Positions 1 through 64,000 of a DNA stretch of 64,000 nt are shown here, piece after piece (the first letter of the stretch is position 1; each line of letters begins with the position of its first letter). A program made the position numbers and the translations under genes. Below the pieces are notes generated by a model. It was not told where the DNA came from, did not search any database, and was given only the letters and a program-made list of their open reading frames with translations. The stretch is from Mitsuokella jalaludinii DSM 13811 (lineage in GTDB: Bacteria; Bacillota; Negativicutes; Selenomonadales; Selenomonadaceae), in the NCBI RefSeq assembly GCF_000702905.1, contig NZ_JNKR01000002.1, forward strand, positions 1-64,000, read 5' to 3'.

Positions 1-345
1 CAAGGTGATGTGTGAAGCACTCTCGGGGCAGCCGCATCTTTCGGTCACGCCAGATCGCGGAAAGGAATTCTCGAAACATGCTCAACTCAGCAAGGAACTG
101 AAGCGTGTGACGTTCTACTTTCCTGCTCCGCACCATCCATGGGAGCGCGGGACCAACGAGAATACCAATGGGCTTCTGCGGGAGTTCTTCCCGAAAGGCA
201 AGGACATCACGGATACGCCAGAGGATTACATCCAACGGAAGTACCATGAGTTGAACCTGCGCCCTAGGAAGTGCCTTGGCTACAAAACACCATATGAGGT
301 CTATTTCTCAAAGGTGTTGCACTTAGCTTGACAATTCGCCGAAAA
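1..345 (+). mobile_element. IS30-type insertion sequence, right end
   Basis: The transposase stop is followed within ~15 bases by a terminal-repeat-like sequence (gcttgacaattcgccg, about 326-341). Sequence homologous to the adhesin's own internal repeats begins at about 351. The junction is therefore placed at roughly 340-350. The left end lies outside the window, so the inverted repeat and target duplication cannot be confirmed. Confidence 0.65.
2..331 (+). CDS. IS30-family transposase, C-terminal fragment (cut by window edge)
   Basis: This is the last ~109 codons of a DDE transposase of the IS30 type; the N-terminal HTH and first catalytic Asp lie outside the window. The fragment shows the second Asp in a TPDRGKEF context and the catalytic Glu in ERGTNENTNGLLREFFPKG, a spacing and wording characteristic of the IS30 integrase core. 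The reading frame is open from the left edge and stops with TGA at 329-331. The element's right end follows at once, at about 330-350, and the adhesin frame resumes directly after it. IS30 elements transpose through circular intermediates (family knowledge). Family assignment is secure; activity cannot be judged from a fragment. Confidence 0.88.
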   Translation, partial: KVMCEALSGQPHLSVTPDRGKEFSKHAQLSKELKRVTFYFPAPHHPWERGTNENTNGLLREFFPKGKDITDTPEDYIQRKYHELNLRPRKCLGYKTPYEVYFSKVLHLA

Positions 346-428
346 AAAAGAATGAGGAAGCATGGGGCGAGGCCATCGGTCTGGGTGCTGTTGATCTTAA
401 TGACAGTCGACTGGTCTCCGGCAAAACC

Positions 429-3400
429 ATGTATAAGGAGTTGCATTCCGGCATAACTAGTACCACCAATACGATTGATGCCGGTAAGACTGTTGCGTGG
501 AATTTGAATGCACTCGATCAGGCCATCGGCAAAGCGACGGTAAATCTGAGCACCTTGGATACACAGGTCAAATCGAATGCAGATGCAATTCAGAACAACA
601 CGTCCAATATTTCGACGAATACCACCAATATTTCGGCAAATACGACGGCGATAGATAATTTGAGAACATCTACGACGACTAACTTAGCCACAAAAGCAGA
701 TGTCAATGCATCAAACCTTACGAATCTTTCGGATCCGGATTTGACGGCATGGGGTACCGCATTGGGCAAGGGGACAATTGCCGCAGGCAATGAGAAGCTG
801 GTGACTGGTGGTATGCTGCACAGCGAGCTCCGTCCGGCGACTGATGGTACGTATGTGAAGAATGGTAATACGACCGCAACAAATCTGACGGCCTTGGATA
901 CGCAGATCAAGAACGTCATTGATGCCATTGGCCTCGATCCTGATAATACAACGACGAGTTACACCTCGAAGCTGAATAAGTATTTCAAGGTCAATCCGAA
1001 AGTAACAACAACCGATACTACGACAACGTATGATCCGGATGCCGTTGCCAACGGCACGAACTCCGTCGCGATTGGCCCGAATGCGAAGACGGCGACGTAT
1101 ACGACTACGGTGACTTCCGACGACAGCACGACGACTACAGAAACAGCCGCGGATCATGCTGTTGCCATCGGTGACGGCGCGACGGTCAATGCTGCTGGTG
1201 ATCAGGGCATCGCTCTGGGCAAGGGCGCGGTGACTGGCGAAGCGGAGGCTTCCACTCCGGATGGCACCACAACCACGACGACCGATGCCAAGGGCGGCGA
1301 AAGCAGCGTGGCCATTGGCGACAGTGCTAGGGCAAACGGCAATCAGGCCCTTGCTTTCGGCAAGGGTGCCAGTGTCTTGAATCCAACTGGCACTGGCGTA
1401 TCAACGGGCAGCACTGCTATCGGCAGTGGCGCGAAAGTAGACGGCGGCAGTAACTCCATTGCCTTGGGCACGAGTGCCGTGGTCAACACTGTCTCAGATG
1501 CCATGGCTCTGGGCAATGGTGCTACCATCAATAAGACAGCAAAAGAAAGTATTGCTATTGGCAAAGGAGCCGTGACCGGTGGTGTAGATAAACCCATTAC
1601 GCTGACCAATGGCACCACCGGGACTCTGGCTGCAGCGGGCGGCTTGGATTCCATTGCCATCGGCAACGGCGCCGTCAGTGAAGGCAATGAAGCTCTGGCA
1701 CTTGGCAAAGGGGCTAAGGTGACGAATGGGGCTACCGGCGGCGATTCGGCAGCTGCCATTGTCAAGAACGGTTCAGCCGCCATCGGCGATGGGGCAGAAG
1801 TCGCGAACTCCGCAACCTCTATGGCCATCGGCAACGGAGCCAGCATCACAGAAGGTGAAAATACGACCGTCATCGGCAGCGGTGCCAAGGCGACGCAGAC
1901 GAAACAGGCTTTTGTCGCTGGCTATCAGGCATCCTCGGACAGCAGTGCAGAAAGCTCTGTTGCCATCGGTGACAATGCCAGTACGCACTCGGCTCGAACC
2001 ACCGCCATTGGCTACAAGGCAGAAGCTCACAATGCAGATTCCATCGCCATCGGCAGTGAAGCGAAGACCGACGATAACGGCGGCGGCATCGCCATCGGTA
2101 ATAAGACATCCGTTGCTCAGGGCGGCATCGCCATCGGCAATGCGACGCAGGCAAGCAATATAAGCTCCTTAGCGATCGGCAATGGTGCGGTAGCAAATGT
2201 CAATCAGTCAATCTCGATAGGTTATAATGCTGGTGTCAACACAACAGAAGATTACAAAGAACGAAACGGTTCGCTCGTTGCCATCGGCACGTCGGCCGGC
2301 AATAACGTCAAGGGCATGCAGAACGTAGCCATTGGTGCGTCTGCAGGCAGTGCAGTACTGAGCAGTAACAACATCGCCATCGGTACCAATGCTGGCAATG
2401 GCATCAAGAATGTAACGAGTGAGACGGATACAAACCCGCAGAATGGTTACAATATCTCCATCGGTGCGGGGGCAAATTACACAGAAGGCAATACGAATCA
2501 GAACATTGTCTCGTCGATTGCCATTGGCCATGCTACTCATGCAGTGAACCGTGCTGTTGCTATAGGCGAAGGAGCATCGGCACAGGGGGACTCAGGCATG
2601 GCTTTAGGCAATAGTGCAAAGAGTTCCGGTTCCGGCAGTATTGCCATCGGCAATGCGGCTAGTGCAGCAGATGGCAATATTGCTTTTGGCGCTGGTGCTA
2701 TTGCGTCAGGATCGCCTTCCGGAAATGCAAAGTGGACAAGCCAAGAGGCACCTAAATATTATATCTCTGTGGGAAATCCGGGCGGCGGCTCTACAGATTC
2801 GCCGATGCTGAGAAGAATCTCCAATGTAGCAGATGGTTCCGATGACCATGATGTGGCTACCGTTGCACAGCTCCAGGAAGTATCGAATCAGCTAAAGAAC
2901 ACCATTGTCGGCACGGACAGCGATAATAAGGACGTACAAACCTATTCCACCACCTATATCGATAATAAAGTTACTGAACTCAAGAATAATATTTCTGCAT
3001 CCAAGACAAAGTATTTCTCTGTGAATCCCAGTTCACAGACAACGAATTCTGGTGGCACCGGTGCTAATACCGACGGCGCGGCCGATGCCATGGCTATCGG
3101 CCCTAATGCCAAGGCAAGCAGTGTCAAGGCTTTGGCAATCGGTAACAATGTCTCGGCCAGCGGTACGCTGAGCATCGCTATCGGCACGGCCAGCGATCCA
3201 TCTACAGATACGACTACGGCTGAAACGCCGCATCCTACCTCGTCGGAAGGCACGAGCAGCGTGGCTATCGGTACGTCGGCCATTGCGCAGACCAATGACT
3301 CCATCGCTATCGGTACACGCGCGGCAACCTATACGGCCAATACAACAAGCACTCCAGTCTCGACTGTTGGTGTACAGTCCATTGCCATTGGCTTCTCGGC

Positions 3401-6400
3401 AGAGACGCGCGACGATAATGCCATCTCTATCGGCACGAAGTCGAAGGCAAACAGTGCGGATGCGGTTGCCATCGGCGATGAGGCAGAGGCGCTGAATACG
3501 AATGCGGTCGTCATCGGCAAGGCAAGTACGGCTGAGGGAAGTGATTCCGTTACAATCGGTATGTCGAATGCCAATAATGGAAAGGCAGTCATAACTACTG
3601 GTAATTCCAACCGGATCACAAACAGCCAGGGTGTTAAAGATACTGTACAGAACAGTGGTCTATACGGCTCCTCGAATGCAATCAGTTCTGTATCTTCATC
3701 GAATACCAGCAATGCTATCACCGATGTGTATGCCGTGGGTAATTCCAACACGCTGAATCAGAATGGTGAAAAGAACGTTTTGACCGATGTATCGATTATG
3801 GGCAATAAGAATACCATCGAGAATGGTACGGCTGGTGCCTACACGCAGACCGTGAAGCAGATTGCCGTCGTAGGCAGCGGCAATAAGGTCAAGGGAAATA
3901 CCCAGATCGATTACAACACCTGGGGAACGGTGCAGAGAGATACAATCCTTGGCTATAAAAACACAGTTGATGCCACCACACAGTGGACACCTGTATCCAA
4001 TCTCCAGATTCTCGGCAATGATGTGACGGCTACCCTTGGCAACTCTGTCTACCTCGGTACCGGCTCTTCCGCTACGGCGTCCAAGTCTGCCACGACGGAA
4101 GCCATCACACTTGCCAAAGAGCAGGGAGATGCAGAAGCAATCGCCTCGGATGAATACAAGAAAGCCACGACAGAAGCAGAACAAACGGCCATCAAGCAGA
4201 AATACGAAGCCCAGTATATCCATGCGGCCAACATCGCGGCCATGGATCAGGATGGCATTTCTGCCGGCATAACTAACTACGATAAAGACTACACTTATGG
4301 CAACGACAGCGCCTACACCTATGCAGGCAGTCAGGCAACCGGTGTAGTAACGGTGGGCAGCAAAGATGCCACCCGCCGCATCCAGAACGTATCCGCCGGT
4401 CTCGTCGGCCCCAATAGCACCGATGCCGTCAACGGCTCCCAGCTCTACGCTCTGACACGCCAGATCCGCTTCGGCGGCGACAACTCCACCTTCGGGAAGA
4501 CTACGGCAGCCGATGATGTCAACGTGGTAGCCAAAGGTTCCAACGAAAAACTGGCCATCACCGGCGGCGCAGAAGGTGTATCTAACACGACCACCACGGA
4601 TGGCAAGTCTGTGACCACCGTAGACGGCACCAAGATTGCCGACAAGAACATCGCCGTCATTGCAGAAGATGATGCCCTCCATGTCAAACTGGCAAGCAAC
4701 CTTAAGAATCTGAACACCGCCCAGCTGGGAAAGACCACCGCCACCACAACAACTACTGACGATGGCACATCCACCACAACCTATAGCTATCAGGAAACCC
4801 TGAAGCTGGACGGCACCGGTGATAACGGTGGCACACTTGCACTGAAAGATGCAAAGGGTGAGAATGGCGTTACGCTCCGTACCAGCGGTGCGACAAAAAC
4901 GGCTGATGTGACCGGCGCAGAAACGAACCGTCTCCTTGTCAACGACAAGACCGTAGCCACCACCGACGACGGCCTGAAATTCGGCGGCGACACAGGGACG
5001 GACTCTGCCCTGAAGCTGAACAGTAAGCTCACCGTCAAAGGCGGCGCTACGACCGGCTTATCCGATAATAACAATATCGGCGTCGTTTCCGATGGCAAGG
5101 GCACGCTGACGGTGAAACTCAATAAGGATGTCAATCTGGGCGCGGATGGCAGCCTGACTACTGGCACTGTGACGGCAGCTACCGTCACCACCGGTAGTAG
5201 CACGCTCAACACCAACGGCCTGACCATCACAGGCGGCCCGAAGTTTACCAGTAACGGCATCAGCGCCAATAGCCAGCAGATTAAAAACGTCTTGGCAGGG
5301 ACGGATGATACCGATGCTGCCAACTACAGCCAAATCAAGAAAGCAACTACAACGGTTGTCAAGGGAACCAATGTAGACAGCGTATCCGATGACACCACTT
5401 CTGCCGATGGACACCATATCTACACAGTGAATGTCAGCAATCTGGGAGTCAAGGTGGCTGATGGACAGAAGACTAGTGTAGCACTCAGTGATGGACTGGT
5501 CTTTGGCAACGGTACAAACACCACAGCTTCTGTGGGTCAAAATGGTGCCATTACCTTCAATGTGTCCAATGATGCCATCAAGACCCAGGCCAAGGATGCC
5601 ATCAATATGTCTGCCGGTTCGAATGTAAAGGTAGATACCGCCACCAGTACGGATGGCTCATCCAAAACCTTCACCATCAGTGCCACCCACAATGCTCTGA
5701 AATCAGCTACTTTGACGTCAAAGTCCAATGATGTATCCACGCTGACCATCACCGGCAATGATGGTGATACTGCGTCTGTTGATATCAAGAACACGCATCT
5801 TACGGTCACGAAAGACTCCGAAGCCAAGACTGTCACGTTCACCAGCAACGACGGCACCACTCCGGCAACAACTTTGAGCCTTAGTGATTTGGGTGCTGCC
5901 AGCACAGCAGACATGAATGCAGCGAAGGCAGCCGCATCGACTGAAGTCAAGGCTGGAACCAATGCATCGTTGGGGACGGTAGAGACCAATCAGACGGATC
6001 AGCATAAAATTTATACGGTCAATGTCGACAACCTGGGCTTGAAGCAGAATGGCACGGCGGCTGGTACAGTCACGTTGGCTGATGGCATCGATTTTGCGGA
6101 TGGAACCAATACGTCGGCCACGGTGTCGGATGGAAAGGTGACGTTTGATCTGAAGAGGGATGTTACCGGTATTGATACCGTTACGGCAAACAACTCCATT
6201 CAGGCAGGCAATGTCAAAGTTGGCAAGCAGGGGACGGACAACAAGAACTACGTCACCGGATTGGACAATAAGAATTGGACAGTCGGACAGACCACCTACG
6301 AGGCAGGCCGGGCGGCTACAGAAGATCAGCTGAAATCCGTTAGCGATAAAGTCGCAAGCGGTTTCCAGGTAACTGACGGTACGACCTCTGCCAATATCGG

Positions 6401-9400
6401 TGCCGACAAGAAAGTCACCTTCACGAATGGCAATTATACGACCGCGAAGGTGACCCAGGCCACGGATGGGGCTAATGTTCAGTATGATATCAATACGGCT
6501 CAGATTAATGCCGGTGCCAATGGCACGATATCTGCACCGACAACTGACGGCGTAGCGACGGCAGCGAATGTAGCTGAGGCCATCAATAGTGCGGCTTGGA
6601 ACATCAAAGCCAACGACGGCACAGCTACGGCTATCAAGGCTGGAACGACTGTCGGACTCAAGGCGGGCAACAATCTGACACTTTCCCAGAGTGGCACGGA
6701 TTTCACCTATAGGCTGAATGATGAGCTGACTGGTATCAAGAGCCTGACGACTGTTGCTCAGGATGGAGTCACTACGACTCTTGCCGCAAGTGGCGTGACA
6801 ATTGCTTCGTCGGGTACTGGCAATAAGTCGGTCTCCTTGACTGCCAACGGCTTGAACAATGGTGGCAAGCAGATCACTGATGTGGCAAGCGGCGGCGATA
6901 CAGACACCAATGCGGCCAATATCAGCGATGTCAAGCGTCTGGTGCAGGCTTCGGCTAGTGGTACGACTGAGACAGGCTTCAACGTCAAAGGCGATGATGC
7001 AACAGCTCAGAAGGTAAAACTTGGCAAGCAGCTTAATGTGGTAGGCGGCACCAATAAGGCCGAAGAGCTGTCGGACAATAACATTGGTGTTGTGACTACA
7101 GCTGATGCTGAAGGCAATGCTACTCTGACAGTGAAACTGAACAAGGATATCACGCTTGATTCTGTAACTGCTGGCAACAGCACGTTGGATACAAATGGCC
7201 TGACTATCAAAGAAGGCACAACACCCAAGGTGGTAATTACCAACGGTAATGTTACCATGGGCGGAAATGTCATCCATAATGTGGGTGATGGCGTTGCTCC
7301 TACCGATGCCGTCAACAAGGGCCAGCTGGAGGCTCTCCAGAACCAGGTCAGCGGTGGCTGGAACCTTGTCGAAAAGAATTCGGATGGGACTGCCGTGACG
7401 GCCAAGATTGGTGCTGGCAAGACCGTGACCTATACGGATGGCACGTATACTAAGTCCGTGATTACAAAGGATGACACCACTGGCAATGCCACGGTGAAGG
7501 TGGACGTGACCACCGGCACATTTGGTGCTGGTACCGGTGATAAGGCTGGTACGGTTACTTCCACAGCTAATGGACTGGCAACAACTCAGGATGTGGCCAC
7601 TGCCGTCAACAATGCGTCTTGGACGATTCAGGATGGAAATCATACGGACAATGCACAGCAGGTCAAGGCTGGTGATACAGTGTCTCTCAAGGCAGGCGAT
7701 AACCTGAGTCTTGAACAGAATGGTAAGGAGTTCACCTACAAGCTCAATCAGACGCTGACCAACATGAACAGTGTCACCGCTGTAGACGACAAACAGAACA
7801 CGGCTGTCCTGAACGGGGAAGGCCTGAAAGTCACCGATGCCCAGGGCAACGCGCTGACTCAGCATGCTACAGAAGTCCGCCTCCATGATGCCAACAAGGC
7901 AGCTGATGACACAACCACTGATGTGGTCCTGAACAAACAGGGGCTGCAGAACGGCGGCCATACCATTACAGGCGTGGCAGACGGCAAGGTGGTGGCCGGT
8001 TCCAATACGGACAGCACTACCAGTATCGGTGCGGACAAGACCGTTTCCTTCGTCAACGGCAAAAACAGCACGGTAACCGTATCTGGTTCTGACTCCGGTG
8101 CCACGGTCAAAATGGATGTGGATACGGCCGAACTGGCTGTGAAAGACAACAAAGCCGTTGCCACCGGTTCCGGTGTGGCTGATGCCCAGGAAGTGGCAGA
8201 GGCCATCAACAATGCGGCCTGGAATGTCCAGAAGGCAGGGGATACTGCCCAGCAGGTGAAGGCCGGCGATACCGTGACCTTTGCGGCTGGCAACAATATG
8301 GTCCTGACCCAGAGCGGCACCAGTTTTACCTATGGCCTGGCTCCGGATGTCAATACGAAGAGTATTCGTCTGGGCGGCAGTAAGGATACCAATGATAGCT
8401 GGACAGGCGGCATATTCGTTGGCAAGCAGATTGGCGGCGGCGCAAACCAGAATGAGGGCGATTATATCACCGGACTGGATAACACTGCCTGGGATCTGTC
8501 CAAAGTGGTGGAGAACCGGGCGGCTACGGAAGGTCAGCTGAAGGCAGCCATCAACCAGGTAACCATTGCCTCCCAGAGCGGTGGCTTCGGCCTGCGGGAT
8601 GAAAAAGGCAGTACTGTTTCTCAGATGCTGGGCCAGACGGTAGGCATCATCGGCGATACAGAATATGAAGCCGACGGCAAGACCGTCAAAAAGCAGGGCA
8701 ATATCACCACGGAAGCTGACAGCACCAATGCAGGGGCTGTGAAAGTCAAACTGAACAAGAATCTGGACCTGACAGAACAGGGTTCCGTCACCATTGGCAC
8801 CACCAGTCTGACCAGCGGTCAGGCCAAAGTGGGCAAGGTCACGGTGAACGGCACCGACAATACAGTGAGCGGCCTGGCCAATACCTCATGGGATGAAGCA
8901 ATGGCGAAGAAAGATGGCTATAATGGTTCCACGAAAGCGGCTACGGAAAGCCAGCTGCAGGCTGTCTATACCCAGGCTACCACCACCGCTTCGGCCAATG
9001 AACAGCATATCCAGGCAGGTACGTATGATGTCATGACCCAATCCGATGCGAATGGGAAGAAGCAGAACAGCGTCACCATGAATATCGTCGATGGAAGTGG
9101 AAATACGAAAGGCCAGGTTGTCATCAACGATGTGGCCAAAGCCTCGGATGTGGGGGATACCGACAGGCTGTCCACGGAAGTCAAAACAAAGAACGGCGGC
9201 AACGATCAGAAGACCTCTGTCGTGGAAGCCGTCAATAATCTGAACGACAAGGTGAACAGTCGCGTAGGCGATAATCGGTACAGTGCTGTCACGAGCAAGG
9301 ATCCGGTACAGGATGGAGATAGTTCGACAACGGCTATTGCCAAACTGAACAATCGCATGACCGATATTTACACTACTTCTACGCAGCACTCTTCTGTATC

Positions 9401-10643
9401 GGTTGATGAGAATCTGACGCTGGATAGCAGCAGTAAAAATACTTCCGGCGGCACCAATTACCAGATCGGCCTGAATAAGGAGAAAATCGACCTGGGCAAT
9501 GTGACCATCCAAGGGAACGAGGGCTCCATTACGGCGAAATCCATGAAGGCGGATACCTTTACGGCGGGCGACACGGTCGTCAACAAGGACGGCATAAAAG
9601 TCGGCGACAAGTCGGCGCTGACGGGCGACTCGCTCAAAGTTGGCGGCAAGACGTATGTCGATGACAAGGGCATCAATGCCAATGGCAAGGCCATCGGGAA
9701 TGTCGGCGACGGCAAGAACGACGGCGATGCGGTCAATGTCAAGCAGGTCAACGACCTGGCAGCAAGACAGGGCGAGGCCATCGGCCAGAATGCGGCGCAC
9801 ATCAATCAGCTTGACCGGGCGGTCAACCGTCTCGACTCGCGTATCAACCGCGTCGGCGCTGGAGCGGCTGCTCTGGCGGCGCTGCATCCGGGTGAATACA
9901 ATCCGGACGACAAGGTCGACTTTGCGGCAGGCTTTGGCAATTACCGTGGGGCGAGTGCGGCAGCTGTCGGCATGTACTACCATCCGGATGAGACGACGAC
10001 GATGTCGGTCGGCGCAAGCTTTGGCGGCGGCGAGAACATGGTCAACGCCGGCATCACCTGGAAGATGGGCAAGGACTCTGGCCACATGAGCACGCAGGCG
10101 GCGACTAAGGCTGTCCCGGTACAGTTCGTAGCGGCCCCGACGCAGACGCAGCAGTCGAGTGGCCAGGCAGAGGGTACGAAGATGCCACAGCCGGTCACGG
10201 CGGTGACGACGACGGCCAGCGGCCAGCAGGTGCCGATTGTGGCGGCTTATCTGCCGTCGGTCGACAATTCGACGCGGGCGGAGAACGACGAGCTCAAGGA
10301 GCTTCTGGCCCGCCAGACGGCCATTCTCGAGAGGCTCGCCGATCAGAAGACGGCGCCAGCTCAGGCGACTGCTCCTGTCAGCGGCGAGGATCTCTTCCCA
10401 GATGTGCCGGAGAACCATTGGGCGTACGACTTTGTCGCGAAGCTCGCGCAGGCCGGCGCGCTCAAGGACTGCCGCGTCGAGGACCCGGCGAACAATCCGA
10501 TGCTCACGCGCAACGACTTCGCGCAGATTCTCTACACGGCGCTCAAGAACGGTGCGACGAAGAACCCCGCCCTCAACAAGGACGGCGGCCTCAACCACCT
10601 CGCCAATGAGTTCCGCGCCGAGCTCAAGAACGTCAAGCGCTGA
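429..10643 (+). CDS. Giant YadA-like trimeric autotransporter adhesin with C-terminal SLH domain, 5' end interrupted by IS30
   Basis: A 3,404-codon surface adhesin of the trimeric autotransporter class. Residues ~210-760 and ~885-1060 carry dozens of YadA-head repeats (xxxAIGxxA). A neck motif TDAVNGSQLYALTRQ lies at ~1332. Repeated stalk modules follow, with Trp-containing AxNxAxW motifs and KAGDxxxLxxGNN blocks at ~2055, 2395 and 2595. DAVN-type necks recur, ending with DAVNVKQ at ~3100. A YadA anchor (~3110-3215) is followed by a linker, a short coiled coil and an SLH domain (~3319-3404). SLH domains bind peptidoglycan in Negativicutes. The frame is open upstream of 429 back to 327, and its codons 351-428 encode EEAWGEAIGLGAVD, homologous to the internal DLTAWGTALGKGTI. 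The ATG at 429 is therefore internal. No signal peptide and no good ribosome binding site precede it, so the original start probably lies beyond the IS and this copy is likely not exported. Confidence 0.9.
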   Translation: MYKELHSGITSTTNTIDAGKTVAWNLNALDQAIGKATVNLSTLDTQVKSNADAIQNNTSNISTNTTNISANTTAIDNLRTSTTTNLATKADVNASNLTNLSDPDLTAWGTALGKGTIAAGNEKLVTGGMLHSELRPATDGTYVKNGNTTATNLTALDTQIKNVIDAIGLDPDNTTTSYTSKLNKYFKVNPKVTTTDTTTTYDPDAVANGTNSVAIGPNAKTATYTTTVTSDDSTTTTETAADHAVAIGDGATVNAAGDQGIALGKGAVTGEAEASTPDGTTTTTTDAKGGESSVAIGDSARANGNQALAFGKGASVLNPTGTGVSTGSTAIGSGAKVDGGSNSIALGTSAVVNTVSDAMALGNGATINKTAKESIAIGKGAVTGGVDKPITLTNGTTGTLAAAGGLDSIAIGNGAVSEGNEALALGKGAKVTNGATGGDSAAAIVKNGSAAIGDGAEVANSATSMAIGNGASITEGENTTVIGSGAKATQTKQAFVAGYQASSDSSAESSVAIGDNASTHSARTTAIGYKAEAHNADSIAIGSEAKTDDNGGGIAIGNKTSVAQGGIAIGNATQASNISSLAIGNGAVANVNQSISIGYNAGVNTTEDYKERNGSLVAIGTSAGNNVKGMQNVAIGASAGSAVLSSNNIAIGTNAGNGIKNVTSETDTNPQNGYNISIGAGANYTEGNTNQNIVSSIAIGHATHAVNRAVAIGEGASAQGDSGMALGNSAKSSGSGSIAIGNAASAADGNIAFGAGAIASGSPSGNAKWTSQEAPKYYISVGNPGGGSTDSPMLRRISNVADGSDDHDVATVAQLQEVSNQLKNTIVGTDSDNKDVQTYSTTYIDNKVTELKNNISASKTKYFSVNPSSQTTNSGGTGANTDGAADAMAIGPNAKASSVKALAIGNNVSASGTLSIAIGTASDPSTDTTTAETPHPTSSEGTSSVAIGTSAIAQTNDSIAIGTRAATYTANTTSTPVSTVGVQSIAIGFSAETRDDNAISIGTKSKANSADAVAIGDEAEALNTNAVVIGKASTAEGSDSVTIGMSNANNGKAVITTGNSNRITNSQGVKDTVQNSGLYGSSNAISSVSSSNTSNAITDVYAVGNSNTLNQNGEKNVLTDVSIMGNKNTIENGTAGAYTQTVKQIAVVGSGNKVKGNTQIDYNTWGTVQRDTILGYKNTVDATTQWTPVSNLQILGNDVTATLGNSVYLGTGSSATASKSATTEAITLAKEQGDAEAIASDEYKKATTEAEQTAIKQKYEAQYIHAANIAAMDQDGISAGITNYDKDYTYGNDSAYTYAGSQATGVVTVGSKDATRRIQNVSAGLVGPNSTDAVNGSQLYALTRQIRFGGDNSTFGKTTAADDVNVVAKGSNEKLAITGGAEGVSNTTTTDGKSVTTVDGTKIADKNIAVIAEDDALHVKLASNLKNLNTAQLGKTTATTTTTDDGTSTTTYSYQETLKLDGTGDNGGTLALKDAKGENGVTLRTSGATKTADVTGAETNRLLVNDKTVATTDDGLKFGGDTGTDSALKLNSKLTVKGGATTGLSDNNNIGVVSDGKGTLTVKLNKDVNLGADGSLTTGTVTAATVTTGSSTLNTNGLTITGGPKFTSNGISANSQQIKNVLAGTDDTDAANYSQIKKATTTVVKGTNVDSVSDDTTSADGHHIYTVNVSNLGVKVADGQKTSVALSDGLVFGNGTNTTASVGQNGAITFNVSNDAIKTQAKDAINMSAGSNVKVDTATSTDGSSKTFTISATHNALKSATLTSKSNDVSTLTITGNDGDTASVDIKNTHLTVTKDSEAKTVTFTSNDGTTPATTLSLSDLGAASTADMNAAKAAASTEVKAGTNASLGTVETNQTDQHKIYTVNVDNLGLKQNGTAAGTVTLADGIDFADGTNTSATVSDGKVTFDLKRDVTGIDTVTANNSIQAGNVKVGKQGTDNKNYVTGLDNKNWTVGQTTYEAGRAATEDQLKSVSDKVASGFQVTDGTTSANIGADKKVTFTNGNYTTAKVTQATDGANVQYDINTAQINAGANGTISAPTTDGVATAANVAEAINSAAWNIKANDGTATAIKAGTTVGLKAGNNLTLSQSGTDFTYRLNDELTGIKSLTTVAQDGVTTTLAASGVTIASSGTGNKSVSLTANGLNNGGKQITDVASGGDTDTNAANISDVKRLVQASASGTTETGFNVKGDDATAQKVKLGKQLNVVGGTNKAEELSDNNIGVVTTADAEGNATLTVKLNKDITLDSVTAGNSTLDTNGLTIKEGTTPKVVITNGNVTMGGNVIHNVGDGVAPTDAVNKGQLEALQNQVSGGWNLVEKNSDGTAVTAKIGAGKTVTYTDGTYTKSVITKDDTTGNATVKVDVTTGTFGAGTGDKAGTVTSTANGLATTQDVATAVNNASWTIQDGNHTDNAQQVKAGDTVSLKAGDNLSLEQNGKEFTYKLNQTLTNMNSVTAVDDKQNTAVLNGEGLKVTDAQGNALTQHATEVRLHDANKAADDTTTDVVLNKQGLQNGGHTITGVADGKVVAGSNTDSTTSIGADKTVSFVNGKNSTVTVSGSDSGATVKMDVDTAELAVKDNKAVATGSGVADAQEVAEAINNAAWNVQKAGDTAQQVKAGDTVTFAAGNNMVLTQSGTSFTYGLAPDVNTKSIRLGGSKDTNDSWTGGIFVGKQIGGGANQNEGDYITGLDNTAWDLSKVVENRAATEGQLKAAINQVTIASQSGGFGLRDEKGSTVSQMLGQTVGIIGDTEYEADGKTVKKQGNITTEADSTNAGAVKVKLNKNLDLTEQGSVTIGTTSLTSGQAKVGKVTVNGTDNTVSGLANTSWDEAMAKKDGYNGSTKAATESQLQAVYTQATTTASANEQHIQAGTYDVMTQSDANGKKQNSVTMNIVDGSGNTKGQVVINDVAKASDVGDTDRLSTEVKTKNGGNDQKTSVVEAVNNLNDKVNSRVGDNRYSAVTSKDPVQDGDSSTTAIAKLNNRMTDIYTTSTQHSSVSVDENLTLDSSSKNTSGGTNYQIGLNKEKIDLGNVTIQGNEGSITAKSMKADTFTAGDTVVNKDGIKVGDKSALTGDSLKVGGKTYVDDKGINANGKAIGNVGDGKNDGDAVNVKQVNDLAARQGEAIGQNAAHINQLDRAVNRLDSRINRVGAGAAALAALHPGEYNPDDKVDFAAGFGNYRGASAAAVGMYYHPDETTTMSVGASFGGGENMVNAGITWKMGKDSGHMSTQAATKAVPVQFVAAPTQTQQSSGQAEGTKMPQPVTAVTTTASGQQVPIVAAYLPSVDNSTRAENDELKELLARQTAILERLADQKTAPAQATAPVSGEDLFPDVPENHWAYDFVAKLAQAGALKDCRVEDPANNPMLTRNDFAQILYTALKNGATKNPALNKDGGLNHLANEFRAELKNVKR

Positions 10644-10686
10644 GCCCTGAACCCTGAACTACACAACAGGATACACGAGATTTCCG

Positions 10687-10718
10687 GAATCCCGCATGCT
10701 GCAAGACACGCGGGATTC
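10687..10718 (+). terminator. Probable intrinsic terminator after the adhesin
   Basis: The arms gaatcccgc (10687-10695) and gcgggattc (10710-10718) form a perfect 9-bp stem 44 bases after the adhesin stop. Only a short T-rich tract follows (ttcttgctgt), so termination strength is uncertain. Confidence 0.5.
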
Positions 10719-10864
10719 TTGCTGTAAAAAGCGAAAAAACTTTCTGTTCAAAAGAGGAATCCGAACGCATGAATGCGAATATTACCAGTAAGAGACAGTA
10801 AGAGTAACGTGTATCTAATGGGAAGACAACCAATACAGATGTAGACGTATAAGGGGGCATTTCT

Positions 10865-12478
10865 ATGCGACTCGAATTCTTAGGTGCGGCTCATACAGTC
10901 ACGGGTTCCTGCTATCTGCTGGAGACGGGGGAGGACCGCTATCTGATTGACTGCGGCATGTTCCAGGGTGCCAAGCGCATCCGCGAGTACAACTACGACG
11001 CCTTTTCGTTCAACCCGGCGGACATCGACGGCATGCTCCTGACGCATGCGCACGTCGATCACTGCGGCCTCGTGCCGAAGCTCGTGCGCGAGGGCTTCAA
11101 GGGGACGGTCTACGCGACGCAGGCGACGTGTGATCTCGTCCGGATCATGCTGCCCGACTCTGCGCACATCCAAGAGTCGGATGCGGAGCTGATGAACCGC
11201 AAGGGGAGGCGGCGCGGCGATGAGCCAATCCAGCCGCTCTACGGCGTCGACGATGCGATGGATGCGCTCAAGCAGTTCGCGCCGGTCCCCTATGACAAGG
11301 AGCTGCGCTTGTCGGACAATCTGCGCGTCTTCTTCCGCGATGCGGGCCACATCCTCGGCTCGGCTATCCTCGAGATCTACGTGAAGGAGGGCGACAAGGA
11401 GACGAAGCTCGTCTTCTCGGGCGACCTCGGCCAGCCGGACCAGCCGCTCCTGCGCGACCCGACGATCATCCACGGCGCTGACTTTGTCATCACGGAGTCG
11501 ACGTACGGCGACCGCCTGCACCAGCTCTACGACAAGGAGACGGCGCTCATCGAGATCGTCAACGAGACGATGGACCGCGGCGGCAACCTCATCATCCCGT
11601 CGTTTGCCGTCGGCCGCACGCAGACGCTTCTCTACTACTTCTACCGGCTGCACTGTGAGGGAAGGCTCGACCCGGACATCCCGATCATCATCGACAGCCC
11701 GCTGGCCATCAACGCGACGCGCGTCTTCCTCAAGAACTTCCGCGACTTTGACGAGGAGTCCCTGAAGGTCTTCGGCAAAGAGGGGAAAGTGCCGAACTTT
11801 GCACAGGTCCATCTCTGTGAGACGGCGGCAGAGTCGCGCGCGCTCAACTCGTCGGAGGGCTCGGCCATCATCATCTCGGCTTCCGGCATGGCCGATGCGG
11901 GCCGCGTGCTGCATCACCTCAAGCACAACCTCTGGCGCCCGGAGTCGACGATCCTCTTCGTCGGTTACCAGGCAGAGGGGTGCCTTGGCCGTCGCCTCAT
12001 CGACGGCATCACGCGCGTGCGCGTGCTCGGCGAAGAGATCGCCGTCAAGGCGCAGATCAAGAGCCTCGACGGATTCTCGGCACACGCCGACGCCAACCAG
12101 ATCATGAGCTGGCTCGGCGAGATCCGTGACCCGAAGCCCGCGAAGATCTTCATCGTCCACGGCGAGGCCCCGGCGCAGGAAGCGCTCAAGAGCCGCATCC
12201 AGAAAGAGCTCGGCATCGAGTGCTACATCCCGTTCCGCGGCGACCTCGCGAAGATCTCGGGCCGCGCGTCGGAGATCATCCCGTCGAACATCCCGGCCGT
12301 CTCGGTCGAGAAGGAGATGGAGGATGTCCTGCGCGACTTCGATTCCGACTACCGCCAGCTGCGCCGCCGCGTCATGCAGTACGTCGTGCGCCAGCCGAAG
12401 ATGATGGAGCCGGTCATCAAGGTCATGAGCAAGGCGCGCAACTACATGCGCAAGCTCTTCACGCCGTTTAATATCTGA
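10865..12478 (+). CDS. MBL-fold / beta-CASP metallohydrolase (RNA-processing-exonuclease-like)
   Basis: A 537-aa protein with the metallo-beta-lactamase signature THAHVDHCG at residues ~59-67 and further metal ligands (FRDAGHILGSA at ~160, FSGDLGQPD at ~190). A beta-CASP insertion follows (VGRTQTLLYYF; SASGMADAGRVLHHL). The C-terminal RMMBL-like segment contains GFSAHAD and FIVHGEAPAQEALKSRI. This layout is that of CPSF73-like bacterial nucleases, which cut or trim RNA with two zinc ions. The substrate cannot be told from sequence. The start is ATG 10865 behind aaggggg. It is a single-gene unit between the adhesin terminator and the pyr promoter. Confidence 0.88.
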   Translation: MRLEFLGAAHTVTGSCYLLETGEDRYLIDCGMFQGAKRIREYNYDAFSFNPADIDGMLLTHAHVDHCGLVPKLVREGFKGTVYATQATCDLVRIMLPDSAHIQESDAELMNRKGRRRGDEPIQPLYGVDDAMDALKQFAPVPYDKELRLSDNLRVFFRDAGHILGSAILEIYVKEGDKETKLVFSGDLGQPDQPLLRDPTIIHGADFVITESTYGDRLHQLYDKETALIEIVNETMDRGGNLIIPSFAVGRTQTLLYYFYRLHCEGRLDPDIPIIIDSPLAINATRVFLKNFRDFDEESLKVFGKEGKVPNFAQVHLCETAAESRALNSSEGSAIIISASGMADAGRVLHHLKHNLWRPESTILFVGYQAEGCLGRRLIDGITRVRVLGEEIAVKAQIKSLDGFSAHADANQIMSWLGEIRDPKPAKIFIVHGEAPAQEALKSRIQKELGIECYIPFRGDLAKISGRASEIIPSNIPAVSVEKEMEDVLRDFDSDYRQLRRRVMQYVVRQPKMMEPVIKVMSKARNYMRKLFTPFNI

Positions 12479-12513
12479 TGGGAAATCTGATGGGAGGGAA
12501 TTTCTCATCTGCC

Positions 12514-12542
12514 TTGCGTTTCGGTCTGAGATACGATATAAT
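12514..12542 (+). promoter_or_regulatory. Promoter of the pyr operon
   Basis: A -35 TTGCGT (12514-12519), a 17-base spacer and a perfect -10 TATAAT (12537-12542) lie ~210 bases before pyrB. This places a long untranslated leader in front of the operon. Confidence 0.7.
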
Positions 12543-12590
12543 AGCTACAGTCAGATGACACAGACGAAAAAGGAAAATTGCCTTTTTAAG

Positions 12591-12690
12591 ATGCGTACTG
12601 CGATGCGCATAAAGGGAGCCACAAAGTAACGTCATAAGCTTACGTAAAGCCAGGAGCTTTCTTATGCATACGCATAGGGAGCTCCTTTTC
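12591..12690 (+). promoter_or_regulatory. pyr leader: intrinsic terminator with competing pairings (attenuator candidate)
   Basis: A terminator hairpin pairs aggagct (12652-12658) with agctcct (12680-12686), has a tatgc/gcata inner helix, and is followed by TTTT. Two alternatives would break it. One is aaagc(12646-12650)/gcttt(12656-12660). The other is leader segment atgcgtactgc (12591-12601), which is complementary with one bulge to the terminator loop gcatacgcat (12666-12675). Another A/T-rich hairpin (aaaaagg/cctttttt-like) sits at 12567-12587. Such mutually exclusive helices are the usual form of transcription attenuation in Firmicutes pyr operons. I did not find a clear PyrR consensus, so the ligand or factor is unknown. 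Confidence 0.55.
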
Positions 12691-12753
12691 TGCATATCAG
12701 GGGCTAAAAAGACAATGGACCATTTCTAGCGGATTCTTTAAGGAGTGATCAAC

Positions 12754-13701
12754 TTGGGGAAAACAAATGTATCCTTACGAGGCAAGAACGTCCTCGGACT
12801 CGCTGACTTCTCGGCGGAGGAGATCCGTCTCGTACTCGAGACGGCCAAGGAAATGAAGAACATCATCCATCGTGACATCAAGAAAGTCCCGACGCTGCGC
12901 GGCAAGTCCATTGTCACGCTGTTCTACGAGCCGTCGACGCGCACGCGCACGTCGTTCGAGCTTGCAGGTAAGTACCTCGGCGCCGATGTCGTCAACATCA
13001 CGGCGGGCACGTCGAGCATCGTCAAGGGCGAGAGCCTGCGCGACACGCTCTACACAATCGAGGCGATGGGTGTCGACGCCATCGTCATGCGCCACAAGGC
13101 AGAGGGCGCGGCGGAGTACGCTGCGCGCGTCGTGAGCCCGGTCATCATCAACGCCGGTGACGGCGCCCACGCGCATCCGTCGCAGGGCCTGCTGAACCTC
13201 TTCACGATCGAGCAGCACAAGGGTCATCTCGAGGGCCTCAAGGTCGCCATCCTCGGCGATGTCCTGCACAGCCGCGTCGCGCGCTCCGATATCTACGGCA
13301 TGCGCAAGATGGGCATGGAAGTCCACATCGCCGGCCCGAAGACGCTCTTGCCGCGCTTCCTTTCGGAGGAGCCGGGCATCGTCGTGCACGAGCGCATCGA
13401 GGACGCCATCAAGGACGCGGACGTCATCGAAGTCCTGCGCATCCAGCTCGAGCGCATGAAGGGCGGTCTCTTCCCGACGACGCGCGAGTACGCCCGCATC
13501 TTCGGCCTCAACAATGAGCGCCTCGCCCTCGCGAAGGACGATGTGCTCGTCCTCCATCCGGGCCCGATGAATAAAGGATGGGAAATCTCGCCGTTCGTCG
13601 CGTACGGCGACAACTCCGCGATTCAGGAAGAAGTCCAGAATGGCGTAGCCGTCCGCATGGCACTCTTTACCTTGGTTCTGACGGGAGGGAAACAGGAATG
13701 A
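12754..13701 (+). CDS. pyrB: Aspartate carbamoyltransferase catalytic subunit
   Basis: Condenses carbamoyl phosphate with aspartate to N-carbamoyl-aspartate, the committed step of pyrimidine synthesis. About 315 aa, the usual length. It shows the carbamoyl-phosphate motif FYEPSTRTRTSFE at ~57, MRHKAEGAAE, the HPSQGLLNLFTIE motif (HPTQ in most homologues) and HPGPMNKG near the end. The start is taken as TTG 12754, eight bases after aaggag (12740-12745); a GTG at 12745 overlaps that site and is less likely. No regulatory chain (PyrI) is present. Its last four bases overlap pyrC (ATGA), indicating translational coupling in the operon. Confidence 0.96.
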   Translation: MGKTNVSLRGKNVLGLADFSAEEIRLVLETAKEMKNIIHRDIKKVPTLRGKSIVTLFYEPSTRTRTSFELAGKYLGADVVNITAGTSSIVKGESLRDTLYTIEAMGVDAIVMRHKAEGAAEYAARVVSPVIINAGDGAHAHPSQGLLNLFTIEQHKGHLEGLKVAILGDVLHSRVARSDIYGMRKMGMEVHIAGPKTLLPRFLSEEPGIVVHERIEDAIKDADVIEVLRIQLERMKGGLFPTTREYARIFGLNNERLALAKDDVLVLHPGPMNKGWEISPFVAYGDNSAIQEEVQNGVAVRMALFTLVLTGGKQE

Positions 13702-14984
13702 AACTGATACTCAAAGGTGGCCGGGTCATCAATCCGGCAGAGCATTTTGACGAAGTCGCTGATGTGCTGATCGAGGATGGCAAGATTGCTGCCATCGGCA
13801 AGGACCTCGCAGCTGAAGGTGCGGAAGTCTACGATGCAGCGGGCAAGCTCGTCACGCCAGGCCTCATCGACATGCACACGCACTTCCGCGAGCCAGGCCA
13901 GGAGGCCAAGGAGGACTTTGAGTCCGGCTCGAAGGCAGCAGCCGCCGGCGGCTACACGACGGTCGCGACGATGCCGAATACGAAGCCGGTCGTCGATGCG
14001 GCTGACATCGTGCGCAGCCTCCAGAAGCGCGCCGAGGACGTCGCCAAGGTCCACATCCGCATCATCGGTGCAGTGACGAAGGGCCAGAAGGGCCAGGAGC
14101 TCGCCGAGCTCGGCGACATGGTCGAGGCGGGCGCTGTCGCGTTCTCCGATGACGGCCACTTCGACCCGACGGCCAAGGTCCTCTTGAACGCCTACGACTA
14201 CCTGCACACGTTCGACAAGGTCATCATCAACCACGAGGAAGAGACGTCGCTCGTCGAGGACGGCGTCATGAATGAGGGCCACCGCAGCGCGATGCTCGGC
14301 ATGAAGGGCCGCCCGACGGTCGCCGAGGACATCGCCGTCGCCCGCGACATCCTTCTCGCGGAGTACGCCGGCGCGCGCGTCCACGTCGCCCACATCAGCT
14401 CGGGCCGCTCTGTCGACCTCGTGCGCCAGGCCAAGAAGCGCGGCGTGCGCGTCACGACGGAGGTCACGCCGCACCACCTGACGATGACGGACGAGTGCGT
14501 CAACCTCTACGACAGCTCGACGAAGACGAATCCGCCGCTGCGCACGCAGAGCGATGTCGACGCGATGGTCGAGGGCCTCAAGGACGGCACGATCGACGCC
14601 ATCGTCACGGACCACTCCCCGCACGCACAGGAGGAGAAGGACCGCGAGTACGTGTACGCTCCGAGCGGCTTCCCCGGCCTTGAGACGGCCATCGGCGTGC
14701 TCTTCACGGATCTCTGCAAGACGGGCAAGGTCGACATCCCGACGATCATCGAGAGAATGACGTGGGGCCCTGCAAAGGCCTTCAAGCTCGATGCCGGCAC
14801 GATCAACGTCGGCGCGAATGCCGATGTCACAGTCATCGACCCTGATCTTGTCTGGACGGTCGACCCGAAGAAGTTCTACACGAGAGGCAGCCATTCGCCG
14901 TTCGTCGGCCGCGAGCTCACGGGCAAGCCGGTCCTGACGATTGTCGATGGCAAGGTCGTCATGAAAGACGGCGTGGTTCTCTGA
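13698..14984 (+). CDS. pyrC: Dihydroorotase (class I, PyrC/AllB-like amidohydrolase)
   Basis: Cyclises carbamoyl-aspartate to dihydroorotate. The 428-aa protein has the zinc-binding DMHTHFREPG motif at ~57-66, the substrate Asn in MPNTKPV, the metal ligands in VINHEEE, VAHISS and VTPHHLTMTDE, and the catalytic Asp in VTDHSPHA. This is the class I form, typical of Firmicutes. ATG 13698 overlaps the pyrB stop by 4 bases; an in-frame extension upstream to 13578 lies inside pyrB and is not used. Confidence 0.96.
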   Translation: MKLILKGGRVINPAEHFDEVADVLIEDGKIAAIGKDLAAEGAEVYDAAGKLVTPGLIDMHTHFREPGQEAKEDFESGSKAAAAGGYTTVATMPNTKPVVDAADIVRSLQKRAEDVAKVHIRIIGAVTKGQKGQELAELGDMVEAGAVAFSDDGHFDPTAKVLLNAYDYLHTFDKVIINHEEETSLVEDGVMNEGHRSAMLGMKGRPTVAEDIAVARDILLAEYAGARVHVAHISSGRSVDLVRQAKKRGVRVTTEVTPHHLTMTDECVNLYDSSTKTNPPLRTQSDVDAMVEGLKDGTIDAIVTDHSPHAQEEKDREYVYAPSGFPGLETAIGVLFTDLCKTGKVDIPTIIERMTWGPAKAFKLDAGTINVGANADVTVIDPDLVWTVDPKKFYTRGSHSPFVGRELTGKPVLTIVDGKVVMKDGVVL

Positions 14985-15001
14985 TTAGTGAGGTGTTTTG
15001 A

Positions 15002-16075
15002 GTGAAAGGAAAATTGATCCTGGAAGACGGCAGCGTATTCCACGGGGAACTCTTGAATAATATCAAGGCAACGGGTGAAGTTGTCTTCAATACCGGCATG
15101 GTCGGCTATCAGGAAAGCCTGACGGACCCGTCCTACTGCCGCCAGATCCTGACGCTGACCTACCCGATGGTCGGCAACTACGGCATCGCTGACATCTTCA
15201 TGCAGTCGCGCAAGTCGTTCGTCAATGGCTTCGTCATCGGCGAGCTCTGCGAGCACGGCAGCAACTGGCACTATGAGACAAGCCTCGCGGACTTTCTGAC
15301 AAAACAGGGCGTCCCGTGCCTTTACAACGTCGACACGCGCGCTGTCACGCGCAAGATCCGCAATGCCGGCACGATGAAAGGCATCATTGTCTCCGAGGAT
15401 GCCGCGCAGACGGAGATCGACGAGCTCTTCGCCGTGCCCATCAAGAAGGACGTCGTCATGGAAGTCACGACGCCTGAGGCCTACACGCTCGAGAGCGAGA
15501 AGGAAGACGCGCCGTTTGTCGTCGCGATGGACTTCGGCGTCAAGCAGAACATCATCAAGTCGATGCACGACCTCGGCTTCAAGATCACGGTCGTTCCGGC
15601 TCACACGACGGCAGAGGAAGTGCTCGCCATGAACCCGGACGGCGTCTTCCTCTCGAACGGCCCTGGCGACCCGGCTGACGTGCCGGAGATCGTCGAAGAG
15701 GTCAAGAAGCTCATCGGTAAGAAGCCGATCTTCGGCATCTGCCTCGGCCATCAGCTCTTGGCGCTCGCGATGGGCGCGAAGACCTACAAGCTCAAGTTCG
15801 GCCACCGCGGCACGAACCAGCCGGTCAAGGACCTGCGCACGGGCAATGTCTACATCTCCTCGCAGAACCACGGCTACGCCGTCGACGAAGAATCCCTCAA
15901 GGACCTGCCGCTGACGGTCACGCACATCAATGTCAACGACGGCACGGTCGAGGGCATGCGCCACAATACGCTTCCGATCTTCTCCGTGCAGTATCATCCG
16001 GAAGCAGCGCCTGGCCCAGACGACAACATGTACCTGTTCGACGAGTTCTGGGCAATGCTGAAGAAAGGGGAATGA
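15002..16075 (+). CDS. carA: Carbamoyl-phosphate synthase small (glutamine amidotransferase) subunit
   Basis: Hydrolyses glutamine and channels ammonia to CarB. 357 aa, the normal length. It consists of an N-terminal CPSase small-chain domain ([27 protein letters not shown]) and a class I GATase domain with [10 protein letters not shown], the nucleophile in [12 protein letters not shown], and the His/Glu pair in [11 protein letters not shown]. It starts at GTG 15002 behind aggtg (14991-14995), 17 bases after pyrC. Four bases separate it from carB. The gene's placement inside the pyr operon suggests carbamoyl phosphate from this enzyme is dedicated mainly to pyrimidines, though arginine use is not excluded. 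Confidence 0.97.
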
Positions 16076-16078
16076 CTC

Positions 16079-19000
16079 GTGCCAAAGAAAGCGAATCTCA
16101 AGAAAGTAATGGTCATCGGCTCTGGCCCAATCATCATCGGCCAGGCCGCTGAATTCGACTACGCCGGCTCCCAGGCCTGCCGCGCGCTCAAGGAAGAAGG
16201 CCTCGAAGTCGTGCTCGTCAACTCGAACCCGGCGACGATCATGACGGATACGCACATCGCGGACCGCGTCTACATCGAGCCGCTGACGCCGGAATTCCTC
16301 GAGGAGATCATCTCGAAGGAGCGCCCGGACGGCCTGCTCGCGACGCTCGGCGGCCAGGCTGGCCTGAACCTCGCGGTACAGCTCTCCGAGAAGGGCGTCC
16401 TCGAGAAGTACAATGTCGAGCTGCTCGGCACGCCCTTGAAGGCCATCGAGCGAGCAGAGGACCGCGAGCTCTTCAAAGAGACGATGCAGAAGCTCGGCGA
16501 GCCGATCCCCGAGAGCACGATCGTCGAGGATGTGCCGTCGGCTGTGGCGTTCGCCAATGAGATCGGGTATCCGGTCATCGTCCGCCCGGCCTACACGATG
16601 GGCGGTACCGGCGGCGGCATCGCCGAGAACGAAGAGGAGCTCGTCGAGACGGTCATCAAGGGCCTGACGTACTCCATGATCGGCCAGGTGCTCATCGAGC
16701 GCAGCGTCGCCGGCTGGAAAGAGATCGAGTACGAGGTCATGCGCGACGGCCACGACAACTGCATCACCGTCTGCAACATGGAGAACTTCGACCCGGTCGG
16801 CGTCCACACGGGCGATTCCATCGTCGTCGCTCCGTCGCAGACGCTGACGGACCACGAGTACCAGATGCTCCGCTCTGCATCGCTCCGCATCATCCGCGAG
16901 CTCGGCATCGAAGGCGGCTGCAACGCGCAGTACGCACTCGACCCGAACAGCAACCGCTACTACGTCATCGAGGTCAACCCGCGCGTCAGCCGCTCCTCGG
17001 CGCTCGCTTCGAAGGCGACGGGCTACCCAATCGCGAAGGTTTCCGCGAAGATCGCCATCGGCTACACGCTCGATGAGATCACGAACGCCGTCACCCAGAA
17101 GACGAAGGCCTGCTTCGAGCCGGCCCTCGACTACTGCGTCGTCAAGTTCCCGCGCTGGCCGTTCGACAAGTTCGTCTACGCTGACCGCACGCTCGGCACG
17201 CAGATGAAGGCGACGGGCGAGGTCATGAGCATCGACCGCCACTTCGAGGGCGCCATCCTCAAGGCGGCCCGCTCGCTCGAGATCGGCGTGCACCGCCTGC
17301 ACATGGACAAGATGGACGCCTGGGACGATGCCCGCGTCAAGAAGAACCTCGCGCGCATCAACGACGAGCGCATCTTCGTCATCGCCGAAGCCCTGCGCCG
17401 CGGCATTGCGACAGTCGACGAGATCCACGATATCACGAAGGTCGACAAGTGGTTCCTCTACAAGATCCAGAACATCGCGACCATCGAGAACAAGCTCAAG
17501 GATGAAGCCCTGACGCCGAGCCTCATGCTCGAGGCGAAGAACATCGGCCTGGCCGACCGCTCCATCGCCGAGATCACGGGCAAGACGGCAGACGAGGTCC
17601 GCACCATCCGCAAGACGATGCACATCCTGCCGAAGTACAAGATGGTCGATACGTGTGCAGCCGAGTTCGAGGCCGCCACGCCGTACTACTACTCGACCTT
17701 CCAGGCAGAGGAGGACGAAGTCCGTGTGTCCGACGCCCGCAAGGTCATCGTCCTCGGCTCCGGCCCGATCCGCATCGGCCAGGGCGTCGAGTTCGACTAC
17801 TGCTCCGTACACTCCGTCTGGGCACTGCGTGAGATGGGCATCGAGGCCATCATCATCAACAACAACCCGGAGACGGTATCGACGGACTTCGACATCTCCG
17901 ACCGCCTCTACTTTGAGCCGCTGACGGCAGAGGATGTCCTCAACATCATCGACAAGGAAAATCCGGAGGGCGTCATCGTCCAGTTCGGCGGCCAGACGGC
18001 CATCAACCTCGCCGCATCCCTGCAGAAGGCAGGCGTCAAGGTCTTCGGCACGTCGGTCGACGACATCGACCGCGCAGAGGACCGCGAGCGCTTCGATGAA
18101 GTCCTCACGCAGACGCAGATCCCGCGCCCGCAGGGCATCAGCGTCACGAACCTCGACGATGCCGTCACGGGTGCCGCCAAGATCGGCTACCCGGTCATGG
18201 TCCGCCCGTCGTACGTCCTCGGCGGCCGCGCGATGGAGATCGTCTACAACGAGGCGGAGCTGCGCGACTACATGAGCCGCGCCGTCAAGGTCACGCCGGA
18301 CCACCCGGTTCTCGTCGACCGCTACATGCAGGGCACGGAAGTCGAGGTCGATGGCATCTCCGATGGCGTCGATGTCGTCATCCCGGGCATCATGGAGCAC
18401 GTCGAGCGCGCCGGTGTCCACTCGGGCGACTCCATCGCCGTCTACCCGCCGCAGACGCTCTCGTCGAAGGTCATCTACACGATCATCGACTACACGAAGC
18501 GCCTCGCGCTCTCGCTGCACGTCAAGGGCCTCCTGAACATCCAGTTCGTCGTCGTCGACGGCGAGGTCTATATCATCGAGGTCAACCCGCGCTCCTCGCG
18601 CACGGTGCCATTCCTCTCGAAGGTCACGAACGTCGACATGGTCGGCATCGCGACGCGCATCGCCATGGGCCACACCTTGAAGGAGCTCGGCTACAAGTCG
18701 GGCCTCGTGCCGCCGAAGCCGTACGTCGCCGTCAAGGCACCGGTCTTCTCCTTCGCGAAGATGACAGACGTCGACATCGCGCTCGGACCTGAGATGAAGT
18801 CGACGGGCGAGGTCATGGGCATCGACTACCACTACGCGCGCGCCCTCTACAAGGCCATCATCGGCTCGGGCATCCACGTCCCGACGAAGGGCTGCATCCT
18901 CTTCACGGTTGCCGACAAGGACAAGGAAGAGATGAAGCAGCTCGCCAAGGCCTTTGCCGAACTCGGCTTCGAGATCTGCGCGACGGAGGGCACGGCCAAG

Positions 19001-19306
19001 GCCATCCAGTCGATGGGCATCGATGCAGAAGTCGTCGGCAAGGTCCACGAGCGCAGCTCCGACATCATCCAGATGATCAAGAACGGCAAGATCAACATGG
19101 TCATCAACACCTTGACGCAGGGCAAGCACTCGGCCAAGGACGGCTTCAAGATCCGCCGCGCGACGGTCGAGCACGGCATCGCCTGCCTGACGTCTCTCGA
19201 CACGGCCTGGGAAGTCCTGCGCGTGCTCTCCTTCATGCGTGAGCGCCGCCTTGTCTACTCGCTGGCCATCCAGGACTATGTAGGTGGTGGTGATGACCTT
19301 GCCTAA
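16079..19306 (+). CDS. carB: Carbamoyl-phosphate synthase large subunit
   Basis: Makes carbamoyl phosphate from bicarbonate, ammonia from CarA, and two ATP. At 1,075 aa it has full-length architecture: two homologous halves, each with a pre-ATP-grasp and ATP-grasp fold ([22 protein letters not shown] at the start and [21 protein letters not shown] at ~555), [17 protein letters not shown] and [17 protein letters not shown] loops, and a C-terminal MGS-like allosteric domain from ~935 ([20 protein letters not shown]). GTG 16079 lies 7-8 bases after aaagggg. The 3' end overlaps pyrK by 14 bases. Confidence 0.98.
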
Positions 19307-20072
19307 TCATCCAGAGAAAATCGTGCGCGACGCGAAGGTCCTCGCACAGCAGGAGCTCGCGACGAACGTCTACTTCCTCGTCGTCGAGTCGCCAGAGATC
19401 GCGCGCCGGGCCAAGGCCGGGCAGTTCGTGCAGCTGCGCATCCTCTCGGGTGCGTTCACACTGCGCCGCCCGGTCGGCGTGGCGGCTGTCGACGAGAAGA
19501 AGGGCAGCATCGCCTTCATCTACCGCGTCGTCGGCAAGGGCACGAAAGCGCTCGCACAGCTGATGCCGGGGGAGATGGTCAATGTGCTCGGCCCGCTCGG
19601 CCACGGCTTCGCGATGGCGTACAAGCACCCGCTGATCGTCGGCGGCGGCATGGGACTCTCGCCGCTGCTCTACTACGCGGCAGCCATGCAGGGCAAAGCC
19701 GACGTCCTCATGGGGGGCAAGACGGCCGAAGAGCTCTTCTGGTCGGGCCTCTTTGACGACCTCTGCGGCCATTGCTTCCTGACGACGGATGACGGCTCGC
19801 GCGGCACCAAGGGCTTCACGACGACCGTCCTTCCCGAGATCCTCGAGAGGGGCGACTACGATGTCGTCGTGACCTGCGGCCCGGAAGTCATGATGCGCGG
19901 CGTCGCCAAGATCGCCAGAGAGCACGGCATCCCGTGCGAAGTCTCGCTCGAGAAGCGCATGGCCTGCGGCCTCGGCGCCTGCCTCTCGTGCTCGATTGAC
20001 ACGACGGACGGCCAGCGCAAGAAGGTCTGCAAGGACGGCCCCGTCTTCCCGGCAGAGGAGGTGTTCGCATGA
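19293..20072 (+). CDS. pyrK: Dihydroorotate dehydrogenase B, electron-transfer subunit (FAD, [2Fe-2S])
   Basis: Passes electrons from dihydroorotate oxidation by PyrD to NAD+, the class 1B arrangement. About 259 aa: a ferredoxin-reductase-like FAD domain ([16 protein letters not shown]), an NAD domain with the glycine-rich [12 protein letters not shown], and a C-terminal [2Fe-2S] site CGLGACLSC plus a fourth Cys in [10 protein letters not shown]. The start is probably ATG 19293 after taggtggtg. In-frame GTG codons at 19284, 19287 and 19290 are alternatives. It overlaps carB upstream and pyrD downstream (ATGA). Confidence 0.95.
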
Positions 20073-21019
20073 GTGACGAACGACTCCAGACAAATCTTCT
20101 CGGCATCGCCATGAAGACGCCGGTGCTGACGGCCTCGGGCACGTTCGGCTTCGGCGAGGAATTCAAAGACTTCGTCGACCTCTCGCGCCTCGGCGGCGTC
20201 ATGGTCAAGGGCACGACGCTCCTGCCGCGCCGCGGCAACGACGGCGTGCGCATCACAGAGACGCCGGAGGGCATGCTCAACTGCATCGGCCTCGAGAATC
20301 CGGGCGTCGAGCACTTCCTCGATGAGACGCTGCCGCGCATTCAGCAGTACGGCATGAACGTCATCGTCAACATCTCGGGCAGCACGGCAGAGGAGTACGG
20401 CAAGCTCGCCGGTCTCCTCGACGTGCCGGGCGTCGCGGCCATCGAGCTCAACGTCTCGTGCCCGAACGTCAAAGAAGGCGGCATCGTCTTCGGCACCGAC
20501 CCGGAGGCGGCTGCGGCCGTCGTCCGCGAGGCCAAGGCGCACACGAAGAAGCCCGTCATCCTCAAGCTCTCGCCGAACGTCACCGACATCGTCGCGATGG
20601 CCAGGGCCGTCGAGGCGGCCGGCGCAGACGCCGTGTCGCTCATCAATACGCTGCTCGGCATGGAGATCGACATCCACAGATTCCGCCCCGTGCTCGGCAA
20701 CATCACAGGCGGCCTCTCCGGCCCCTGCGTAAAGCCGGTCGCTGTGCGCATGGTCTGGCAGGTCGCGCAGGCCGTCCGCATCCCGATCATCGGCATGGGC
20801 GGTATCGCGAGTGCAGAAGATGCCGTCGAATTCTTCCTCGCCGGTGCGAGCGCCGTCGCCGTCGGCACGGCCAACTTCACCGACCCGGAGATCACGATGA
20901 AGATCTGCGACGGCCTCGACACGTACCTTGCTGAGCACGGCTTCTCGAGCATCGAGGAGATCGTCGGCAAGGCCAATCCGGGCTTTCTCGGGTTCCGGAA
21001 CGATGTTCAGAAAGGATGA
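20069..21019 (+). CDS. pyrD: Dihydroorotate dehydrogenase B, catalytic subunit (FMN)
   Basis: Oxidises dihydroorotate to orotate with FMN and hands electrons to PyrK. 316 aa. Features include [11 protein letters not shown] near the N terminus, the active-site Cys in [13 protein letters not shown] at ~131 that marks class 1 enzymes, [24 protein letters not shown], and the FMN phosphate-binding [11 protein letters not shown] and GTANFTDP loops. The pairing with pyrK identifies it as the 1B (NAD-dependent) type rather than the membrane quinone-linked class 2. It starts four bases inside pyrK. Confidence 0.96.
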
Positions 21020-21027
21020 CAGAGATA

Positions 21028-21753
21028 ATGGCAATCCAAGCAGATGACCGCTTGATCGTGGCCCTCGACTTCCACACGATGGAGGACGTCAAGTCCCTCG
21101 TCGAGAAGCTCGGGGAAAGCGTCTCATACTATAAAGTCGGCATGGAGCTCTTCTACAGCGTCGGCGGCGAAGTCGTCCGCTGGCTGCGCGGCCAGGGCAA
21201 GCACGTCTTCCTCGACCTCAAGCTCCACGACATCCCGAACACCGTGGCCGGCGGGCTCTGCTCGCTCATGGACCTCGGCGCCGACATCCTCAATGTCCAC
21301 GCGAGCGGCGGCTACACGATGATGAAGACGGCAGCCGACCGGCTGCACGCGGCAGCAGAGGAGAGAGGCATCCCGTGCCCGAAGCTCATCGCCATCACGG
21401 TGCTGACGAGCATCAACCAGGAAGACTGGGCGGGCGTCGGCCAGACCCTTCCCATCAAGGACGCCGTCGTGCGCCTCACAAAGCTCGCCAAGTCGGCCGG
21501 CCTTGACGGCGTCGTCGCGTCGCCGCAGGAAGCAGCCCTCATCCGCGAAGCGTGCGGCGAGGACTTCCTGATCGTGACGCCGGGCGTGCGCCCTGCAGGC
21601 TCGGCCATCAACGACCAGAGCCGCATCGCGACGCCTTCGGCTGCGCTCAAGAGCGGCGCGAGCCACCTCGTCATCGGCCGCCCGATCCGCGCCGCCGAAG
21701 ACCCGAAGGCCGCAGCCGAGGCTATCTTGAAAGAAATGGAGACCGTACAATGA
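21028..21753 (+). CDS. pyrF: Orotidine 5'-phosphate decarboxylase
   Basis: Decarboxylates OMP to UMP, the last step of the pathway. About 241 aa in a TIM barrel. It has the N-terminal LIVALDF, the catalytic DLKLHDIPNTV (Asp/Lys/Asp network), PGVRPAGSAINDQSRIATP for the phosphate-gripper region and LVIGRPI at the C-terminal phosphate site. Two starts are possible. ATG 21016 overlaps the pyrD stop (ATGA). ATG 21028 is preceded by aaagga at 21011-21016 and gives the usual MAIQADDRLIVALDF N terminus, so it is preferred. Confidence 0.95.
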   Translation: MAIQADDRLIVALDFHTMEDVKSLVEKLGESVSYYKVGMELFYSVGGEVVRWLRGQGKHVFLDLKLHDIPNTVAGGLCSLMDLGADILNVHASGGYTMMKTAADRLHAAAEERGIPCPKLIAITVLTSINQEDWAGVGQTLPIKDAVVRLTKLAKSAGLDGVVASPQEAALIREACGEDFLIVTPGVRPAGSAINDQSRIATPSAALKSGASHLVIGRPIRAAEDPKAAAEAILKEMETVQ

Positions 21754-22331
21754 AAATGACCGAAGAAGAAGTAAAAGACCTGCTCGTCAAGACGAACGCC
21801 ATCATGAATGGCCACTTCCTGCTGACGTCCGGTCTGCACAGCCCGCACTACGTCGAGAAATTCAACGTGCTGCAGCATCCGAAGTACACGCAGCAGCTCT
21901 GCGAGGCGATGGCCGAGAAGTTCAAGGACGCTGACATCGAGACCGTCGTCGGCCCGATGACCGGCGGCATCCTGCTCGCTCACGAGACGGGCAAGGCCCT
22001 CGGCACGCGCGCCATCTTCACGGAGCGCGTCGACGGCAAGATGACCTTCCGCCGCGGCTTCCACCTGCATCCGGGTGAGCGCTGCCTGATTGTCGAAGAC
22101 ATCGTCACGACCGGCGGCTCCATCAAGGAAGTCATCGACGTCGTCAAGGCAAACGGCGGCATCCCCGTCGCCGTCAGCATGCTCGTCGACCGCAGCGGCG
22201 GCAAAGTCAATTTCGGCGACGTCCCGTGCACGGCACTGCTGCACCTCAACGTCGAGACCTACAAGCCAGAGGACTGCCCGCTCTGCAAACAGGGCATCCC
22301 GATGACAAAACGCGGACGGACTGGTCGCTAA
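21750..22331 (+). CDS. pyrE: Orotate phosphoribosyltransferase
   Basis: Transfers the phosphoribosyl group of PRPP to orotate, giving OMP. 193 aa. The PRPP motif CLIVEDIVTTGGSIKEV lies at ~112-128. The flexible-loop region is ERVDGKMTFRRGF, with HSPHYVEKF near the N terminus. A C-terminal CPLCKQG Cys pair is seen in many Firmicutes PyrE proteins. ATG 21750 overlaps the pyrF stop (ATGA). It is the last gene of the eight-gene operon and is followed by a strong terminator. Confidence 0.96.
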   Translation: MKMTEEEVKDLLVKTNAIMNGHFLLTSGLHSPHYVEKFNVLQHPKYTQQLCEAMAEKFKDADIETVVGPMTGGILLAHETGKALGTRAIFTERVDGKMTFRRGFHLHPGERCLIVEDIVTTGGSIKEVIDVVKANGGIPVAVSMLVDRSGGKVNFGDVPCTALLHLNVETYKPEDCPLCKQGIPMTKRGRTGR

Positions 22332-22404
22332 GGTTCAAAGGCATACCAGTAATGCGACCGTGTGTGGCAGCACCGGGAAAAATAAGACTGCGTTTTTAAG
22401 CGTG

Positions 22405-22448
22405 AAAAAGCAGCATCGCTCAGGAATTGCCTGACGATGCTGCTTTTT
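22405..22448 (+). terminator. Strong intrinsic terminator of the pyr operon
   Basis: A 14-bp stem (aaaaagcagcatcg, 22405-22418, pairing with its complement ending at 22448) has an inner tcagg/cctga helix and a T5 tract. It lies ~75 bases after pyrE. Confidence 0.9.
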
Positions 22449-22550
22449 GCTGTCTTATACGCATTTGGCAGGAAAAAACGAACGTGCTGTCGAATCGTTA
22501 TACTTAGGAAAACTTAAGGAATGATAGACGCAAAAGAGAGGGGATTTCCA

Positions 22551-23198
22551 TTGAGCAAAGTGTACGATGACATGATGAACGGCGAAATCTACTGGCCGGG
22601 TGATGAGGAACTGATGAAGCAGCAGCTCGACTGCATGGAAAAGCTCTACGACTACAATGCCACGCGGCCGCATGAGTGGGAGAAGCGGCAGAAGCTGCTC
22701 AAAGAGATGCTAGCAGAAGCCGGGGAGGACTGCTACATCGAGCCGCCGCTGCACGCGAACTGGGGCGGCCATCACCTGCACCTCGGCAAGCAGGTCTACG
22801 CCAACTACAACCTCACGGCCGTCGACGACGGCGAGATCTTCATCGGCGACTACACGATGATCGGGCCAAACGTCACGCTCGCGACGCCGAACCATCCGCT
22901 AGCACCGGAGCTGCGCGAGAAAGGCTATCAGTACAATCTGCCCATCCGCATCGGCAAGAACGTCTGGCTCGGCGCAGGCGTCATCGTCGTGCCCGGCGTC
23001 ACGATCGGTGACAACACGGTCATCGGCGCGGGCAGCGTCGTGACGCGCGACATCCCCGCAGGCGTGCTGGCCTTTGGCGTGCCGTGCCGCGTGCAGCGCG
23101 AGCTCGGCGAACGCGACTGGGAATTCTACCACAAGGGCAGGCGCGTGCCGCAGGAGCTGCTGAAGTACCGCAGGCCCGGCAAAGAGACGGAGGCATGA
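22551..23198 (+). CDS. Maltose/galactoside-type sugar O-acetyltransferase (LbH fold)
   Basis: An acetyl-CoA-dependent O-acetyltransferase of the hexapeptide-repeat family; maltose and galactoside acetyltransferases are the closest named groups. The ~215-aa protein opens with the Mac-type N-terminal segment (MMNGEIYWPGDEEL). A left-handed beta-helix follows (VYANYNLTAVDDGEIFIGDYTMIGPNV), with the catalytic His in TPNHPL and the repeats IGKNVWLGAGVIVVPGVTIGDNTVIGAGSVVTRDIP. The start is taken as TTG 22551, eight bases after gagagggg. ATG 22521 sits directly against its aagga and would add ten residues. It is monocistronic after the pyr terminator. The physiological sugar acceptor is unknown. 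Confidence 0.9.
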   Translation: MSKVYDDMMNGEIYWPGDEELMKQQLDCMEKLYDYNATRPHEWEKRQKLLKEMLAEAGEDCYIEPPLHANWGGHHLHLGKQVYANYNLTAVDDGEIFIGDYTMIGPNVTLATPNHPLAPELREKGYQYNLPIRIGKNVWLGAGVIVVPGVTIGDNTVIGAGSVVTRDIPAGVLAFGVPCRVQRELGERDWEFYHKGRRVPQELLKYRRPGKETEA

Positions 23199-23225
23199 CC
23201 ACGGTCCAGCTTATGCTGGTCACGG

Positions 23226-23966
23226 TCAAAGGATCTTGACCGGCTTGAAATCGAGATAGTCGCCTGAGACAAGCCGGTAGGTGATGCCGCGCACGACGCC
23301 CTGCAGGCTGTCGTGGAAGCGCTCCTCGCCGTGGCAGTGCGAGTAGATGACCTGCTCGGCGCCGTATTCCTCGGCGATGTCGGTGAAGGGGCTCTTCTGC
23401 TCGAGGATGTTCGTCGGCGGATAGTGCAGGAACAGGATGAACTTCTGGAAGCCCGCATCCACCGCCGCATCGAGCGAGCGGCGCAGCCGCGTGCACTCGC
23501 GCTCGACGAGCATCTTGGCGTGCGCTTCGCGCTCCTCATCCCAGCCGATGACGCGGCCCTGCCCGTCGAGATAGAACGGCCCCTCAAACGTGAAGCCCTT
23601 CGTGCCGACGAGCGCGTAATCTTCGTAGGCAAAGAAATTATTCTGCAGGAAGGACAGCTTCCCCGCAAAGCGGCGATTGAGAGAGGCTGTCCTCTTTGCG
23701 TCCCAGAACATGTCGTGGTTGCCGCGCAGCAGGATCTTGCGCCCCGGCAGCGCCTCGATGAATGCGAGATCCTGCTCACACTCCGCGAGCTTTCGCCCCC
23801 AGGAGTGGTCGCCCGTGATGACGAGCGTGTCGTGCGGCCCGACGAGCGCCTCGCAGTTCCGCTTGATTTTTTCTTCATGGTGCCGCCACACCGCGCCAAA
23901 GACGTCCATCGACTTCTCGGGTGTCTGGAACGAGAGGTGAAAATCACCGATTGCAAAGAGAGCCAT
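23226..23966 (-). CDS. Calcineurin-like metallophosphoesterase
   Basis: A 246-aa phosphoesterase with the dimetal motifs in order: GDFHLS at the N terminus (DxH), VITGDHSWG (GDxxW variant of GDxxD), LLRGNHDMFW (GNHD/E), LFLHYPP and YSHCHGEE (GHxH-like). The substrate is not inferable; relatives include phosphodiesterases of unknown target. The start is ATG 23966 behind aaagggg on the minus strand; an extension upstream to 23999 lacks a binding site. It is encoded opposite to its neighbours and diverges from the candidate small RNA promoter at 24007. Confidence 0.88.
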   Translation of the reverse strand: MALFAIGDFHLSFQTPEKSMDVFGAVWRHHEEKIKRNCEALVGPHDTLVITGDHSWGRKLAECEQDLAFIEALPGRKILLRGNHDMFWDAKRTASLNRRFAGKLSFLQNNFFAYEDYALVGTKGFTFEGPFYLDGQGRVIGWDEEREAHAKMLVERECTRLRRSLDAAVDAGFQKFILFLHYPPTNILEQKSPFTDIAEEYGAEQVIYSHCHGEERFHDSLQGVVRGITYRLVSGDYLDFKPVKIL

Positions 23967-24006
23967 ATTTACTGCCCCTTTCGTATAACGTGGATGCATG
24001 GCTTAA

Positions 24007-24035
24007 TTGACTTTTCTCTATTTTTATGATATGCT
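24007..24035 (+). promoter_or_regulatory. Plus-strand promoter for a candidate small RNA
   Basis: TTGACT (24007-24012), a 17-base spacer and TATGCT (24030-24035). No protein gene follows on this strand before the terminator at 24151-24178, so the transcript would be ~135 nt. Confidence 0.5.
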
Positions 24036-24041
24036 TTGCAT

Positions 24042-24178
24042 AGATAAAAAGAGCGAACCTAAGATGGTCGGCTCGGCATATCTGTTGGCTAAAAAATTTC
24101 GGCCATACAAACAGCGCTGCAGACGCTGATGGCCACCGTACATCCCGAAGAAGCCGTCCCTGGCAGGACGGCTTTTTC
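24042..24178 (+). ncRNA. Candidate small RNA ending at a rho-independent terminator
   Basis: The stretch between a good promoter and a strong terminator has no convincing coding sequence. It contains an internal hairpin (ctgttggc at ~24080 with gccatacaaacag) before the terminal stem. It ends ~24 bases before the stop of an oppositely oriented small hydrophobic ORF, so its 3' end would face or overlap that mRNA's 3' end. I could not match it to SRP, 6S, tmRNA or RNase P RNA. The boundaries are inferred from promoter and terminator only. Confidence 0.4.
24151..24178 (+). terminator. Intrinsic terminator between convergent small RNA and small ORF
   Basis: The arms aagccgtcc (24151-24159) and ggacggctt (24166-24174) form a 9-bp stem followed by TTTT on the plus strand. 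The same hairpin could serve the opposing transcript, but its T-run there is weaker. Confidence 0.8.
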
Positions 24179-24201
24179 ATTTGTGAATGTACGCCGAAGG
24201 G

Positions 24202-24357
24202 TTATTTCCGAATGATGCGGAGCAGTTCCAGCAGGAACGTTCCGTCAATGACTCCGAAGGAAGCCAGCACGATCAAGGCGAGAAAGACCAGCACTGAGAG
24301 TGCAGCCAGTCCGCAGACCGTGAGGATAGCAACCTCCGAGGAGAACAGTGCTTCCAT
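24202..24357 (-). CDS. Candidate 51-aa single-membrane-span peptide (type I toxin-like)
   Basis: The minus-strand frame encodes a short acidic N terminus (MEALFSSEV), one long hydrophobic stretch of ~25 residues (AILTVCGLAALSVLVFLALI and onward), and a basic tail (LLRIIRK). Size, single span and charge order are those of small membrane toxins and regulatory peptides. A promoter lies upstream (24516-24544) and a convergent small RNA meets its 3' end. The weak point is initiation: neither ATG 24357 nor the in-frame ATG 24369 has a good binding site. The well-placed aaaggga (~24397-24403) instead serves an out-of-frame ATG. No family was recognised. Confidence 0.42.
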   Translation of the reverse strand: MEALFSSEVAILTVCGLAALSVLVFLALIVLASFGVIDGTFLLELLRIIRK

Positions 24358-24515
24358 GGAAGCAGGCATTCGTCGCGTGACACCAGAGGCATCACGTCCC
24401 TTTCTGTCTTGGATTTATGCCAAAGCCAGACGGCTCGACTACCGATGACCATCAATTGCATCGTAGATGACAGCAAGATGCTGTGTTCGCTCTAAGGGGA
24501 AATCCCCTCTGCTAC

Positions 24516-24544
24516 AGTATAGCAGGAACGAAGAATGCTAGCAA
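24516..24544 (-). promoter_or_regulatory. Minus-strand promoter upstream of the small membrane peptide
   Basis: Read on the minus strand: TTGCTA (24544-24539), a 17-base spacer, then TATACT (24521-24516). It would give a ~140-nt leader containing an aggggatttcccct-type hairpin. Its -35 region overlaps the ribosome binding site of the plus-strand hydrolase at 24560. Confidence 0.5.
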
Positions 24545-24559
24545 GGAGTGTTAATCTGG

Positions 24560-25339
24560 ATGAAAATGGAGATGGAAATGGAACGAGGCAGATGTGGGGC
24601 AGCCACCAAAAGAAACGGCCGGACGTGGCTGTGTGACGAGTTTCCTGTTGATGTTCCTTCGGGCGCGGAATCAATGCGCGGCATTGTCCTGCATGCGCCA
24701 GAGCCACGCGCTTTGCTCGTGCAGCCCGTCGGGCAGGAAGAGATTGTTGCGCGCAAGGGGCTCTTTGAGGAAGTCAGCGCCATTGCCGCTGCTGTTAGCA
24801 TGCCGCTGGCTGTCGCCTTCCTTGCCGTCGAGGACTGGAACCAGCAGCTTTCCCCGTGGCAGGCGCCCGCCGTCTTCGGCAAGCAGGACTTTGGCGCAGG
24901 GGCAGAGGAGACGCTGAAGTCCATCGAGGCCATCCTGCCCGCGCTTAAGAGCCATTGTGCTCTGGCAGAGGATGCGCCCGTCGTACTCGGTGGCTACTCC
25001 CTCGCCGCGCTCTTCTCACTCTGGAGCGCCTATGAAAGCACCTCGTTCGACGCCATTGCCGCCGCATCGCCGTCCGTCTGGTTCCCCGGCTGGCTCGACT
25101 ACGCCAAAGCCCGCGAGCCAAAGGCAGGCATCATCTACCTGAGCCTCGGCGACCGCGAAGACAAGACCCGCAACCCCGTCATGCGCACCGTCAGCACCTG
25201 CATCGAGGAGCAGCACGCCCTGCTGCAAGATGCCGGCATCAAGACAACCCTCACCTGGAACCCCGGCAACCACTTCCAGCATCCCGAACAACGCTGTGCC
25301 AAAGGCTTCACCTGGTGCCTGGAGCAACTTTTTCGATAA
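24560..25339 (+). CDS. Alpha/beta-hydrolase-fold esterase-like protein
   Basis: A 259-aa cytosolic protein (no signal peptide) with the nucleophile elbow GGYSLAALFSLW (G-x-S-x-A) at about residue 141, a downstream Asp candidate (LSLGDREDKT) and a His candidate in NPGNHFQHPE, consistent with a Ser-Asp-His triad. It resembles the small esterase/IroE-type hydrolases by the GYSLAG-like elbow and the SPSVWFPG segment. The substrate is unknown. ATG 24560 follows aaggag (24543-24548); GTG 24548 abuts that site and is unlikely. There is no close co-directional neighbour. Confidence 0.8.
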   Translation: MKMEMEMERGRCGAATKRNGRTWLCDEFPVDVPSGAESMRGIVLHAPEPRALLVQPVGQEEIVARKGLFEEVSAIAAAVSMPLAVAFLAVEDWNQQLSPWQAPAVFGKQDFGAGAEETLKSIEAILPALKSHCALAEDAPVVLGGYSLAALFSLWSAYESTSFDAIAAASPSVWFPGWLDYAKAREPKAGIIYLSLGDREDKTRNPVMRTVSTCIEEQHALLQDAGIKTTLTWNPGNHFQHPEQRCAKGFTWCLEQLFR

Positions 25340-25514
25340 ATTGACGTGCTGGATTGGTTCATGCAAGTATCCTGATGAAGAAAATTGCCAATCCGTGCAA
25401 TAGGGTTTAAAATAGATAAACATAGAGATTCCCAGTGGCAGGCTTCTGCGTGGTTTGCTGCTGCTCAAGAATTTTGGATAGGGTCAATTGGTGCGTAAAG
25501 GAAAAGGTGAAAAC

Positions 25515-25895
25515 ATGGCAAGACAGTCTTATTTGGAACACAGCGCCGTGACGGTGCGAGATATTGAATGGTCCAAAAATTTTTTTGAGAAAATCCTTGG
25601 CATGACAGAAACGCGCCGCAAGGAAAAAGATGGTCATCTCAAGATGGTCTGGCTCAAGGGTGGCGTGCAGCTTGTGGCCGCGCCAGAAGACTATAAAGCG
25701 GGACAGGGACATCATCTCGGCATCGTTGTCGAGGATATGCCCGAAGTCCTCAGGGAAATGCTTGCTGTCAAGGGTGTCCATCACATCGAGGGCAAGCCCG
25801 AAAAATGGGTGCAGCTGCCCGACGGCCTGACGCTCGAGCTGTTCCAGGAAAAGCCCGGTGCTATCCAAAACGTGCTGAATATCGAGGTAAAATAA
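25515..25895 (+). CDS. VOC (glyoxalase/bleomycin-resistance) family protein
   Basis: A 126-aa protein with two beta-alpha-beta-beta-beta halves. The opening LEHSAVTVRDIEWSKNFFEKILGM is the standard VOC start with a His metal ligand. GHHLGIVVEDMPEVLREM begins the second half, and QLPDGLTLELFQ supplies the C-terminal Glu ligand. Members are lyases, dioxygenases or binding proteins; the sequence does not say which. ATG 25515 follows aaggtg at 25504-25509. It is single and has no obvious terminator of its own. Confidence 0.88.
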   Translation: MARQSYLEHSAVTVRDIEWSKNFFEKILGMTETRRKEKDGHLKMVWLKGGVQLVAAPEDYKAGQGHHLGIVVEDMPEVLREMLAVKGVHHIEGKPEKWVQLPDGLTLELFQEKPGAIQNVLNIEVK

Positions 25896-25999
25896 AGCGT
25901 AGACAGAGCAGCCGTTCTGCAGGCGGCCCTGCTCGTGAATGACGTCTGCGCGCAGAAGGTCTGACGAGGCCGATACTGAAAGCGTTGCAGCATAAATAA

Positions 26000-26035
26000 G
26001 GGGGAGTGAAAAAATGATTTTTCACTCCCCCGGTC
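26000..26035 (+). repeat. Palindromic repeat, copy 1
   Basis: A 14-bp stem (gggggagtgaaaaa / tttttcactccccc) with an ATGA loop, followed by ggtc. A second copy at 26697-26730 has one base pair fewer in the stem but the same loop and the same trailing ggtc. The two copies flank the gene at 26272. The 25896-26271 stretch has no gene; apart from this copy it holds the hairpins listed next. Confidence 0.85.
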
Positions 26036-26058
26036 AGTGGTCAGTGGCCGAAGGAACC

Positions 26059-26114
26059 GATTTGCTGTTGGCAAATCGGGTGGAATCGTAGGGGCGGGTC
26101 GGCGTGACCCGCCC
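26059..26114 (+). repeat. Two adjacent intergenic hairpins
   Basis: gatttgc/gcaaatc (26059-26065 with 26071-26077) is followed by gggcgggtc/gacccgccc (26092-26100 with 26106-26114). The GC-rich second hairpin looks like a dispersed intergenic repeat; it lacks a T-run and is not a typical terminator. Confidence 0.55.
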
Positions 26115-26271
26115 GGTGCACAGTGGAATAAGCCGAGTAGCCAGCATTTTTAGACTAAAAAATAAGAAAACTTAGCCTTGTCATTTTTTTTTTGCTGGCG
26201 TAAAATAAAATAGGCAATGATGGAATCATTTTTGTTTGCATCATAATTGATGATGAGGAGGTTGTTGGTGT

Positions 26272-26679
26272 ATGAAACATTGGGAAAGAGTGGCTTTGAC
26301 TTGTGTATTGGGGACCGGGATCTTCTTCGGGGTCGGGGGTATGGCCCCCAATTCGTTGGTAACGCTGCAGCCGGTTCCTGTGGCGGAAGCAGCTGCGGAT
26401 ACCTGGCTGGCATCCGATGGCTCCACCCAGTATTACCTGAAGGGTGGCACGCTGCAATATCGGCAGCCCACTAGGGATATGCGTTTATCGGGGGCCTACA
26501 GCTTCCGGGCACGGATCGCCATCGTTTATGAGGACGGCAGTGCAGAAGTGCATAATATCCGTATGGCCAGCAAAGGGGCGTTGGGATTGTCCATCGACGG
26601 CGGCCCCATGGAACTGGTAGATTCTGATTCTGTGTATGCAGAGATCTACCATACCATTGTGAACCGGTACATCCAGTAA
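26272..26679 (+). CDS. Hypothetical small exported protein
   Basis: A 135-aa protein of unknown function. The N terminus is a signal peptide: MKHWERV, then a hydrophobic core (ALTCVLGTGIFFGVGG), with a likely cleavage after VAEAAA near residue 42. The mature ~93 residues contain DTWLASDGSTQYYLKGG and SFRARIAIVYEDGSAEVHNIRM, a beta-rich pattern reminiscent of small periplasmic proteins of Negativicutes; this comparison is loose. ATG 26272 follows aggagg (26254-26259). The gene is flanked on both sides by copies of the same palindrome. Confidence 0.7.
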   Translation: MKHWERVALTCVLGTGIFFGVGGMAPNSLVTLQPVPVAEAAADTWLASDGSTQYYLKGGTLQYRQPTRDMRLSGAYSFRARIAIVYEDGSAEVHNIRMASKGALGLSIDGGPMELVDSDSVYAEIYHTIVNRYIQ

Positions 26680-26696
26680 AAGGGAATGCAAAAAAG

Positions 26697-26730
26697 GGGG
26701 GAGTGAAAAATGATTTTCACTCCCCCGGTC
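26697..26730 (+). repeat. Palindromic repeat, copy 2
   Basis: A 13-bp stem (gggggagtgaaaa / ttttcactccccc) with an ATGA loop and trailing ggtc. It begins 17 bases after the stop of the gene at 26272 and may act as its terminator. Confidence 0.85.
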
Positions 26731-26871
26731 GCGAGTCGCGCAGGTCGCGGGTTGCGAGCCTTGTAAGGTGGTATCCGTTAGGTAGTTTTTTGTCAAAACT
26801 TGGAATTACCACTACTTTTAGATTATCCGTACAATCTTTCAATCTGCACGAACAAGCCCGCGACTCGCGAC
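26728..26871. repeat. 144-bp MITE-like element with 13-bp inverted ends
   Basis: Perfect inverted ends gtcgcgagtcgcg (26728-26740) and cgcgactcgcgac (26859-26871) enclose ~118 bases with no ORF. It lies between palindrome copy 2 and the left end of the IS1182-type element. Confidence 0.55.
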
Positions 26872-26910
26872 AAAAGGGGCTGTGAAATAATAGCTCCATG
26901 AAAACGAAAG

Positions 26911-26945
26911 GGACTTTCGATTCTTGTGAATCGAAAGTCCTTTTT
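26911..26945 (+). terminator. Hairpin blocking read-in at the IS left end
   Basis: The stem ggactttcgattc (26911-26923) with gaatcgaaagtcc (26928-26940), a TTGT loop and TTTTT form a textbook terminator upstream of the transposase. Confidence 0.75.
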
Positions 26946-26965
26946 CGTGTTAGAATTTAACTGCT

Positions 26966-28438
26966 ATGAAAAACCTAACTGTGTATTATGGTACTCCCAA
27001 ACAGGGAATTTTACCAGCATTTTTTTCTGAGTGCCTGGATATCACAGATCCGGTTTTCACATTTGACAGATTTATGGAGGAAATCGATTTACGCAAATAT
27101 CTGAGCAAACTTCCTGCTCATGAGTTGGGAAGAATCAGATATAATCCCATCAATATGTTGAAAACGGTTCTGTTCGGGTTTATGGATGAAGGATGCATCT
27201 CTCTCAGAAAGCTGGAAGACAATTGCAAAGTCAATATCCGCTATAAATACCTTATGGACGGTAAACACCCGTCCTATCGGACTTTCGGATATTTCATCAA
27301 TACTGTCCTGATGAATCAAGCTGAATCGCTCTTTTATGAAATTACCCAAGAAATCATCACCAAAGAGCATGTGGACCTGGACCACCTCTATATCGATGGC
27401 TCCAAATTCGAAGCCAATGCCAACAAGTACTCCTGGGTCTGGAAAAAAGGTACGGAGAAATCGAGATTCCGGCTGTTTGCCAAAATCTCAGCACTCCTGG
27501 AAGAAATCAACGAGATGCTGAGCTGTGGTGGACTGAAAGCCGAAATCAATTCAGAATATGCTCCTGAATATCTGGAGCTCATCCTGAGCAAACTTCACGA
27601 AATCTGGGAACTGGACGAGGAAAGATTTGCCCATGGCAAAGGACACCATAAGAGTCCGGAACAGCGGAATTACGAAAAACTAAAAGTGTATCTGCAGAAA
27701 CTTAAGGAATATGGAAAGAAATTGAGTATCTGTGGAGAGAATCGTAATAGCTATTCTAAAACGGATCATTCAGCTACGTTTATGCGGATTAAGAGAGACT
27801 ACATGGGAAACGACCAGCTGCTGCCGGCATATAACGTCCAAGTTGGCATAGCTGATGAATACATAGCAGTCCTTGACGTAAACCAGTACAGATCAGATAT
27901 GGACTGCTTCGTTCCCCTTCTGGAAAAGTTTTATGAGCACCATAGGATCTATCCGAAATATCCAGTAGCTGACGCAGGGGATGGTTCATTCAATAACTAT
28001 CTGTACTGCAGCGAACATGGGATGGAAGCCTGTATGAAATTCTCCATGTTCTTCAAAGAAACGACGGATAAGAAGTATCACGAGGACCCATTCCGTGCGG
28101 TTAATTTCAAGACGACGGTTGATGGAGCGTTGCTCTGTCCCAATGGAAAGAAGTTCAAATTCGTCTACAGGAAAAACATTCAAGGCAACCAATATGGCCG
28201 TCAGGAAGAAATCTATGAATGTGAGGACTGCAATGGCTGTCCTTATGCAGAACGTTGCAAGAAAACACCTCATAACAGACGGATCAGCCTGAATCGTGAA
28301 CTTACAAAGGTCTATGCTGACGTCATCGGACGATTGACAGATATCCGCGGATTTCTGCTGAGAAGGAACCGTGCTATCCAGGCAGAAGGTACTTTCGGAG
28401 TGATGAAGAACGATCGGGAATATGACCGGATTGTCTGA
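26966..28438 (+). CDS. IS1182-family DDE transposase, truncated by an in-frame UGA
   Basis: A 490-aa transposase. It has the N-terminal domain FFSECLDITDPVFTFDRFMEEIDL, the catalytic residues DGSKFEANANKYSW (first Asp, ~146), VADAGDGSFNNY (second Asp) and AEGTFGVMKND (Glu), and a Cys cluster YECEDCNGCPYAERCKK before the last catalytic residue. The frame stops at TGA 28436-28438 after DREYDRIV. The same frame then continues for 34 codons (RGMDSVKMEVFLVSIGFNLYKYHRKQQ...) to TAA 28541-28543, and those codons match the conserved C terminus of the family. A single CGA-to-TGA change is the simplest explanation. The copy may be inactive, although all three catalytic acids remain. No ribosome binding site is evident at ATG 26966. 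Confidence 0.85.
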   Translation: MKNLTVYYGTPKQGILPAFFSECLDITDPVFTFDRFMEEIDLRKYLSKLPAHELGRIRYNPINMLKTVLFGFMDEGCISLRKLEDNCKVNIRYKYLMDGKHPSYRTFGYFINTVLMNQAESLFYEITQEIITKEHVDLDHLYIDGSKFEANANKYSWVWKKGTEKSRFRLFAKISALLEEINEMLSCGGLKAEINSEYAPEYLELILSKLHEIWELDEERFAHGKGHHKSPEQRNYEKLKVYLQKLKEYGKKLSICGENRNSYSKTDHSATFMRIKRDYMGNDQLLPAYNVQVGIADEYIAVLDVNQYRSDMDCFVPLLEKFYEHHRIYPKYPVADAGDGSFNNYLYCSEHGMEACMKFSMFFKETTDKKYHEDPFRAVNFKTTVDGALLCPNGKKFKFVYRKNIQGNQYGRQEEIYECEDCNGCPYAERCKKTPHNRRISLNRELTKVYADVIGRLTDIRGFLLRRNRAIQAEGTFGVMKNDREYDRIV

Positions 28439-28636
28439 AGAGGCATGGATTCAGTGAAAATGGAAGTTTTTCTGGTTTCTATTGGCTTCAACCTGTACAA
28501 ATACCATAGGAAGCAGCAGGTACATATGGATATGGCAGCTTAATTTTAAAAAGCTGAGTTTTGGGGGAAAGGGGGAAGTATACCCTTTTTCTCTTGCTTT
28601 TTACTGCCAGGAGTAAAAAGAGACAACAAAAAAGGA

Positions 28637-28670
28637 GCTGTGAAGAAATGAATCCTCATTTCTTCACAGC
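28637..28670 (+). terminator. Terminator-like hairpin at the IS right end
   Basis: The stem gctgtgaagaaatga (28637-28651) with tcatttcttcacagc (28656-28670) is perfect over 15 bp and includes part of the terminal inverted repeat. Confidence 0.65.
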
Positions 28671-28723
28671 CCCTTATTTTCGTTTTCCGGGCCGGACAAT
28701 GGGGAACTTGCAGCCTGTATTCA

Positions 28724-29272
28724 TCAGGCTGCTGTGGAGGTAGCGGCCTTTTTGGCTGCCGCCTGCGGGAACTGCTCGGGCAGGAAGCGCAGCAGGGGCC
28801 GGTAGACCATGAGGAAGAGGCCGACTTCCATGGGATAGCAGAGGAGGTTCTTGATGAGGCGGCTCAGGAAGATGGCCGAGGCGGCTTTGTGGTAGAAGAT
28901 GGTCAGCCAGAGCGTGTTGAGTCCCAAGTGGATGAAGACCATGACGAGGAAGAAGGGAATGCAGGCGCGCAACAGTGTGACGTGCCGGCGGTAGAAGAAC
29001 CAACCGTAGATGTAGCCTGTGAGGAAGCCGGAGACGAGGAAGCCCGGGAAGAAGATGCTCGTGCCGAGCAGTGCCGTGCCGATGAAGTCGGCGGCCGCGG
29101 CGACGAGGCCGGCCTTCATGGGGCCGTACATCGCACCGTAGATGGCGATTGGCAGGAAGCCGAAGGTGATGCGCACGAAGATCGTCTGGATGGCAAAGAC
29201 GTAGGAGAAGAGTACCGCCAGGGCCACGGAGACACCGGCGTAGACGAGTGGCTTGACAGAGAATCTGGACAT
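28724..29272 (-). CDS. folT: Folate-family ECF transporter S component
   Basis: A 182-aa membrane protein with about six hydrophobic segments (AGVSVALAVLFSYVFAIQ, FLPIAIYGAMYGPMKAGLVA, FIGTALLGTSIFFPGFLVSG, FFLVMVFIHLGLNTLWLTIF and others). It is the substrate-binding S subunit of an energy-coupling-factor transporter and would dock on a shared EcfA/A'/T module encoded elsewhere. Folate specificity is supported by the THF riboswitch directly upstream. The start is ATG 29272 behind ggaaaggaaggt. A gcagcctg/caggctgc hairpin overlaps its stop codon. Confidence 0.88.
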   Translation of the reverse strand: MSRFSVKPLVYAGVSVALAVLFSYVFAIQTIFVRITFGFLPIAIYGAMYGPMKAGLVAAAADFIGTALLGTSIFFPGFLVSGFLTGYIYGWFFYRRHVTLLRACIPFFLVMVFIHLGLNTLWLTIFYHKAASAIFLSRLIKNLLCYPMEVGLFLMVYRPLLRFLPEQFPQAAAKKAATSTAA

Positions 29273-29365
29273 GAAAAAAGACCTTCCTTTCCATTATCAT
29301 ACGCGTACTGTTGCGTACAGATGGGTCGCAGCGTTGCTGCAACAAGGAATGTCTTCCGTGCCTGC

Positions 29366-29463
29366 AGCAGCGGGATGCAATGCCTGCACCGCAGCCCAAA
29401 GGCTTTCGTCCGGCTATCAACTCCCCGTATACCCGGCACTTAACGCGCAAACACCTACTCTGC
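29366..29463 (-). promoter_or_regulatory. THF (tetrahydrofolate) riboswitch
   Basis: The minus strand carries the conserved landmarks of the THF aptamer in order: GAGTAGGTG, then TGCGCGTTAAGTGCC, a P3-type stem with CCGGACGAAAGCC, CGGTGCAGGCATTGCATCCC, and closing GCAG/CTGC ends. It sits between a promoter and folT. Further hairpins between 29270 and 29365 presumably form the expression platform, controlling access to the folT ribosome binding site. Known THF riboswitches regulate folate transport and synthesis in Firmicutes. Confidence 0.85.
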
Positions 29464-29487
29464 TTATTTTTTTGCATCGATAGCTGT

Positions 29488-29516
29488 AGTATAGCGCAGA
29501 TTGTCCCGCTTGGCAA
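29488..29516 (-). promoter_or_regulatory. Promoter of the riboswitch-folT transcript
   Basis: On the minus strand: TTGCCA (29516-29511), a 17-base spacer and TATACT (29493-29488). This starts transcription ~15-20 bases before the riboswitch. Confidence 0.75.
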
Positions 29517-29557
29517 CAGTAGCATCGACAGATGAGTTTTCATTTATCTAGATATAT

Positions 29558-29600
29558 AAGAGCCGTCGACAAATACTGTGATGGTGTCGAAGGCTCTTTT
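29558..29600 (+). terminator. Terminator-like hairpin at the left border of the AT-rich island
   Basis: aagagcc (29558-29564) pairs with ggctctt (29592-29598), with a gtcgaca/tgtcga inner helix and TTTT following. No plus-strand gene ends here; it may insulate the island from outside transcription. Confidence 0.55.
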
Positions 29601-29677
29601 GTGATGCACCCTTATAATTGAGAAATGAGATCAATTAGTGTAATTTTATAATGAATTTGTATAAAAGCAGGATTTTA

Positions 29678-29739
29678 TAGATCAATATCGAATCAAGATC
29701 TAAGTAAAAGAATAAGATCGAGAGTAAGAGAGTAAGATC
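29678..29739 (+). repeat. Four AGATC direct repeats in the island's upstream region
   Basis: agatc occurs at 29679, 29696, 29715 and 29735, i.e. 17, 19 and 20 bases apart. The last three are extended to aagatc and two lie in gtaa-rich copies of a longer unit. The near two-turn spacing would place them on one DNA face, as in an operator. The rest of 29601-29810 is AT-rich with no gene. Confidence 0.4.
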
Positions 29740-29825
29740 ATTTGAATCAGAGTCAATCTTGGTAGCTACTTCATAGGAGAGGAAGTACTTCAAAGTAGTC
29801 CATTGATTGCAGGAGGAGGGGATAG

Positions 29826-30476
29826 ATGATGTCATACGAAGATGTCTTGCGGGGACTATTCCTAGACGATGCAACTCCGTCGGGCAGACTGGAGCCAGAT
29901 CAGATTCGGTCGACGATAGCACAGACTCCTGTATCAGAGATTGTATACTTCTTGCAAAAGCATCAGGATGAATTATCTGATGTCAGTGCCAAAAATATTC
30001 CACAATTTAGTAATATCGATGAGGTAGACAAGGTATTGTCAATCATCATTGACTCTGGGCTAGATAAAGTTGATTTTTTATTAATCGGCTCCTATCTTAA
30101 ACAAGATAGGGCAAAAGATATGGCATATCGTAAATATGGAGAGAATCATTATAAACTCTGTGCTCAGCTTGGGTTTGTACTTAATCCGCCGCAATTTCAG
30201 GCTACGAGAAATGGATATGCTTATCATAGAGAAAATGATAAAGCATTAAAAATGATATGGTTTGCCAAAATGATACTACATGTACCAATTGTTCAACAAG
30301 CTATTTTTAAAGTGATGAAGGATGATACACCTTTTTCAATACGAGAATATATGGGTGTTTTTTTATCTAAAAGTACGGTTATTCGTCGATTGTCAAATAT
30401 GAAGAAATTATTTCAGATTTTAAATGAATATAGTGACGAAATAGCACGTGTATGGATTACACGAATCAATTTTTGA
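29826..30476 (+). CDS. Island gene A: unrecognised protein with winged-helix-like segments
   Basis: A 216-aa protein that I cannot assign to a named family. It is helical throughout. A central block reads MAYRKYGENHYKLCAQLGFV, a wording seen in small helix-turn-helix-type domains near restriction and ATPase genes. A C-terminal block SIREYMGVFLSKSTVIRRLSNMKKLFQIL also looks like a DNA-binding or scaffold helix pair. There are no catalytic motifs, signal peptide or membrane segments. The start is ATG 29826 (or 29829) after aggaggagggg, a very strong site. It is first in a five-gene set, 10 bases before gene B. A specificity or regulatory role is inference. Confidence 0.75.
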   Translation: MMSYEDVLRGLFLDDATPSGRLEPDQIRSTIAQTPVSEIVYFLQKHQDELSDVSAKNIPQFSNIDEVDKVLSIIIDSGLDKVDFLLIGSYLKQDRAKDMAYRKYGENHYKLCAQLGFVLNPPQFQATRNGYAYHRENDKALKMIWFAKMILHVPIVQQAIFKVMKDDTPFSIREYMGVFLSKSTVIRRLSNMKKLFQILNEYSDEIARVWITRINF

Positions 30477-30486
30477 GGGAAGAAAA

Positions 30487-32643
30487 ATGGAGTATTCAAA
30501 ATTATCATATCCAGATATGCTTATAAAATCGAGTTATGATACAATTCAAGATGATTTACTTGTAGATTTCTATATTCCTGTCTTGGAACATGCTAAACGT
30601 TATGACCGTATCTCAGGCTTTTTCTCGTCGACTTCTTTAGCTATAGCAGCTCGTGGAATAGCAGGATTAATCCGAAATAAAGGGAAAATGCGTCTCTTGA
30701 CTTGTCAGAAACTTAGTAAAGATGATATAAATGAAATTCAAAAATATGTACGTCATGCTGATAGTTTAATTGGAGAAAAAATGATCAGTGAGATGGATGA
30801 TGTTGAAGATACATTTAAAAGAGATCACGTTGTTGCGCTAGGATATATGTTACAACAGGGGTACCTCGAGATGAAAATTGCTGTTCTTTATGATGCAGAT
30901 ACAGAGAGCAGAAGAGTCGGTTCATTAAAGAATGCTATACTACATCAAAAAATCGGTATCCTATATGATTCCAATTTTCATGGTATTTCATTTAGTGGTT
31001 CAAACAATGAAAGTGCAACTGGTTGGCTTGAGAATATTGAGGAATTTAAAACATTCAAAAGTTGGAAGGAGGGGCAAAAGGAATATTTCATGGAAGATCG
31101 TAACCGTTTCGAACGTCTATGGAATTTAGAAAATGACAAACATACCGGAATGTACGTTATGGATTTGCCTAATGCAGTCAAACAGCATTTTTTAGAAATA
31201 TCGAATGATTTCAGATTGGATAATATATCCACAAGGGAATATTTAAAGCAAAATAAACAAACATTTTTGATCAAAGAAGGAAATAGTAAAAAAGAACAGC
31301 TTTCACTTTATTATTATCAAAAGTGCGCTGTTAATCAGTGGATCGAAAATGGTCATAAACTAATGTTGCAAATGGCTACGGGTACAGGTAAAACACGAAC
31401 AGCTTTCGGCTGTATGGAATGTGCATGCCGTGATATAGAGTCTGGACTGATAATTGTCGTTGCAACGCCGCAAATTACATTGACGCGCCAATGGATAAAA
31501 GACATGGAAAAGCTTCAGTTAGATATCGATGAATACATTGAGGTCGACGGAACGATTCATGATTGGCGTATCAATATGAGAAAAAGTCTACAACGTGTTT
31601 ATATAGGCCAATACAATCATTTTGTAATTTTTACAACTCATGATACGGCTTCAAACGAAGATTTTATTGATATTTTACAGGCATATGGCCCAGGGTTTAC
31701 TATCTTCTTCATTGGTGATGAAGTACATGGAATGGGAGCTAATAAAACACGAAATGCATTGCAACCTAAATACAAATATCGCTTAGGATTGAGCGCTACA
31801 CCAAAACGATGGTTTGATGATGAGGGCAGTCATCTGTTAGAAGAGTATTTTGGAAATAAATCATTCAATTTTGGGCTACGTGAAGCATTAGAAAGTGTCA
31901 ACCCAAGAACTAATCTTCCTTTTTTAGCTAATTACTATTATTATCCGTGCTTTATTTCCCTGACATATGACGAATTAGAAAAATATAGAGAGTTATCACA
32001 AAAAATATCTCGCTTATCGCATAATAAGGATTCTGACCTAAATGAATTGCGAACACGCTTTTTGATGAGACGAGCAGAAATTCTTAAAAATGCAGAAAAC
32101 AAATACCAGAAACTGCATGATATTTTAGGAAAACTTGGTCCAAGTATTCAGGATACAATAATTTTTGTATCCCCACAACAAATTGATAAAGTTATGATGA
32201 TTTTACGAGAGCACAACATCTTAGCGCATCGTATCACGGAAAAAGAGTCACAGCATAAATCTAATAAATATAGTGGATTATCTGAGAGGGAATATATCAT
32301 CAAACAGTTTGAAACAGGATCATATCAAGTTATTGTAGCAATTAAATGTATGGACGAAGGAATTGACATTCCATCTGCACGTTGCGGAATTATTATGGCG
32401 AGTAGTACAAACCCTCGAGAGTATGTGCAACGTATTGGTAGGATTATACGCCAAGATGGGCATAAGAGCTTTGCAACACTATATGATATGGTTGTTGAGC
32501 CAGGACATGATATTATACAAGATGAAGATTTGAAAAAAATCGAAAAGAGAGTTTATGAAAAGGAGATGACACGAATAAGCGATTTATCAGAAGAAGCAAT
32601 AAATAGGGCACAAGTAGTTTGTGAAGTCTATCAGCATCGATGA
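30487..32643 (+). CDS. Island gene B: PLD-like nuclease fused to SF2 DEAD/DEAH helicase
   Basis: A 718-aa fusion. The N-terminal ~200 residues form a phospholipase-D-like (HKD) domain: YDRISGFFSSTSLAIAARGI, then LHQKIGIL at ~152 (H-x-K) and SFSGSNNESATGW. The C-terminal two-thirds is a superfamily 2 helicase with Walker A ATGTGKTRTA at ~297, DEVH at 411, LSATPKR, and motif VI in YVQRIGRIIRQ. Only one HKD half is seen, so the nuclease would need to dimerise (family knowledge). Similar PLD-helicase fusions occur in anti-phage systems. ATG 30487 follows gaggga; an upstream in-frame ATG at 30448 lies inside gene A. It overlaps gene C by 4 bases (ATGA). Confidence 0.88.
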   Translation: MEYSKLSYPDMLIKSSYDTIQDDLLVDFYIPVLEHAKRYDRISGFFSSTSLAIAARGIAGLIRNKGKMRLLTCQKLSKDDINEIQKYVRHADSLIGEKMISEMDDVEDTFKRDHVVALGYMLQQGYLEMKIAVLYDADTESRRVGSLKNAILHQKIGILYDSNFHGISFSGSNNESATGWLENIEEFKTFKSWKEGQKEYFMEDRNRFERLWNLENDKHTGMYVMDLPNAVKQHFLEISNDFRLDNISTREYLKQNKQTFLIKEGNSKKEQLSLYYYQKCAVNQWIENGHKLMLQMATGTGKTRTAFGCMECACRDIESGLIIVVATPQITLTRQWIKDMEKLQLDIDEYIEVDGTIHDWRINMRKSLQRVYIGQYNHFVIFTTHDTASNEDFIDILQAYGPGFTIFFIGDEVHGMGANKTRNALQPKYKYRLGLSATPKRWFDDEGSHLLEEYFGNKSFNFGLREALESVNPRTNLPFLANYYYYPCFISLTYDELEKYRELSQKISRLSHNKDSDLNELRTRFLMRRAEILKNAENKYQKLHDILGKLGPSIQDTIIFVSPQQIDKVMMILREHNILAHRITEKESQHKSNKYSGLSEREYIIKQFETGSYQVIVAIKCMDEGIDIPSARCGIIMASSTNPREYVQRIGRIIRQDGHKSFATLYDMVVEPGHDIIQDEDLKKIEKRVYEKEMTRISDLSEEAINRAQVVCEVYQHR

Positions 32644-32837
32644 AAGAAGATGAAATAATGAGCGTGACAATAAATAAAAATATTACAGATAAGATAGCTA
32701 AAAAAACAACAGAAGATAAAATGATGAAAAAATTTCTCTTGGAAATTTTACAAATAGAAGCTGAGCATAAACAGTTTAAAAAGAATTACCTACCAAAGAT
32801 TGAAAAATATGCACGTGAATATAAGGGGAAATTGTAA
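32640..32837 (+). CDS. Island gene C: 65-aa charged peptide
   Basis: A short, lysine- and glutamate-rich, probably helical protein (DKIAKKTTEDKMMKKFLLEI ... HKQFKKNYLPKIEKYAREYKGKL) of unknown function. It starts at ATG 32640, overlapping the helicase stop, and its TAA overlaps the ATG of the next gene (TAATG). An internal ATG 32658 is an alternative start. The double overlap makes it a genuine member of the operon rather than a chance ORF. Its small size and position between helicase and ATPase suggest a bridging subunit (inference). Confidence 0.7.
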   Translation: MKEDEIMSVTINKNITDKIAKKTTEDKMMKKFLLEILQIEAEHKQFKKNYLPKIEKYAREYKGKL

Positions 32838-34816
32838 TGCGTATTAATTATCTTCAATTAAAGAATTTTCGTCAATATAAAGACATGAAAATCGAATTTA
32901 AGAAAAATGATAAAGGTGACCTTCATATTTTTATTGCTAATAATGGCTCAGGAAAAACTAATATCATGAATGCAATAAGTTGGTGCCTATATCAAAGAGA
33001 TCTTGATGGACATCAGAGAAAAGATAAATTACCTGATTTTAATCTAAGGGCTGCAAAAGAAGCTGAAGAGGCAGGTGAAGATCACATCGATATTTCAGTA
33101 GAAGTTCAGATTGAAAGCTGTGGCGAAGTTTATACAATTACACGGATGCAGCACGTTGTTTTACCAAGTGAATTTGCTCAGAAGCCATCTCTTAAAATTA
33201 TTTATCAAAAAAAAGGAGAAACCAAGATTATTGAAGGTGATAACCAGCAAAAGGAAGCAGATGAAATAATACAGGATATTCTCCCTCAAGCAATTTCTCA
33301 ATACTCATTTTTTGATGGCGAAACATTGCAGAACTATTTTAACGATAATAAGAATAGCAGTGTAAAAGATGCCATCAATAAAATGGCACAGATTAATGTC
33401 GTAAAAGATGCAGAAAATCATTTAGATAATTTAATTAAAGATAAAGAGATAGCTGCTTCAAAATTAGACCCAGACATTGATTATTATAAGAAAAAATTAG
33501 ACAAAGACATTGAATCGAAAAATCAGTATGATACAATAATAAGTGAGCTTTTAAATAACATATCTTTTGCGGAGAAAAGAAAACGAGAACTTGATCAAGC
33601 AATTGCTGGAAATGAACATATTAGTGATATAGATGCAGAGAAAAAACGTACTGAAAATATACTTGAAGATTTAAAAGTTGATGCACAGAAATTCACTGAT
33701 GAATTGAACGCTTTTTTCCGTAAATCATATATTGAGCTTGCCTTAAAAGATACATTACAGGAAGTAAATAGATATATTAATGAAAAAAGTGAATACCTTC
33801 CTGTAAAAGGATTTTCTCAAGAAATGCTGGAAAGATGTCTTGATGATGATGAGTGTCAGTTATGTCACTCTCATTTAACAAAACAAGCTCAAAATATAAT
33901 TCAACAATTACTGCGACGATATGAACTAGCTCCAGTAGGTACACAGACACTTCTTAAGATTCAACCTCAAATAGAATCTATGTGTCATGATATTAACTTA
34001 TATTCAGAAAAAGAAAGAGAATTTAATCAAAAGGATATTGATTACGACAAAAAAATTAATAGTCTAGAGGACCAAAAAGCAGAATTAGAGAGTCGTTTAA
34101 ATCAGGTATCAAATGTTGAAGATATTGAGGCATGGATAAAAGAACGTCGTTTGCATGAAGATAGTATCAAGCATGATAGCGAAAAGAAAGGAGAATATGT
34201 TGCACAATTAAACGAGTTAAGAAAAAGTATTGAAAAAGATCAAAAGGATTTAGAAACAGCCGAGAAGGCTAATATTCAGCAAAACACCTTGTACAGTGAA
34301 CTTAATTTTATGCGTAGAGCAAGAAATGTATTAGGAGATGTCGAGAGGGAAATTGTCGGTGAAATTCGTGACAAAACAACAGCTGAAACAAAAAAATACT
34401 TTGACGAACTAGCATATAAGACGCAGACGTTTGGCAATATTTCAATCGATGAGAATTATCAATTAACAGTCTATCATAAACAGACAGATCCAAATGGTAA
34501 AATGCGGTCTATGCTCGGAAGCTTAAGTGCAGCAGAAAAGGAATTACTGGCATTAGCATTTACTTTAGCAATCTTGAAGGTGTCTGGATATGACTCCATG
34601 CTTGTCATTGATACACCAGTTGGTCGTGTTGATGACAATAATCGTAGAAATTTTGCACATTGCCTTGTCGAGGTAAGTAAGAAAAAACAATTGATTTTGT
34701 TCTTTACAAAAACGGAATATGATAGCGAAATTGCTCAAGAATTCGACCCAGTAGCAGCTACAAATAAAAGAATCCAGATGTCATCGAACGAAGAAGAGAG
34801 TTTATTGGAGGACTAA
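32837..34816 (+). CDS. Island gene D: Rad50/DndD-like ATPase with zinc hook
   Basis: A 659-aa SMC-type ATPase. The N terminus reads MRINYLQLKNFRQYKD, then Walker A NNGSGKTN at ~35-42. Two long coiled-coil stretches flank a CQLC hook (Cys 340 and 343). The ABC signature LSAAEKELLALA lies at ~563 and Walker B MLVIDTPVGRVDD at ~588. The TPVGRVD ending and overall size are closest to DndD and AAA_23-type proteins rather than true Rad50. In phosphorothioation systems DndD couples ATP hydrolysis to DNA handling (family knowledge). No DndB/DndC partner lies nearby, so the role here is probably different. The start overlaps gene C. Confidence 0.88.
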   Translation: MRINYLQLKNFRQYKDMKIEFKKNDKGDLHIFIANNGSGKTNIMNAISWCLYQRDLDGHQRKDKLPDFNLRAAKEAEEAGEDHIDISVEVQIESCGEVYTITRMQHVVLPSEFAQKPSLKIIYQKKGETKIIEGDNQQKEADEIIQDILPQAISQYSFFDGETLQNYFNDNKNSSVKDAINKMAQINVVKDAENHLDNLIKDKEIAASKLDPDIDYYKKKLDKDIESKNQYDTIISELLNNISFAEKRKRELDQAIAGNEHISDIDAEKKRTENILEDLKVDAQKFTDELNAFFRKSYIELALKDTLQEVNRYINEKSEYLPVKGFSQEMLERCLDDDECQLCHSHLTKQAQNIIQQLLRRYELAPVGTQTLLKIQPQIESMCHDINLYSEKEREFNQKDIDYDKKINSLEDQKAELESRLNQVSNVEDIEAWIKERRLHEDSIKHDSEKKGEYVAQLNELRKSIEKDQKDLETAEKANIQQNTLYSELNFMRRARNVLGDVEREIVGEIRDKTTAETKKYFDELAYKTQTFGNISIDENYQLTVYHKQTDPNGKMRSMLGSLSAAEKELLALAFTLAILKVSGYDSMLVIDTPVGRVDDNNRRNFAHCLVEVSKKKQLILFFTKTEYDSEIAQEFDPVAATNKRIQMSSNEEESLLED

Positions 34817-34818
34817 CG

Positions 34819-35265
34819 ATGAGTAATGATGCTTTTACAGATAAAAATAGTGGACGTATCCCATTATGTGTTGAAGAAGATATAAATCAATTTTTTGATG
34901 ATCTTGATAAGGTTGCCTTCTTTTCGAAAGTACGGAGATTAGACCTGTTTATATTAGCTGTAGCAATTGGTTATCGTCAAAAAGAAAGGACACCACTTAA
35001 AAATTCCCATGGAATTATCCGTGCAGAATATATTCTTGATAATTCCGATGCTTTAGCGATTATTCAGGCAATACATATAGATGAATTACGAAAGAATGCT
35101 CAAGAGGATAAAATTGATGACCTTTCTGAAGCGTATCGAATTGCAAACGAATATGCGAATACAGGATTTCATCGCTTAAAAGAAGAACTTGAGTCATCTG
35201 CTTTTGATTCAGAATCAATACAGCTTTCTTTTCGTGCAGCTTGCAAAGAAATGTCCATGAAATAA
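34819..35265 (+). CDS. Island gene E: 148-aa helical protein of unknown function
   Basis: It starts three bases after gene D (ATG 34819) and ends at a terminator, so it is the last gene of the set. It contains VEEDINQFFDDLDKVAFFSKVRRLDLFILAVAIGYRQK, then NSHGIIRAEYILDNSDALAI and a helical C-terminal half. There are no catalytic motifs. Its place after a DndD-like ATPase mirrors that of the small protein DndE, but I see no convincing DndE sequence signature. Treat as an unassigned accessory subunit. Confidence 0.72.
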   Translation: MSNDAFTDKNSGRIPLCVEEDINQFFDDLDKVAFFSKVRRLDLFILAVAIGYRQKERTPLKNSHGIIRAEYILDNSDALAIIQAIHIDELRKNAQEDKIDDLSEAYRIANEYANTGFHRLKEELESSAFDSESIQLSFRAACKEMSMK

Positions 35266-35291
35266 AAGAGCGGCCATTAGGCCGCTCTTTT
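35264..35291. terminator. Bidirectional terminator between convergent island genes
   Basis: A perfect 12-bp stem aaaagagcggcc (35264-35275) / ggccgctctttt (35280-35291) with an ATTA loop. It has an A-run on one side and a T-run on the other, so it can stop transcription from both directions. Confidence 0.9.
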
Positions 35292-35306
35292 ACTTGATAT
35301 CAAATC

Positions 35307-36482
35307 TTAAGGATTAAATTGATCCCAACGTATATCGTAATACTTTTTTGCAATTTCTGGCCAGTCATGCTCAAATTCGCGCATGTAGCGAACTGTAGAA
35401 CTGTGTTCGCCATTGGCTAGACAATATTCACGATAGCTTTTTTTCTTGAAGAAGGAAGGCTGGTTGCACCAACGTGCTAGATTAATGTAGGTACCACGAT
35501 ACTTACTGTTCTTGTAAAGCTCATGACGCATGATGTAGGGGAGTGCACGGTGTTTCATCAAGACCGTAATTCGCATGAAGGCGCTTTCGATATCATTTTG
35601 ATCCTGTGAATCCCATCCTACTAAGACATACAACTTTGGTATCTTATCGTTATGACGTCGCCAGCAATCTAATCCTTTTTCAATAGAGGGACGCTCCTCT
35701 GGATGATCAAAAGCAAAGATATAATCACCGTAGTAATGAGCTTCGTTGAGCACTTTTGCTTTTTCGTCAGTCATCAAACGGATGTCCATGCCCTGACGAA
35801 ATTGGAAACGCTTGCCAGTTTCAGCAAGTTCTTCGAAGACCTGCCGCCAGTTACCGTCCGGATGATTTGGATCATGGGTATATGCTAAGATATTATCATC
35901 CCAAAGATAAATCATCTTGCGCGTAGGATCAAGCCATTCTGATATATGAGAATGAAAACGAACGCCGCAGCTATTTTCATTCACACAGAATTTACAATGA
36001 CGGAAACAACCTCTCGTGGCAAAACCAATGCTGAAATCAAGATAATCCTTGTATTTAATTGGCTTGATTCCGCGTGTGATTTCTTTTTCTACATACCGAT
36101 CATATAAGTGATAATCTGGCATATGATGCTCAATCACATTGGGTAAAGTTCTGATAACACCCCGCCTCTCAATGGTTTCTGCGGGCAGATTACTGCCGCC
36201 TGGAGGGAAGGCAATAAAACTATCAGGGAAGCCTGTTCCACCATAGCTGACATTGTGAAGATCAAGAACACCTTCTGGAATTCTAGTGAAGTCGAATACC
36301 TTAGCAATAAAAATATGATCATATTCTTTTGCGTGATATAATAAGTCTTCCCAGCTGTCAATTAGTAAAACCGTGTCTCCCTGAGCGCGATACCATCCAG
36401 CTAGTTTCAGGCAAACAAGATTGGGGTGCCTAGTGCCGTTATCCAATAAATCGGCATCAACGATACCTATTATCTTCTTCAT
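35307..36482 (-). CDS. Radical SAM protein with cobalamin-binding-like N-terminal domain
   Basis: A 391-aa protein. Residues ~1-130 resemble the Rossmann-like B12-binding domain that precedes many radical SAM domains (IIGIVDADLLDNGTRHPNLV ... GDTVLLIDSW), but the cobalamin DxHxxG motif is not evident. The radical SAM core has the [4Fe-4S] motif in RGCFRHCKFC (Cys 159, 163, 166), then IYLWDDNILAY and FRQGMDIRLMTDEKA. The C terminus is rich in aromatic and basic residues. The reaction is unknown. ATG 36482 lies behind aaaggtg and a near-consensus promoter. It shares the AT-rich composition of the island and converges on gene E. Confidence 0.85.
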   Translation of the reverse strand: MKKIIGIVDADLLDNGTRHPNLVCLKLAGWYRAQGDTVLLIDSWEDLLYHAKEYDHIFIAKVFDFTRIPEGVLDLHNVSYGGTGFPDSFIAFPPGGSNLPAETIERRGVIRTLPNVIEHHMPDYHLYDRYVEKEITRGIKPIKYKDYLDFSIGFATRGCFRHCKFCVNENSCGVRFHSHISEWLDPTRKMIYLWDDNILAYTHDPNHPDGNWRQVFEELAETGKRFQFRQGMDIRLMTDEKAKVLNEAHYYGDYIFAFDHPEERPSIEKGLDCWRRHNDKIPKLYVLVGWDSQDQNDIESAFMRITVLMKHRALPYIMRHELYKNSKYRGTYINLARWCNQPSFFKKKSYREYCLANGEHSSTVRYMREFEHDWPEIAKKYYDIRWDQFNP

Positions 36483-36519
36483 GACTCTAAAACACCTTTC
36501 ATTATAATATTATTGTTTT

Positions 36520-36548
36520 ATTATAGATCATATTCATAGGTCGGTCAA
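36520..36548 (-). promoter_or_regulatory. Promoter of the radical SAM gene
   Basis: On the minus strand: TTGACC (36548-36543), a 17-base spacer and TATAAT (36525-36520), one mismatch from consensus overall. This predicts strong expression. Confidence 0.8.
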
Positions 36549-36606
36549 GATCATTATAATGTTCCAACTATCGGAATATTGTGCTTTTCACAGACTATAC
36601 AACATA

Positions 36607-36635
36607 TTGTCACCTGCTCGTGTCTGTAGTACAAT
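36607..36635 (+). promoter_or_regulatory. Promoter of the nucleoside phosphorylase-pnuC unit
   Basis: TTGTCA (36607-36612), a 17-base spacer and TACAAT (36630-36635), 77 bases before the phosphorylase start. Confidence 0.7.
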
Positions 36636-36711
36636 GATGCCGACGGAGTGTTTGTTCTGTCATATAGTCGTATACGTGTAGATGATAGGTTTTGTATAAG
36701 GGGGCGTTCTT

Positions 36712-37461
36712 ATGGATAAGGAACGGAAGGTAGAGGCTCCGCAGCCGCATACGCAGCTGACGCATGCGATTGGGACGGACCGGGCGATCATCATGGGGGA
36801 CCCGGCGCGGGTCGATGCGATTGCGAAGCTCATGGACGATCCGCAGCCGTGGGCGTTCAACCGCGAGTACAAGTCGGTCGTCGGCACGTACCGCGGTCAG
36901 CGCATCCTGGCGATGTCGACGGGCATCGGGGCGCCGTCGGCCGGCATCGGTGTTGAAGAGCTTCACAATGTCGGCGTGAAGTACGTCATCCGCGTGGGCT
37001 CGGCCGGTGCGATGCAAAAGGACATCGCGCTCGGCCGACTCGTGATTGCTGAGGGGGTCGTGCGCGATGACGGCCTCTCGCGCAAGTATGTGCCGGAGAT
37101 CTATCCAGCTGTACCATCGTACCGCCTCTTGCACCTCGCGCACCGCTATGCGCCGGAAGCAGTCTACGGCATCGTGCGCTCGCACGACGGCTTCTATGTC
37201 GACGACAACGCCGAAGTCGAAACTTTCTGGTCGAAGAAGGGCATCAAGGCTGATGACATGGAGTCGGGCATCCTCATGGTCATCGGCAGGCTGCGCGGCA
37301 TGGAGACGCTGTCCATCCTCAACAATGTCGTGCTCTACCAGGGCGACCTCGCGGAGGGCGTCAACAGCCTCGTCAACAGTGCGGATCTCGTGGCGAAGGG
37401 GGAGCGCGACTCGCTCCTGACGGCGCTCAATATCCTGTCCGATGAAGAAATGGAGAAATGA
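36712..37461 (+). CDS. Nucleoside phosphorylase (uridine-phosphorylase-like)
   Basis: A 249-aa member of the PNP/UDP family, which splits nucleosides with phosphate to base plus ribose-1-phosphate. Visible are the phosphate-binding IIMGDPARVDA, MSTGIGAPSAGIGVEEL, the core RVGSAGAMQKDIALG and the ribose-binding DDMESGILMVIG. Uridine phosphorylases are the nearest named group, but the base specificity residues cannot be resolved by eye. ATG 36712 follows aaggggg. It is directly followed, one base after the stop, by pnuC, so it may act on an imported pyridine nucleoside; that is inference. Confidence 0.85.
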   Translation: MDKERKVEAPQPHTQLTHAIGTDRAIIMGDPARVDAIAKLMDDPQPWAFNREYKSVVGTYRGQRILAMSTGIGAPSAGIGVEELHNVGVKYVIRVGSAGAMQKDIALGRLVIAEGVVRDDGLSRKYVPEIYPAVPSYRLLHLAHRYAPEAVYGIVRSHDGFYVDDNAEVETFWSKKGIKADDMESGILMVIGRLRGMETLSILNNVVLYQGDLAEGVNSLVNSADLVAKGERDSLLTALNILSDEEMEK

Positions 37462-37462
37462 C

Positions 37463-38176
37463 ATGACACAGCACAATTGGTTCTACAGCCAGCTCTTCAC
37501 GAACTGGAAGCGCTTCGAGGTCATCTACGTGACCATCCTGATCCTCCTGCAGCTCGCAGTCTTTGCCATCGTGCCGGACAGCCCGATTGGCATGATCTCT
37601 GGTGTCGCAGGTGTCATCTGCCTCGTCTACGGCATGAAGGGGCGCAAGATCTCGTTCATCTTCGGCTTCATCCAGTGCGTCGCGATGACGTACGTCGCAT
37701 GGATCAGCCATGCGTACGGCTCGTTTGCGATGGACATCGTCTACGTCATCTCGCAGCCGATCGGCTGGTACCTCTGGGGACGCCAGCAGGCGACGCATTC
37801 GTTCCAGCCGGGCACGCGCAAGAAGGTCTTTTTCGGCGCGTTCCTCGCCTGGGCTGTCGGCTGGTGGGTGCTCGCCGGCGTCGGCGGCCAGCTGCCGTAC
37901 TTCGACTCGATCAACTTCGTCATCAGCTTCATCGCGCAGGTCCTCTATGTGCTCAAGTATAACGAGAACTGGTCGCTCTGGATCTTCGTCAACATCGCGA
38001 ACTTCGTCTACTGGTCAATCCTGTCGGTCCAGATGATGATGGGCGACAACACGATCGGCACGCTCGGCGCGAACCTCTCGCAGGTCGCTCTGCAGGCGGC
38101 ACTTCTCTTTAACGCTGTCTACGCGCAGAAAGTCTGGAACAGCGGCGAAGCCGACAATGAAGGCGGCGCGGCGTGA
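37463..38176 (+). CDS. pnuC: PnuC-family nicotinamide riboside / pyridine nucleoside transporter
   Basis: A 237-aa integral membrane protein with about seven hydrophobic segments. It shows the PnuC signature residues around IYVTILILLQLAVF, GKRGRKISF-like GMKGRKISFIFGFIQCVAM, VYVISQPIGWYLWGR and YNENWSLWIFVNIANFVYW (the substrate-binding W/N region of the family). These carriers take up nicotinamide riboside or other vitamin-like nucleosides by facilitated diffusion and trapping. ATG 37463 follows ggag; the longer frame from 37442 begins inside the phosphorylase. It is followed by a strong terminator. Confidence 0.88.
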   Translation: MTQHNWFYSQLFTNWKRFEVIYVTILILLQLAVFAIVPDSPIGMISGVAGVICLVYGMKGRKISFIFGFIQCVAMTYVAWISHAYGSFAMDIVYVISQPIGWYLWGRQQATHSFQPGTRKKVFFGAFLAWAVGWWVLAGVGGQLPYFDSINFVISFIAQVLYVLKYNENWSLWIFVNIANFVYWSILSVQMMMGDNTIGTLGANLSQVALQAALLFNAVYAQKVWNSGEADNEGGAA

Positions 38177-38195
38177 GATGCCTGTCCGGCCTGAC

Positions 38196-38231
38196 AAAAA
38201 GACATCCTTCGCCTTTGGGATGTCTTTTTTT
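38196..38231 (+). terminator. Intrinsic terminator after pnuC
   Basis: aaaaagacatcc (38196-38207) pairs with ggatgtcttttt (38218-38229), with a run of seven T's. Confidence 0.9.
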
Positions 38232-38365
38232 GTGCATGCGCTTTTGTAACTCTGTAACATCTTTTTTGCGCACAGAAAAGGCTTTGGGAAAGTTTTGGCG
38301 AACGTATAAAAATGTAACGTAGAATTACCGTATATGCTTTTATCGATAGAAAGGAGCGTTTTTTC

Positions 38366-39334
38366 ATGAAGATTGCAGTGGTCAATTCCTTTATGAATGA
38401 TGCACATCGCGAGAAGATATCGGCTGCGGCGGCGCAGCACCATATGGAGGTCGCGTACTACAAGACGAACGATGGGGCGCTGCCGCATCTTTCCGATGTC
38501 GACATCATCTACGCGGCGGCGACTGGCGGCGGCTCGAAGCTCGCGGAGGCGGCGCCGCATCTCAAGTGGTTCTGCAGTGTGTCAGCCGGTGTCGACCCGG
38601 TACTCAAGCCGGGCGTGCTGCCGGAGGGCTGCCTGCTGTCGAATTCATCGGGTGCGTACGGTGTGACGATTGCGGAGCACCTCGTCATGGTGACGCTGAT
38701 GCTCTTGCGCCGCTATCCGGAGTATGCGGAGATCATCCGCCGCCACGAGTGGAAGAACAACCTGCCGCTGCGCTCCATCAAGGACAGCCGCGTGACGATC
38801 GTCGGCACGGGCGATATCGGTACGCGCTACGCAGAGCGCATCCAGTCGTTCCAGCCGGCCGCCATCGTCGGCGTCAGCCGCACGGGCCGCAAGCGCAGCC
38901 CGGTCTACGATGAGGCCGTCAAGCAGGAGGAGCTCGAGGCGTATCTGCCGAAGACGGACATCCTCGTGCTCTGCCTGCCGGGCACGAAGGAGACGACAAA
39001 CATGATCTCGCGCGAGCGCCTGGCCATGCTGCCGGATGACGCTTTCGTCATCAATGTCGGCCGCGGCAACTCAATCGATCAGGCGGCGCTCGTCGAGGCG
39101 CTCAACACGGGTCACCTCGCCGGCGCAGCGCTCGATGTCATGGCCAAGGAGCCGATTCCGGAGGGAGACCCGCTCTGGACGGCGAAGAACGTCATCCTGA
39201 CGCCGCACTGCTCGGGCAAGATGACGCTGGCGTACACGCGCGACAAGTCGGTCGCGATGTTCTGCGAGGACCTCGAGCACTTCGTCAAGCAGGAGCCGCT
39301 CGAGCACGCGGTCAAGCGCGAACTTGGCTATTGA
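38366..39334 (+). CDS. D-isomer-specific 2-hydroxyacid dehydrogenase
   Basis: A 322-aa NAD(P)-dependent oxidoreductase. It has the catalytic-domain HLKWFCSVSAGVDPV segment, the Rossmann motif VTIVGTGDIGTRYAERI at ~148, the catalytic Arg in NVGRGNSIDQ, Glu in DVMAKEPIPEGDPLW and His in LTPHCSG (the usual R-E-H triad). It reduces 2-ketoacids to D-2-hydroxyacids or the reverse. The DVMAKEPIP/TPHCSG wording is close to GhrA/GhrB-like and phosphoglycerate-dehydrogenase-like subgroups, so the true substrate is open. ATG 38366 follows aaaggag. It is a single-gene unit between two terminators. Confidence 0.9.
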   Translation: MKIAVVNSFMNDAHREKISAAAAQHHMEVAYYKTNDGALPHLSDVDIIYAAATGGGSKLAEAAPHLKWFCSVSAGVDPVLKPGVLPEGCLLSNSSGAYGVTIAEHLVMVTLMLLRRYPEYAEIIRRHEWKNNLPLRSIKDSRVTIVGTGDIGTRYAERIQSFQPAAIVGVSRTGRKRSPVYDEAVKQEELEAYLPKTDILVLCLPGTKETTNMISRERLAMLPDDAFVINVGRGNSIDQAALVEALNTGHLAGAALDVMAKEPIPEGDPLWTAKNVILTPHCSGKMTLAYTRDKSVAMFCEDLEHFVKQEPLEHAVKRELGY

Positions 39335-39374
39335 TAGAGCGCACTTCCTTCTATTGTATATCGCATCTGGTGGA

Positions 39375-39409
39375 AGAGCTGCTGTGCAGTGGCACAGCGG
39401 CTCTTTTTT
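39375..39409 (+). terminator. Intrinsic terminator after the 2-hydroxyacid dehydrogenase
   Basis: agagctgctgtgc (39375-39387) pairs imperfectly with gcacagcggctct (39392-39404) and is followed by T6. Confidence 0.88.
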
Positions 39410-39430
39410 CTGCTTTTTGCGGGATACGTT

Positions 39431-39459
39431 TTGCATCCCCATCATTAAGATGATATAAT
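39431..39459 (+). promoter_or_regulatory. Promoter of the nicotinate phosphoribosyltransferase gene
   Basis: TTGCAT (39431-39436), a 17-base spacer and TATAAT (39454-39459). The ~80-nt leader contains a GC-rich hairpin (gcgcggcc/gggccgcg at ~39502-39521) just before the ribosome binding site. Confidence 0.8.
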
Positions 39460-39542
39460 TGATACCGTATATCCGAATGCCCAGAACACTTCTAGTAAAA
39501 AAGCGCGGCCGCAGGGCCGCGACATCAAAGGGGTTGGCTTCA

Positions 39543-41009
39543 TTGACGCAAACACAGTTTGATAAACGCAATATCACGATGATGATGGACTTCTACGAAC
39601 TGACCATGGCCAATGGTTACTTCGAGGACCACGACAAGGACGTCCAGGTGGCGTTCGATGTCTTCTACCGCCAGAATCCGGATGAGGGTGGCTTTGCCAT
39701 TTTCGCTGGGCTCGAGCAGGTCATCGAGTATGTGGAGAACATGACGTTCACGGACGAGGATGTCGAGTACTTCCGCCAGCAGCACATGTTCTCGGAGAAG
39801 TTCCTCGCTTATCTCAAGGATTTCCGCTTCAAGGGTGATATCTACGCGCTGCCGGAGGGCACGGTCATGTATCCGAATGAGCCGATCCTGACGGTCGTCG
39901 CACCGCTCATTGACGCGCAGCTCGTGGAGACGGCCATCCTCGCGCAGATCAACCACCAGTCGCTGATCGCGACGAAGGCGCGCCGCATCTGCAAGGCAGC
40001 AGCGGGCCGCGCCGTCTCGGACTTCGGTGCGCGCCGCGCCCACAATATGGATGCGGCGACGTACGGCGCGCGCGCTGCCTACATCGGCGGCGTCGTCGGC
40101 ACGGCGACGTGCTCGGCCGGCAAGATGTTCGGCATCCCGATCTCGGGCACGATGGCGCACAGCTGGGTCATGTTCTATGGCGACGAGTACGAGGCCTTCA
40201 AAAAGTACGCGGTGACGTATCCGGATGCGACGATCCTGCTCGTCGACACGTACGATGTCATCCACTCGGGCATCCCGAATGCCATCCGCATCGCGCATGA
40301 GGTGCTTGAGCCGATGGGCAAGCGCCTCATGGGCATCCGCATCGACTCGGGCGATCTCGCGTACCTCTCGAAGCGCGTACGCAAGATGCTCGACGAGGCG
40401 GGCCTGCCGGACTGCAAGATTGTCGTCTCGAACAGCCTCGATGAGTTCACCGTCTCGTCGCTCTTGACACAGCAGGGCGCCTGCATCGATGCTTTCGGCA
40501 TCGGCGAGCGCCTGATCACGGCAAAGTCGGAGCCGGTCTTCGGCGCCGTCTACAAGCTCGCAGCAGTCGGGGAGAACGACCACTTCGCGCCGCGCATCAA
40601 GGTCTCGGAGAACGTCGAGAAGATCACGAACCCGGGCCTCAAGGACCTCTACCGTGTCTACGACGAGAACGGCCACGCTGTCGCGGACCTCATCGCCAAG
40701 TGCGGCGAGCAGATTGACGGCACGCAGCCGCTGCGCTACATCGACCCGCAGAAACCGTGGAAGAACCGCTCGTTTGAACACTGCACGTTCAAGAATCTCC
40801 GCAAGTGCTACGTCCGCCAGGGCAAGCGCACGGAGGAGCTGCCGAAACTCGACGCGATCCGCGACTACGTCAAGAACCAGCTCGACCACGAGATCTGGGA
40901 GGAGGAGCAGCGCTTCGAGAATCCGCACCGCCATTACCTCGATATGACGCCGGACTACTACGAGCTCAAGATGGACCTCTTGACGAAGACGCGCCGCGCA
41001 CACGGCTGA
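39543..41009 (+). CDS. pncB: Nicotinate phosphoribosyltransferase
   Basis: Converts nicotinate and PRPP to nicotinate mononucleotide, with ATP hydrolysis, in NAD salvage. 488 aa, the Firmicutes-type length. Motifs are MMMDFYELTMANGYF at the N terminus, ALPEGTVMYPNEPILTV, DFGARRAHNMDAATYGARAAYIGG, the catalytic His in SGTMAHSWVM, IRIDSGDLAYLSK and GIGERLITAKSEP. The start is TTG 39543, about nine bases after aaagggg; an in-frame extension to 39459 would run across the promoter and leader hairpin and is rejected. It precedes aroE by 17 bases. Confidence 0.94.
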   Translation: MTQTQFDKRNITMMMDFYELTMANGYFEDHDKDVQVAFDVFYRQNPDEGGFAIFAGLEQVIEYVENMTFTDEDVEYFRQQHMFSEKFLAYLKDFRFKGDIYALPEGTVMYPNEPILTVVAPLIDAQLVETAILAQINHQSLIATKARRICKAAAGRAVSDFGARRAHNMDAATYGARAAYIGGVVGTATCSAGKMFGIPISGTMAHSWVMFYGDEYEAFKKYAVTYPDATILLVDTYDVIHSGIPNAIRIAHEVLEPMGKRLMGIRIDSGDLAYLSKRVRKMLDEAGLPDCKIVVSNSLDEFTVSSLLTQQGACIDAFGIGERLITAKSEPVFGAVYKLAAVGENDHFAPRIKVSENVEKITNPGLKDLYRVYDENGHAVADLIAKCGEQIDGTQPLRYIDPQKPWKNRSFEHCTFKNLRKCYVRQGKRTEELPKLDAIRDYVKNQLDHEIWEEEQRFENPHRHYLDMTPDYYELKMDLLTKTRRAHG

Positions 41010-41026
41010 CGGCGGGAGGACTTGTG

Positions 41027-41887
41027 ATGATCAAAGGAACGACAAAGAATCTCGGCGTCATGGGCTGGCCGATTGCCCACTCGCTCTCGCCGGTGCTGCA
41101 GAATGCGGCCATCGAAAAGGCGGGGCTCGACTACGTCTACATCTCGCTGCCCGTGCCGCCCGATAAGCTCAAGGAGGCGGTGGCGGGACTCAGGGCCATG
41201 CAGTTTGCCGGCTGGAACGTCACGATCCCGCACAAGCAGGCCATCATGGCGGAGCTCGACGCTGTCGATGAGGACGCCCGCATCATCGGGGCGGTCAACA
41301 CGGTTGTCAATCGGGATGGCCACCTGACTGGCTATAACACAGACTGCATCGGCTTCATGCAGCCGCTCGCGCAGCACGGCTTCTCGCCGAAAGGCAGGGA
41401 AGTGACGCTGCTGGGCGCCGGCGGCGCAGCGAGAGCCGTCATCTGGGGCCTCCTGCGTGCCAAGGCAGGGCGCATCACGCTCGGCGTGCGCAACCCCGCC
41501 AAGGCGGCGCGCCTCGCTGAAGAGTTCTCTGCGTACGGAGAGATTCAGGTCCTTCACTGGGAGGACGGTGCCTTCGCGGACCATCTCGCGGTGACGGACC
41601 TGCTCGTCAACACGACGCCGCTCGGCATGTACCCGCACGTCGAGGGCATGCCGCCCGTGAACTGGGCGAAGCTCAAGAAGGCGGCACTCGTCTACGACAT
41701 CATCTACACACCGGCGCGCACGCGCTTTCTCTCTGAGGCGCAGGAGCATGGCCACGCCATCATCAACGGCGAGGGCATGCTGGCCGGCCAGGGCGCGGCT
41801 GCCTTTGCACTCTGGACAGGCGTGACGCCGGACCTTGCGCTGATGAAACACGCTCTGCGCGAGGAGCTTGCCGCACGCCAGGGCTGA
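41027..41887 (+). CDS. aroE: Shikimate dehydrogenase
   Basis: NADP-dependent reduction of 3-dehydroshikimate in aromatic amino-acid synthesis. 286 aa, the normal length. It has the shikimate-binding GWPIAHSLSPVLQNAA, the catalytic Lys in NVTIPHKQ, YNTDCIGF, the Rossmann GAGGAARAVIWGL at ~132, LLVNTTPLGMYP and the C-terminal GEGMLAGQGAAAFALWTG. ATG 41027 follows gggagga; a longer frame upstream lies within pncB. Co-transcription with pncB is likely from the 17-base gap. Confidence 0.95.
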   Translation: MIKGTTKNLGVMGWPIAHSLSPVLQNAAIEKAGLDYVYISLPVPPDKLKEAVAGLRAMQFAGWNVTIPHKQAIMAELDAVDEDARIIGAVNTVVNRDGHLTGYNTDCIGFMQPLAQHGFSPKGREVTLLGAGGAARAVIWGLLRAKAGRITLGVRNPAKAARLAEEFSAYGEIQVLHWEDGAFADHLAVTDLLVNTTPLGMYPHVEGMPPVNWAKLKKAALVYDIIYTPARTRFLSEAQEHGHAIINGEGMLAGQGAAAFALWTGVTPDLALMKHALREELAARQG

Positions 41888-41911
41888 TGAAACATCTAAA
41901 TTGAAAGTTGA

Positions 41912-43048
<1,137 letters not shown>

Positions 43049-43110
43049 GCCTGCCGCCATGACCGATATATGTCCACACATCATTTTTATCTGAAAAGGA
43101 GTTGTTCATT

Positions 43111-43389
43111 ATGAGTCCAGAAGCACTTGGAACGTGGGGCCCGATCGTCGTCATGATCGCGATCTTCTACTTCCTGCTCTACCGTCCGCAGAAAAAGCAG
43201 CAGAACCGCCGCCGCGCCATGCTCGACAACCTCAAGAAGGGTGACCAGGTCATCACGATTGGCGGCATCTACGGCACAATCGTGGAGCTCGGCGACACGT
43301 CGCTGAAGCTCAAGATTGCCGACGGCGTCGTCATCGAGGTCGTGCGCTCGAGCGTCAATGCCAACGTCACGCAGCAGGAGGCTGCCTGA
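43111..43389 (+). CDS. yajC: Preprotein translocase subunit YajC
   Basis: A 92-aa single-span membrane protein: GPIVVMIAIFYFLLYRPQKKQQ, then a cytoplasmic SH3-like domain LKKGDQVITIGGIYGTIVELGDTSLKLKIADGVVIEVVRSSV. It associates with SecDF at the Sec translocon. ATG 43111 follows aaaaggag; a TTG at 43102 is in frame but too near that site. The end overlaps the next start (TGATG). Confidence 0.94.
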   Translation: MSPEALGTWGPIVVMIAIFYFLLYRPQKKQQNRRRAMLDNLKKGDQVITIGGIYGTIVELGDTSLKLKIADGVVIEVVRSSVNANVTQQEAA

Positions 43390-43991
43390 TGACGCCGCGC
43401 GAGCTGCACGACGTGAAGCTCGCCGAGAAGAAGGCACTGCGCCAGAAGATGCTCGCTTTCCGCAAAGGGCTGACGAAAGAGCAGCACGAAGCGAAGAGCC
43501 GGGCCATCCTAGCGCGCCTCTACGATGAGCCGCGCTTCCAGCAGGCAAAGACCATCTTCGCTTACGCCTCGATGCCCGACGAAGTCCAGCTCTACGATCT
43601 GCTCGCCCATGCCCTCAGGGAGGGCAAGCGCGTCGGCCTGCCGCTCATCACGGGCAAGGGGCTCATGGAAGCCGTCAACCTGCCGTCGCTTGCGGCGCTC
43701 GTGCCGGGCAAGTTCGGCATCCTGACGGTCCGCAAAGAGGAGCAGAGCATCATCCCGGCAGACGAGGTCGACTTTGTCGTCGTGCCCGGTGCGGCATTCT
43801 CATCGGCGGGGGAGAGGCTCGGCCTCGGCGGCGGCTACTACGACCGCTACCTCATGGAGAAGGCGCCGCAGGCCTACCGCGCCGCACTGACCTTCGACGG
43901 CCAGGTCGTCGCGAGCGTCCCGATGGAAGCGCATGATGCGAAAGTCAATCTGATCCTGACGGAAACGCGTCGGATTGAACCAAATACATAG
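43389..43991 (+). CDS. 5-formyltetrahydrofolate cyclo-ligase
   Basis: An ATP-dependent cyclisation of 5-formyl-THF to 5,10-methenyl-THF. 200 aa. The N-terminal KKALRQKMLAFRKGLT helix is followed by FAYASMPDEVQL and the hallmark GLGGGYYDRYL loop at ~141, with VVVPGAAF before it. ATG 43389 overlaps the yajC stop (TGATG) with aggagg at 43377-43382. Its insertion between yajC and secD is a local arrangement. Together with folT it shows folate salvage capacity. Confidence 0.93.
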   Translation: MTPRELHDVKLAEKKALRQKMLAFRKGLTKEQHEAKSRAILARLYDEPRFQQAKTIFAYASMPDEVQLYDLLAHALREGKRVGLPLITGKGLMEAVNLPSLAALVPGKFGILTVRKEEQSIIPADEVDFVVVPGAAFSSAGERLGLGGGYYDRYLMEKAPQAYRAALTFDGQVVASVPMEAHDAKVNLILTETRRIEPNT

Positions 43992-44016
43992 ACCACGTAG
44001 AAAGGGTTGTGAAACG

Positions 44017-45288
44017 TTGAGAAAGAATAGTCTCATCAAACTCATTGTCTGCATCGTGGCAATCGTCGGCTTATTCCTTGCATTCGTCCAGCCTCTGGCC
44101 AATTCCATCCGCCAGGGCCTCGACCTGCAGGGCGGCACGCATGTCGTGCTCGAAGCTGAGGACACCGATGTAGCAAAAGTCAACGATGATGCGATGAACC
44201 GCGTCGTCACCATCATGGAGAAGCGCGTCAACGCGCTGGGCCTCACGGAGCCGATCATCCAGCGTGAGGGCGAGCGCCGCGTCATCATCGAGCTGCCGGG
44301 CGTCAAGGACCCGGATGCGGCCATCAAGACCATCGGCAAGACGGCCATGCTCGAGTTCAAGGACGAGGACGGCAATACGGTGCTGACCGGTACTGACCTC
44401 AAGGACGCGCAGGCCGCGACGAACCAGCAGAACGGCCAGAACGTCGTCAACCTTGAGTTCACCGATGAGGGCGCGAAGAAATTCGCAGACCTCACGACGA
44501 AGAACGTCGGCCGCACGATCGCCATCCTGCTCGACGGCGAGGTGCTGACGGCACCGAATGTCCGCGAGCCGATTCTCGGCGGCAAGGCTGAGATCTCGGG
44601 CCAGAAGACGCTTGAGGAGGCGCAGAACCTCGCCGTCGTCCTCCGCAGCGGCGCGCTGCCGGTCAAGGTCAACATCATCGAGACGCGCACCGTCGGCCCG
44701 ACGCTCGGCCAGGATTCCAAGGATAAGTCGGAATTCGCCTTTGCCATCGGCCTCGGCGCTGTCCTCCTGTTCATGATCCTCTTCTACCGCATGTCGGGCT
44801 TCATCGCCGACATCGCGCTGATGGCCTACACGCTCATGCTGCTCGGTCTTCTCTACCTGCTCGATGCGACGCTGACGCTGCCGGGCGTTGCCGGTATCAT
44901 CCTGTCCATCGGTATGGCCGTCGACGCGAACGTCCTGATCTTCGAGCACTTCAAGGAGGAGTACCAGATCCAGGGCAAGACGCTGCGCCTCTCGATGGAG
45001 TCGGGCTTCAAGCGCGCCTTCACGACGATCTTCGACTCGAACATCACGACGATCATCGCAGCGGCCGTCCTGTTCTTCCTCGGCACGGGCACGATCCGCG
45101 GCTTCGCCATCACGCTGGGCCTCGGCACGGTGCTCTCGATGTTCACGGCCATCACGCTGACGCACTACATGCTCAAGCTCATGGTCGATTCGAAGCTCTT
45201 CGAGAAGCCGGGTGCCTACGGTGTCACGGGCTTCATGCTCTGGAAAAAAGAGGATTTGCAAAAGGAGGATTTGAAGAAGAATGCTTAA
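44017..45288 (+). CDS. secD: Protein-export membrane protein SecD
   Basis: Uses the proton motive force to help complete Sec-dependent translocation, together with SecF. 423 aa. TM1 (LIKLIVCIVAIVGLFLAFVQ), the GLDLQGGTHVVLEAE motif, a large extracytoplasmic domain (MEKRVNALGLTEPIIQREGERRVIIELPGV), and five C-terminal TMs with GIILSIGMAVDANVLIFEHFKEE. TTG 44017 follows aaaggg; the frame upstream to 43975 overlaps the previous gene's end. It overlaps secF by 8 bases. Confidence 0.95.
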   Translation: MRKNSLIKLIVCIVAIVGLFLAFVQPLANSIRQGLDLQGGTHVVLEAEDTDVAKVNDDAMNRVVTIMEKRVNALGLTEPIIQREGERRVIIELPGVKDPDAAIKTIGKTAMLEFKDEDGNTVLTGTDLKDAQAATNQQNGQNVVNLEFTDEGAKKFADLTTKNVGRTIAILLDGEVLTAPNVREPILGGKAEISGQKTLEEAQNLAVVLRSGALPVKVNIIETRTVGPTLGQDSKDKSEFAFAIGLGAVLLFMILFYRMSGFIADIALMAYTLMLLGLLYLLDATLTLPGVAGIILSIGMAVDANVLIFEHFKEEYQIQGKTLRLSMESGFKRAFTTIFDSNITTIIAAAVLFFLGTGTIRGFAITLGLGTVLSMFTAITLTHYMLKLMVDSKLFEKPGAYGVTGFMLWKKEDLQKEDLKKNA

Positions 45289-46198
45289 ATTCGATATAGC
45301 AGGTCATCGGAAAATCTGGTTCCTCATTTCCGCTTTGATCATCATCCCGGGCCTCATCTGCATGGCTGTACGCGGCTTCAACTTCGGCATCGACTTCACC
45401 GGCGGTACCATCATCGACCTCAAGTTCAATCAGCCGGTCAGCATCGCAGAAGTCCGCACGAGCCTCGCGAAGTACGACCTCGACGATGCGACCATCCAGC
45501 TCTCGGGCACCCAGTCGGACGTCAAGGAGTCGGAGAACGTCATGATCCGCACGCGCGATCTCGAGGAGGACCAGCGCAAGGAAGTCATGGCGACTATCAA
45601 GAGCGATGTCGGCGACTACAAGGTGCTGCGTGAGGAGAAAGTCGGCGCGACGATCGGCGGCGAGCTCATCACGAACGCTATCCTGGCCCTCGTCGTCTCG
45701 TGGGCACTGATCATCCTCTACGTCGCATACCGCTTCGAGCTGCGCTTCGGCATTGCCGCCGTCCTCGCGCTCATCCACGATATCCTCATCGTGCTCGCGG
45801 TCTTCTCGCTGACACAGCGCCAGATCGACTCCTCGTTCATCGCGGCGCTCCTGACGATCGTCGGTTACTCGATCAACGATACCATCGTCATCTTCGACCG
45901 CATCCGCGAGAACCTCAAGCTGCACTTCCGCCGCGGCGGCGACATCAACCAGCTCGTCGACCGCAGTATCTACCAGACGCTGACGCGCTCGCTCTACACG
46001 GTCTTCACCGTCCTCTTCACGACGGCCGCCCTCTATTTCTTCGGCGGCGACACGACGAAGGACTTCGCGTTCGCCCTGCTCGTCGGCTTCACCGTCGGCT
46101 GCTACTCGTCCATCTTCATCGCCAGCCCGCTCTGGGTCGTTTTCCGCAACTGGGGCGAGAAGAAAAAGCACCAGCCGAAACCAGAAGCTGCTGCATAA
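45281..46198 (+). CDS. secF: Protein-export membrane protein SecF
   Basis: The partner of SecD. 305 aa with six TM segments, the GFNFGIDFTGGTIIDLKF motif after TM1, and the conserved C-terminal TIVGYSINDTIVIFDRIRENL. The ATG lies inside secD. It is followed by a strong terminator, which closes the tgt-yajC-secDF run. Confidence 0.95.
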   Translation: MLKFDIAGHRKIWFLISALIIIPGLICMAVRGFNFGIDFTGGTIIDLKFNQPVSIAEVRTSLAKYDLDDATIQLSGTQSDVKESENVMIRTRDLEEDQRKEVMATIKSDVGDYKVLREEKVGATIGGELITNAILALVVSWALIILYVAYRFELRFGIAAVLALIHDILIVLAVFSLTQRQIDSSFIAALLTIVGYSINDTIVIFDRIRENLKLHFRRGGDINQLVDRSIYQTLTRSLYTVFTVLFTTAALYFFGGDTTKDFAFALLVGFTVGCYSSIFIASPLWVVFRNWGEKKKHQPKPEAAA

Positions 46199-46217
46199 TT
46201 GCATACAAGCTCTTGCA

Positions 46218-46246
46218 AGAGACTGCTGTCACGGCAGTCTCTTTTC
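46218..46246 (+). terminator. Intrinsic terminator after secF
   Basis: agagactgc (46218-46226) pairs with gcagtctct (46234-46242) and is followed by TTTT. Confidence 0.9.
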
Positions 46247-46283
46247 TTTGTAATTCGCACGGTTGATTCGCTTTACATCGAGG

Positions 46284-46345
46284 AAAGGGGAGGGGGCTGT
46301 ATTTCAGCTTCGTCGCGGCAGGGACGTGCAGCCTCAAGACAGATT
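46284..46345 (+). repeat. Partial copy of the local inverted-repeat element
   Basis: ctgtatttcagcttcgtcgc here matches the terminal part of the element at 46597-46778 (read on the other strand), then diverges. It is probably a remnant. This and the two following repeats fill the 749-base gap 46199-46947; no gene was found in the gap. Confidence 0.5.
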
Positions 46346-46354
46346 GTCGTAGCA

Positions 46355-46531
46355 GGGAGGGAACCCTTCCGGTTTCGTCACTCTGTTAAATGGGGCGCAT
46401 GGCACTTCATACCCCTGAAGTCCATTCGCCGCCTGCCACGGCGTTCCTACATCCGTGTCCCAGCAAGTGCGTGGTGCGCCCCATCCCTGCGGGCAATCAC
46501 GCCGTTCCTGCAAGCGGAAGGGTTCCCTCCC
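46355..46531 (+). repeat. MITE-like element 1 (16-bp perfect inverted ends)
   Basis: The ends ggagggaacccttccg (46356-46371) and cggaagggttccctcc (46515-46530). The ~145-base core contains ttcgtcactctgttaaatg and ttcgccgcctg...cggcgttc, both also found, with substitutions, in the opposite orientation in element 2. Confidence 0.7.
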
Positions 46532-46596
46532 CGCTCAGATACGCCGCGGAATCTCGCCGCACGAAAGCTCGGTGCGCATCCGCAGGTATGAGCTCT

Positions 46597-46778
46597 GGCC
46601 GGGGGGATGTATTTCACCTGCAGGAGCGCAGTGACCACCCGAAGGGCTGGCCCCCAGACGTTCTTTTTAGGTACGACGATGTCAGAACGCCGCGTCAGGC
46701 GGCGAAGCAACTTGAGAGGGCGTTGCAGCATGGGGGACATTTAACGGAGCGACGAAGCTGAAATACATCCCCCCGGCC
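46597..46778 (-). repeat. MITE-like element 2 (20-bp perfect inverted ends)
   Basis: The ends ggccggggggatgtatttca (46597-46616) and its exact complement at 46759-46778 enclose ~140 bases. On the minus strand the core reads ttcgtcgctccgttaaatg and ttcgccgcctgacgcggcgt, homologous to element 1. Confidence 0.75.
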
Positions 46779-46947
46779 CTTTGCCAATAGTTTCTCGATT
46801 AAAGAATGTTGGTACGGTGTATCTTATAAATTTTAGTTGTCATGTTTTTGCTTTTCCTGTATGATAGAGAGAAACATTGTAAACTATGATATAATAGAGG
46901 CAACGTAAATCACGTAAATAGATACGGGAAATAAAGAGGGATAGAAG

Positions 46948-48954
46948 TTGTATAAGAAGTGGAAATTGTATGAGCCGGTGCCAGAGCTTCAGGCGTTTGC
47001 GCGCAAGATCGGCCGGGACACGACGGTGGCGGCTCTTTTGTGGCACCGCGGCATCCGCACGCGCGAAGAGGCAAAACTCTTCCTGCATCCGGAGCAGCTG
47101 CCTTTTTGCGATCCCTTCCAGATGCGCGACATGGACAAGGCTGTCGCGCGCATCATGCGCGCTCTGGAGCATGGCGAGCACATCACGGTCTACGGCGACT
47201 ACGACGTCGACGGCATGACGGCGACATCGCTCTTGACGCGGACGCTGCGCAAGGTTGGGGCGAGGGTCGACTTTTACATCCCGGACCGCATGACAGAGGG
47301 CTATGGCCTCAACCGCAAGGCGCTCGAGGCGATTGCCGAGCACTCGGACCTCTTGATCACGGTCGACTGCGGCATCGCGTCGGTCGCGGATGTCGCAGCG
47401 GTACAGGGGGCGGCCCACCTCGACATCATCATCACGGACCATCATCTGCCAGGCAGTGCGCTGCCGCCCGCCTGTGCAGTGCTCAACCCGCACCGCGCGG
47501 ACTGCCCGTATCCCGACAAGGATCTCGCCGGTGTCGGCGTGGCTTTCAAGCTCTGCCAGGCTCTCGACGCGAAGCGCCGGGGCGCAGAGTGGGACGGTCA
47601 GTCTGTCTTTCTTGATGACCTCGAGCTCGTAGCACTCGGCACGGTGGCAGACATCGTGCCGCTGCGCGGGGAGAACCGCCGCATTGTCAAGCAGGGCATG
47701 GCCCGCATGGAGGCGACTTCGCTGCCGGGCATCGCAGCGCTCGTCGAGGTCGCGGGCCTCAAGGACAAGAAGATCACGGCCGGCCATCTGGGCTTCCTGC
47801 TCGCGCCGCGACTCAACGCGGCCGGGCGCATCGAGTCGGCGAGGACGGGCGTCGCACTGCTGACGGCAGAGGACCGGCAGACCGCCGACAAGCTCGCGCT
47901 CGAGCTCGACATGCTCAACACGGAGCGCCGCGAGATCGAGCACAAGATCTGCGAGACGGCAGAAGAGGAGCTTTCCGGGCTCGACATGGCGGCGGAGAAG
48001 GCCATCGTCGTCGCGGGCAGGGGCTGGAATCCCGGCGTCATCGGCATCGCGGCCTCGCGGCTCGTCGACAAGTTCTACAAGCCGACCATCGTGCTCTCCA
48101 TCCAGGAGGACGGTGTCTGCCGCGGCTCCTGCCGCAGCATCGAGGGGCTCAACATGTACGAGGCGCTCTCTGCCTGTAAGGAGCACTTGCTGCAGTTCGG
48201 CGGCCACGCGATGGCGGCTGGCCTCTCGCTGCGCGAAGAGGAGCTGCCTGCCTTCCGCGAGGCATTTGCCGCCTATGCGGGCGCACATCTCTCAGAAGAG
48301 GACTACGAGCCGAAAGTCTCGGTCGAGTTCGAGATGATGCCGGAGGAGCTGACACTCGACCTCGTCGAGGAGCTCTCGCTGCTCGAGCCGTACGGCATGG
48401 GCAACCCTAAGCCGTACTTCGGCTGCCGCAATGTGCGCGGCCGCGAGGCCATGGCCATCGGCCGCGATCAGAATCATCTGCGCTTCAAGCTCGGCACGGA
48501 CGAAGCGCCCGTCACGAGCCTGATGTGGAATCGCGCCGATCTCGCGCCTTCTGTGAACCGCGAATCGCTCGACATCGTCTACGCACCGGCCATCAACGAG
48601 TGGAACGGCCGCCGCAGCCTGCAGTGCATGGTCGAGGACATGAGCCCGGCAGAGAGCGAGCGCGTCTTCCCCGACAAGGAGCTCCTGCGTGATGTCTACC
48701 GCTTCCTCTACGGGCTGCAGAAGATGCAGGGCAGCATCCCCTTTGAGACGGCAGCGCTTGCCGCGCGCTTCTGCCAGTCGTTCCATCATATTTCTCTCTA
48801 TACGATGGGCGCGGCCTTGCGCATTTTCCAAGAATTGGGTATCCTAAGAGAGAATCTTGATGAAAATCACTATTATTTGCCACCCGTTCAGGGCAAGCAG
48901 GGAAAAATGGAACTGGAGGCGTCGCCGACGTATCGGCGCCGCAAGGTCATCTGA
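46948..48954 (+). CDS. recJ: Single-stranded-DNA-specific exonuclease RecJ
   Basis: A 5'-3' ssDNA exonuclease for recombination and repair. 668 aa. The DHH-family motifs are VYGDYDVDGMTAT at ~84, TVDCGIASV, ITDHHLPG at ~164, and GTVADIVPL. The DHHA1 domain contains FGGHAMAAGLS at ~418, followed by an OB-like domain (EPYGMGNPKPYF) and a C-terminal extension of ~100 residues common in Firmicutes/Negativicutes RecJ. TTG 46948 follows an aggg-type site in agagggatagaag. Confidence 0.94.
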   Translation: MYKKWKLYEPVPELQAFARKIGRDTTVAALLWHRGIRTREEAKLFLHPEQLPFCDPFQMRDMDKAVARIMRALEHGEHITVYGDYDVDGMTATSLLTRTLRKVGARVDFYIPDRMTEGYGLNRKALEAIAEHSDLLITVDCGIASVADVAAVQGAAHLDIIITDHHLPGSALPPACAVLNPHRADCPYPDKDLAGVGVAFKLCQALDAKRRGAEWDGQSVFLDDLELVALGTVADIVPLRGENRRIVKQGMARMEATSLPGIAALVEVAGLKDKKITAGHLGFLLAPRLNAAGRIESARTGVALLTAEDRQTADKLALELDMLNTERREIEHKICETAEEELSGLDMAAEKAIVVAGRGWNPGVIGIAASRLVDKFYKPTIVLSIQEDGVCRGSCRSIEGLNMYEALSACKEHLLQFGGHAMAAGLSLREEELPAFREAFAAYAGAHLSEEDYEPKVSVEFEMMPEELTLDLVEELSLLEPYGMGNPKPYFGCRNVRGREAMAIGRDQNHLRFKLGTDEAPVTSLMWNRADLAPSVNRESLDIVYAPAINEWNGRRSLQCMVEDMSPAESERVFPDKELLRDVYRFLYGLQKMQGSIPFETAALAARFCQSFHHISLYTMGAALRIFQELGILRENLDENHYYLPPVQGKQGKMELEASPTYRRRKVI

Positions 48955-49018
48955 CAGGGAAAGCAGGGACCTCGCATCGCGCGGCGAGTCTGCGCGATGA
49001 CGCAAAGGAGTGGGACGT

Positions 49019-51241
49019 ATGAATGACAAAGAGAAAGAACCGGTGACTATCGAGATGATTCTCGACGCCGTGAAATCGTATTCGCCGAAGGCCGACCTCG
49101 ACCTCATCCGGCGCGCCTATGAACTCGCGAGGAAGGCCCATGAAGGGCAGACGCGCGTGTCGGGGGAGGCCTACATCATCCACCCGCTGCACGTCGCCCA
49201 GATCCTCACGCAGCTGCACCTCGACGATGCGACCATCAGCGCGGCGCTCCTGCACGATGTCGTCGAGGACACGATCTACACGAACGAGCAGATGAAGGAG
49301 ATGTTCGGCGACGAGGTCGCGATGCTCATCGACGGCGTGACGAAACTCGGCCGCCTGCAGTACAAGTCGAAGGAGGAGGCACAGCTCGAGAGCTACCGCA
49401 AGATGTTCCTCGCGATGGCAAAGGACATCCGCGTCATCATGATCAAGCTGGCCGACCGCCTGCACAACATGCGCACGCTCAAGTACATGCGCGAGGACAA
49501 GCAGAAGCGCATCGCGCGCGAGACGATCGAGATCTACGCGCCGCTCGCGAACCGCCTCGGCATCTCGAGCATCAAGTGGGAGCTCGAGGACCTCTGCCTG
49601 CGCTATCTGGAGCCGGAGATCTACTACGATCTCGTCGAGAATGTCAAGCAGAAGCGCAAGGAGCGCCAGAGCTTCATCGATACGTCCATCGAGCAGATCA
49701 AGGAGAAGCTCGCGGAGGCGAATATCAAGGCAGATATCAGCGGCCGCGCGAAGCACTTCTACAGCATCTACAAGAAGATGAAGCGCGACAACAAGGACCT
49801 CAGCGAGATCTACGACCTCTCGGCCGTCCGCGTGCTCGTTGACTCGGTCAAGGACTGCTACGGCGTGCTCGGCGTCATCCACGCGATGTGGAAGCCGATC
49901 CCGGGCCGCTTCAAGGACTACATCGCCATGCCGAAGTCGAACGGCTACCAGTCGCTGCACACGACGGTCATGACGCGCGGCTATCCGCTCGAGATCCAGA
50001 TTCGCACGTTTGCGATGCACCAGGTATCGGAGTTCGGCGTTGCGGCACACTGGAAGTACAAGGAGGCGGGCAAGGGCGCGAAGGCGACGGGCGCCGTCGA
50101 CCAGAAGATGAGCTGGCTGCGCCAGATGGTCAACCTGCAGCAGGAGCTCAGCGACCCGAAGGAGTACTTCGAGGCTTTGAAGGTCGATGTCTTCTCGGAC
50201 GAAGTCTTCGTCTTCACGCCGAAGGGCGATGTCGTCGACCTGCCGAAGGGCTCCATCCCGATTGACTTCGCCTACCGCATCCACACGGAAGTCGGCCATC
50301 ACTGCGTCGGCGCGAAGGTCAACGGTAAGCTCGTGCCGCTCGAGTACAAGCTCAAGAACGGCGACATCGTCTCCGTCATCACCAACAAGGCCAACAACGG
50401 CCCGAGCCGCGACTGGCTCAACATCGTCGCCTCGTCGGAGACGCGCAGCAAGATCCGCTCGTGGTTCAAGAAGGAGAAGCGCGAGGAGAACATCGAGCAG
50501 GGCCTCGAGCTCATCAAGGATGAAGCCAAGCGCCTCGGCTACGCGCCAAAGACGCTCTTGAAGGAAGGGCGCCTGCAGCAGGTGGCCGAAAAGCTCAACA
50601 ACCTCAGTGAGGACGACTTGCTCGCGGCGCTCGGCTACGGCGGCATCACGCTGCGCAGTGTCATGACGAAGCTCATCGAACTCTACAAGAAGGACCTCAA
50701 GGAAGCCACACCGCCCGATGTCTCGAAGATGCTCTCCGAGCTCAAGACGCCGCAGCACAGCAGCAAGCGCAACCGCTCGAGCCACGGCGTGCTCGTCGAG
50801 GGCGAGAGCGGCCTGCTCGTCCGCCTCGCGCGCTGCTGCAACCCGATCCCCGGCGACCCGATCACGGGCTTTGTCACGAAAGGCCGCGGCGTCTCGGTGC
50901 ACCGTTCGGACTGCCCAAATGTCCTGCGCGACAACGACCTCTCACGCATGATCGAGGTCAGCTGGGATATCGGCCTCGATAAGGACTACACCGTCGAGAT
51001 TGAGATCGTCTGCAACGACAAGAGCGGCGTGCTCGCAGAGCTTTTAGCCGTGCCGTCGGAGATGAAGATCAACATCCACAGCGTCAACGCCAACCCGAAC
51101 CGCAGCAACAAGACGTCGACCGTCGTCATGGGCCTCGATGTCAAGAATGCGACACAGGTCGCGCAGATCATGACGAAGATGCGCCGCCTCAAGAATGTCT
51201 ACAGCGTCTCCCGCGCGCTCAGCAGCCATCCAGGGCAGTGA
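49019..51241 (+). CDS. relA: Bifunctional (p)ppGpp synthetase/hydrolase (Rel)
   Basis: The stringent-response enzyme. 740 aa: an HD hydrolase domain (HPLHVAQILTQLHLDDATISAALLHDVVEDT at ~45-75; hydrolytic His/Asp present), a synthetase domain (YKKMKRDNKDLSEIYDLSAVRVLV; AMPKSNGYQSLHTTV), a TGS domain (VFVFTPKGDVVDLPKGSIPIDFAYRIHTEVG), a zinc-finger/RIS region (RCCNPIPGDPITGFVTKGRG) and a C-terminal ACT domain. Both catalytic halves look intact, so it should make and degrade (p)ppGpp. ATG 49019 follows aaaggag. Confidence 0.96.
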   Translation: MNDKEKEPVTIEMILDAVKSYSPKADLDLIRRAYELARKAHEGQTRVSGEAYIIHPLHVAQILTQLHLDDATISAALLHDVVEDTIYTNEQMKEMFGDEVAMLIDGVTKLGRLQYKSKEEAQLESYRKMFLAMAKDIRVIMIKLADRLHNMRTLKYMREDKQKRIARETIEIYAPLANRLGISSIKWELEDLCLRYLEPEIYYDLVENVKQKRKERQSFIDTSIEQIKEKLAEANIKADISGRAKHFYSIYKKMKRDNKDLSEIYDLSAVRVLVDSVKDCYGVLGVIHAMWKPIPGRFKDYIAMPKSNGYQSLHTTVMTRGYPLEIQIRTFAMHQVSEFGVAAHWKYKEAGKGAKATGAVDQKMSWLRQMVNLQQELSDPKEYFEALKVDVFSDEVFVFTPKGDVVDLPKGSIPIDFAYRIHTEVGHHCVGAKVNGKLVPLEYKLKNGDIVSVITNKANNGPSRDWLNIVASSETRSKIRSWFKKEKREENIEQGLELIKDEAKRLGYAPKTLLKEGRLQQVAEKLNNLSEDDLLAALGYGGITLRSVMTKLIELYKKDLKEATPPDVSKMLSELKTPQHSSKRNRSSHGVLVEGESGLLVRLARCCNPIPGDPITGFVTKGRGVSVHRSDCPNVLRDNDLSRMIEVSWDIGLDKDYTVEIEIVCNDKSGVLAELLAVPSEMKINIHSVNANPNRSNKTSTVVMGLDVKNATQVAQIMTKMRRLKNVYSVSRALSSHPGQ

Positions 51242-51282
51242 GAGCGCGGGGGCACAGCAAAGGTCTGTCCCAGATTCCTGGA

Positions 51283-51311
51283 TTGTATTTTTCTTACATT
51301 CTTGTTATAAT
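51283..51311 (+). promoter_or_regulatory. Promoter of the Fur-family regulator-hemZ unit
   Basis: TTGTAT (51283-51288), a 17-base spacer and TATAAT (51306-51311), about 80 bases upstream of the regulator start. The sequence around the -10 (gttataatatatac) is AT-rich and could hold an operator, but no clear Fur/PerR box was identified. Confidence 0.75.
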
Positions 51312-51393
51312 ATATACATTTGAACGTACGATATCCTGTGCAGGGATTGAGGGCTGACAGGAATCAATAGACGCTAGAAAAGGGGACTACATT

Positions 51394-51849
51394 ATGTCAC
51401 AGACTTTCACGATGGACGATCTCAGGCGGATGCTGCAGGAGCGCCAGCACAAGATGACGCCGCAGCGCCAGGTCGTGCTCCAGATCTTCCTCGACCATCC
51501 GGGCGAGCATCTCTCAGCCGAGGATGTGCACGGCATCCTGCGCGACAACAAATCCGAGATTGGCCTGGCCACGGTCTACCGCAGCCTCGAACTGCTCTCG
51601 GAGCTCGGCATCCTGCAGAAAATGGAGTTTGGCGACGGCTGCAGCCGCTACGAAGTCAACAAGACGGACCCGTCAAAGCACCATCACCATCACTTGATCT
51701 GCACGAACTGCGGCAAGGTCATCGAGTTCCAGGACGACTTCCTGGAGCCGCTCGAAGAGGACATCAAGAAGAAGCTCGGCTTCACGGTCAGCGACCACCA
51801 GGTCAAGTTCTTCGGCCTCTGCAAGGAATGCCAGGAGGCCCAGCAGTGA
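51394..51849 (+). CDS. Fur-family transcriptional regulator
   Basis: A 151-aa metal-dependent repressor. A winged helix (KMTPQRQVVLQIFLDHPGEHLSAEDV ... IGLATVYRSLELLSELG) is followed by a dimerisation domain with a HHHHH run (~96-100), and structural zinc cysteines CTNCGK and CKECQE. Whether it is Fur, PerR or Zur is not decidable by eye; the paired CxxC motifs are common to Fur and PerR. Its stop overlaps hemZ (GTGA), which links metal or peroxide sensing with haem synthesis. Confidence 0.9.
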   Translation: MSQTFTMDDLRRMLQERQHKMTPQRQVVLQIFLDHPGEHLSAEDVHGILRDNKSEIGLATVYRSLELLSELGILQKMEFGDGCSRYEVNKTDPSKHHHHHLICTNCGKVIEFQDDFLEPLEEDIKKKLGFTVSDHQVKFFGLCKECQEAQQ

Positions 51850-53375
51850 CGCAGGAGAGACGATTGCGCGTCCGGACCTTCACGCTGAGCGACCGCAAGG
51901 AGATCATCTCGAAGATCGTGCGCGAGGTGCTCGTGCTCTTCAAGGTGGAGATCGTGGGGCGCAGCGGCGAGGCCGACTATCTGCAGCTCTCCGTCGTCAA
52001 CCACCGACTGCCCGATACGGCAGACGGGCGCGTCGTCATGGAGTCGAGGCTCATGCTCTTTGACTGCAGCGGCAGGGAGACATCCTTCACGCGCCGCAGC
52101 ACGGGTGCGCTCGACGAGCGCGAGGGCGCGGCCGTCAACCGCCTGATCAAGCTGAATCTCTACCATATCTTCCGCGAAGAACTCGACATGCCCCAGGCAC
52201 CCTGGGGCATTCTGCATGGCGTGCGTCCGACGAAGATCGTGCACCGCTGGATCCGCGGCGGCATGGGAGAGGAAGCAATCATCGAGCGGCTGCAGCAAGA
52301 CTACGCCTGCAGCGAGGGAAAGGCCCGCGTCATCGTGCCGATGGCCTTCCGCCAGCTGCCGTTCCTCGCGCAGTCCGACGAGAAGACGGTCAGCGTCTAC
52401 ATCGGCATCCCGTTCTGCCTGACGCGCTGCCTCTACTGCTCGTTCCCGTCGAACATCCTGCCGGGCAGGAAGCGCATTGCGGAGTTCATGACTGTCCTCG
52501 AGAAAGACCTGCTCGCGGCCAAGGAAGCCATCGACCACTACGGCTTCCACGTGCAGAATATCTACGTCGGCGGCGGCACACCGACGAGCCTGCCGGACGA
52601 AGCCTTTGCCGAAATGCTCAATATGGTATATAATGCTTTCTATGGGCCCTCTATCGTGGAATTCACGGTGGAGGCGGGCCGTCCGGACAGCATCACGCCG
52701 GCAAAGATCGAGACGATGAAGCGCCTTTCCGTCTCGCGCGTCAGCGTCAACCCGCAGACGATGCAGGCAAAGACGCTCCACCGCATCGGCCGCCAGCACA
52801 CGCCGGAAGACGTCGTCACGATGTTCCACGCACTGCGCGAGGCCGGCATCCCGCACATCAACATGGACCTCATCCTCGGCCTGCCGGGCGAGACGGCCGA
52901 AGATGTGCGCGACACGATGGAGAAGGTCACGGCGCTCGGCCCGGACGACATCACGCTGCACGCCCTGGCCCTCAAGCGCGGCTCGCGCCTGCGCCTCCTC
53001 ATGGAGGACCAGCACGTCGAGCTGCCGTCTGACGAGGAGACGCGCCGCATGTCGGAAGTCGCGATGGCCTATGTCGAGAAGCTCGGCATGCGCCCGTACT
53101 ACCTCTACCGCCAGGGCTACATGAGCGGCGACCTCGAGAACGTCGGCTGCTGCCGCGCCGGTGCGGAAGGCATGTACAACATCCAGATCATGGAGGAGCA
53201 CCAGACCATCATCGGCATCGGCGGCGCGGCGACGACGAAGGTCGTCGACTTCCGCAGGAAGCGCATGAAGTCCTCGTTCAACGCGAAGGACCTCGTGACG
53301 TACCTGCGCGACATCGATATCTACATCGAAAAGCGCCGCGCGCTTCTCGACGAAGCGTACGGCAATCCATCATAA
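51846..53375 (+). CDS. hemZ: Oxygen-independent coproporphyrinogen III oxidase-like radical SAM enzyme HemZ
   Basis: A 509-aa radical SAM protein of the HemN/HemZ group, which decarboxylates coproporphyrinogen III in anaerobic haem synthesis (biochemistry of HemZ is less certain than of HemN). The cluster motif GIPFCLTRCLYCSFPS has Cys at ~191, 195 and 198, followed by YVGGGTPTSL, EFTVEAGRPDSITPAK and DLILGLPGETAEDV. A ~170-residue N-terminal extension is typical of HemZ. GTG 51846 follows aggagg (51833-51838) inside the regulator gene. Confidence 0.9.
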   Translation: MTQERRLRVRTFTLSDRKEIISKIVREVLVLFKVEIVGRSGEADYLQLSVVNHRLPDTADGRVVMESRLMLFDCSGRETSFTRRSTGALDEREGAAVNRLIKLNLYHIFREELDMPQAPWGILHGVRPTKIVHRWIRGGMGEEAIIERLQQDYACSEGKARVIVPMAFRQLPFLAQSDEKTVSVYIGIPFCLTRCLYCSFPSNILPGRKRIAEFMTVLEKDLLAAKEAIDHYGFHVQNIYVGGGTPTSLPDEAFAEMLNMVYNAFYGPSIVEFTVEAGRPDSITPAKIETMKRLSVSRVSVNPQTMQAKTLHRIGRQHTPEDVVTMFHALREAGIPHINMDLILGLPGETAEDVRDTMEKVTALGPDDITLHALALKRGSRLRLLMEDQHVELPSDEETRRMSEVAMAYVEKLGMRPYYLYRQGYMSGDLENVGCCRAGAEGMYNIQIMEEHQTIIGIGGAATTKVVDFRRKRMKSSFNAKDLVTYLRDIDIYIEKRRALLDEAYGNPS

Positions 53376-53396
53376 TTCATACAGGGGGAACGATTC

Positions 53397-54662
53397 ATGC
53401 TCACCAATGCCCCTCGGGGAACAAAAGACATCCTGCCCGACACCGTCGGCGAATGGAACTACATCGAAGGGAAGATTCGCGAGATCTGCGGCCGTTACGG
53501 ATTTGAAGAAATCCGCACGCCGCTCTTCGAGCACACGGAGCTCTTCCATCGCGGTATCGGCGAAGGCACCGATGTCGTTGACAAGGAGATGTACACGTTC
53601 GAGGATCGCGGCGGACGCAGCATCACGCTGCGCCCGGAGAACACGGCGTCAGTCGTGCGCGCTTACCTGCAGAACAAGCTCTACGGCGACTCCTCGCTCG
53701 TCAAGCTCTTCTACATCGGTTCGATGTTCCGCTACGACCGCCCGCAGGCCGGCCGCATGCGCGAATTCCATCAGTTCGGCGTCGAGTCGCTCGGCGAGGA
53801 GAACCCGATGGCCGATGCTGAGATCATCATGCTGGCCGTCGACTTCCTGCAGTCGCTCGGACTCAAGGACCTGAAGCTCAGCCTCAACTCGGTCGGCTGC
53901 CCGAAGTGCCGTCCTGTCTACCGCAAGGTCCTGCAGGACTACTTCCTCGACAAGCTCGATGACCTCTGCGAGGACTGCCAGGATCGCTTCGAGCGCAGCC
54001 CGCTGCGCATCCTCGACTGCAAGGTCGATGCCGACAAGCCTTACATGGCCGATGCGCCGAAGATCACGGACTGCCTCTGCGACGAGTGCCGCGAGCACTT
54101 CGAGAAGGTCCAGAGCTACCTGACGAATGCCGGCATTGAATTTGAGCTCGACCCGCGTCTCGTGCGCGGCCTCGACTACTACACGAAGACGGCCTTCGAG
54201 ATCAAGTACGCGCCGCTCGGCGCCCAGAGCGCTGTGGCAGGCGGCGGACGCTATGACGGTCTCATCGAGGAGATCGGCGGCAAGCCGACACCGGCTGTCG
54301 GCTTTGCGACGGGCCTCGAGCGCGTGCTCTTAGCCCTCGAGAAGCAGGGCCTCATCCCGGAGCAGGAGAAGAAGACAGATGCCTTTGTCGTCGCACTCGG
54401 TGAGGCGGCCAAGGCCCCGGCCTTCACGCTCCTGACGAAGCTGCGCCGCGCCGGCCTCAAGGCTTCGATGGACTACGCGGGCCGCAGTATGAAGGCCCAG
54501 ATGAAACAGGCAAACAAGGCGCATGCCCGCTTTGCGCTGATCATCGGTGAAGATGAAGTCAAAGAATCCTGTGTCATGCTCAAGGATATGGAAAAGAGTG
54601 AGCAGCAGAAGGTTTCTTTTGATGCAATTATAGAAAAGCTATGTGCTGAGGTGAAAGGTTAA
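53397..54662 (+). CDS. hisS: Histidyl-tRNA synthetase
   Basis: A class II aminoacyl-tRNA synthetase. 421 aa. Motif 1 region IRTPLFEHTELFHRGIGEGTDVVDKEMYTF, motif 2 FRYDRPQAGRMREFHQFGVE, the HisA loops RGLDYYTKTAFEI and GGGRYDGLIEEIGG, and motif 3 VGFATGLERVLLAL. The C-terminal anticodon-binding domain starts at ~325. ATG 53397 follows aggggg. It overlaps aspS by one base (TAATG). Confidence 0.97.
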   Translation: MLTNAPRGTKDILPDTVGEWNYIEGKIREICGRYGFEEIRTPLFEHTELFHRGIGEGTDVVDKEMYTFEDRGGRSITLRPENTASVVRAYLQNKLYGDSSLVKLFYIGSMFRYDRPQAGRMREFHQFGVESLGEENPMADAEIIMLAVDFLQSLGLKDLKLSLNSVGCPKCRPVYRKVLQDYFLDKLDDLCEDCQDRFERSPLRILDCKVDADKPYMADAPKITDCLCDECREHFEKVQSYLTNAGIEFELDPRLVRGLDYYTKTAFEIKYAPLGAQSAVAGGGRYDGLIEEIGGKPTPAVGFATGLERVLLALEKQGLIPEQEKKTDAFVVALGEAAKAPAFTLLTKLRRAGLKASMDYAGRSMKAQMKQANKAHARFALIIGEDEVKESCVMLKDMEKSEQQKVSFDAIIEKLCAEVKG

Positions 54663-56470
54663 TGGAAACATTACAAGGTATGAAGCGCACCCATCATTGC
54701 GGTGCCCTTCGCAAGACGGACGTCGGCCAGGAAGTCGTACTCTGCGGCTGGGTCTCCCGCCGTCGTGACCACGGCGGACTGATCTTCGTCGACATGCGCG
54801 ACCGTTCCGGTTTCGTGCAGATCGTCTTCGATGAAGCTGCCATGAACGAAGGAACGTTCCACAAGGCAGAGTCCCTGCGCAACGAATTCTGCATTGCCGT
54901 ACGCGGCAAGATCCGTGCGCGCAGCGAAGAGACGATCAACCCGAACATCGATACGGGTGAAGTTGAGGTTGTCTGCGCTGAGCTGCGCATCCTCAATACG
55001 TCGAAGACGCCGCCGTTCTACATCCAGGACGGCGTTGATGTGGACGAGATGGTCCGCCTCAAGTACCGTTATCTCGACCTGCGCCGTCCGGAGATGCAGA
55101 AGAACATCATCCTGCGTCACCGCGTGACGAAGATCATGCGCGACTTCTTCGACCGCAACGGCTTCCTCGAGATCGAGACGCCGATGCTCTGCAAGAGCAC
55201 GCCTGAGGGCGCCCGCGACTTCCTCGTCCCGAGCCGCGTCAATCCGGGTGAGTTCTACGCCCTGCCGCAGTCCCCGCAGATCTTCAAGCAGATCCTGCAG
55301 GTCGCCGGCTTCGAGAAGTACTTCCAGATCGTCCGCTGCTTCCGCGATGAAGACCTGCGCGCTGACCGCCAGCCGGAATTCACACAGCTCGATATCGAGA
55401 TGAGCTTCATGAGCCAGGACGACATCCTGACGCTCATGGAAGGCATGATCAAGGAACTCTTCAAGAAGGCCATCGGCGCGGACGTCCCGACGCCGTTCGA
55501 GCGCATGGAGTGGGATACGGCCATGGATAAGTACGGCTCCGATAAACCGGATCTCCGCTTCGACATGCCGCTCATGGATATCTCCGAGTACGTCAAGGGC
55601 TCGAGCTTCAAGGTCTTCAACTCCGTCATCGAAAATGGCGGCATGGTCAAGTGCATCAAGGTTGACGGCTATGCCGACATCCCGCGCCGCCGCCTCGACG
55701 ACCTCGTCAAGTTCGTTCAGGTCTACGGTGCCAAAGGCCTTGCCTGGATTCAGTACACGGCAGACGGCATCAAGAGCCCGTTCAAGAAGTTCTATGATGA
55801 TGAGACGTTCGCCAAGATCGCCGAAGCTACGGGCGCCAAGACGGGCGACCTGCTGCTCGTCGTTGCCGACAAGCGCCTCGTCGTCGATACGGCCCTCGGC
55901 CAGCTGCGCCTCGAGATGGGCAAGGAACGAGGCCTCATCGATCCGGACAAGCTCCGCTTCCTCTGGGTTGTCGACTTCCCGATGTACGAGTGGAGCGATG
56001 AAGAGCACCGCTTCAAAGCCATGCACCATCCGTTCACGGCTCCGCGCGACGAGGATATTCCTCTGCTGAACACGGACCGCATGGGCGAGGTCAAGGCCAA
56101 TGCCTACGACATGGTCCTCAACGGCGTCGAAATCGGCGGTGGTTCGCTGCGTATCTACAACGCTGACCTGCAGGAGAAGGTATTCGAGTCCCTCGGCCTC
56201 ACGCCGGAGCAGGCTCATACGAAGTTCGGCTTCATGATGGATGCCTTCCAGTACGGCACGCCGCCACATGGCGGTCTCGCTTTCGGCCTCGACCGTCTGG
56301 TCATGCTCATGGCCAAACGCCCGTCGATCCGCGACGTCATCGCCTTCCCGAAGACGCAGAGTGCACGCGACGTCATGTCGAACGCTCCGTCGCCGGTTGA
56401 CGAGAAGCAGCTCCGCGAGCTCTCCATCCGCACGGCCGTCAAGAAGAAAGAGAAAAAAGAAGAGAACTGA
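54662..56470 (+). CDS. aspS: Aspartyl-tRNA synthetase (bacterial type)
   Basis: 602 aa: an N-terminal OB anticodon-binding domain (LCGWVSRRRDHGGLIFVDMRDRSG), a class II catalytic core (FLEIETPMLCKSTPEGARDFLVPSR; FRDEDLRADRQPEFTQLDIEMSF), the bacterial GAD insertion (~285-420) and motif 3 GLAFGLDRLVMLMAKRPSIRDVIAFPK. Bacterial-type AspRS enzymes may be discriminating or not; this cannot be decided here. The hisS-aspS pair is common in Firmicutes. It ends before a strong terminator. Confidence 0.97.
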   Translation: METLQGMKRTHHCGALRKTDVGQEVVLCGWVSRRRDHGGLIFVDMRDRSGFVQIVFDEAAMNEGTFHKAESLRNEFCIAVRGKIRARSEETINPNIDTGEVEVVCAELRILNTSKTPPFYIQDGVDVDEMVRLKYRYLDLRRPEMQKNIILRHRVTKIMRDFFDRNGFLEIETPMLCKSTPEGARDFLVPSRVNPGEFYALPQSPQIFKQILQVAGFEKYFQIVRCFRDEDLRADRQPEFTQLDIEMSFMSQDDILTLMEGMIKELFKKAIGADVPTPFERMEWDTAMDKYGSDKPDLRFDMPLMDISEYVKGSSFKVFNSVIENGGMVKCIKVDGYADIPRRRLDDLVKFVQVYGAKGLAWIQYTADGIKSPFKKFYDDETFAKIAEATGAKTGDLLLVVADKRLVVDTALGQLRLEMGKERGLIDPDKLRFLWVVDFPMYEWSDEEHRFKAMHHPFTAPRDEDIPLLNTDRMGEVKANAYDMVLNGVEIGGGSLRIYNADLQEKVFESLGLTPEQAHTKFGFMMDAFQYGTPPHGGLAFGLDRLVMLMAKRPSIRDVIAFPKTQSARDVMSNAPSPVDEKQLRELSIRTAVKKKEKKEEN

Positions 56471-56517
56471 ATGCCTGGACCTCGTTAGAGCTCCAGCGCA
56501 TCAGGGACCACTGTGAG

Positions 56518-56550
56518 ATCCCGGGCACTTTACTGGTGCCCGGGATTTTT
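56518..56550 (+). terminator. Intrinsic terminator after aspS
   Basis: atcccgggcac (56518-56528) pairs with gtgcccgggat (56536-56546) and is followed by a T-run. Confidence 0.92.
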
Positions 56551-56566
56551 GCGCCGTTGCATCGTT

Positions 56567-56595
56567 TTGCATCTTGGACCGATTTATGATAGAAT
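56567..56595 (+). promoter_or_regulatory. Promoter of the WecG/TagA-family gene
   Basis: TTGCAT (56567-56572), a 17-base spacer and TAGAAT (56590-56595), about 58 bases before GTG 56653. Confidence 0.65.
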
Positions 56596-56652
56596 CTAAC
56601 GTATATCATGAAGGGCCGCAGTCTGCGGCTTTGTTTATGGGAGGGTAACGAA

Positions 56653-57378
56653 GTGCCGAAGAAGATTGATATCCTCGGGGTCAAGGTGGACCCCGTTACG
56701 ATGGAGGAAGCCGTCGCCCAAGTGGAGACGTATATGGATGAGATGTGCGGCGTGCTCGTCGCCACGGCCAATGCCGAGATGATCATGCGCGCGACGCACG
56801 ACCATGAGCTCATGAAGATCCTCAACAATGCCGCACTCGTCGTACCGGACGGTGCGGGCACGGTCTGGGCTGCGCATCACCTCGGACACGAGATGCCGGA
56901 ACGCGTCGCTGGCTACGACCTCGCACAGGAGCTCATGCGCCGCGCTCCGGAGAAGAAGCGCCGCATCTTCTTCTTCGGCTCGGCACCGGGCGTAGCGGAA
57001 CTCGCCAAGAAGAAGGCCGAGTCGCTCTACCCGGGCATCGAGATTGTCGGCACGCGCAACGGCTTCTTCTCGGAGAAGGACGAGCCGGGCATCATCGAGG
57101 AGATCCGCAAGGCGAAGCCGGACCTCTTGCTCGCGGCGCTCGGCGTACCGAAACAGGAGAAGTGGCTCTACGCCCACAAGGACGAACTCGGCGTGCCCGT
57201 CTCCATCGGCGTCGGCGGCACGCTCGACGTCATGGCCGGCGTCATGAAGCGCGCGCCGCGTTGGATGCAGAAGGCCAAGCTCGAGTGGCTCTTCCGCGGC
57301 ATGCTGCAGCCGAAGCGCGCCGGTCGCCTCATGGCGCTGCCGAAGTTCGTACTCAAGGTGCATCACGCCAAGAAGTGA
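56653..57378 (+). CDS. WecG/TagA/CpsF-family glycosyltransferase
   Basis: A 241-aa enzyme of the GT26 family, which transfers N-acetylmannosamine or related sugars to undecaprenyl-diphosphate-linked GlcNAc. The family signatures are ATANAEMIMRA, VVPDGAGTVWAAHHLG, RIFFFGSAPGVAELA, GTRNGFFSE and LLLAALGVPKQEKWLYAHKDEL ... GVGGTLDVMAGVMKRAPRWMQK. Which cell-surface polymer it serves is unknown because no other polymer genes lie beside it. GTG 56653 follows gggagggt; ATG 56608 is in frame but lies in the leader. Confidence 0.9.
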   Translation: MPKKIDILGVKVDPVTMEEAVAQVETYMDEMCGVLVATANAEMIMRATHDHELMKILNNAALVVPDGAGTVWAAHHLGHEMPERVAGYDLAQELMRRAPEKKRRIFFFGSAPGVAELAKKKAESLYPGIEIVGTRNGFFSEKDEPGIIEEIRKAKPDLLLAALGVPKQEKWLYAHKDELGVPVSIGVGGTLDVMAGVMKRAPRWMQKAKLEWLFRGMLQPKRAGRLMALPKFVLKVHHAKK

Positions 57379-57434
57379 TGACCGCCGCCTTTCAGAAAAG
57401 TCACAGGCGGGAGCGCCGGAATGGCCATCTCGTA

Positions 57435-57463
57435 TGGACAAAGGCAGGGCAATCCGCTATAAT
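57435..57463 (+). promoter_or_regulatory. Promoter of the psd-pssA-GT2 operon
   Basis: TGGACA (57435-57440), a 17-base spacer and TATAAT (57458-57463). Transcripts would begin near 57470. Confidence 0.75.
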
Positions 57464-57476
57464 TGTAAATTAGCAG

Positions 57477-57536
57477 GCAGGCCAGTGGCGAAACTGGCCT
57501 GCTCCTTATGCAGAGGGCTATCTGCATGGAGACATA
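57477..57536 (+). promoter_or_regulatory. Structured 5' leader of the psd operon
   Basis: Two hairpins lie between the promoter and the psd ribosome binding site: gcaggccag (57477-57485) / ctggcctgc (57494-57502), followed by ctcctt, and atgcag/ctgcat around 57508-57535. The first sits at the very 5' end of the RNA. Either 5' stabilisation or weak attenuation is possible. Confidence 0.45.
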
Positions 57537-57560
57537 TCAAATCGATCAGGAGGTGGAGGT

Positions 57561-58199
57561 TTGACTCCGATTATTTCAGAGGGATACCCGTTCATCGGGG
57601 GATGCTTCGTGCTGACACTGCTCTTCGGCTGGTCGCTGCATCCGCTGGCCGCCGTCGTGCCATTCGTCCTCATGCTCTATTTCTGCTACTTCTTCCGCAA
57701 CCCGAAGCGCCACATCGAGCAGGACTCGTCTGTCGTGCTCTCGCCGGCTGACGGGACAGTCACGGACATCGTGCCGCTCGAGACGGATGAGGACGGCTTC
57801 ATCAAGGAGCCGTGCAACAAGATTGTCATCTTCATGTCGGTCTTCAACGTGCACGTCAACCGCAGCCCGATCGAGGGTGAGATCAAGCTGCAGAAGTACT
57901 ACTGCGGCCGCTTCCGTCCCGCCTACAAGGACACGGTCGGCTTCGAGAACGAACACCACCTGCTCGGCATCGAGAACGGCCGCCTGCGCATCACGGTCAA
58001 GCAGATCGCAGGCATCCTGGCCCGCCGTATCGTCTCTTACGTCACGCTCGACGACAAGCTCGAGCAGGGAGAGCTCTACGGCATGATCAAGTTCGGCTCG
58101 TGCCTCGAGGTCGTCATGCCGCAGGACGTCGCTGTGACGGTCAAGAAGGGGCAGAAGGTCACGGGTGGCAAAACCATTATCGGGAGGATGAAAGACTGA
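57561..58199 (+). CDS. psd: Phosphatidylserine decarboxylase
   Basis: Converts phosphatidylserine to phosphatidylethanolamine in the inner membrane. The 212-aa proenzyme is of the short type: an N-terminal membrane segment (VLTLLFGWSLHPLAAVVPFVLMLYFCYFF), LSPADGTVTDI, the FMSVFNVHVNRSPIEG core, and the self-cleavage Gly-Ser within IKFGSCLEVV near residue 180 that creates the pyruvoyl group. TTG 57561 follows aggaggtgg. It overlaps pssA by one base (TGATG). Confidence 0.94.
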   Translation: MTPIISEGYPFIGGCFVLTLLFGWSLHPLAAVVPFVLMLYFCYFFRNPKRHIEQDSSVVLSPADGTVTDIVPLETDEDGFIKEPCNKIVIFMSVFNVHVNRSPIEGEIKLQKYYCGRFRPAYKDTVGFENEHHLLGIENGRLRITVKQIAGILARRIVSYVTLDDKLEQGELYGMIKFGSCLEVVMPQDVAVTVKKGQKVTGGKTIIGRMKD

Positions 58200-58909
58200 T
58201 GGACTATCGCAGGTTAATACCGAATATGTGTACCTCATCGAACCTCGTCTTCGGCATGTGTTCGATCCTTTCCACGTACAGTGGGAACCTCGTCTGGGGT
58301 TCGATCTTTATTCTGCTCGCGCTCGTCGCGGATGGCCTTGACGGCCGCACAGCCCGCTTCTTCGGCGTGGCCAGCGAGATGGGCAAGGAGATGGACTCGC
58401 TCTGCGACCTCGGCTCCTTCGGCATCGCGCCGGCCTTCCTCGCCTGGGCCTTTGTGCTGCATAACCACGGCTTCCTCGGTGTCGTCGTCGCGATCTTCTT
58501 CGCGATCTGCGGCATGTGGCGCCTCGCGCGCTTCAACGTCAACGCCTCGGTCGTGCACGGCTACTTCATGGGCCTCGCCATCCCGGCAGGCGGCAACATC
58601 GTCGCGATGACGACGCTGCTCTTCGTCGAGCTCGGCGTCGATCCGATGGCTTTTGGCATCGCGTATCCCATCGTCATGGCCTTCGTCGGCTGGCTCATGG
58701 TCAGCCACGTCCACTATCCGAACTTCAAGGGCGATGGGGCAGAGCCCATCTACCTCATCTCGAAGATTGTCGCACTCGTCATGTTCCTCGCCATCCTCTG
58801 GCTCGGCCACGCATCGCTCTTAGCGGCTCTCGCTGTCGCTCTGTTCTCGACGTATGCGGTCCTGGGCATCGTCAATTCTCTGCTGGCAAGTTTTGCAAAG
58901 AAAGGCTGA
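58199..58909 (+). CDS. pssA: CDP-diacylglycerol-serine O-phosphatidyltransferase
   Basis: Makes phosphatidylserine from CDP-diacylglycerol and serine, feeding Psd. A 236-aa multispan protein carrying the CDP-alcohol phosphotransferase motif in DGLDGRTARFFGVASEMGKE and MDSLCDLGSFG (DG..AR..G..D..D pattern). ATG 58199 follows gggagga, inside psd. The psd-pssA coupling provides phosphatidylethanolamine synthesis. Confidence 0.94.
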   Translation: MDYRRLIPNMCTSSNLVFGMCSILSTYSGNLVWGSIFILLALVADGLDGRTARFFGVASEMGKEMDSLCDLGSFGIAPAFLAWAFVLHNHGFLGVVVAIFFAICGMWRLARFNVNASVVHGYFMGLAIPAGGNIVAMTTLLFVELGVDPMAFGIAYPIVMAFVGWLMVSHVHYPNFKGDGAEPIYLISKIVALVMFLAILWLGHASLLAALAVALFSTYAVLGIVNSLLASFAKKG

Positions 58910-60190
58910 TTGTTTTTGTTCACACATCCTTTTGACATCATCATGGTGCCAATGCAGATCCTGATCTTCCTCTTCACGCTCTATTTCTTCGTCATCGGCT
59001 TCTGCGGCATGTGGCGCAAGAAAGAGGTCAAGATCAAGACGCCGCGCAAGACGTTTGCACTCGTCGTCGCGGCACACAACGAGCACGCCGTCATCGGCCA
59101 GCTCGTCGAGAACCTCAAGCAGCTCAACTATCCGAAGGACATGTATGACATCTACGTCATCGCCGACAACTGCACGGACAACACGGCAGAGATTGCCGAG
59201 GAGGCAGGGGCGCTCGTCCACGTGCGCACGCATCCGACGAAGAAGAGCAAGGGCTATGCGCTCCAGTGGATGTTCGACCGCCTGTTCAAGATGGACAAGC
59301 AGTACGATGCCGTCTGCGTCTTCGATGCCGACAACCTCGTACACCCGCAGTTCCTCATGGAGATGAACAACCGCCTCTGCAAGGGCGACAAGGTCATCCA
59401 GGGCTACATGGACGCGAAGAATCCGTACGACACGTGGGTCTCGGGCACGTTTGCCATCGCGTTCTGGGTCATCTGCTACATCTCGCACCTCGCGAAGTCG
59501 AACATCGGCCTCTCGGCCTGCCTCGGCGGCACGGGCATGTGCTTTGCTTCGGAGATCCTCAAGAAGCACGGCTGGCAGGCGACCTGCCTGACAGAGGACA
59601 TGGAGTTCACGATGAAGTGCATGGCCGAGGGCATCAAGACGAGCTGGGCACACGACGCCATCATCTACGACGAGAAGCCGCTGACGTTCAAGCAGTCGTG
59701 GAACCAGCGCCGCCGCTGGGCACAGGGCCAGTTCGACGTCGGCAACCGCTTCATCCCGAAGATGCTCAAGGCCGGCTGGAAGCACAAGGACATCCGCATG
59801 TGGGATGAGTGCATCTACCTCATGCAGCCGCACTTCCTGATGATCTCGACGATCTTCATCGTCATCAGCTACATCCAGCTCGCCTTCCCGCCGTTCTACA
59901 CGAATATCTACAACTTCATGCCGTCCCAGCTCATGACGGCCATCATGCTCGGCCAGTACATCCTGCCGATGATCATCCTGATCAAGATCCGCGCGAAGTG
60001 GAAGTCCTGGCTCTACATGCTGCTGTATCCGGTCTTCATCTACTCGTGGATCCCGATCATCTTCCTCGGCTTCATCCACCGCAATGAGCACGAGTGGAGC
60101 CACACGCAGCACACGCGCGCCATGAGCATGAACGACATCGTCGGCAACGTCAAGAACACGAAGTCGATTGAGAAGTCACTCAAGAAGTAA
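58910..60190 (+). CDS. Family 2 glycosyltransferase, membrane-bound
   Basis: A 426-aa processive-type GT2. It has an N-terminal TM (IMVPMQILIFLFTLYFFVIGF), the catalytic domain LVVAAHNEHAVIGQLVENL, FDADN (DxD, ~139), LTEDMEF (~228) and the QRRRWAQGQ motif (~265) seen in cellulose-, chitin- and hyaluronan-synthase-like enzymes, then four C-terminal TMs. The donor sugar and product are unknown; it could add sugars to a lipid or polymer in the envelope. The start is TTG 58910 or 58916 after aaagaaagg, directly after pssA, so it is co-transcribed with lipid genes. Confidence 0.85.
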   Translation: MFLFTHPFDIIMVPMQILIFLFTLYFFVIGFCGMWRKKEVKIKTPRKTFALVVAAHNEHAVIGQLVENLKQLNYPKDMYDIYVIADNCTDNTAEIAEEAGALVHVRTHPTKKSKGYALQWMFDRLFKMDKQYDAVCVFDADNLVHPQFLMEMNNRLCKGDKVIQGYMDAKNPYDTWVSGTFAIAFWVICYISHLAKSNIGLSACLGGTGMCFASEILKKHGWQATCLTEDMEFTMKCMAEGIKTSWAHDAIIYDEKPLTFKQSWNQRRRWAQGQFDVGNRFIPKMLKAGWKHKDIRMWDECIYLMQPHFLMISTIFIVISYIQLAFPPFYTNIYNFMPSQLMTAIMLGQYILPMIILIKIRAKWKSWLYMLLYPVFIYSWIPIIFLGFIHRNEHEWSHTQHTRAMSMNDIVGNVKNTKSIEKSLKK

Positions 60191-60196
60191 AGAATC

Positions 60197-60227
60197 ACCT
60201 CCCTCTCTATGCAGGGAGGTTTGTTTT
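60197..60227 (+). terminator. Intrinsic terminator after the GT2 gene
   Basis: acctccct (60197-60204) pairs with agggaggt (60213-60220) and is followed by TTGTTTTT. The queD ribosome binding site lies right behind it, so some readthrough may feed queDE. Confidence 0.8.
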
Positions 60228-60242
60228 TAGGAGGAGTCAATC

Positions 60243-60620
60243 ATGTACACACTCAAAGTCGAAGGTGCCTTTGAAGCGGCACACCGCGTCGTCAACTACC
60301 CGGGCAAGTGCGACCGCCTGCACGGCCACAACTGGAAGGTCGAGGCGCTCGTCAAGGGAACGGAGCTCGACGAGCTCGGCATGCTCGTCGATTTCAAGGC
60401 CATCAAGGGCGCGCTCAAGGCTGCGCTCGACCGCTTTGACCACCGCTTCCTCAACGAGCTCGAGCCGTTCTCGACGGGCGTCAACCCGACGGCAGAGAAC
60501 CTCGCGCGCATCATCTTCGAGGAGCTTGAAAAGAGCCCTGTCTTCGTGCGCGACAGCCATCTCGCAGCCATCACAGTCTACGAGACGCCGACGTCGTCTG
60601 TCACCTACACGAGGGACTGA
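60243..60620 (+). CDS. queD: 6-carboxy-5,6,7,8-tetrahydropterin synthase
   Basis: The second step of 7-deazaguanine synthesis: dihydroneopterin triphosphate to carboxytetrahydropterin. 125 aa. The zinc ligands are His14 (FEAAHRV) and His27/His29 (DRLHGHNW), with the catalytic Cys23 (GKCDR). The region FDHRFLNEL contributes a second catalytic His. ATG 60243 follows aggag. queE begins two bases after its stop. Confidence 0.95.
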
Positions 60621-60622
60621 CG

Positions 60623-61378
60623 ATGAACGCAAACAACGAGAACCTCATCGAGATATTCTCCTCGATACAGGGGGAGGGCAAGTACGTCGGCTGCCGCCAG
60701 GTCTTTGTGCGCCTCGAGGGCTGCAATCTCGACTGCAGCTACTGTGACACAGAGAACAAGCCTGGCTCTCATCCCGTCTGCCAGGTCGAGACGGCTGCTG
60801 GTTCGCGTACCTTCGAGACCATCAAGAATCCGATGACCGCCTCTGAGACGGCCGCTGTCATCGCCAATCTCCTGCAGGAAGTCCCGCACGAGGCCGTGAG
60901 CTTCACCGGCGGCGAGCCGCTGCTGCACGCCGCCTTCATCCGCGCGGTCGTAGAAGCGCTGCACGCGCTCGGCCAGCGGCCGAAGGTCTTCCTCGAGACG
61001 AACGGCACGCTCTACCGCGAGCTCGCCTCCATCCTCGACATCACCGACATCATCAGCATGGACATCAAGCTGCCGAGCATCGTGACAAAGCCACAGTGGG
61101 AGGCGCATGCGCGCTTCCTCGAGCTCGCGCGCACGAAGGACCTCTACGTCAAGCTCGTCGTCTCGGCTGAGACGACCGACAAGGAGTTCAAGAAGAGCGT
61201 CGCCCTGCTCGAAAAGGAGGCTCCTGACGCGCTCTTCATCATCCAGCCCGTCACGCCGTACGGCGGCTGTGAGGCGGCGAGCCCCGAGAAGATCCTCGCC
61301 TGTCAGTCGTATGCGCTCAAGCACCTCAGGGATGTCCGCGTCATCCCGCAGACCCACAAGATGATCGGGCAGCTCTGA
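60623..61378 (+). CDS. queE: 7-carboxy-7-deazaguanine synthase (radical SAM)
   Basis: Ring-contracts carboxytetrahydropterin to 7-carboxy-7-deazaguanine with SAM, a [4Fe-4S] cluster and Mg2+. 251 aa. The cluster Cys34, Cys38 and Cys41 lie in [13 protein letters not shown], preceded by [33 protein letters not shown] and MDIKLPSI are further family motifs. An insertion between residues ~45 and 80 makes it longer than the minimal form. queC and queF are not in this window. A cccacaagatg/catcttgtggg hairpin spans the stop codon. Confidence 0.94.
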
Positions 61379-61390
61379 CCATCTTGTGGG
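61353..61390 (+). terminator. Stem-loop across the queE stop codon
   Basis: cccacaagatg (61353-61363) pairs perfectly with catcttgtggg (61380-61390). No T-run follows immediately, so it could be a pause or 3'-end-stabilising element rather than an efficient terminator. Confidence 0.5.
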
Positions 61391-61445
61391 CTGAGGATTG
61401 AGATAGCCGCATTTTTCTGTTTTGTTTGCTAAGGGAGAATCAGAC

Positions 61446-62024
61446 ATGAAACTGTTGGAAGAGAGAATCAAGAAGGACGGCATCGTGCTGCCGGGCAATG
61501 TGCTCAAGGTCGACTCGTTCCTCAATCACCAGATTGACCCGGAACTCTCGCAGGCGATGGGCGAGGAGTTCGCGCGCCTCTTCAAGGATGCGGGTATCGA
61601 CCGCGTCCTGACTGTCGAGGCCTCGGGCATCGCCATCGGCGTCATGACGGCGCTTACGCTCCACGTGCCGCTCGTCTTCGCGCGCAAGAAGAAGTCGGCT
61701 CTCATTAACGAGCCCATCTACACGCATCGCGTCTTCTCGTACACCAAAAAGGAGTACTCCGACATCCTCGTGCTGCAGAAGTTCCTGCCAGCCGGCGAGA
61801 ATGTCCTGATCATCGATGATTTCCTCGCCAACGGCGAGGCGGCACTCGGCCTCGCGAAGCTCGTCGAGGAAGCCGGCTCGAAGGTCGCCGGCATCGGCAT
61901 CGCCATCGAGAAAGCCTTCCAGCCCGGCCACCAGCGCCTGCTTGACAAGGGATACCACCTCGAAGCGCTCGCGAGCATCGCCTCGCTCGAAGGCGGCACG
62001 ATTCGCTTCACGGCAGAGGACTGA
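61446..62024 (+). CDS. xpt: Xanthine phosphoribosyltransferase
   Basis: Salvages xanthine (and probably guanine) to XMP/GMP with PRPP. 192 aa, the Firmicutes type. It has [31 protein letters not shown] at the N terminus, [17 protein letters not shown] and the PRPP loop [19 protein letters not shown] 61446 follows aaggga. The gap upstream is too short for the purine riboswitch often found before xpt. The permease gene follows after 13 bases. Confidence 0.94.
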
Positions 62025-62037
62025 GGGGGCGGCCATC

Positions 62038-63405
62038 GTGACTACAACTGCTACCGCCGCTGTCCATCCCGTCGACCAGAAGCTGCCGTGGGGCAGGACG
62101 CTCGTCTACGCCTTCCAGCACGTCCTCGCCATGTACGCGGGTGCTGTGGCCGTGCCGCTCGTCCTCGCGGGGGCGGTTCATCTCAGTACGGAAGAGCTCA
62201 TCTACCTCATCAATGCCGACCTCTTCACCTGCGGCATCGCGACGCTCGTCCAGTCGCTGAGCATTCGTGACTATATCGGCTCCAAGCTGCCGATCGTCCA
62301 AGGCTGCACCTTCACCGCCGTTACGCCGATGATCATCATCGCCAACACGCACGGCGGCGGCGCGGCCGGCCTGCAGGTCGTCTACGGCGCGGCCATCTTC
62401 GCCGGCGTCGCCTGTTTCGTCATCAGCAACTTCTTCAGCAAGATGCTGCGCTTCTTCCCGCCAGTCGTCACGGGTTCGGTCATCACGGTCATCGGCCTCT
62501 CGCTGATGCCGGTCGCCGTCAACTGGATTGCCGGTGCAAACCCGTCTGCGCCCGACTACTGTGAGCCGACCCACATCCTCATGGCCGCCGTCGTGCTCGC
62601 CATCATTCTCGTCATCTACCGTGTCTGCCGCGGCTTTTTGCGCCAGATCAGCGTGCTTCTCGGCCTTGTCATCGGCACGCTGATTGCCGATGCGTTCGGC
62701 ATGGCCGATTTCCACGCCGTAGGGGAGGCGGCAGCGCTCGGCATCACGACGCCGTTCGCCTTCGGCTATCCCGTCTTTGAACCGGTCTCGTGCCTCGCGA
62801 TGACGCTCGTCATGCTCGTGACGATGGCCGAGACGACAGGTGATATCGTCGCGGTCACCGAGATTGTCGACAAGCCGATGACCGAGAGCATGCTGACGAA
62901 GGCGCTGCGTGCCGACGGCTTCTCCACGGCACTCGGCGGCATCTTCAACACCTTCCCGTACACCGCCTTTGCCCAGAACATCGGTCTCATCGGCATGACG
63001 GGCGTGCGCAGCCGCTACATCGTCGCCGTCTGCGGCGTCATGCTCATGATCCTCGGCCTCTTTCCGAAGATGGCCGCCGTCGTCGCCAGTGTGCCGACGA
63101 TGGTCTTAGGAGGCGCCGGCCTCGCGATGTTCGGCATGGTCGCCGCCAGCGGCTTCCAGGCCCTCTCAAAGGCAGAGCTGCACAAGAAGGGCAACATCAT
63201 GGTCGTCGCCATCAGCGTTGCCGTCGCTCTGATCCCAATCGGCGTGCCGAGCTTCTACAGCAAGTTCCCGACCTGGGTCCAGATCCTCTGCAACAGCGGC
63301 ATCACGATTGGCAGCATCACGGCCATCATATTAAACCTGTTCCTGCGCGACGCGCCGGACCCGGACGAAGAAAAACCTTTGTTTTCCAAGTCCGCACAGA
63401 AATAA
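62038..63405 (+). CDS. NCS2-family xanthine/uracil (purine) permease
   Basis: A 455-aa transporter with about 14 membrane segments. NCS2 signatures include YAFQHVLAMYAGAVAVPLVL, LPIVQGCTFTAVTPM, FFPPVVTGSVITVIGLSLMPVA, MAETTGDIVAVTEIV and FNTFPYTAFAQNIGLIGMTGVRSR. Its pairing with xpt points to xanthine (or uric acid) as substrate; the family also carries uracil, so specificity is inferred from context. GTG 62038 follows gaggggg; a longer frame from 61816 runs inside xpt. Confidence 0.93.
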   Translation: MTTTATAAVHPVDQKLPWGRTLVYAFQHVLAMYAGAVAVPLVLAGAVHLSTEELIYLINADLFTCGIATLVQSLSIRDYIGSKLPIVQGCTFTAVTPMIIIANTHGGGAAGLQVVYGAAIFAGVACFVISNFFSKMLRFFPPVVTGSVITVIGLSLMPVAVNWIAGANPSAPDYCEPTHILMAAVVLAIILVIYRVCRGFLRQISVLLGLVIGTLIADAFGMADFHAVGEAAALGITTPFAFGYPVFEPVSCLAMTLVMLVTMAETTGDIVAVTEIVDKPMTESMLTKALRADGFSTALGGIFNTFPYTAFAQNIGLIGMTGVRSRYIVAVCGVMLMILGLFPKMAAVVASVPTMVLGGAGLAMFGMVAASGFQALSKAELHKKGNIMVVAISVAVALIPIGVPSFYSKFPTWVQILCNSGITIGSITAIILNLFLRDAPDPDEEKPLFSKSAQK

Positions 63406-63439
63406 AAGACCTTACCTGAATTAATCAGATGGAGAATTG

Positions 63440-64000
63440 ATGATGCGTACAAAAGAAAGAAACAGCGGCATCGCCAAAAAGTTTCGTCACATAGTTCTGC
63501 TTGTGCTGTTCTGTCTTTGCCTGTCCTGCAGCATGGGCATGGCCGAATCCCCGGAGCAGCCGGCCTATCTTCATGAGCTTGAGGACTTAGAGCAGCAGTA
63601 TCAAGCCGTCGTCGGCGTGTATGCCATCGACACCGAAACGGGTAGGACCATCGCGTATCATGAAGACAAGCGCTTCTCCTACTGCTCGACGCACAAGGCT
63701 TTGCTGGCCGGAGCCATCCTGCAGCACTTTTCCCTAGCTGACCTGAACGAAGTCATCCACTACAGCGCAGATGACATCCTGTCCTATGCGCCGGTGACGA
63801 AAAATCACATCAGCGAAGGCATGACCCTCGGCAGTCTCTGCGAGGCAGCCATACGCGTCAGCGACAATACCGCGGCCAACCTGATGATGCAGAAATTAGG
63901 CGGCCCGAAAGTTTTTAAGGACTGCCTGCAGGAAATCGGGGATAAGACCACGAGACCCGTGCGCCTGGAACCGGAGCTTAATACGCGGGACGGCAAAAAG
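63440..64000 (+). CDS. Class A beta-lactamase, N-terminal part (cut by window edge)
   Basis: 187 codons of a serine beta-lactamase. The export signal is KKFRHIVLLVLFCLCLSCSMGMA. The active-site Ser83-T-H-Lys86 (STHK; S70xxK73 in the standard numbering) is preceded by Cys82 (position 69). The SDN motif lies at 141-143 (S130-D-N132). The omega-loop Glu177 is in RLEPELN (E166). The downstream KTG motif lies outside the window. ATG 63440 or 63443 follows ggag. The subfamily and hydrolytic spectrum cannot be set from this part; a penicillin-binding or low-activity role is not excluded. Confidence 0.9.
   Translation, partial: MMRTKERNSGIAKKFRHIVLLVLFCLCLSCSMGMAESPEQPAYLHELEDLEQQYQAVVGVYAIDTETGRTIAYHEDKRFSYCSTHKALLAGAILQHFSLADLNEVIHYSADDILSYAPVTKNHISEGMTLGSLCEAAIRVSDNTAANLMMQKLGGPKVFKDCLQEIGDKTTRPVRLEPELNTRDGKK

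What the first reader, a model, noticed from the sequence alone, without database searches (positions are those of the whole stretch)
29826..35265. Candidate undescribed five-gene defence system: winged-helix-like protein, PLD-helicase, 65-aa peptide, DndD-like zinc-hook ATPase, 148-aa protein
Seen: five same-strand genes with gaps or overlaps of 10, -4, -1 and 2 bases, bounded by terminator hairpins at 29558-29600 and 35264-35291. They sit in AT-rich DNA inside a GC-rich genome and lie beside an IS-rich zone. Known: PLD nucleases, SF2 helicases and SMC-like ATPases recur in anti-phage systems (Mokosh, DISARM, Dnd, Septu). Inference: the exact combination, with a small charged peptide between helicase and ATPase and no methylase, PAPS reductase or DndB, fits none of the systems I can name.
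Basis: partly seen in the sequence, partly recalled or inferred. Interest (0 to 1): 0.82.

Follow-up and report, generated by a model that had tools for sequence, protein, structure and literature searches.

The report
Pbe defence with radical-SAM partner
The five genes are mostly a known anti-virus DNA-restriction module (PbeABCD), but here the usual sulfur-marking enzymes are missing and a radical-SAM enzyme takes their place, which suggests the cell marks its own DNA with a chemistry not yet identified.

Summary
Genes 2-5 (30487-35265) are pbeA, pbeB, pbeC and pbeD, the HKD-nuclease/SF2-helicase, small protein, zinc-hook ABC ATPase and DndE-like protein of the PbeABCD (CxC-DndE) system. The genome has no detectable DndC/SspD-type phosphorothioation enzyme. 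Gene 1 looks like a FokI/BrxA-like winged-helix DNA-recognition domain. In Bacteroidales and one viral contig the two are fused into one protein directly upstream of pbeA; in two other Bacillota they are adjacent genes upstream of pbeA. A same-genus genome has the empty site, so the 7.1-kb insert is exactly wH-pbeABCD plus radical SAM. Across 36 PbeA loci, radical SAM and phosphorothioation modules never co-occur (7 versus 24). The radical SAM genes were exchanged repeatedly with phage and mobile-element copies, and in viral contigs they sit beside DNA-modification genes. Best explanation: a Pbe restriction module whose self-mark is made by a radical SAM DNA-modifying enzyme instead of phosphorothioation. 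The chemistry is inferred, not shown. New variant of a known kind.

The parts
29520..36603 (.). acquired AT-rich insert carrying the whole unit; the same-genus genome G144 has 45 bp here
   Evidence: blastn of window against L183: window 29519 joins L183 11816, window 36604 joins L183 11861; GC profile
29553..29606 (+). hairpin with T-run upstream of the operon, inside the insert
   Evidence: fold -20.3 kcal/mol
29826..30476 (+). wH: 216-aa FokI/BrxA-like winged-helix DNA-recognition protein; equals the C-terminal domain of the Bacteroidales radical SAM-wH fusion
   Evidence: blastp 28-33% to C-terminus of fusions; AlphaFold pLDDT 81.8; VIA best matches BrxA Z 7.1, FokI Z 6.7, PaqCI Z 5.7
30487..32643 (+). 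pbeA: HKD (PLD) nuclease-like domain fused to SF2 helicase
   Evidence: PADLOC PbeA 7e-214; TIGR04095 3.6e-107, below its cut-off; motifs
32640..32837 (+). pbeB: 65-aa charged small protein
   Evidence: position and size as PbeB, 66 aa in Xiong 2019; 33% to the L088 counterpart, E 3e-6; no family match
32837..34816 (+). pbeC: DndD/CxC-clade ABC ATPase with zinc hook CQLC
   Evidence: PADLOC PbeC 2.3e-67; TIGR03185 2.5e-40, below its cut-off
34819..35265 (+). pbeD: DndE-like protein, 148 aa
   Evidence: TIGR04062 dnd_assoc_4 7.4e-11, 42 bits against a cut-off of 74; homologues in the same place in related loci
35262..35294 (.). perfect palindromic hairpin, two-way terminator between the convergent pbeD and radical SAM genes
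   Evidence: fold -22.4 kcal/mol
35307..36482 (-). rsm (working name): 391-aa radical SAM enzyme, CxxxCxxC at residues 159-166; proposed DNA-modifying partner
   Evidence: 43-44% to N-terminal half of the fusions upstream of pbeA; PHROG_9298 2.2e-43; AlphaFold pLDDT 86; VIA: MgmA Z 16.9, AprD4 15.9, MiaB 15.7
36520..36548 (-). promoter-like site of the radical SAM gene, TTGACC-17-TATAAT
   Evidence: consensus scan, best site of the region; not evidence of function

Best explanation
This is a modification-dependent restriction system made of the PbeABCD restriction module plus a radical SAM enzyme that replaces the phosphorothioation machinery. Proposed working: the winged-helix protein recognises DNA and brings the radical SAM enzyme to it (in Bacteroidales they are one polypeptide). 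The enzyme puts a small mark on host DNA by radical chemistry, most likely a cobalamin-type or other SAM-derived transfer to a base or sugar carbon. PbeC (zinc-hook ATPase) with PbeD (DndE-like) scans or bridges DNA. PbeA (HKD-helicase) blocks or cuts DNA that lacks the mark, and PbeB regulates or couples the complex. Phages that carry the same radical SAM enzyme would mark their own DNA and escape. Shown: gene identities, physical linkage, fusion, one-insert transfer, partner replacement, phage copies beside DNA-modification genes. Inferred: that DNA is the substrate, the chemistry, the self/non-self role, and that the locus is active.
For: Genes 2-5 are PbeABCD in order. No DndC-type gene in the own genome even at E<=1; the same model reaches the divergent SspD-like enzymes of other PbeA loci at 1e-5 to 1e-12. 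Radical SAM fused to the wH domain directly upstream of pbeA in seven Bacteroidales genomes and one viral contig, and adjacent in G133 and G825. Insert of exactly wH-pbeABCD-radical SAM against an empty site. In the 398-genome draw, radical SAM 6, phosphorothioation module 12, neither 3, both 0 of 21 loci; pooled with the order-level draw 7/24/5/0 of 36, hypergeometric p 9.5e-5. wH clearly occurs only with radical SAM plus Pbe in that draw. PbeA of wH loci is one clade (100/99), but its radical SAM partners fall in several places of the phage/mobile radical SAM tree, at least four label changes forced: repeated re-pairing. The L088 system and phage contig L089 share only the radical SAM gene and about 210 bp upstream at 90% nucleotide identity. 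Neighbours of the gene in viral contigs: MTase motifs in 14 of 95 against 9 of 450 distant genes, p 2e-6; C5 and N6/N4 methylases, ParB-N, PAPS reductase, Mom, thymidylate synthases, SAM synthetase. Structure: class-B radical SAM and FokI/BrxA-like wH.
Against: No biochemistry. Phage neighbourhoods show association, not substrate; many are one phage lineage. The loci share ancestry, so 36 is not 36 independent cases: at least two independent radical SAM pairings are seen (wH clade plus its sister L034, and the L036/L043/L050 clade). wH matches to FokI and BrxA are moderate (Z about 7, Foldseek E 0.36). B12 binding is recognised by Pfam in a distant relative (L034, 1.2e-12) but not in the window's own enzyme. 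In the window the radical SAM gene is convergent, not in the operon.
Confidence: 0.6

Rival explanations
1. A solitary, inactive or self-sufficient PbeABCD; the radical SAM gene is a passenger picked up from a phage or plasmid.
For: Xiong 2019 found 320 of 553 PbeAC pairs without dndCD and suggested they may be inactive. The window's radical SAM gene is on the other strand and its closest relative (65-69%) lies in a mobile element without Pbe.
Against: Recurrent fusion or adjacency in Bacteroidota, Bacillota and a viral contig, exclusion of the phosphorothioation module, one insert. All open frames and catalytic motifs are intact.
Confidence: 0.1
2. The radical SAM enzyme is not a marker but an alarm or weapon: it makes an antiviral or signalling small molecule (as viperins make chain terminators), and PbeABCD responds to it.
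For: Radical SAM chemistry in immunity has a precedent in viperins (general knowledge).
Against: It is fused to a DNA-recognition-like domain and fills the place of the modification module. Phages carry it beside DNA methylases, which is unexpected for an antiviral weapon.
Confidence: 0.12
3. Reverse logic (type IV-like): phages mark their DNA with this radical SAM chemistry, and the host copy serves the wH-Pbe module in recognising or attacking such marked DNA, for instance by making a decoy or by processing the phage mark.
For: Phage and defence copies are closely related and exchanged.
Against: A type IV system would not need to carry the marking enzyme; PT-type Pbe spares marked DNA and restricts unmarked DNA (Xiong 2019).
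Confidence: 0.1
4. The radical SAM enzyme modifies tRNA, ribosomal protein or another cell component, like its structural relatives MiaB, RimO and MgmA.
For: The best structural matches are RNA or protein modifiers.
Against: Top-level fold only, 12-14% identity. The N-terminal cysteine triad of methylthiotransferases is not conserved. Genomic context is DNA modification and defence.
Confidence: 0.08

Closest known systems
DndCDEA-PbeABCD of Haloterrigena jeotgali (Xiong 2019, PMC6459918)
   Same: Same four restriction genes in the same order and sizes (PbeB 66 aa, PbeD 152 aa)
   Different: No DndA/C/D/E here; a radical SAM enzyme and a winged-helix protein instead
CxC ABC ATPase-DndE anchored systems (Rakesh, Aravind and Krishnan 2024, PMC10853773)
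   Same: HKD-SF2 protein, small protein, zinc-hook ABC ATPase, DndE cognate; the paper says some replace phosphorothioation by cytosine methylases
   Different: The paper mentions 'radical SAM' only for a claim about DndC. Hook is CxxC in most loci of this clade (CQLC here) rather than CxC
SspABCD-type modification next to PbeABCD (seen here in 10 of 21 and 12 of 15 loci)
   Same: Same restriction module; modification genes directly beside it
   Different: PP-loop SspD-like plus SspA/B/C instead of radical SAM plus wH
BREX BrxA, FokI and PaqCI recognition domains
   Same: Predicted fold of wH residues 52-212 (Z 5.5-7.1)
   Different: No detectable sequence homology by profile search; here stand-alone or fused to radical SAM
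Class-B radical SAM enzymes MgmA, AprD4, MiaB, RimO, TsrM, OxsB
   Same: Whole-chain fold, Rossmann-like N-domain plus radical SAM barrel, CxxxCxxC (Z 12.7-16.9)
   Different: 12-14% identity; none of the listed enzymes is described as acting on DNA; no N-terminal cysteine triad
Phage radical SAM family PHROG_9298
   Same: Same family (2e-43); phage members 38-50% identical to the window's
   Different: In phages no PbeABCD beside it, usually DNA-modification or replication genes

Membership tests
PbeABCD / CxC-DndE restriction module | PbeA: HKD nuclease fused to SF2 helicase | tested here: met
   PADLOC 7e-214 over residues 10-709; HQK(x5)D-GSNN, DEVH, QRIGR
PbeABCD / CxC-DndE restriction module | PbeB: rapidly evolving small protein between pbeA and pbeC | tested here: met
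   65 aa, overlaps pbeA by 4 bases; weak homologues of 49-68 aa in the same place
PbeABCD / CxC-DndE restriction module | PbeC: DndD/CxC-clade ABC ATPase | tested here: met
   PADLOC PbeC 2.3e-67, full length, better than any DndD model
PbeABCD / CxC-DndE restriction module | CxC-type zinc hook | tested here: inconclusive
   A hook is present but as CxxC (CQLC); CxxC also occurs in Ssp-type PbeC L086/L087, and L077 of this clade has CEC
PbeABCD / CxC-DndE restriction module | PbeD: DndE cognate | tested here: inconclusive
   TIGR04062 7.4e-11 but under its cut-off; no PDB hit by phmmer; right place and length
DndCDEA-PbeABCD phosphorothioate-based defence | DndC (or SspD-like) PP-loop enzyme in the genome | tested here: not met
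   No TIGR03183 match at E<=1 in the 2.41-Mb, 99.99% complete genome
DndCDEA-PbeABCD phosphorothioate-based defence | phosphorothioate in host DNA | not testable with these tools
   needs nuclease digestion and LC-MS/MS
Radical SAM superfamily | CxxxCxxC cluster motif in a radical SAM fold | tested here: met
   C159FRHCKFC166, invariant in 29 of 29; fold Z up to 16.9
Methylthiotransferases (MiaB/RimO/MtaB) | three N-terminal cysteines for the auxiliary cluster | tested here: not met
   In residues 1-150 the only Cys column is C24, in 18 of 29
Cobalamin-dependent radical SAM enzymes | B12-binding domain | tested here: inconclusive
   No Pfam match in P0009; PF02310 1.2e-12 in the Pbe-linked relative L034; whole-chain fold matches to MgmA, TsrM, OxsB
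Mokosh type II (PLD-helicase) | PLD-helicase of that family | tested here: not met
   PADLOC PLD_Helicase only 1.3e-12 and partial, NF042964 79 bits against a cut-off of 1100

The most novel reading that the evidence does not exclude
A restriction system whose self-mark is a new DNA modification installed by a cobalamin-type radical SAM enzyme guided by a winged-helix domain, with phages carrying the same enzyme as counter-defence; it would be one answer to the question what 'solitary' PbeABCD modules pair with.
Probability: 0.4. Interest if true: 0.9.

Novelty: new variant of a known kind. Interest (0 to 1): 0.72.

Why it matters
Xiong 2019 left open why more than half of PbeAC pairs (320 of 553) lack phosphorothioation genes, and proposed other modifications such as methylation; Rakesh 2024 added cytosine methylases. 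The data here point to a third partner type, radical SAM enzymes, in at least two PbeA lineages. If the enzyme marks DNA, there is a DNA modification still to be found and a new chemistry of self/non-self discrimination. It would also explain a widespread phage radical SAM family (PHROG_9298) as an anti-restriction marker. It makes concrete predictions that one LC-MS/MS run and one plating series can test.

Tried and rejected
Undescribed five-gene system: rejected, because genes 2-5 are PbeABCD. Phosphorothioation genes elsewhere in the genome: none. Methylase partner: none seen among the ORFs inside or directly around the insert; not tested genome-wide. wH by sequence in Pfam, NCBIfam, PADLOC: nothing significant; PHROG_2285 at 0.013 only. 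wH in plasmid and phage collections: no match, although viral contig L103 has a wH domain fused to an S24/LexA-like part. DNA similarity of RS to PDB by sequence: nothing useful. Literature for radical SAM together with Pbe/Dnd or phage DNA hypermodification: nothing relevant in the held library; Krishnan 2020 (ref. 24 of PMC10853773), where CxC systems were first described, is not held, so prior mention there cannot be excluded.
Full report
WHAT IS THERE. They lie in DNA of 32-35% GC inside a genome window of mostly 55-65% GC. Profile searches name genes 2-5: PbeA (PADLOC 7e-214; NCBIfam TIGR04095 'DNA phosphorothioation system restriction enzyme' 3.6e-107, below that model's cut-off), PbeC (2.3e-67; also DndD-like 2.5e-40) and TIGR04062 'DNA phosphorothioation-associated protein 4' for the 148-aa protein (7.4e-11, below cut-off). 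The 65-aa protein has the place and size of PbeB, 66 aa in Haloterrigena (PMC6459918). PMC10853773 describes the same set as HKD-SF2 protein, small protein, CxC ABC ATPase and DndE cognate. So four of the five genes are a known restriction module.

WHAT IS MISSING AND WHAT REPLACES IT. PbeABCD as first described depends on DndCDEA phosphorothioation. The window's genome (2.41 Mb, 99.99% complete) has no DndC match, even at E<=1. Relatives of PbeA in Bacteroidales (L001-L007, 43-44% identity) have, directly upstream of pbeA, one long ORF of 704 aa (850 aa in L001). Its C-terminal part matches gene 1 of the window (residues 49-204, E 1e-11 to 1e-15), and its N-terminal 400 aa is a radical SAM protein. 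The same radical SAM protein is in the window, 43-44% identical, at 35307-36482 on the minus strand, convergent with pbeD and 41 bases beyond it.

ONE TRANSFERRED UNIT. In G144, a genome of the same genus, window positions 29519 and 36604 are 45 bases apart. The 7.1-kb insert therefore holds wH, pbeABCD and the radical SAM gene and nothing else of size. G144 itself carries an Ssp-type Pbe locus elsewhere (L046).

RECURRENCE. Radical SAM plus wH plus PbeABCD occurs in G133 (RS-wH-A-B-C-D; the RS is 54% identical), in G825 of the same family (RS-wH-A-C-D, a PbeB not detected by the search), in seven Bacteroidales genomes (fused) and in viral contig L088 (fused 632 aa, followed by A-B-C-D). In 398 Bacillota genomes a wH profile hits clearly only the window's genome and G133, both with the full set; a third hit is partial and weak.

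PARTNER REPLACEMENT. I tabulated the genes beside PbeA. In the 398-genome draw 22 genomes have PbeA and 21 loci could be read: six have a radical SAM protein in the locus (window, L033, L034, L036, L043, L050), twelve have Ssp- or Dnd-type phosphorothioation genes, three have neither, none has both. Ten of the twelve are Ssp-type by the genes found; L035 and L052 carry DndC-type genes at about 7-11 kb. A draw from the own order added one radical SAM locus, twelve phosphorothioation loci and two with neither. Pooled: 7, 24, 5, 0; hypergeometric p 9.5e-5. This p ignores shared ancestry. The PbeA tree gives one clade of eleven wH loci (100/99) with L034 as sister (100/100), and L036/L043/L050 as a separate clade (98/88). 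That is at least two pairings with radical SAM enzymes. The radical SAM proteins of L034, L036, L043 and L050 are distant relatives (24-26% identity), and L034 carries a recognisable B12-binding domain (1.2e-12).

THE RADICAL SAM GENE MOVES BETWEEN PHAGES AND THE SYSTEM. In the radical SAM tree the Pbe-linked members are not one group: the label changes five times, at least four forced by well-supported branches. The window's enzyme pairs with a copy from a mobile-element context without Pbe (L069, 100/99) and the one of G825 with a copy on a viral contig (L141, 100/100), although their PbeA proteins sit in one clade. The plainest reading is repeated replacement of the radical SAM gene while the rest stays, which implies that the module needs one. 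L088 (system) and L089 (phage contig) share only the radical SAM gene plus about 210 bases upstream, 90% identical in DNA and 94% in protein.

PHAGE CONTEXT POINTS TO DNA. The family is PHROG_9298, 'radical SAM domain protein'. Among 95 dereplicated immediate neighbours in viral contigs, 14 carry methyltransferase motifs, against 9 of 450 genes further away (p 2e-6). Pfam finds C5 methylases (6), N6/N4 methylases (6), ParB-N (3), PAPS reductase (2), and single cases of Mom, thymidylate synthase, Thy1, dCMP deaminase, dUTPase and SAM synthetase. Annotated phage NatCom_21982 has it between an N6/N4 methylase and a C5 methylase. Prophage loci L071-L073 have it beside a ParB-N6/N4 methylase, but they are one phage lineage with NatCom_21982.

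STRUCTURES. The radical SAM model (pLDDT 86) matches whole class-B enzymes: MgmA Z 16.9, AprD4 15.9, MiaB 15.7, RimO 14.8, TsrM 12.7. The methylthiotransferase cysteine triad is absent, so MiaB-type chemistry is unlikely; a cobalamin-dependent transfer is possible but unproven. The wH model (pLDDT 81.8) has four defence-related DNA-binding chains as its best matches, BrxA, FokI and two PaqCI entries, Z 5.5-7.1. That level is moderate and Foldseek alone is not significant (E 0.36).

MECHANISM. Best explanation: wH brings the radical SAM enzyme to DNA; the enzyme marks host DNA; PbeC-PbeD scan; PbeA blocks or cuts unmarked DNA; PbeB couples or restrains. Whether Pbe cuts is disputed: Xiong saw no cleavage, whereas Rakesh argues for cleavage from the HKD domain; the HKD signature is intact here and in nearly all loci examined. 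I put 0.6 on the overall mechanism and 0.4 on the strong form with a new DNA mark.

NOVELTY. No paper in the held library joins radical SAM with Pbe. Krishnan 2020 could not be read. I class this as a new variant of a known kind: known restriction module, new partner type.

Noticed in passing
L036, L043, L050 (12986-15043, 3352-4836, 2977-5010): A second, separate type of radical SAM-Pbe locus: long radical SAM protein (494-685 aa) after pbeD, a 1121-1156-aa protein with a sigma-70 region-4-like HTH before pbeA, and in two of them a GHKL ATPase; no wH domain.
   Followed up: partly
L037-L039, L041, L042, L044, L046, L048, L049, L051 and most of L169-L182: PbeABCD next to an SspABCD-type module (SspD-like PP-loop, SspB, SspC, SspA) is the commonest arrangement in these Bacillota, commoner here than DndCDEA-PbeABCD.
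   Followed up: partly
L103 13144-14310: wH domain fused to an S24/LexA-like C-terminal part on a viral contig that also carries the radical SAM gene (8001-9233).
   Followed up: no
L034-L052 against L001-L007, L033, L088: PbeC of the radical SAM-wH clade mostly has a CxxC zinc hook, PbeC of phosphorothioation-linked loci mostly CxC.
   Followed up: partly
window 25335-28726: Second region that differs from the same-genus genome G144 (which has about 3.8 kb of other DNA there); it includes a transposase-like 490-aa ORF at 26966-28438, so this is a variable zone next to the island.
   Followed up: no
L047 4091-8053 and 12864-15140: PbeA locus with neither partner type: a 1320-aa protein before pbeA and a 758-aa P-loop protein after pbeD with a weak match to MADS mad8.
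   Followed up: no
L040 5141-8017: PbeA locus of the second radical SAM clade with the HTH protein but no radical SAM gene within the stretch read; possible loss.
   Followed up: no
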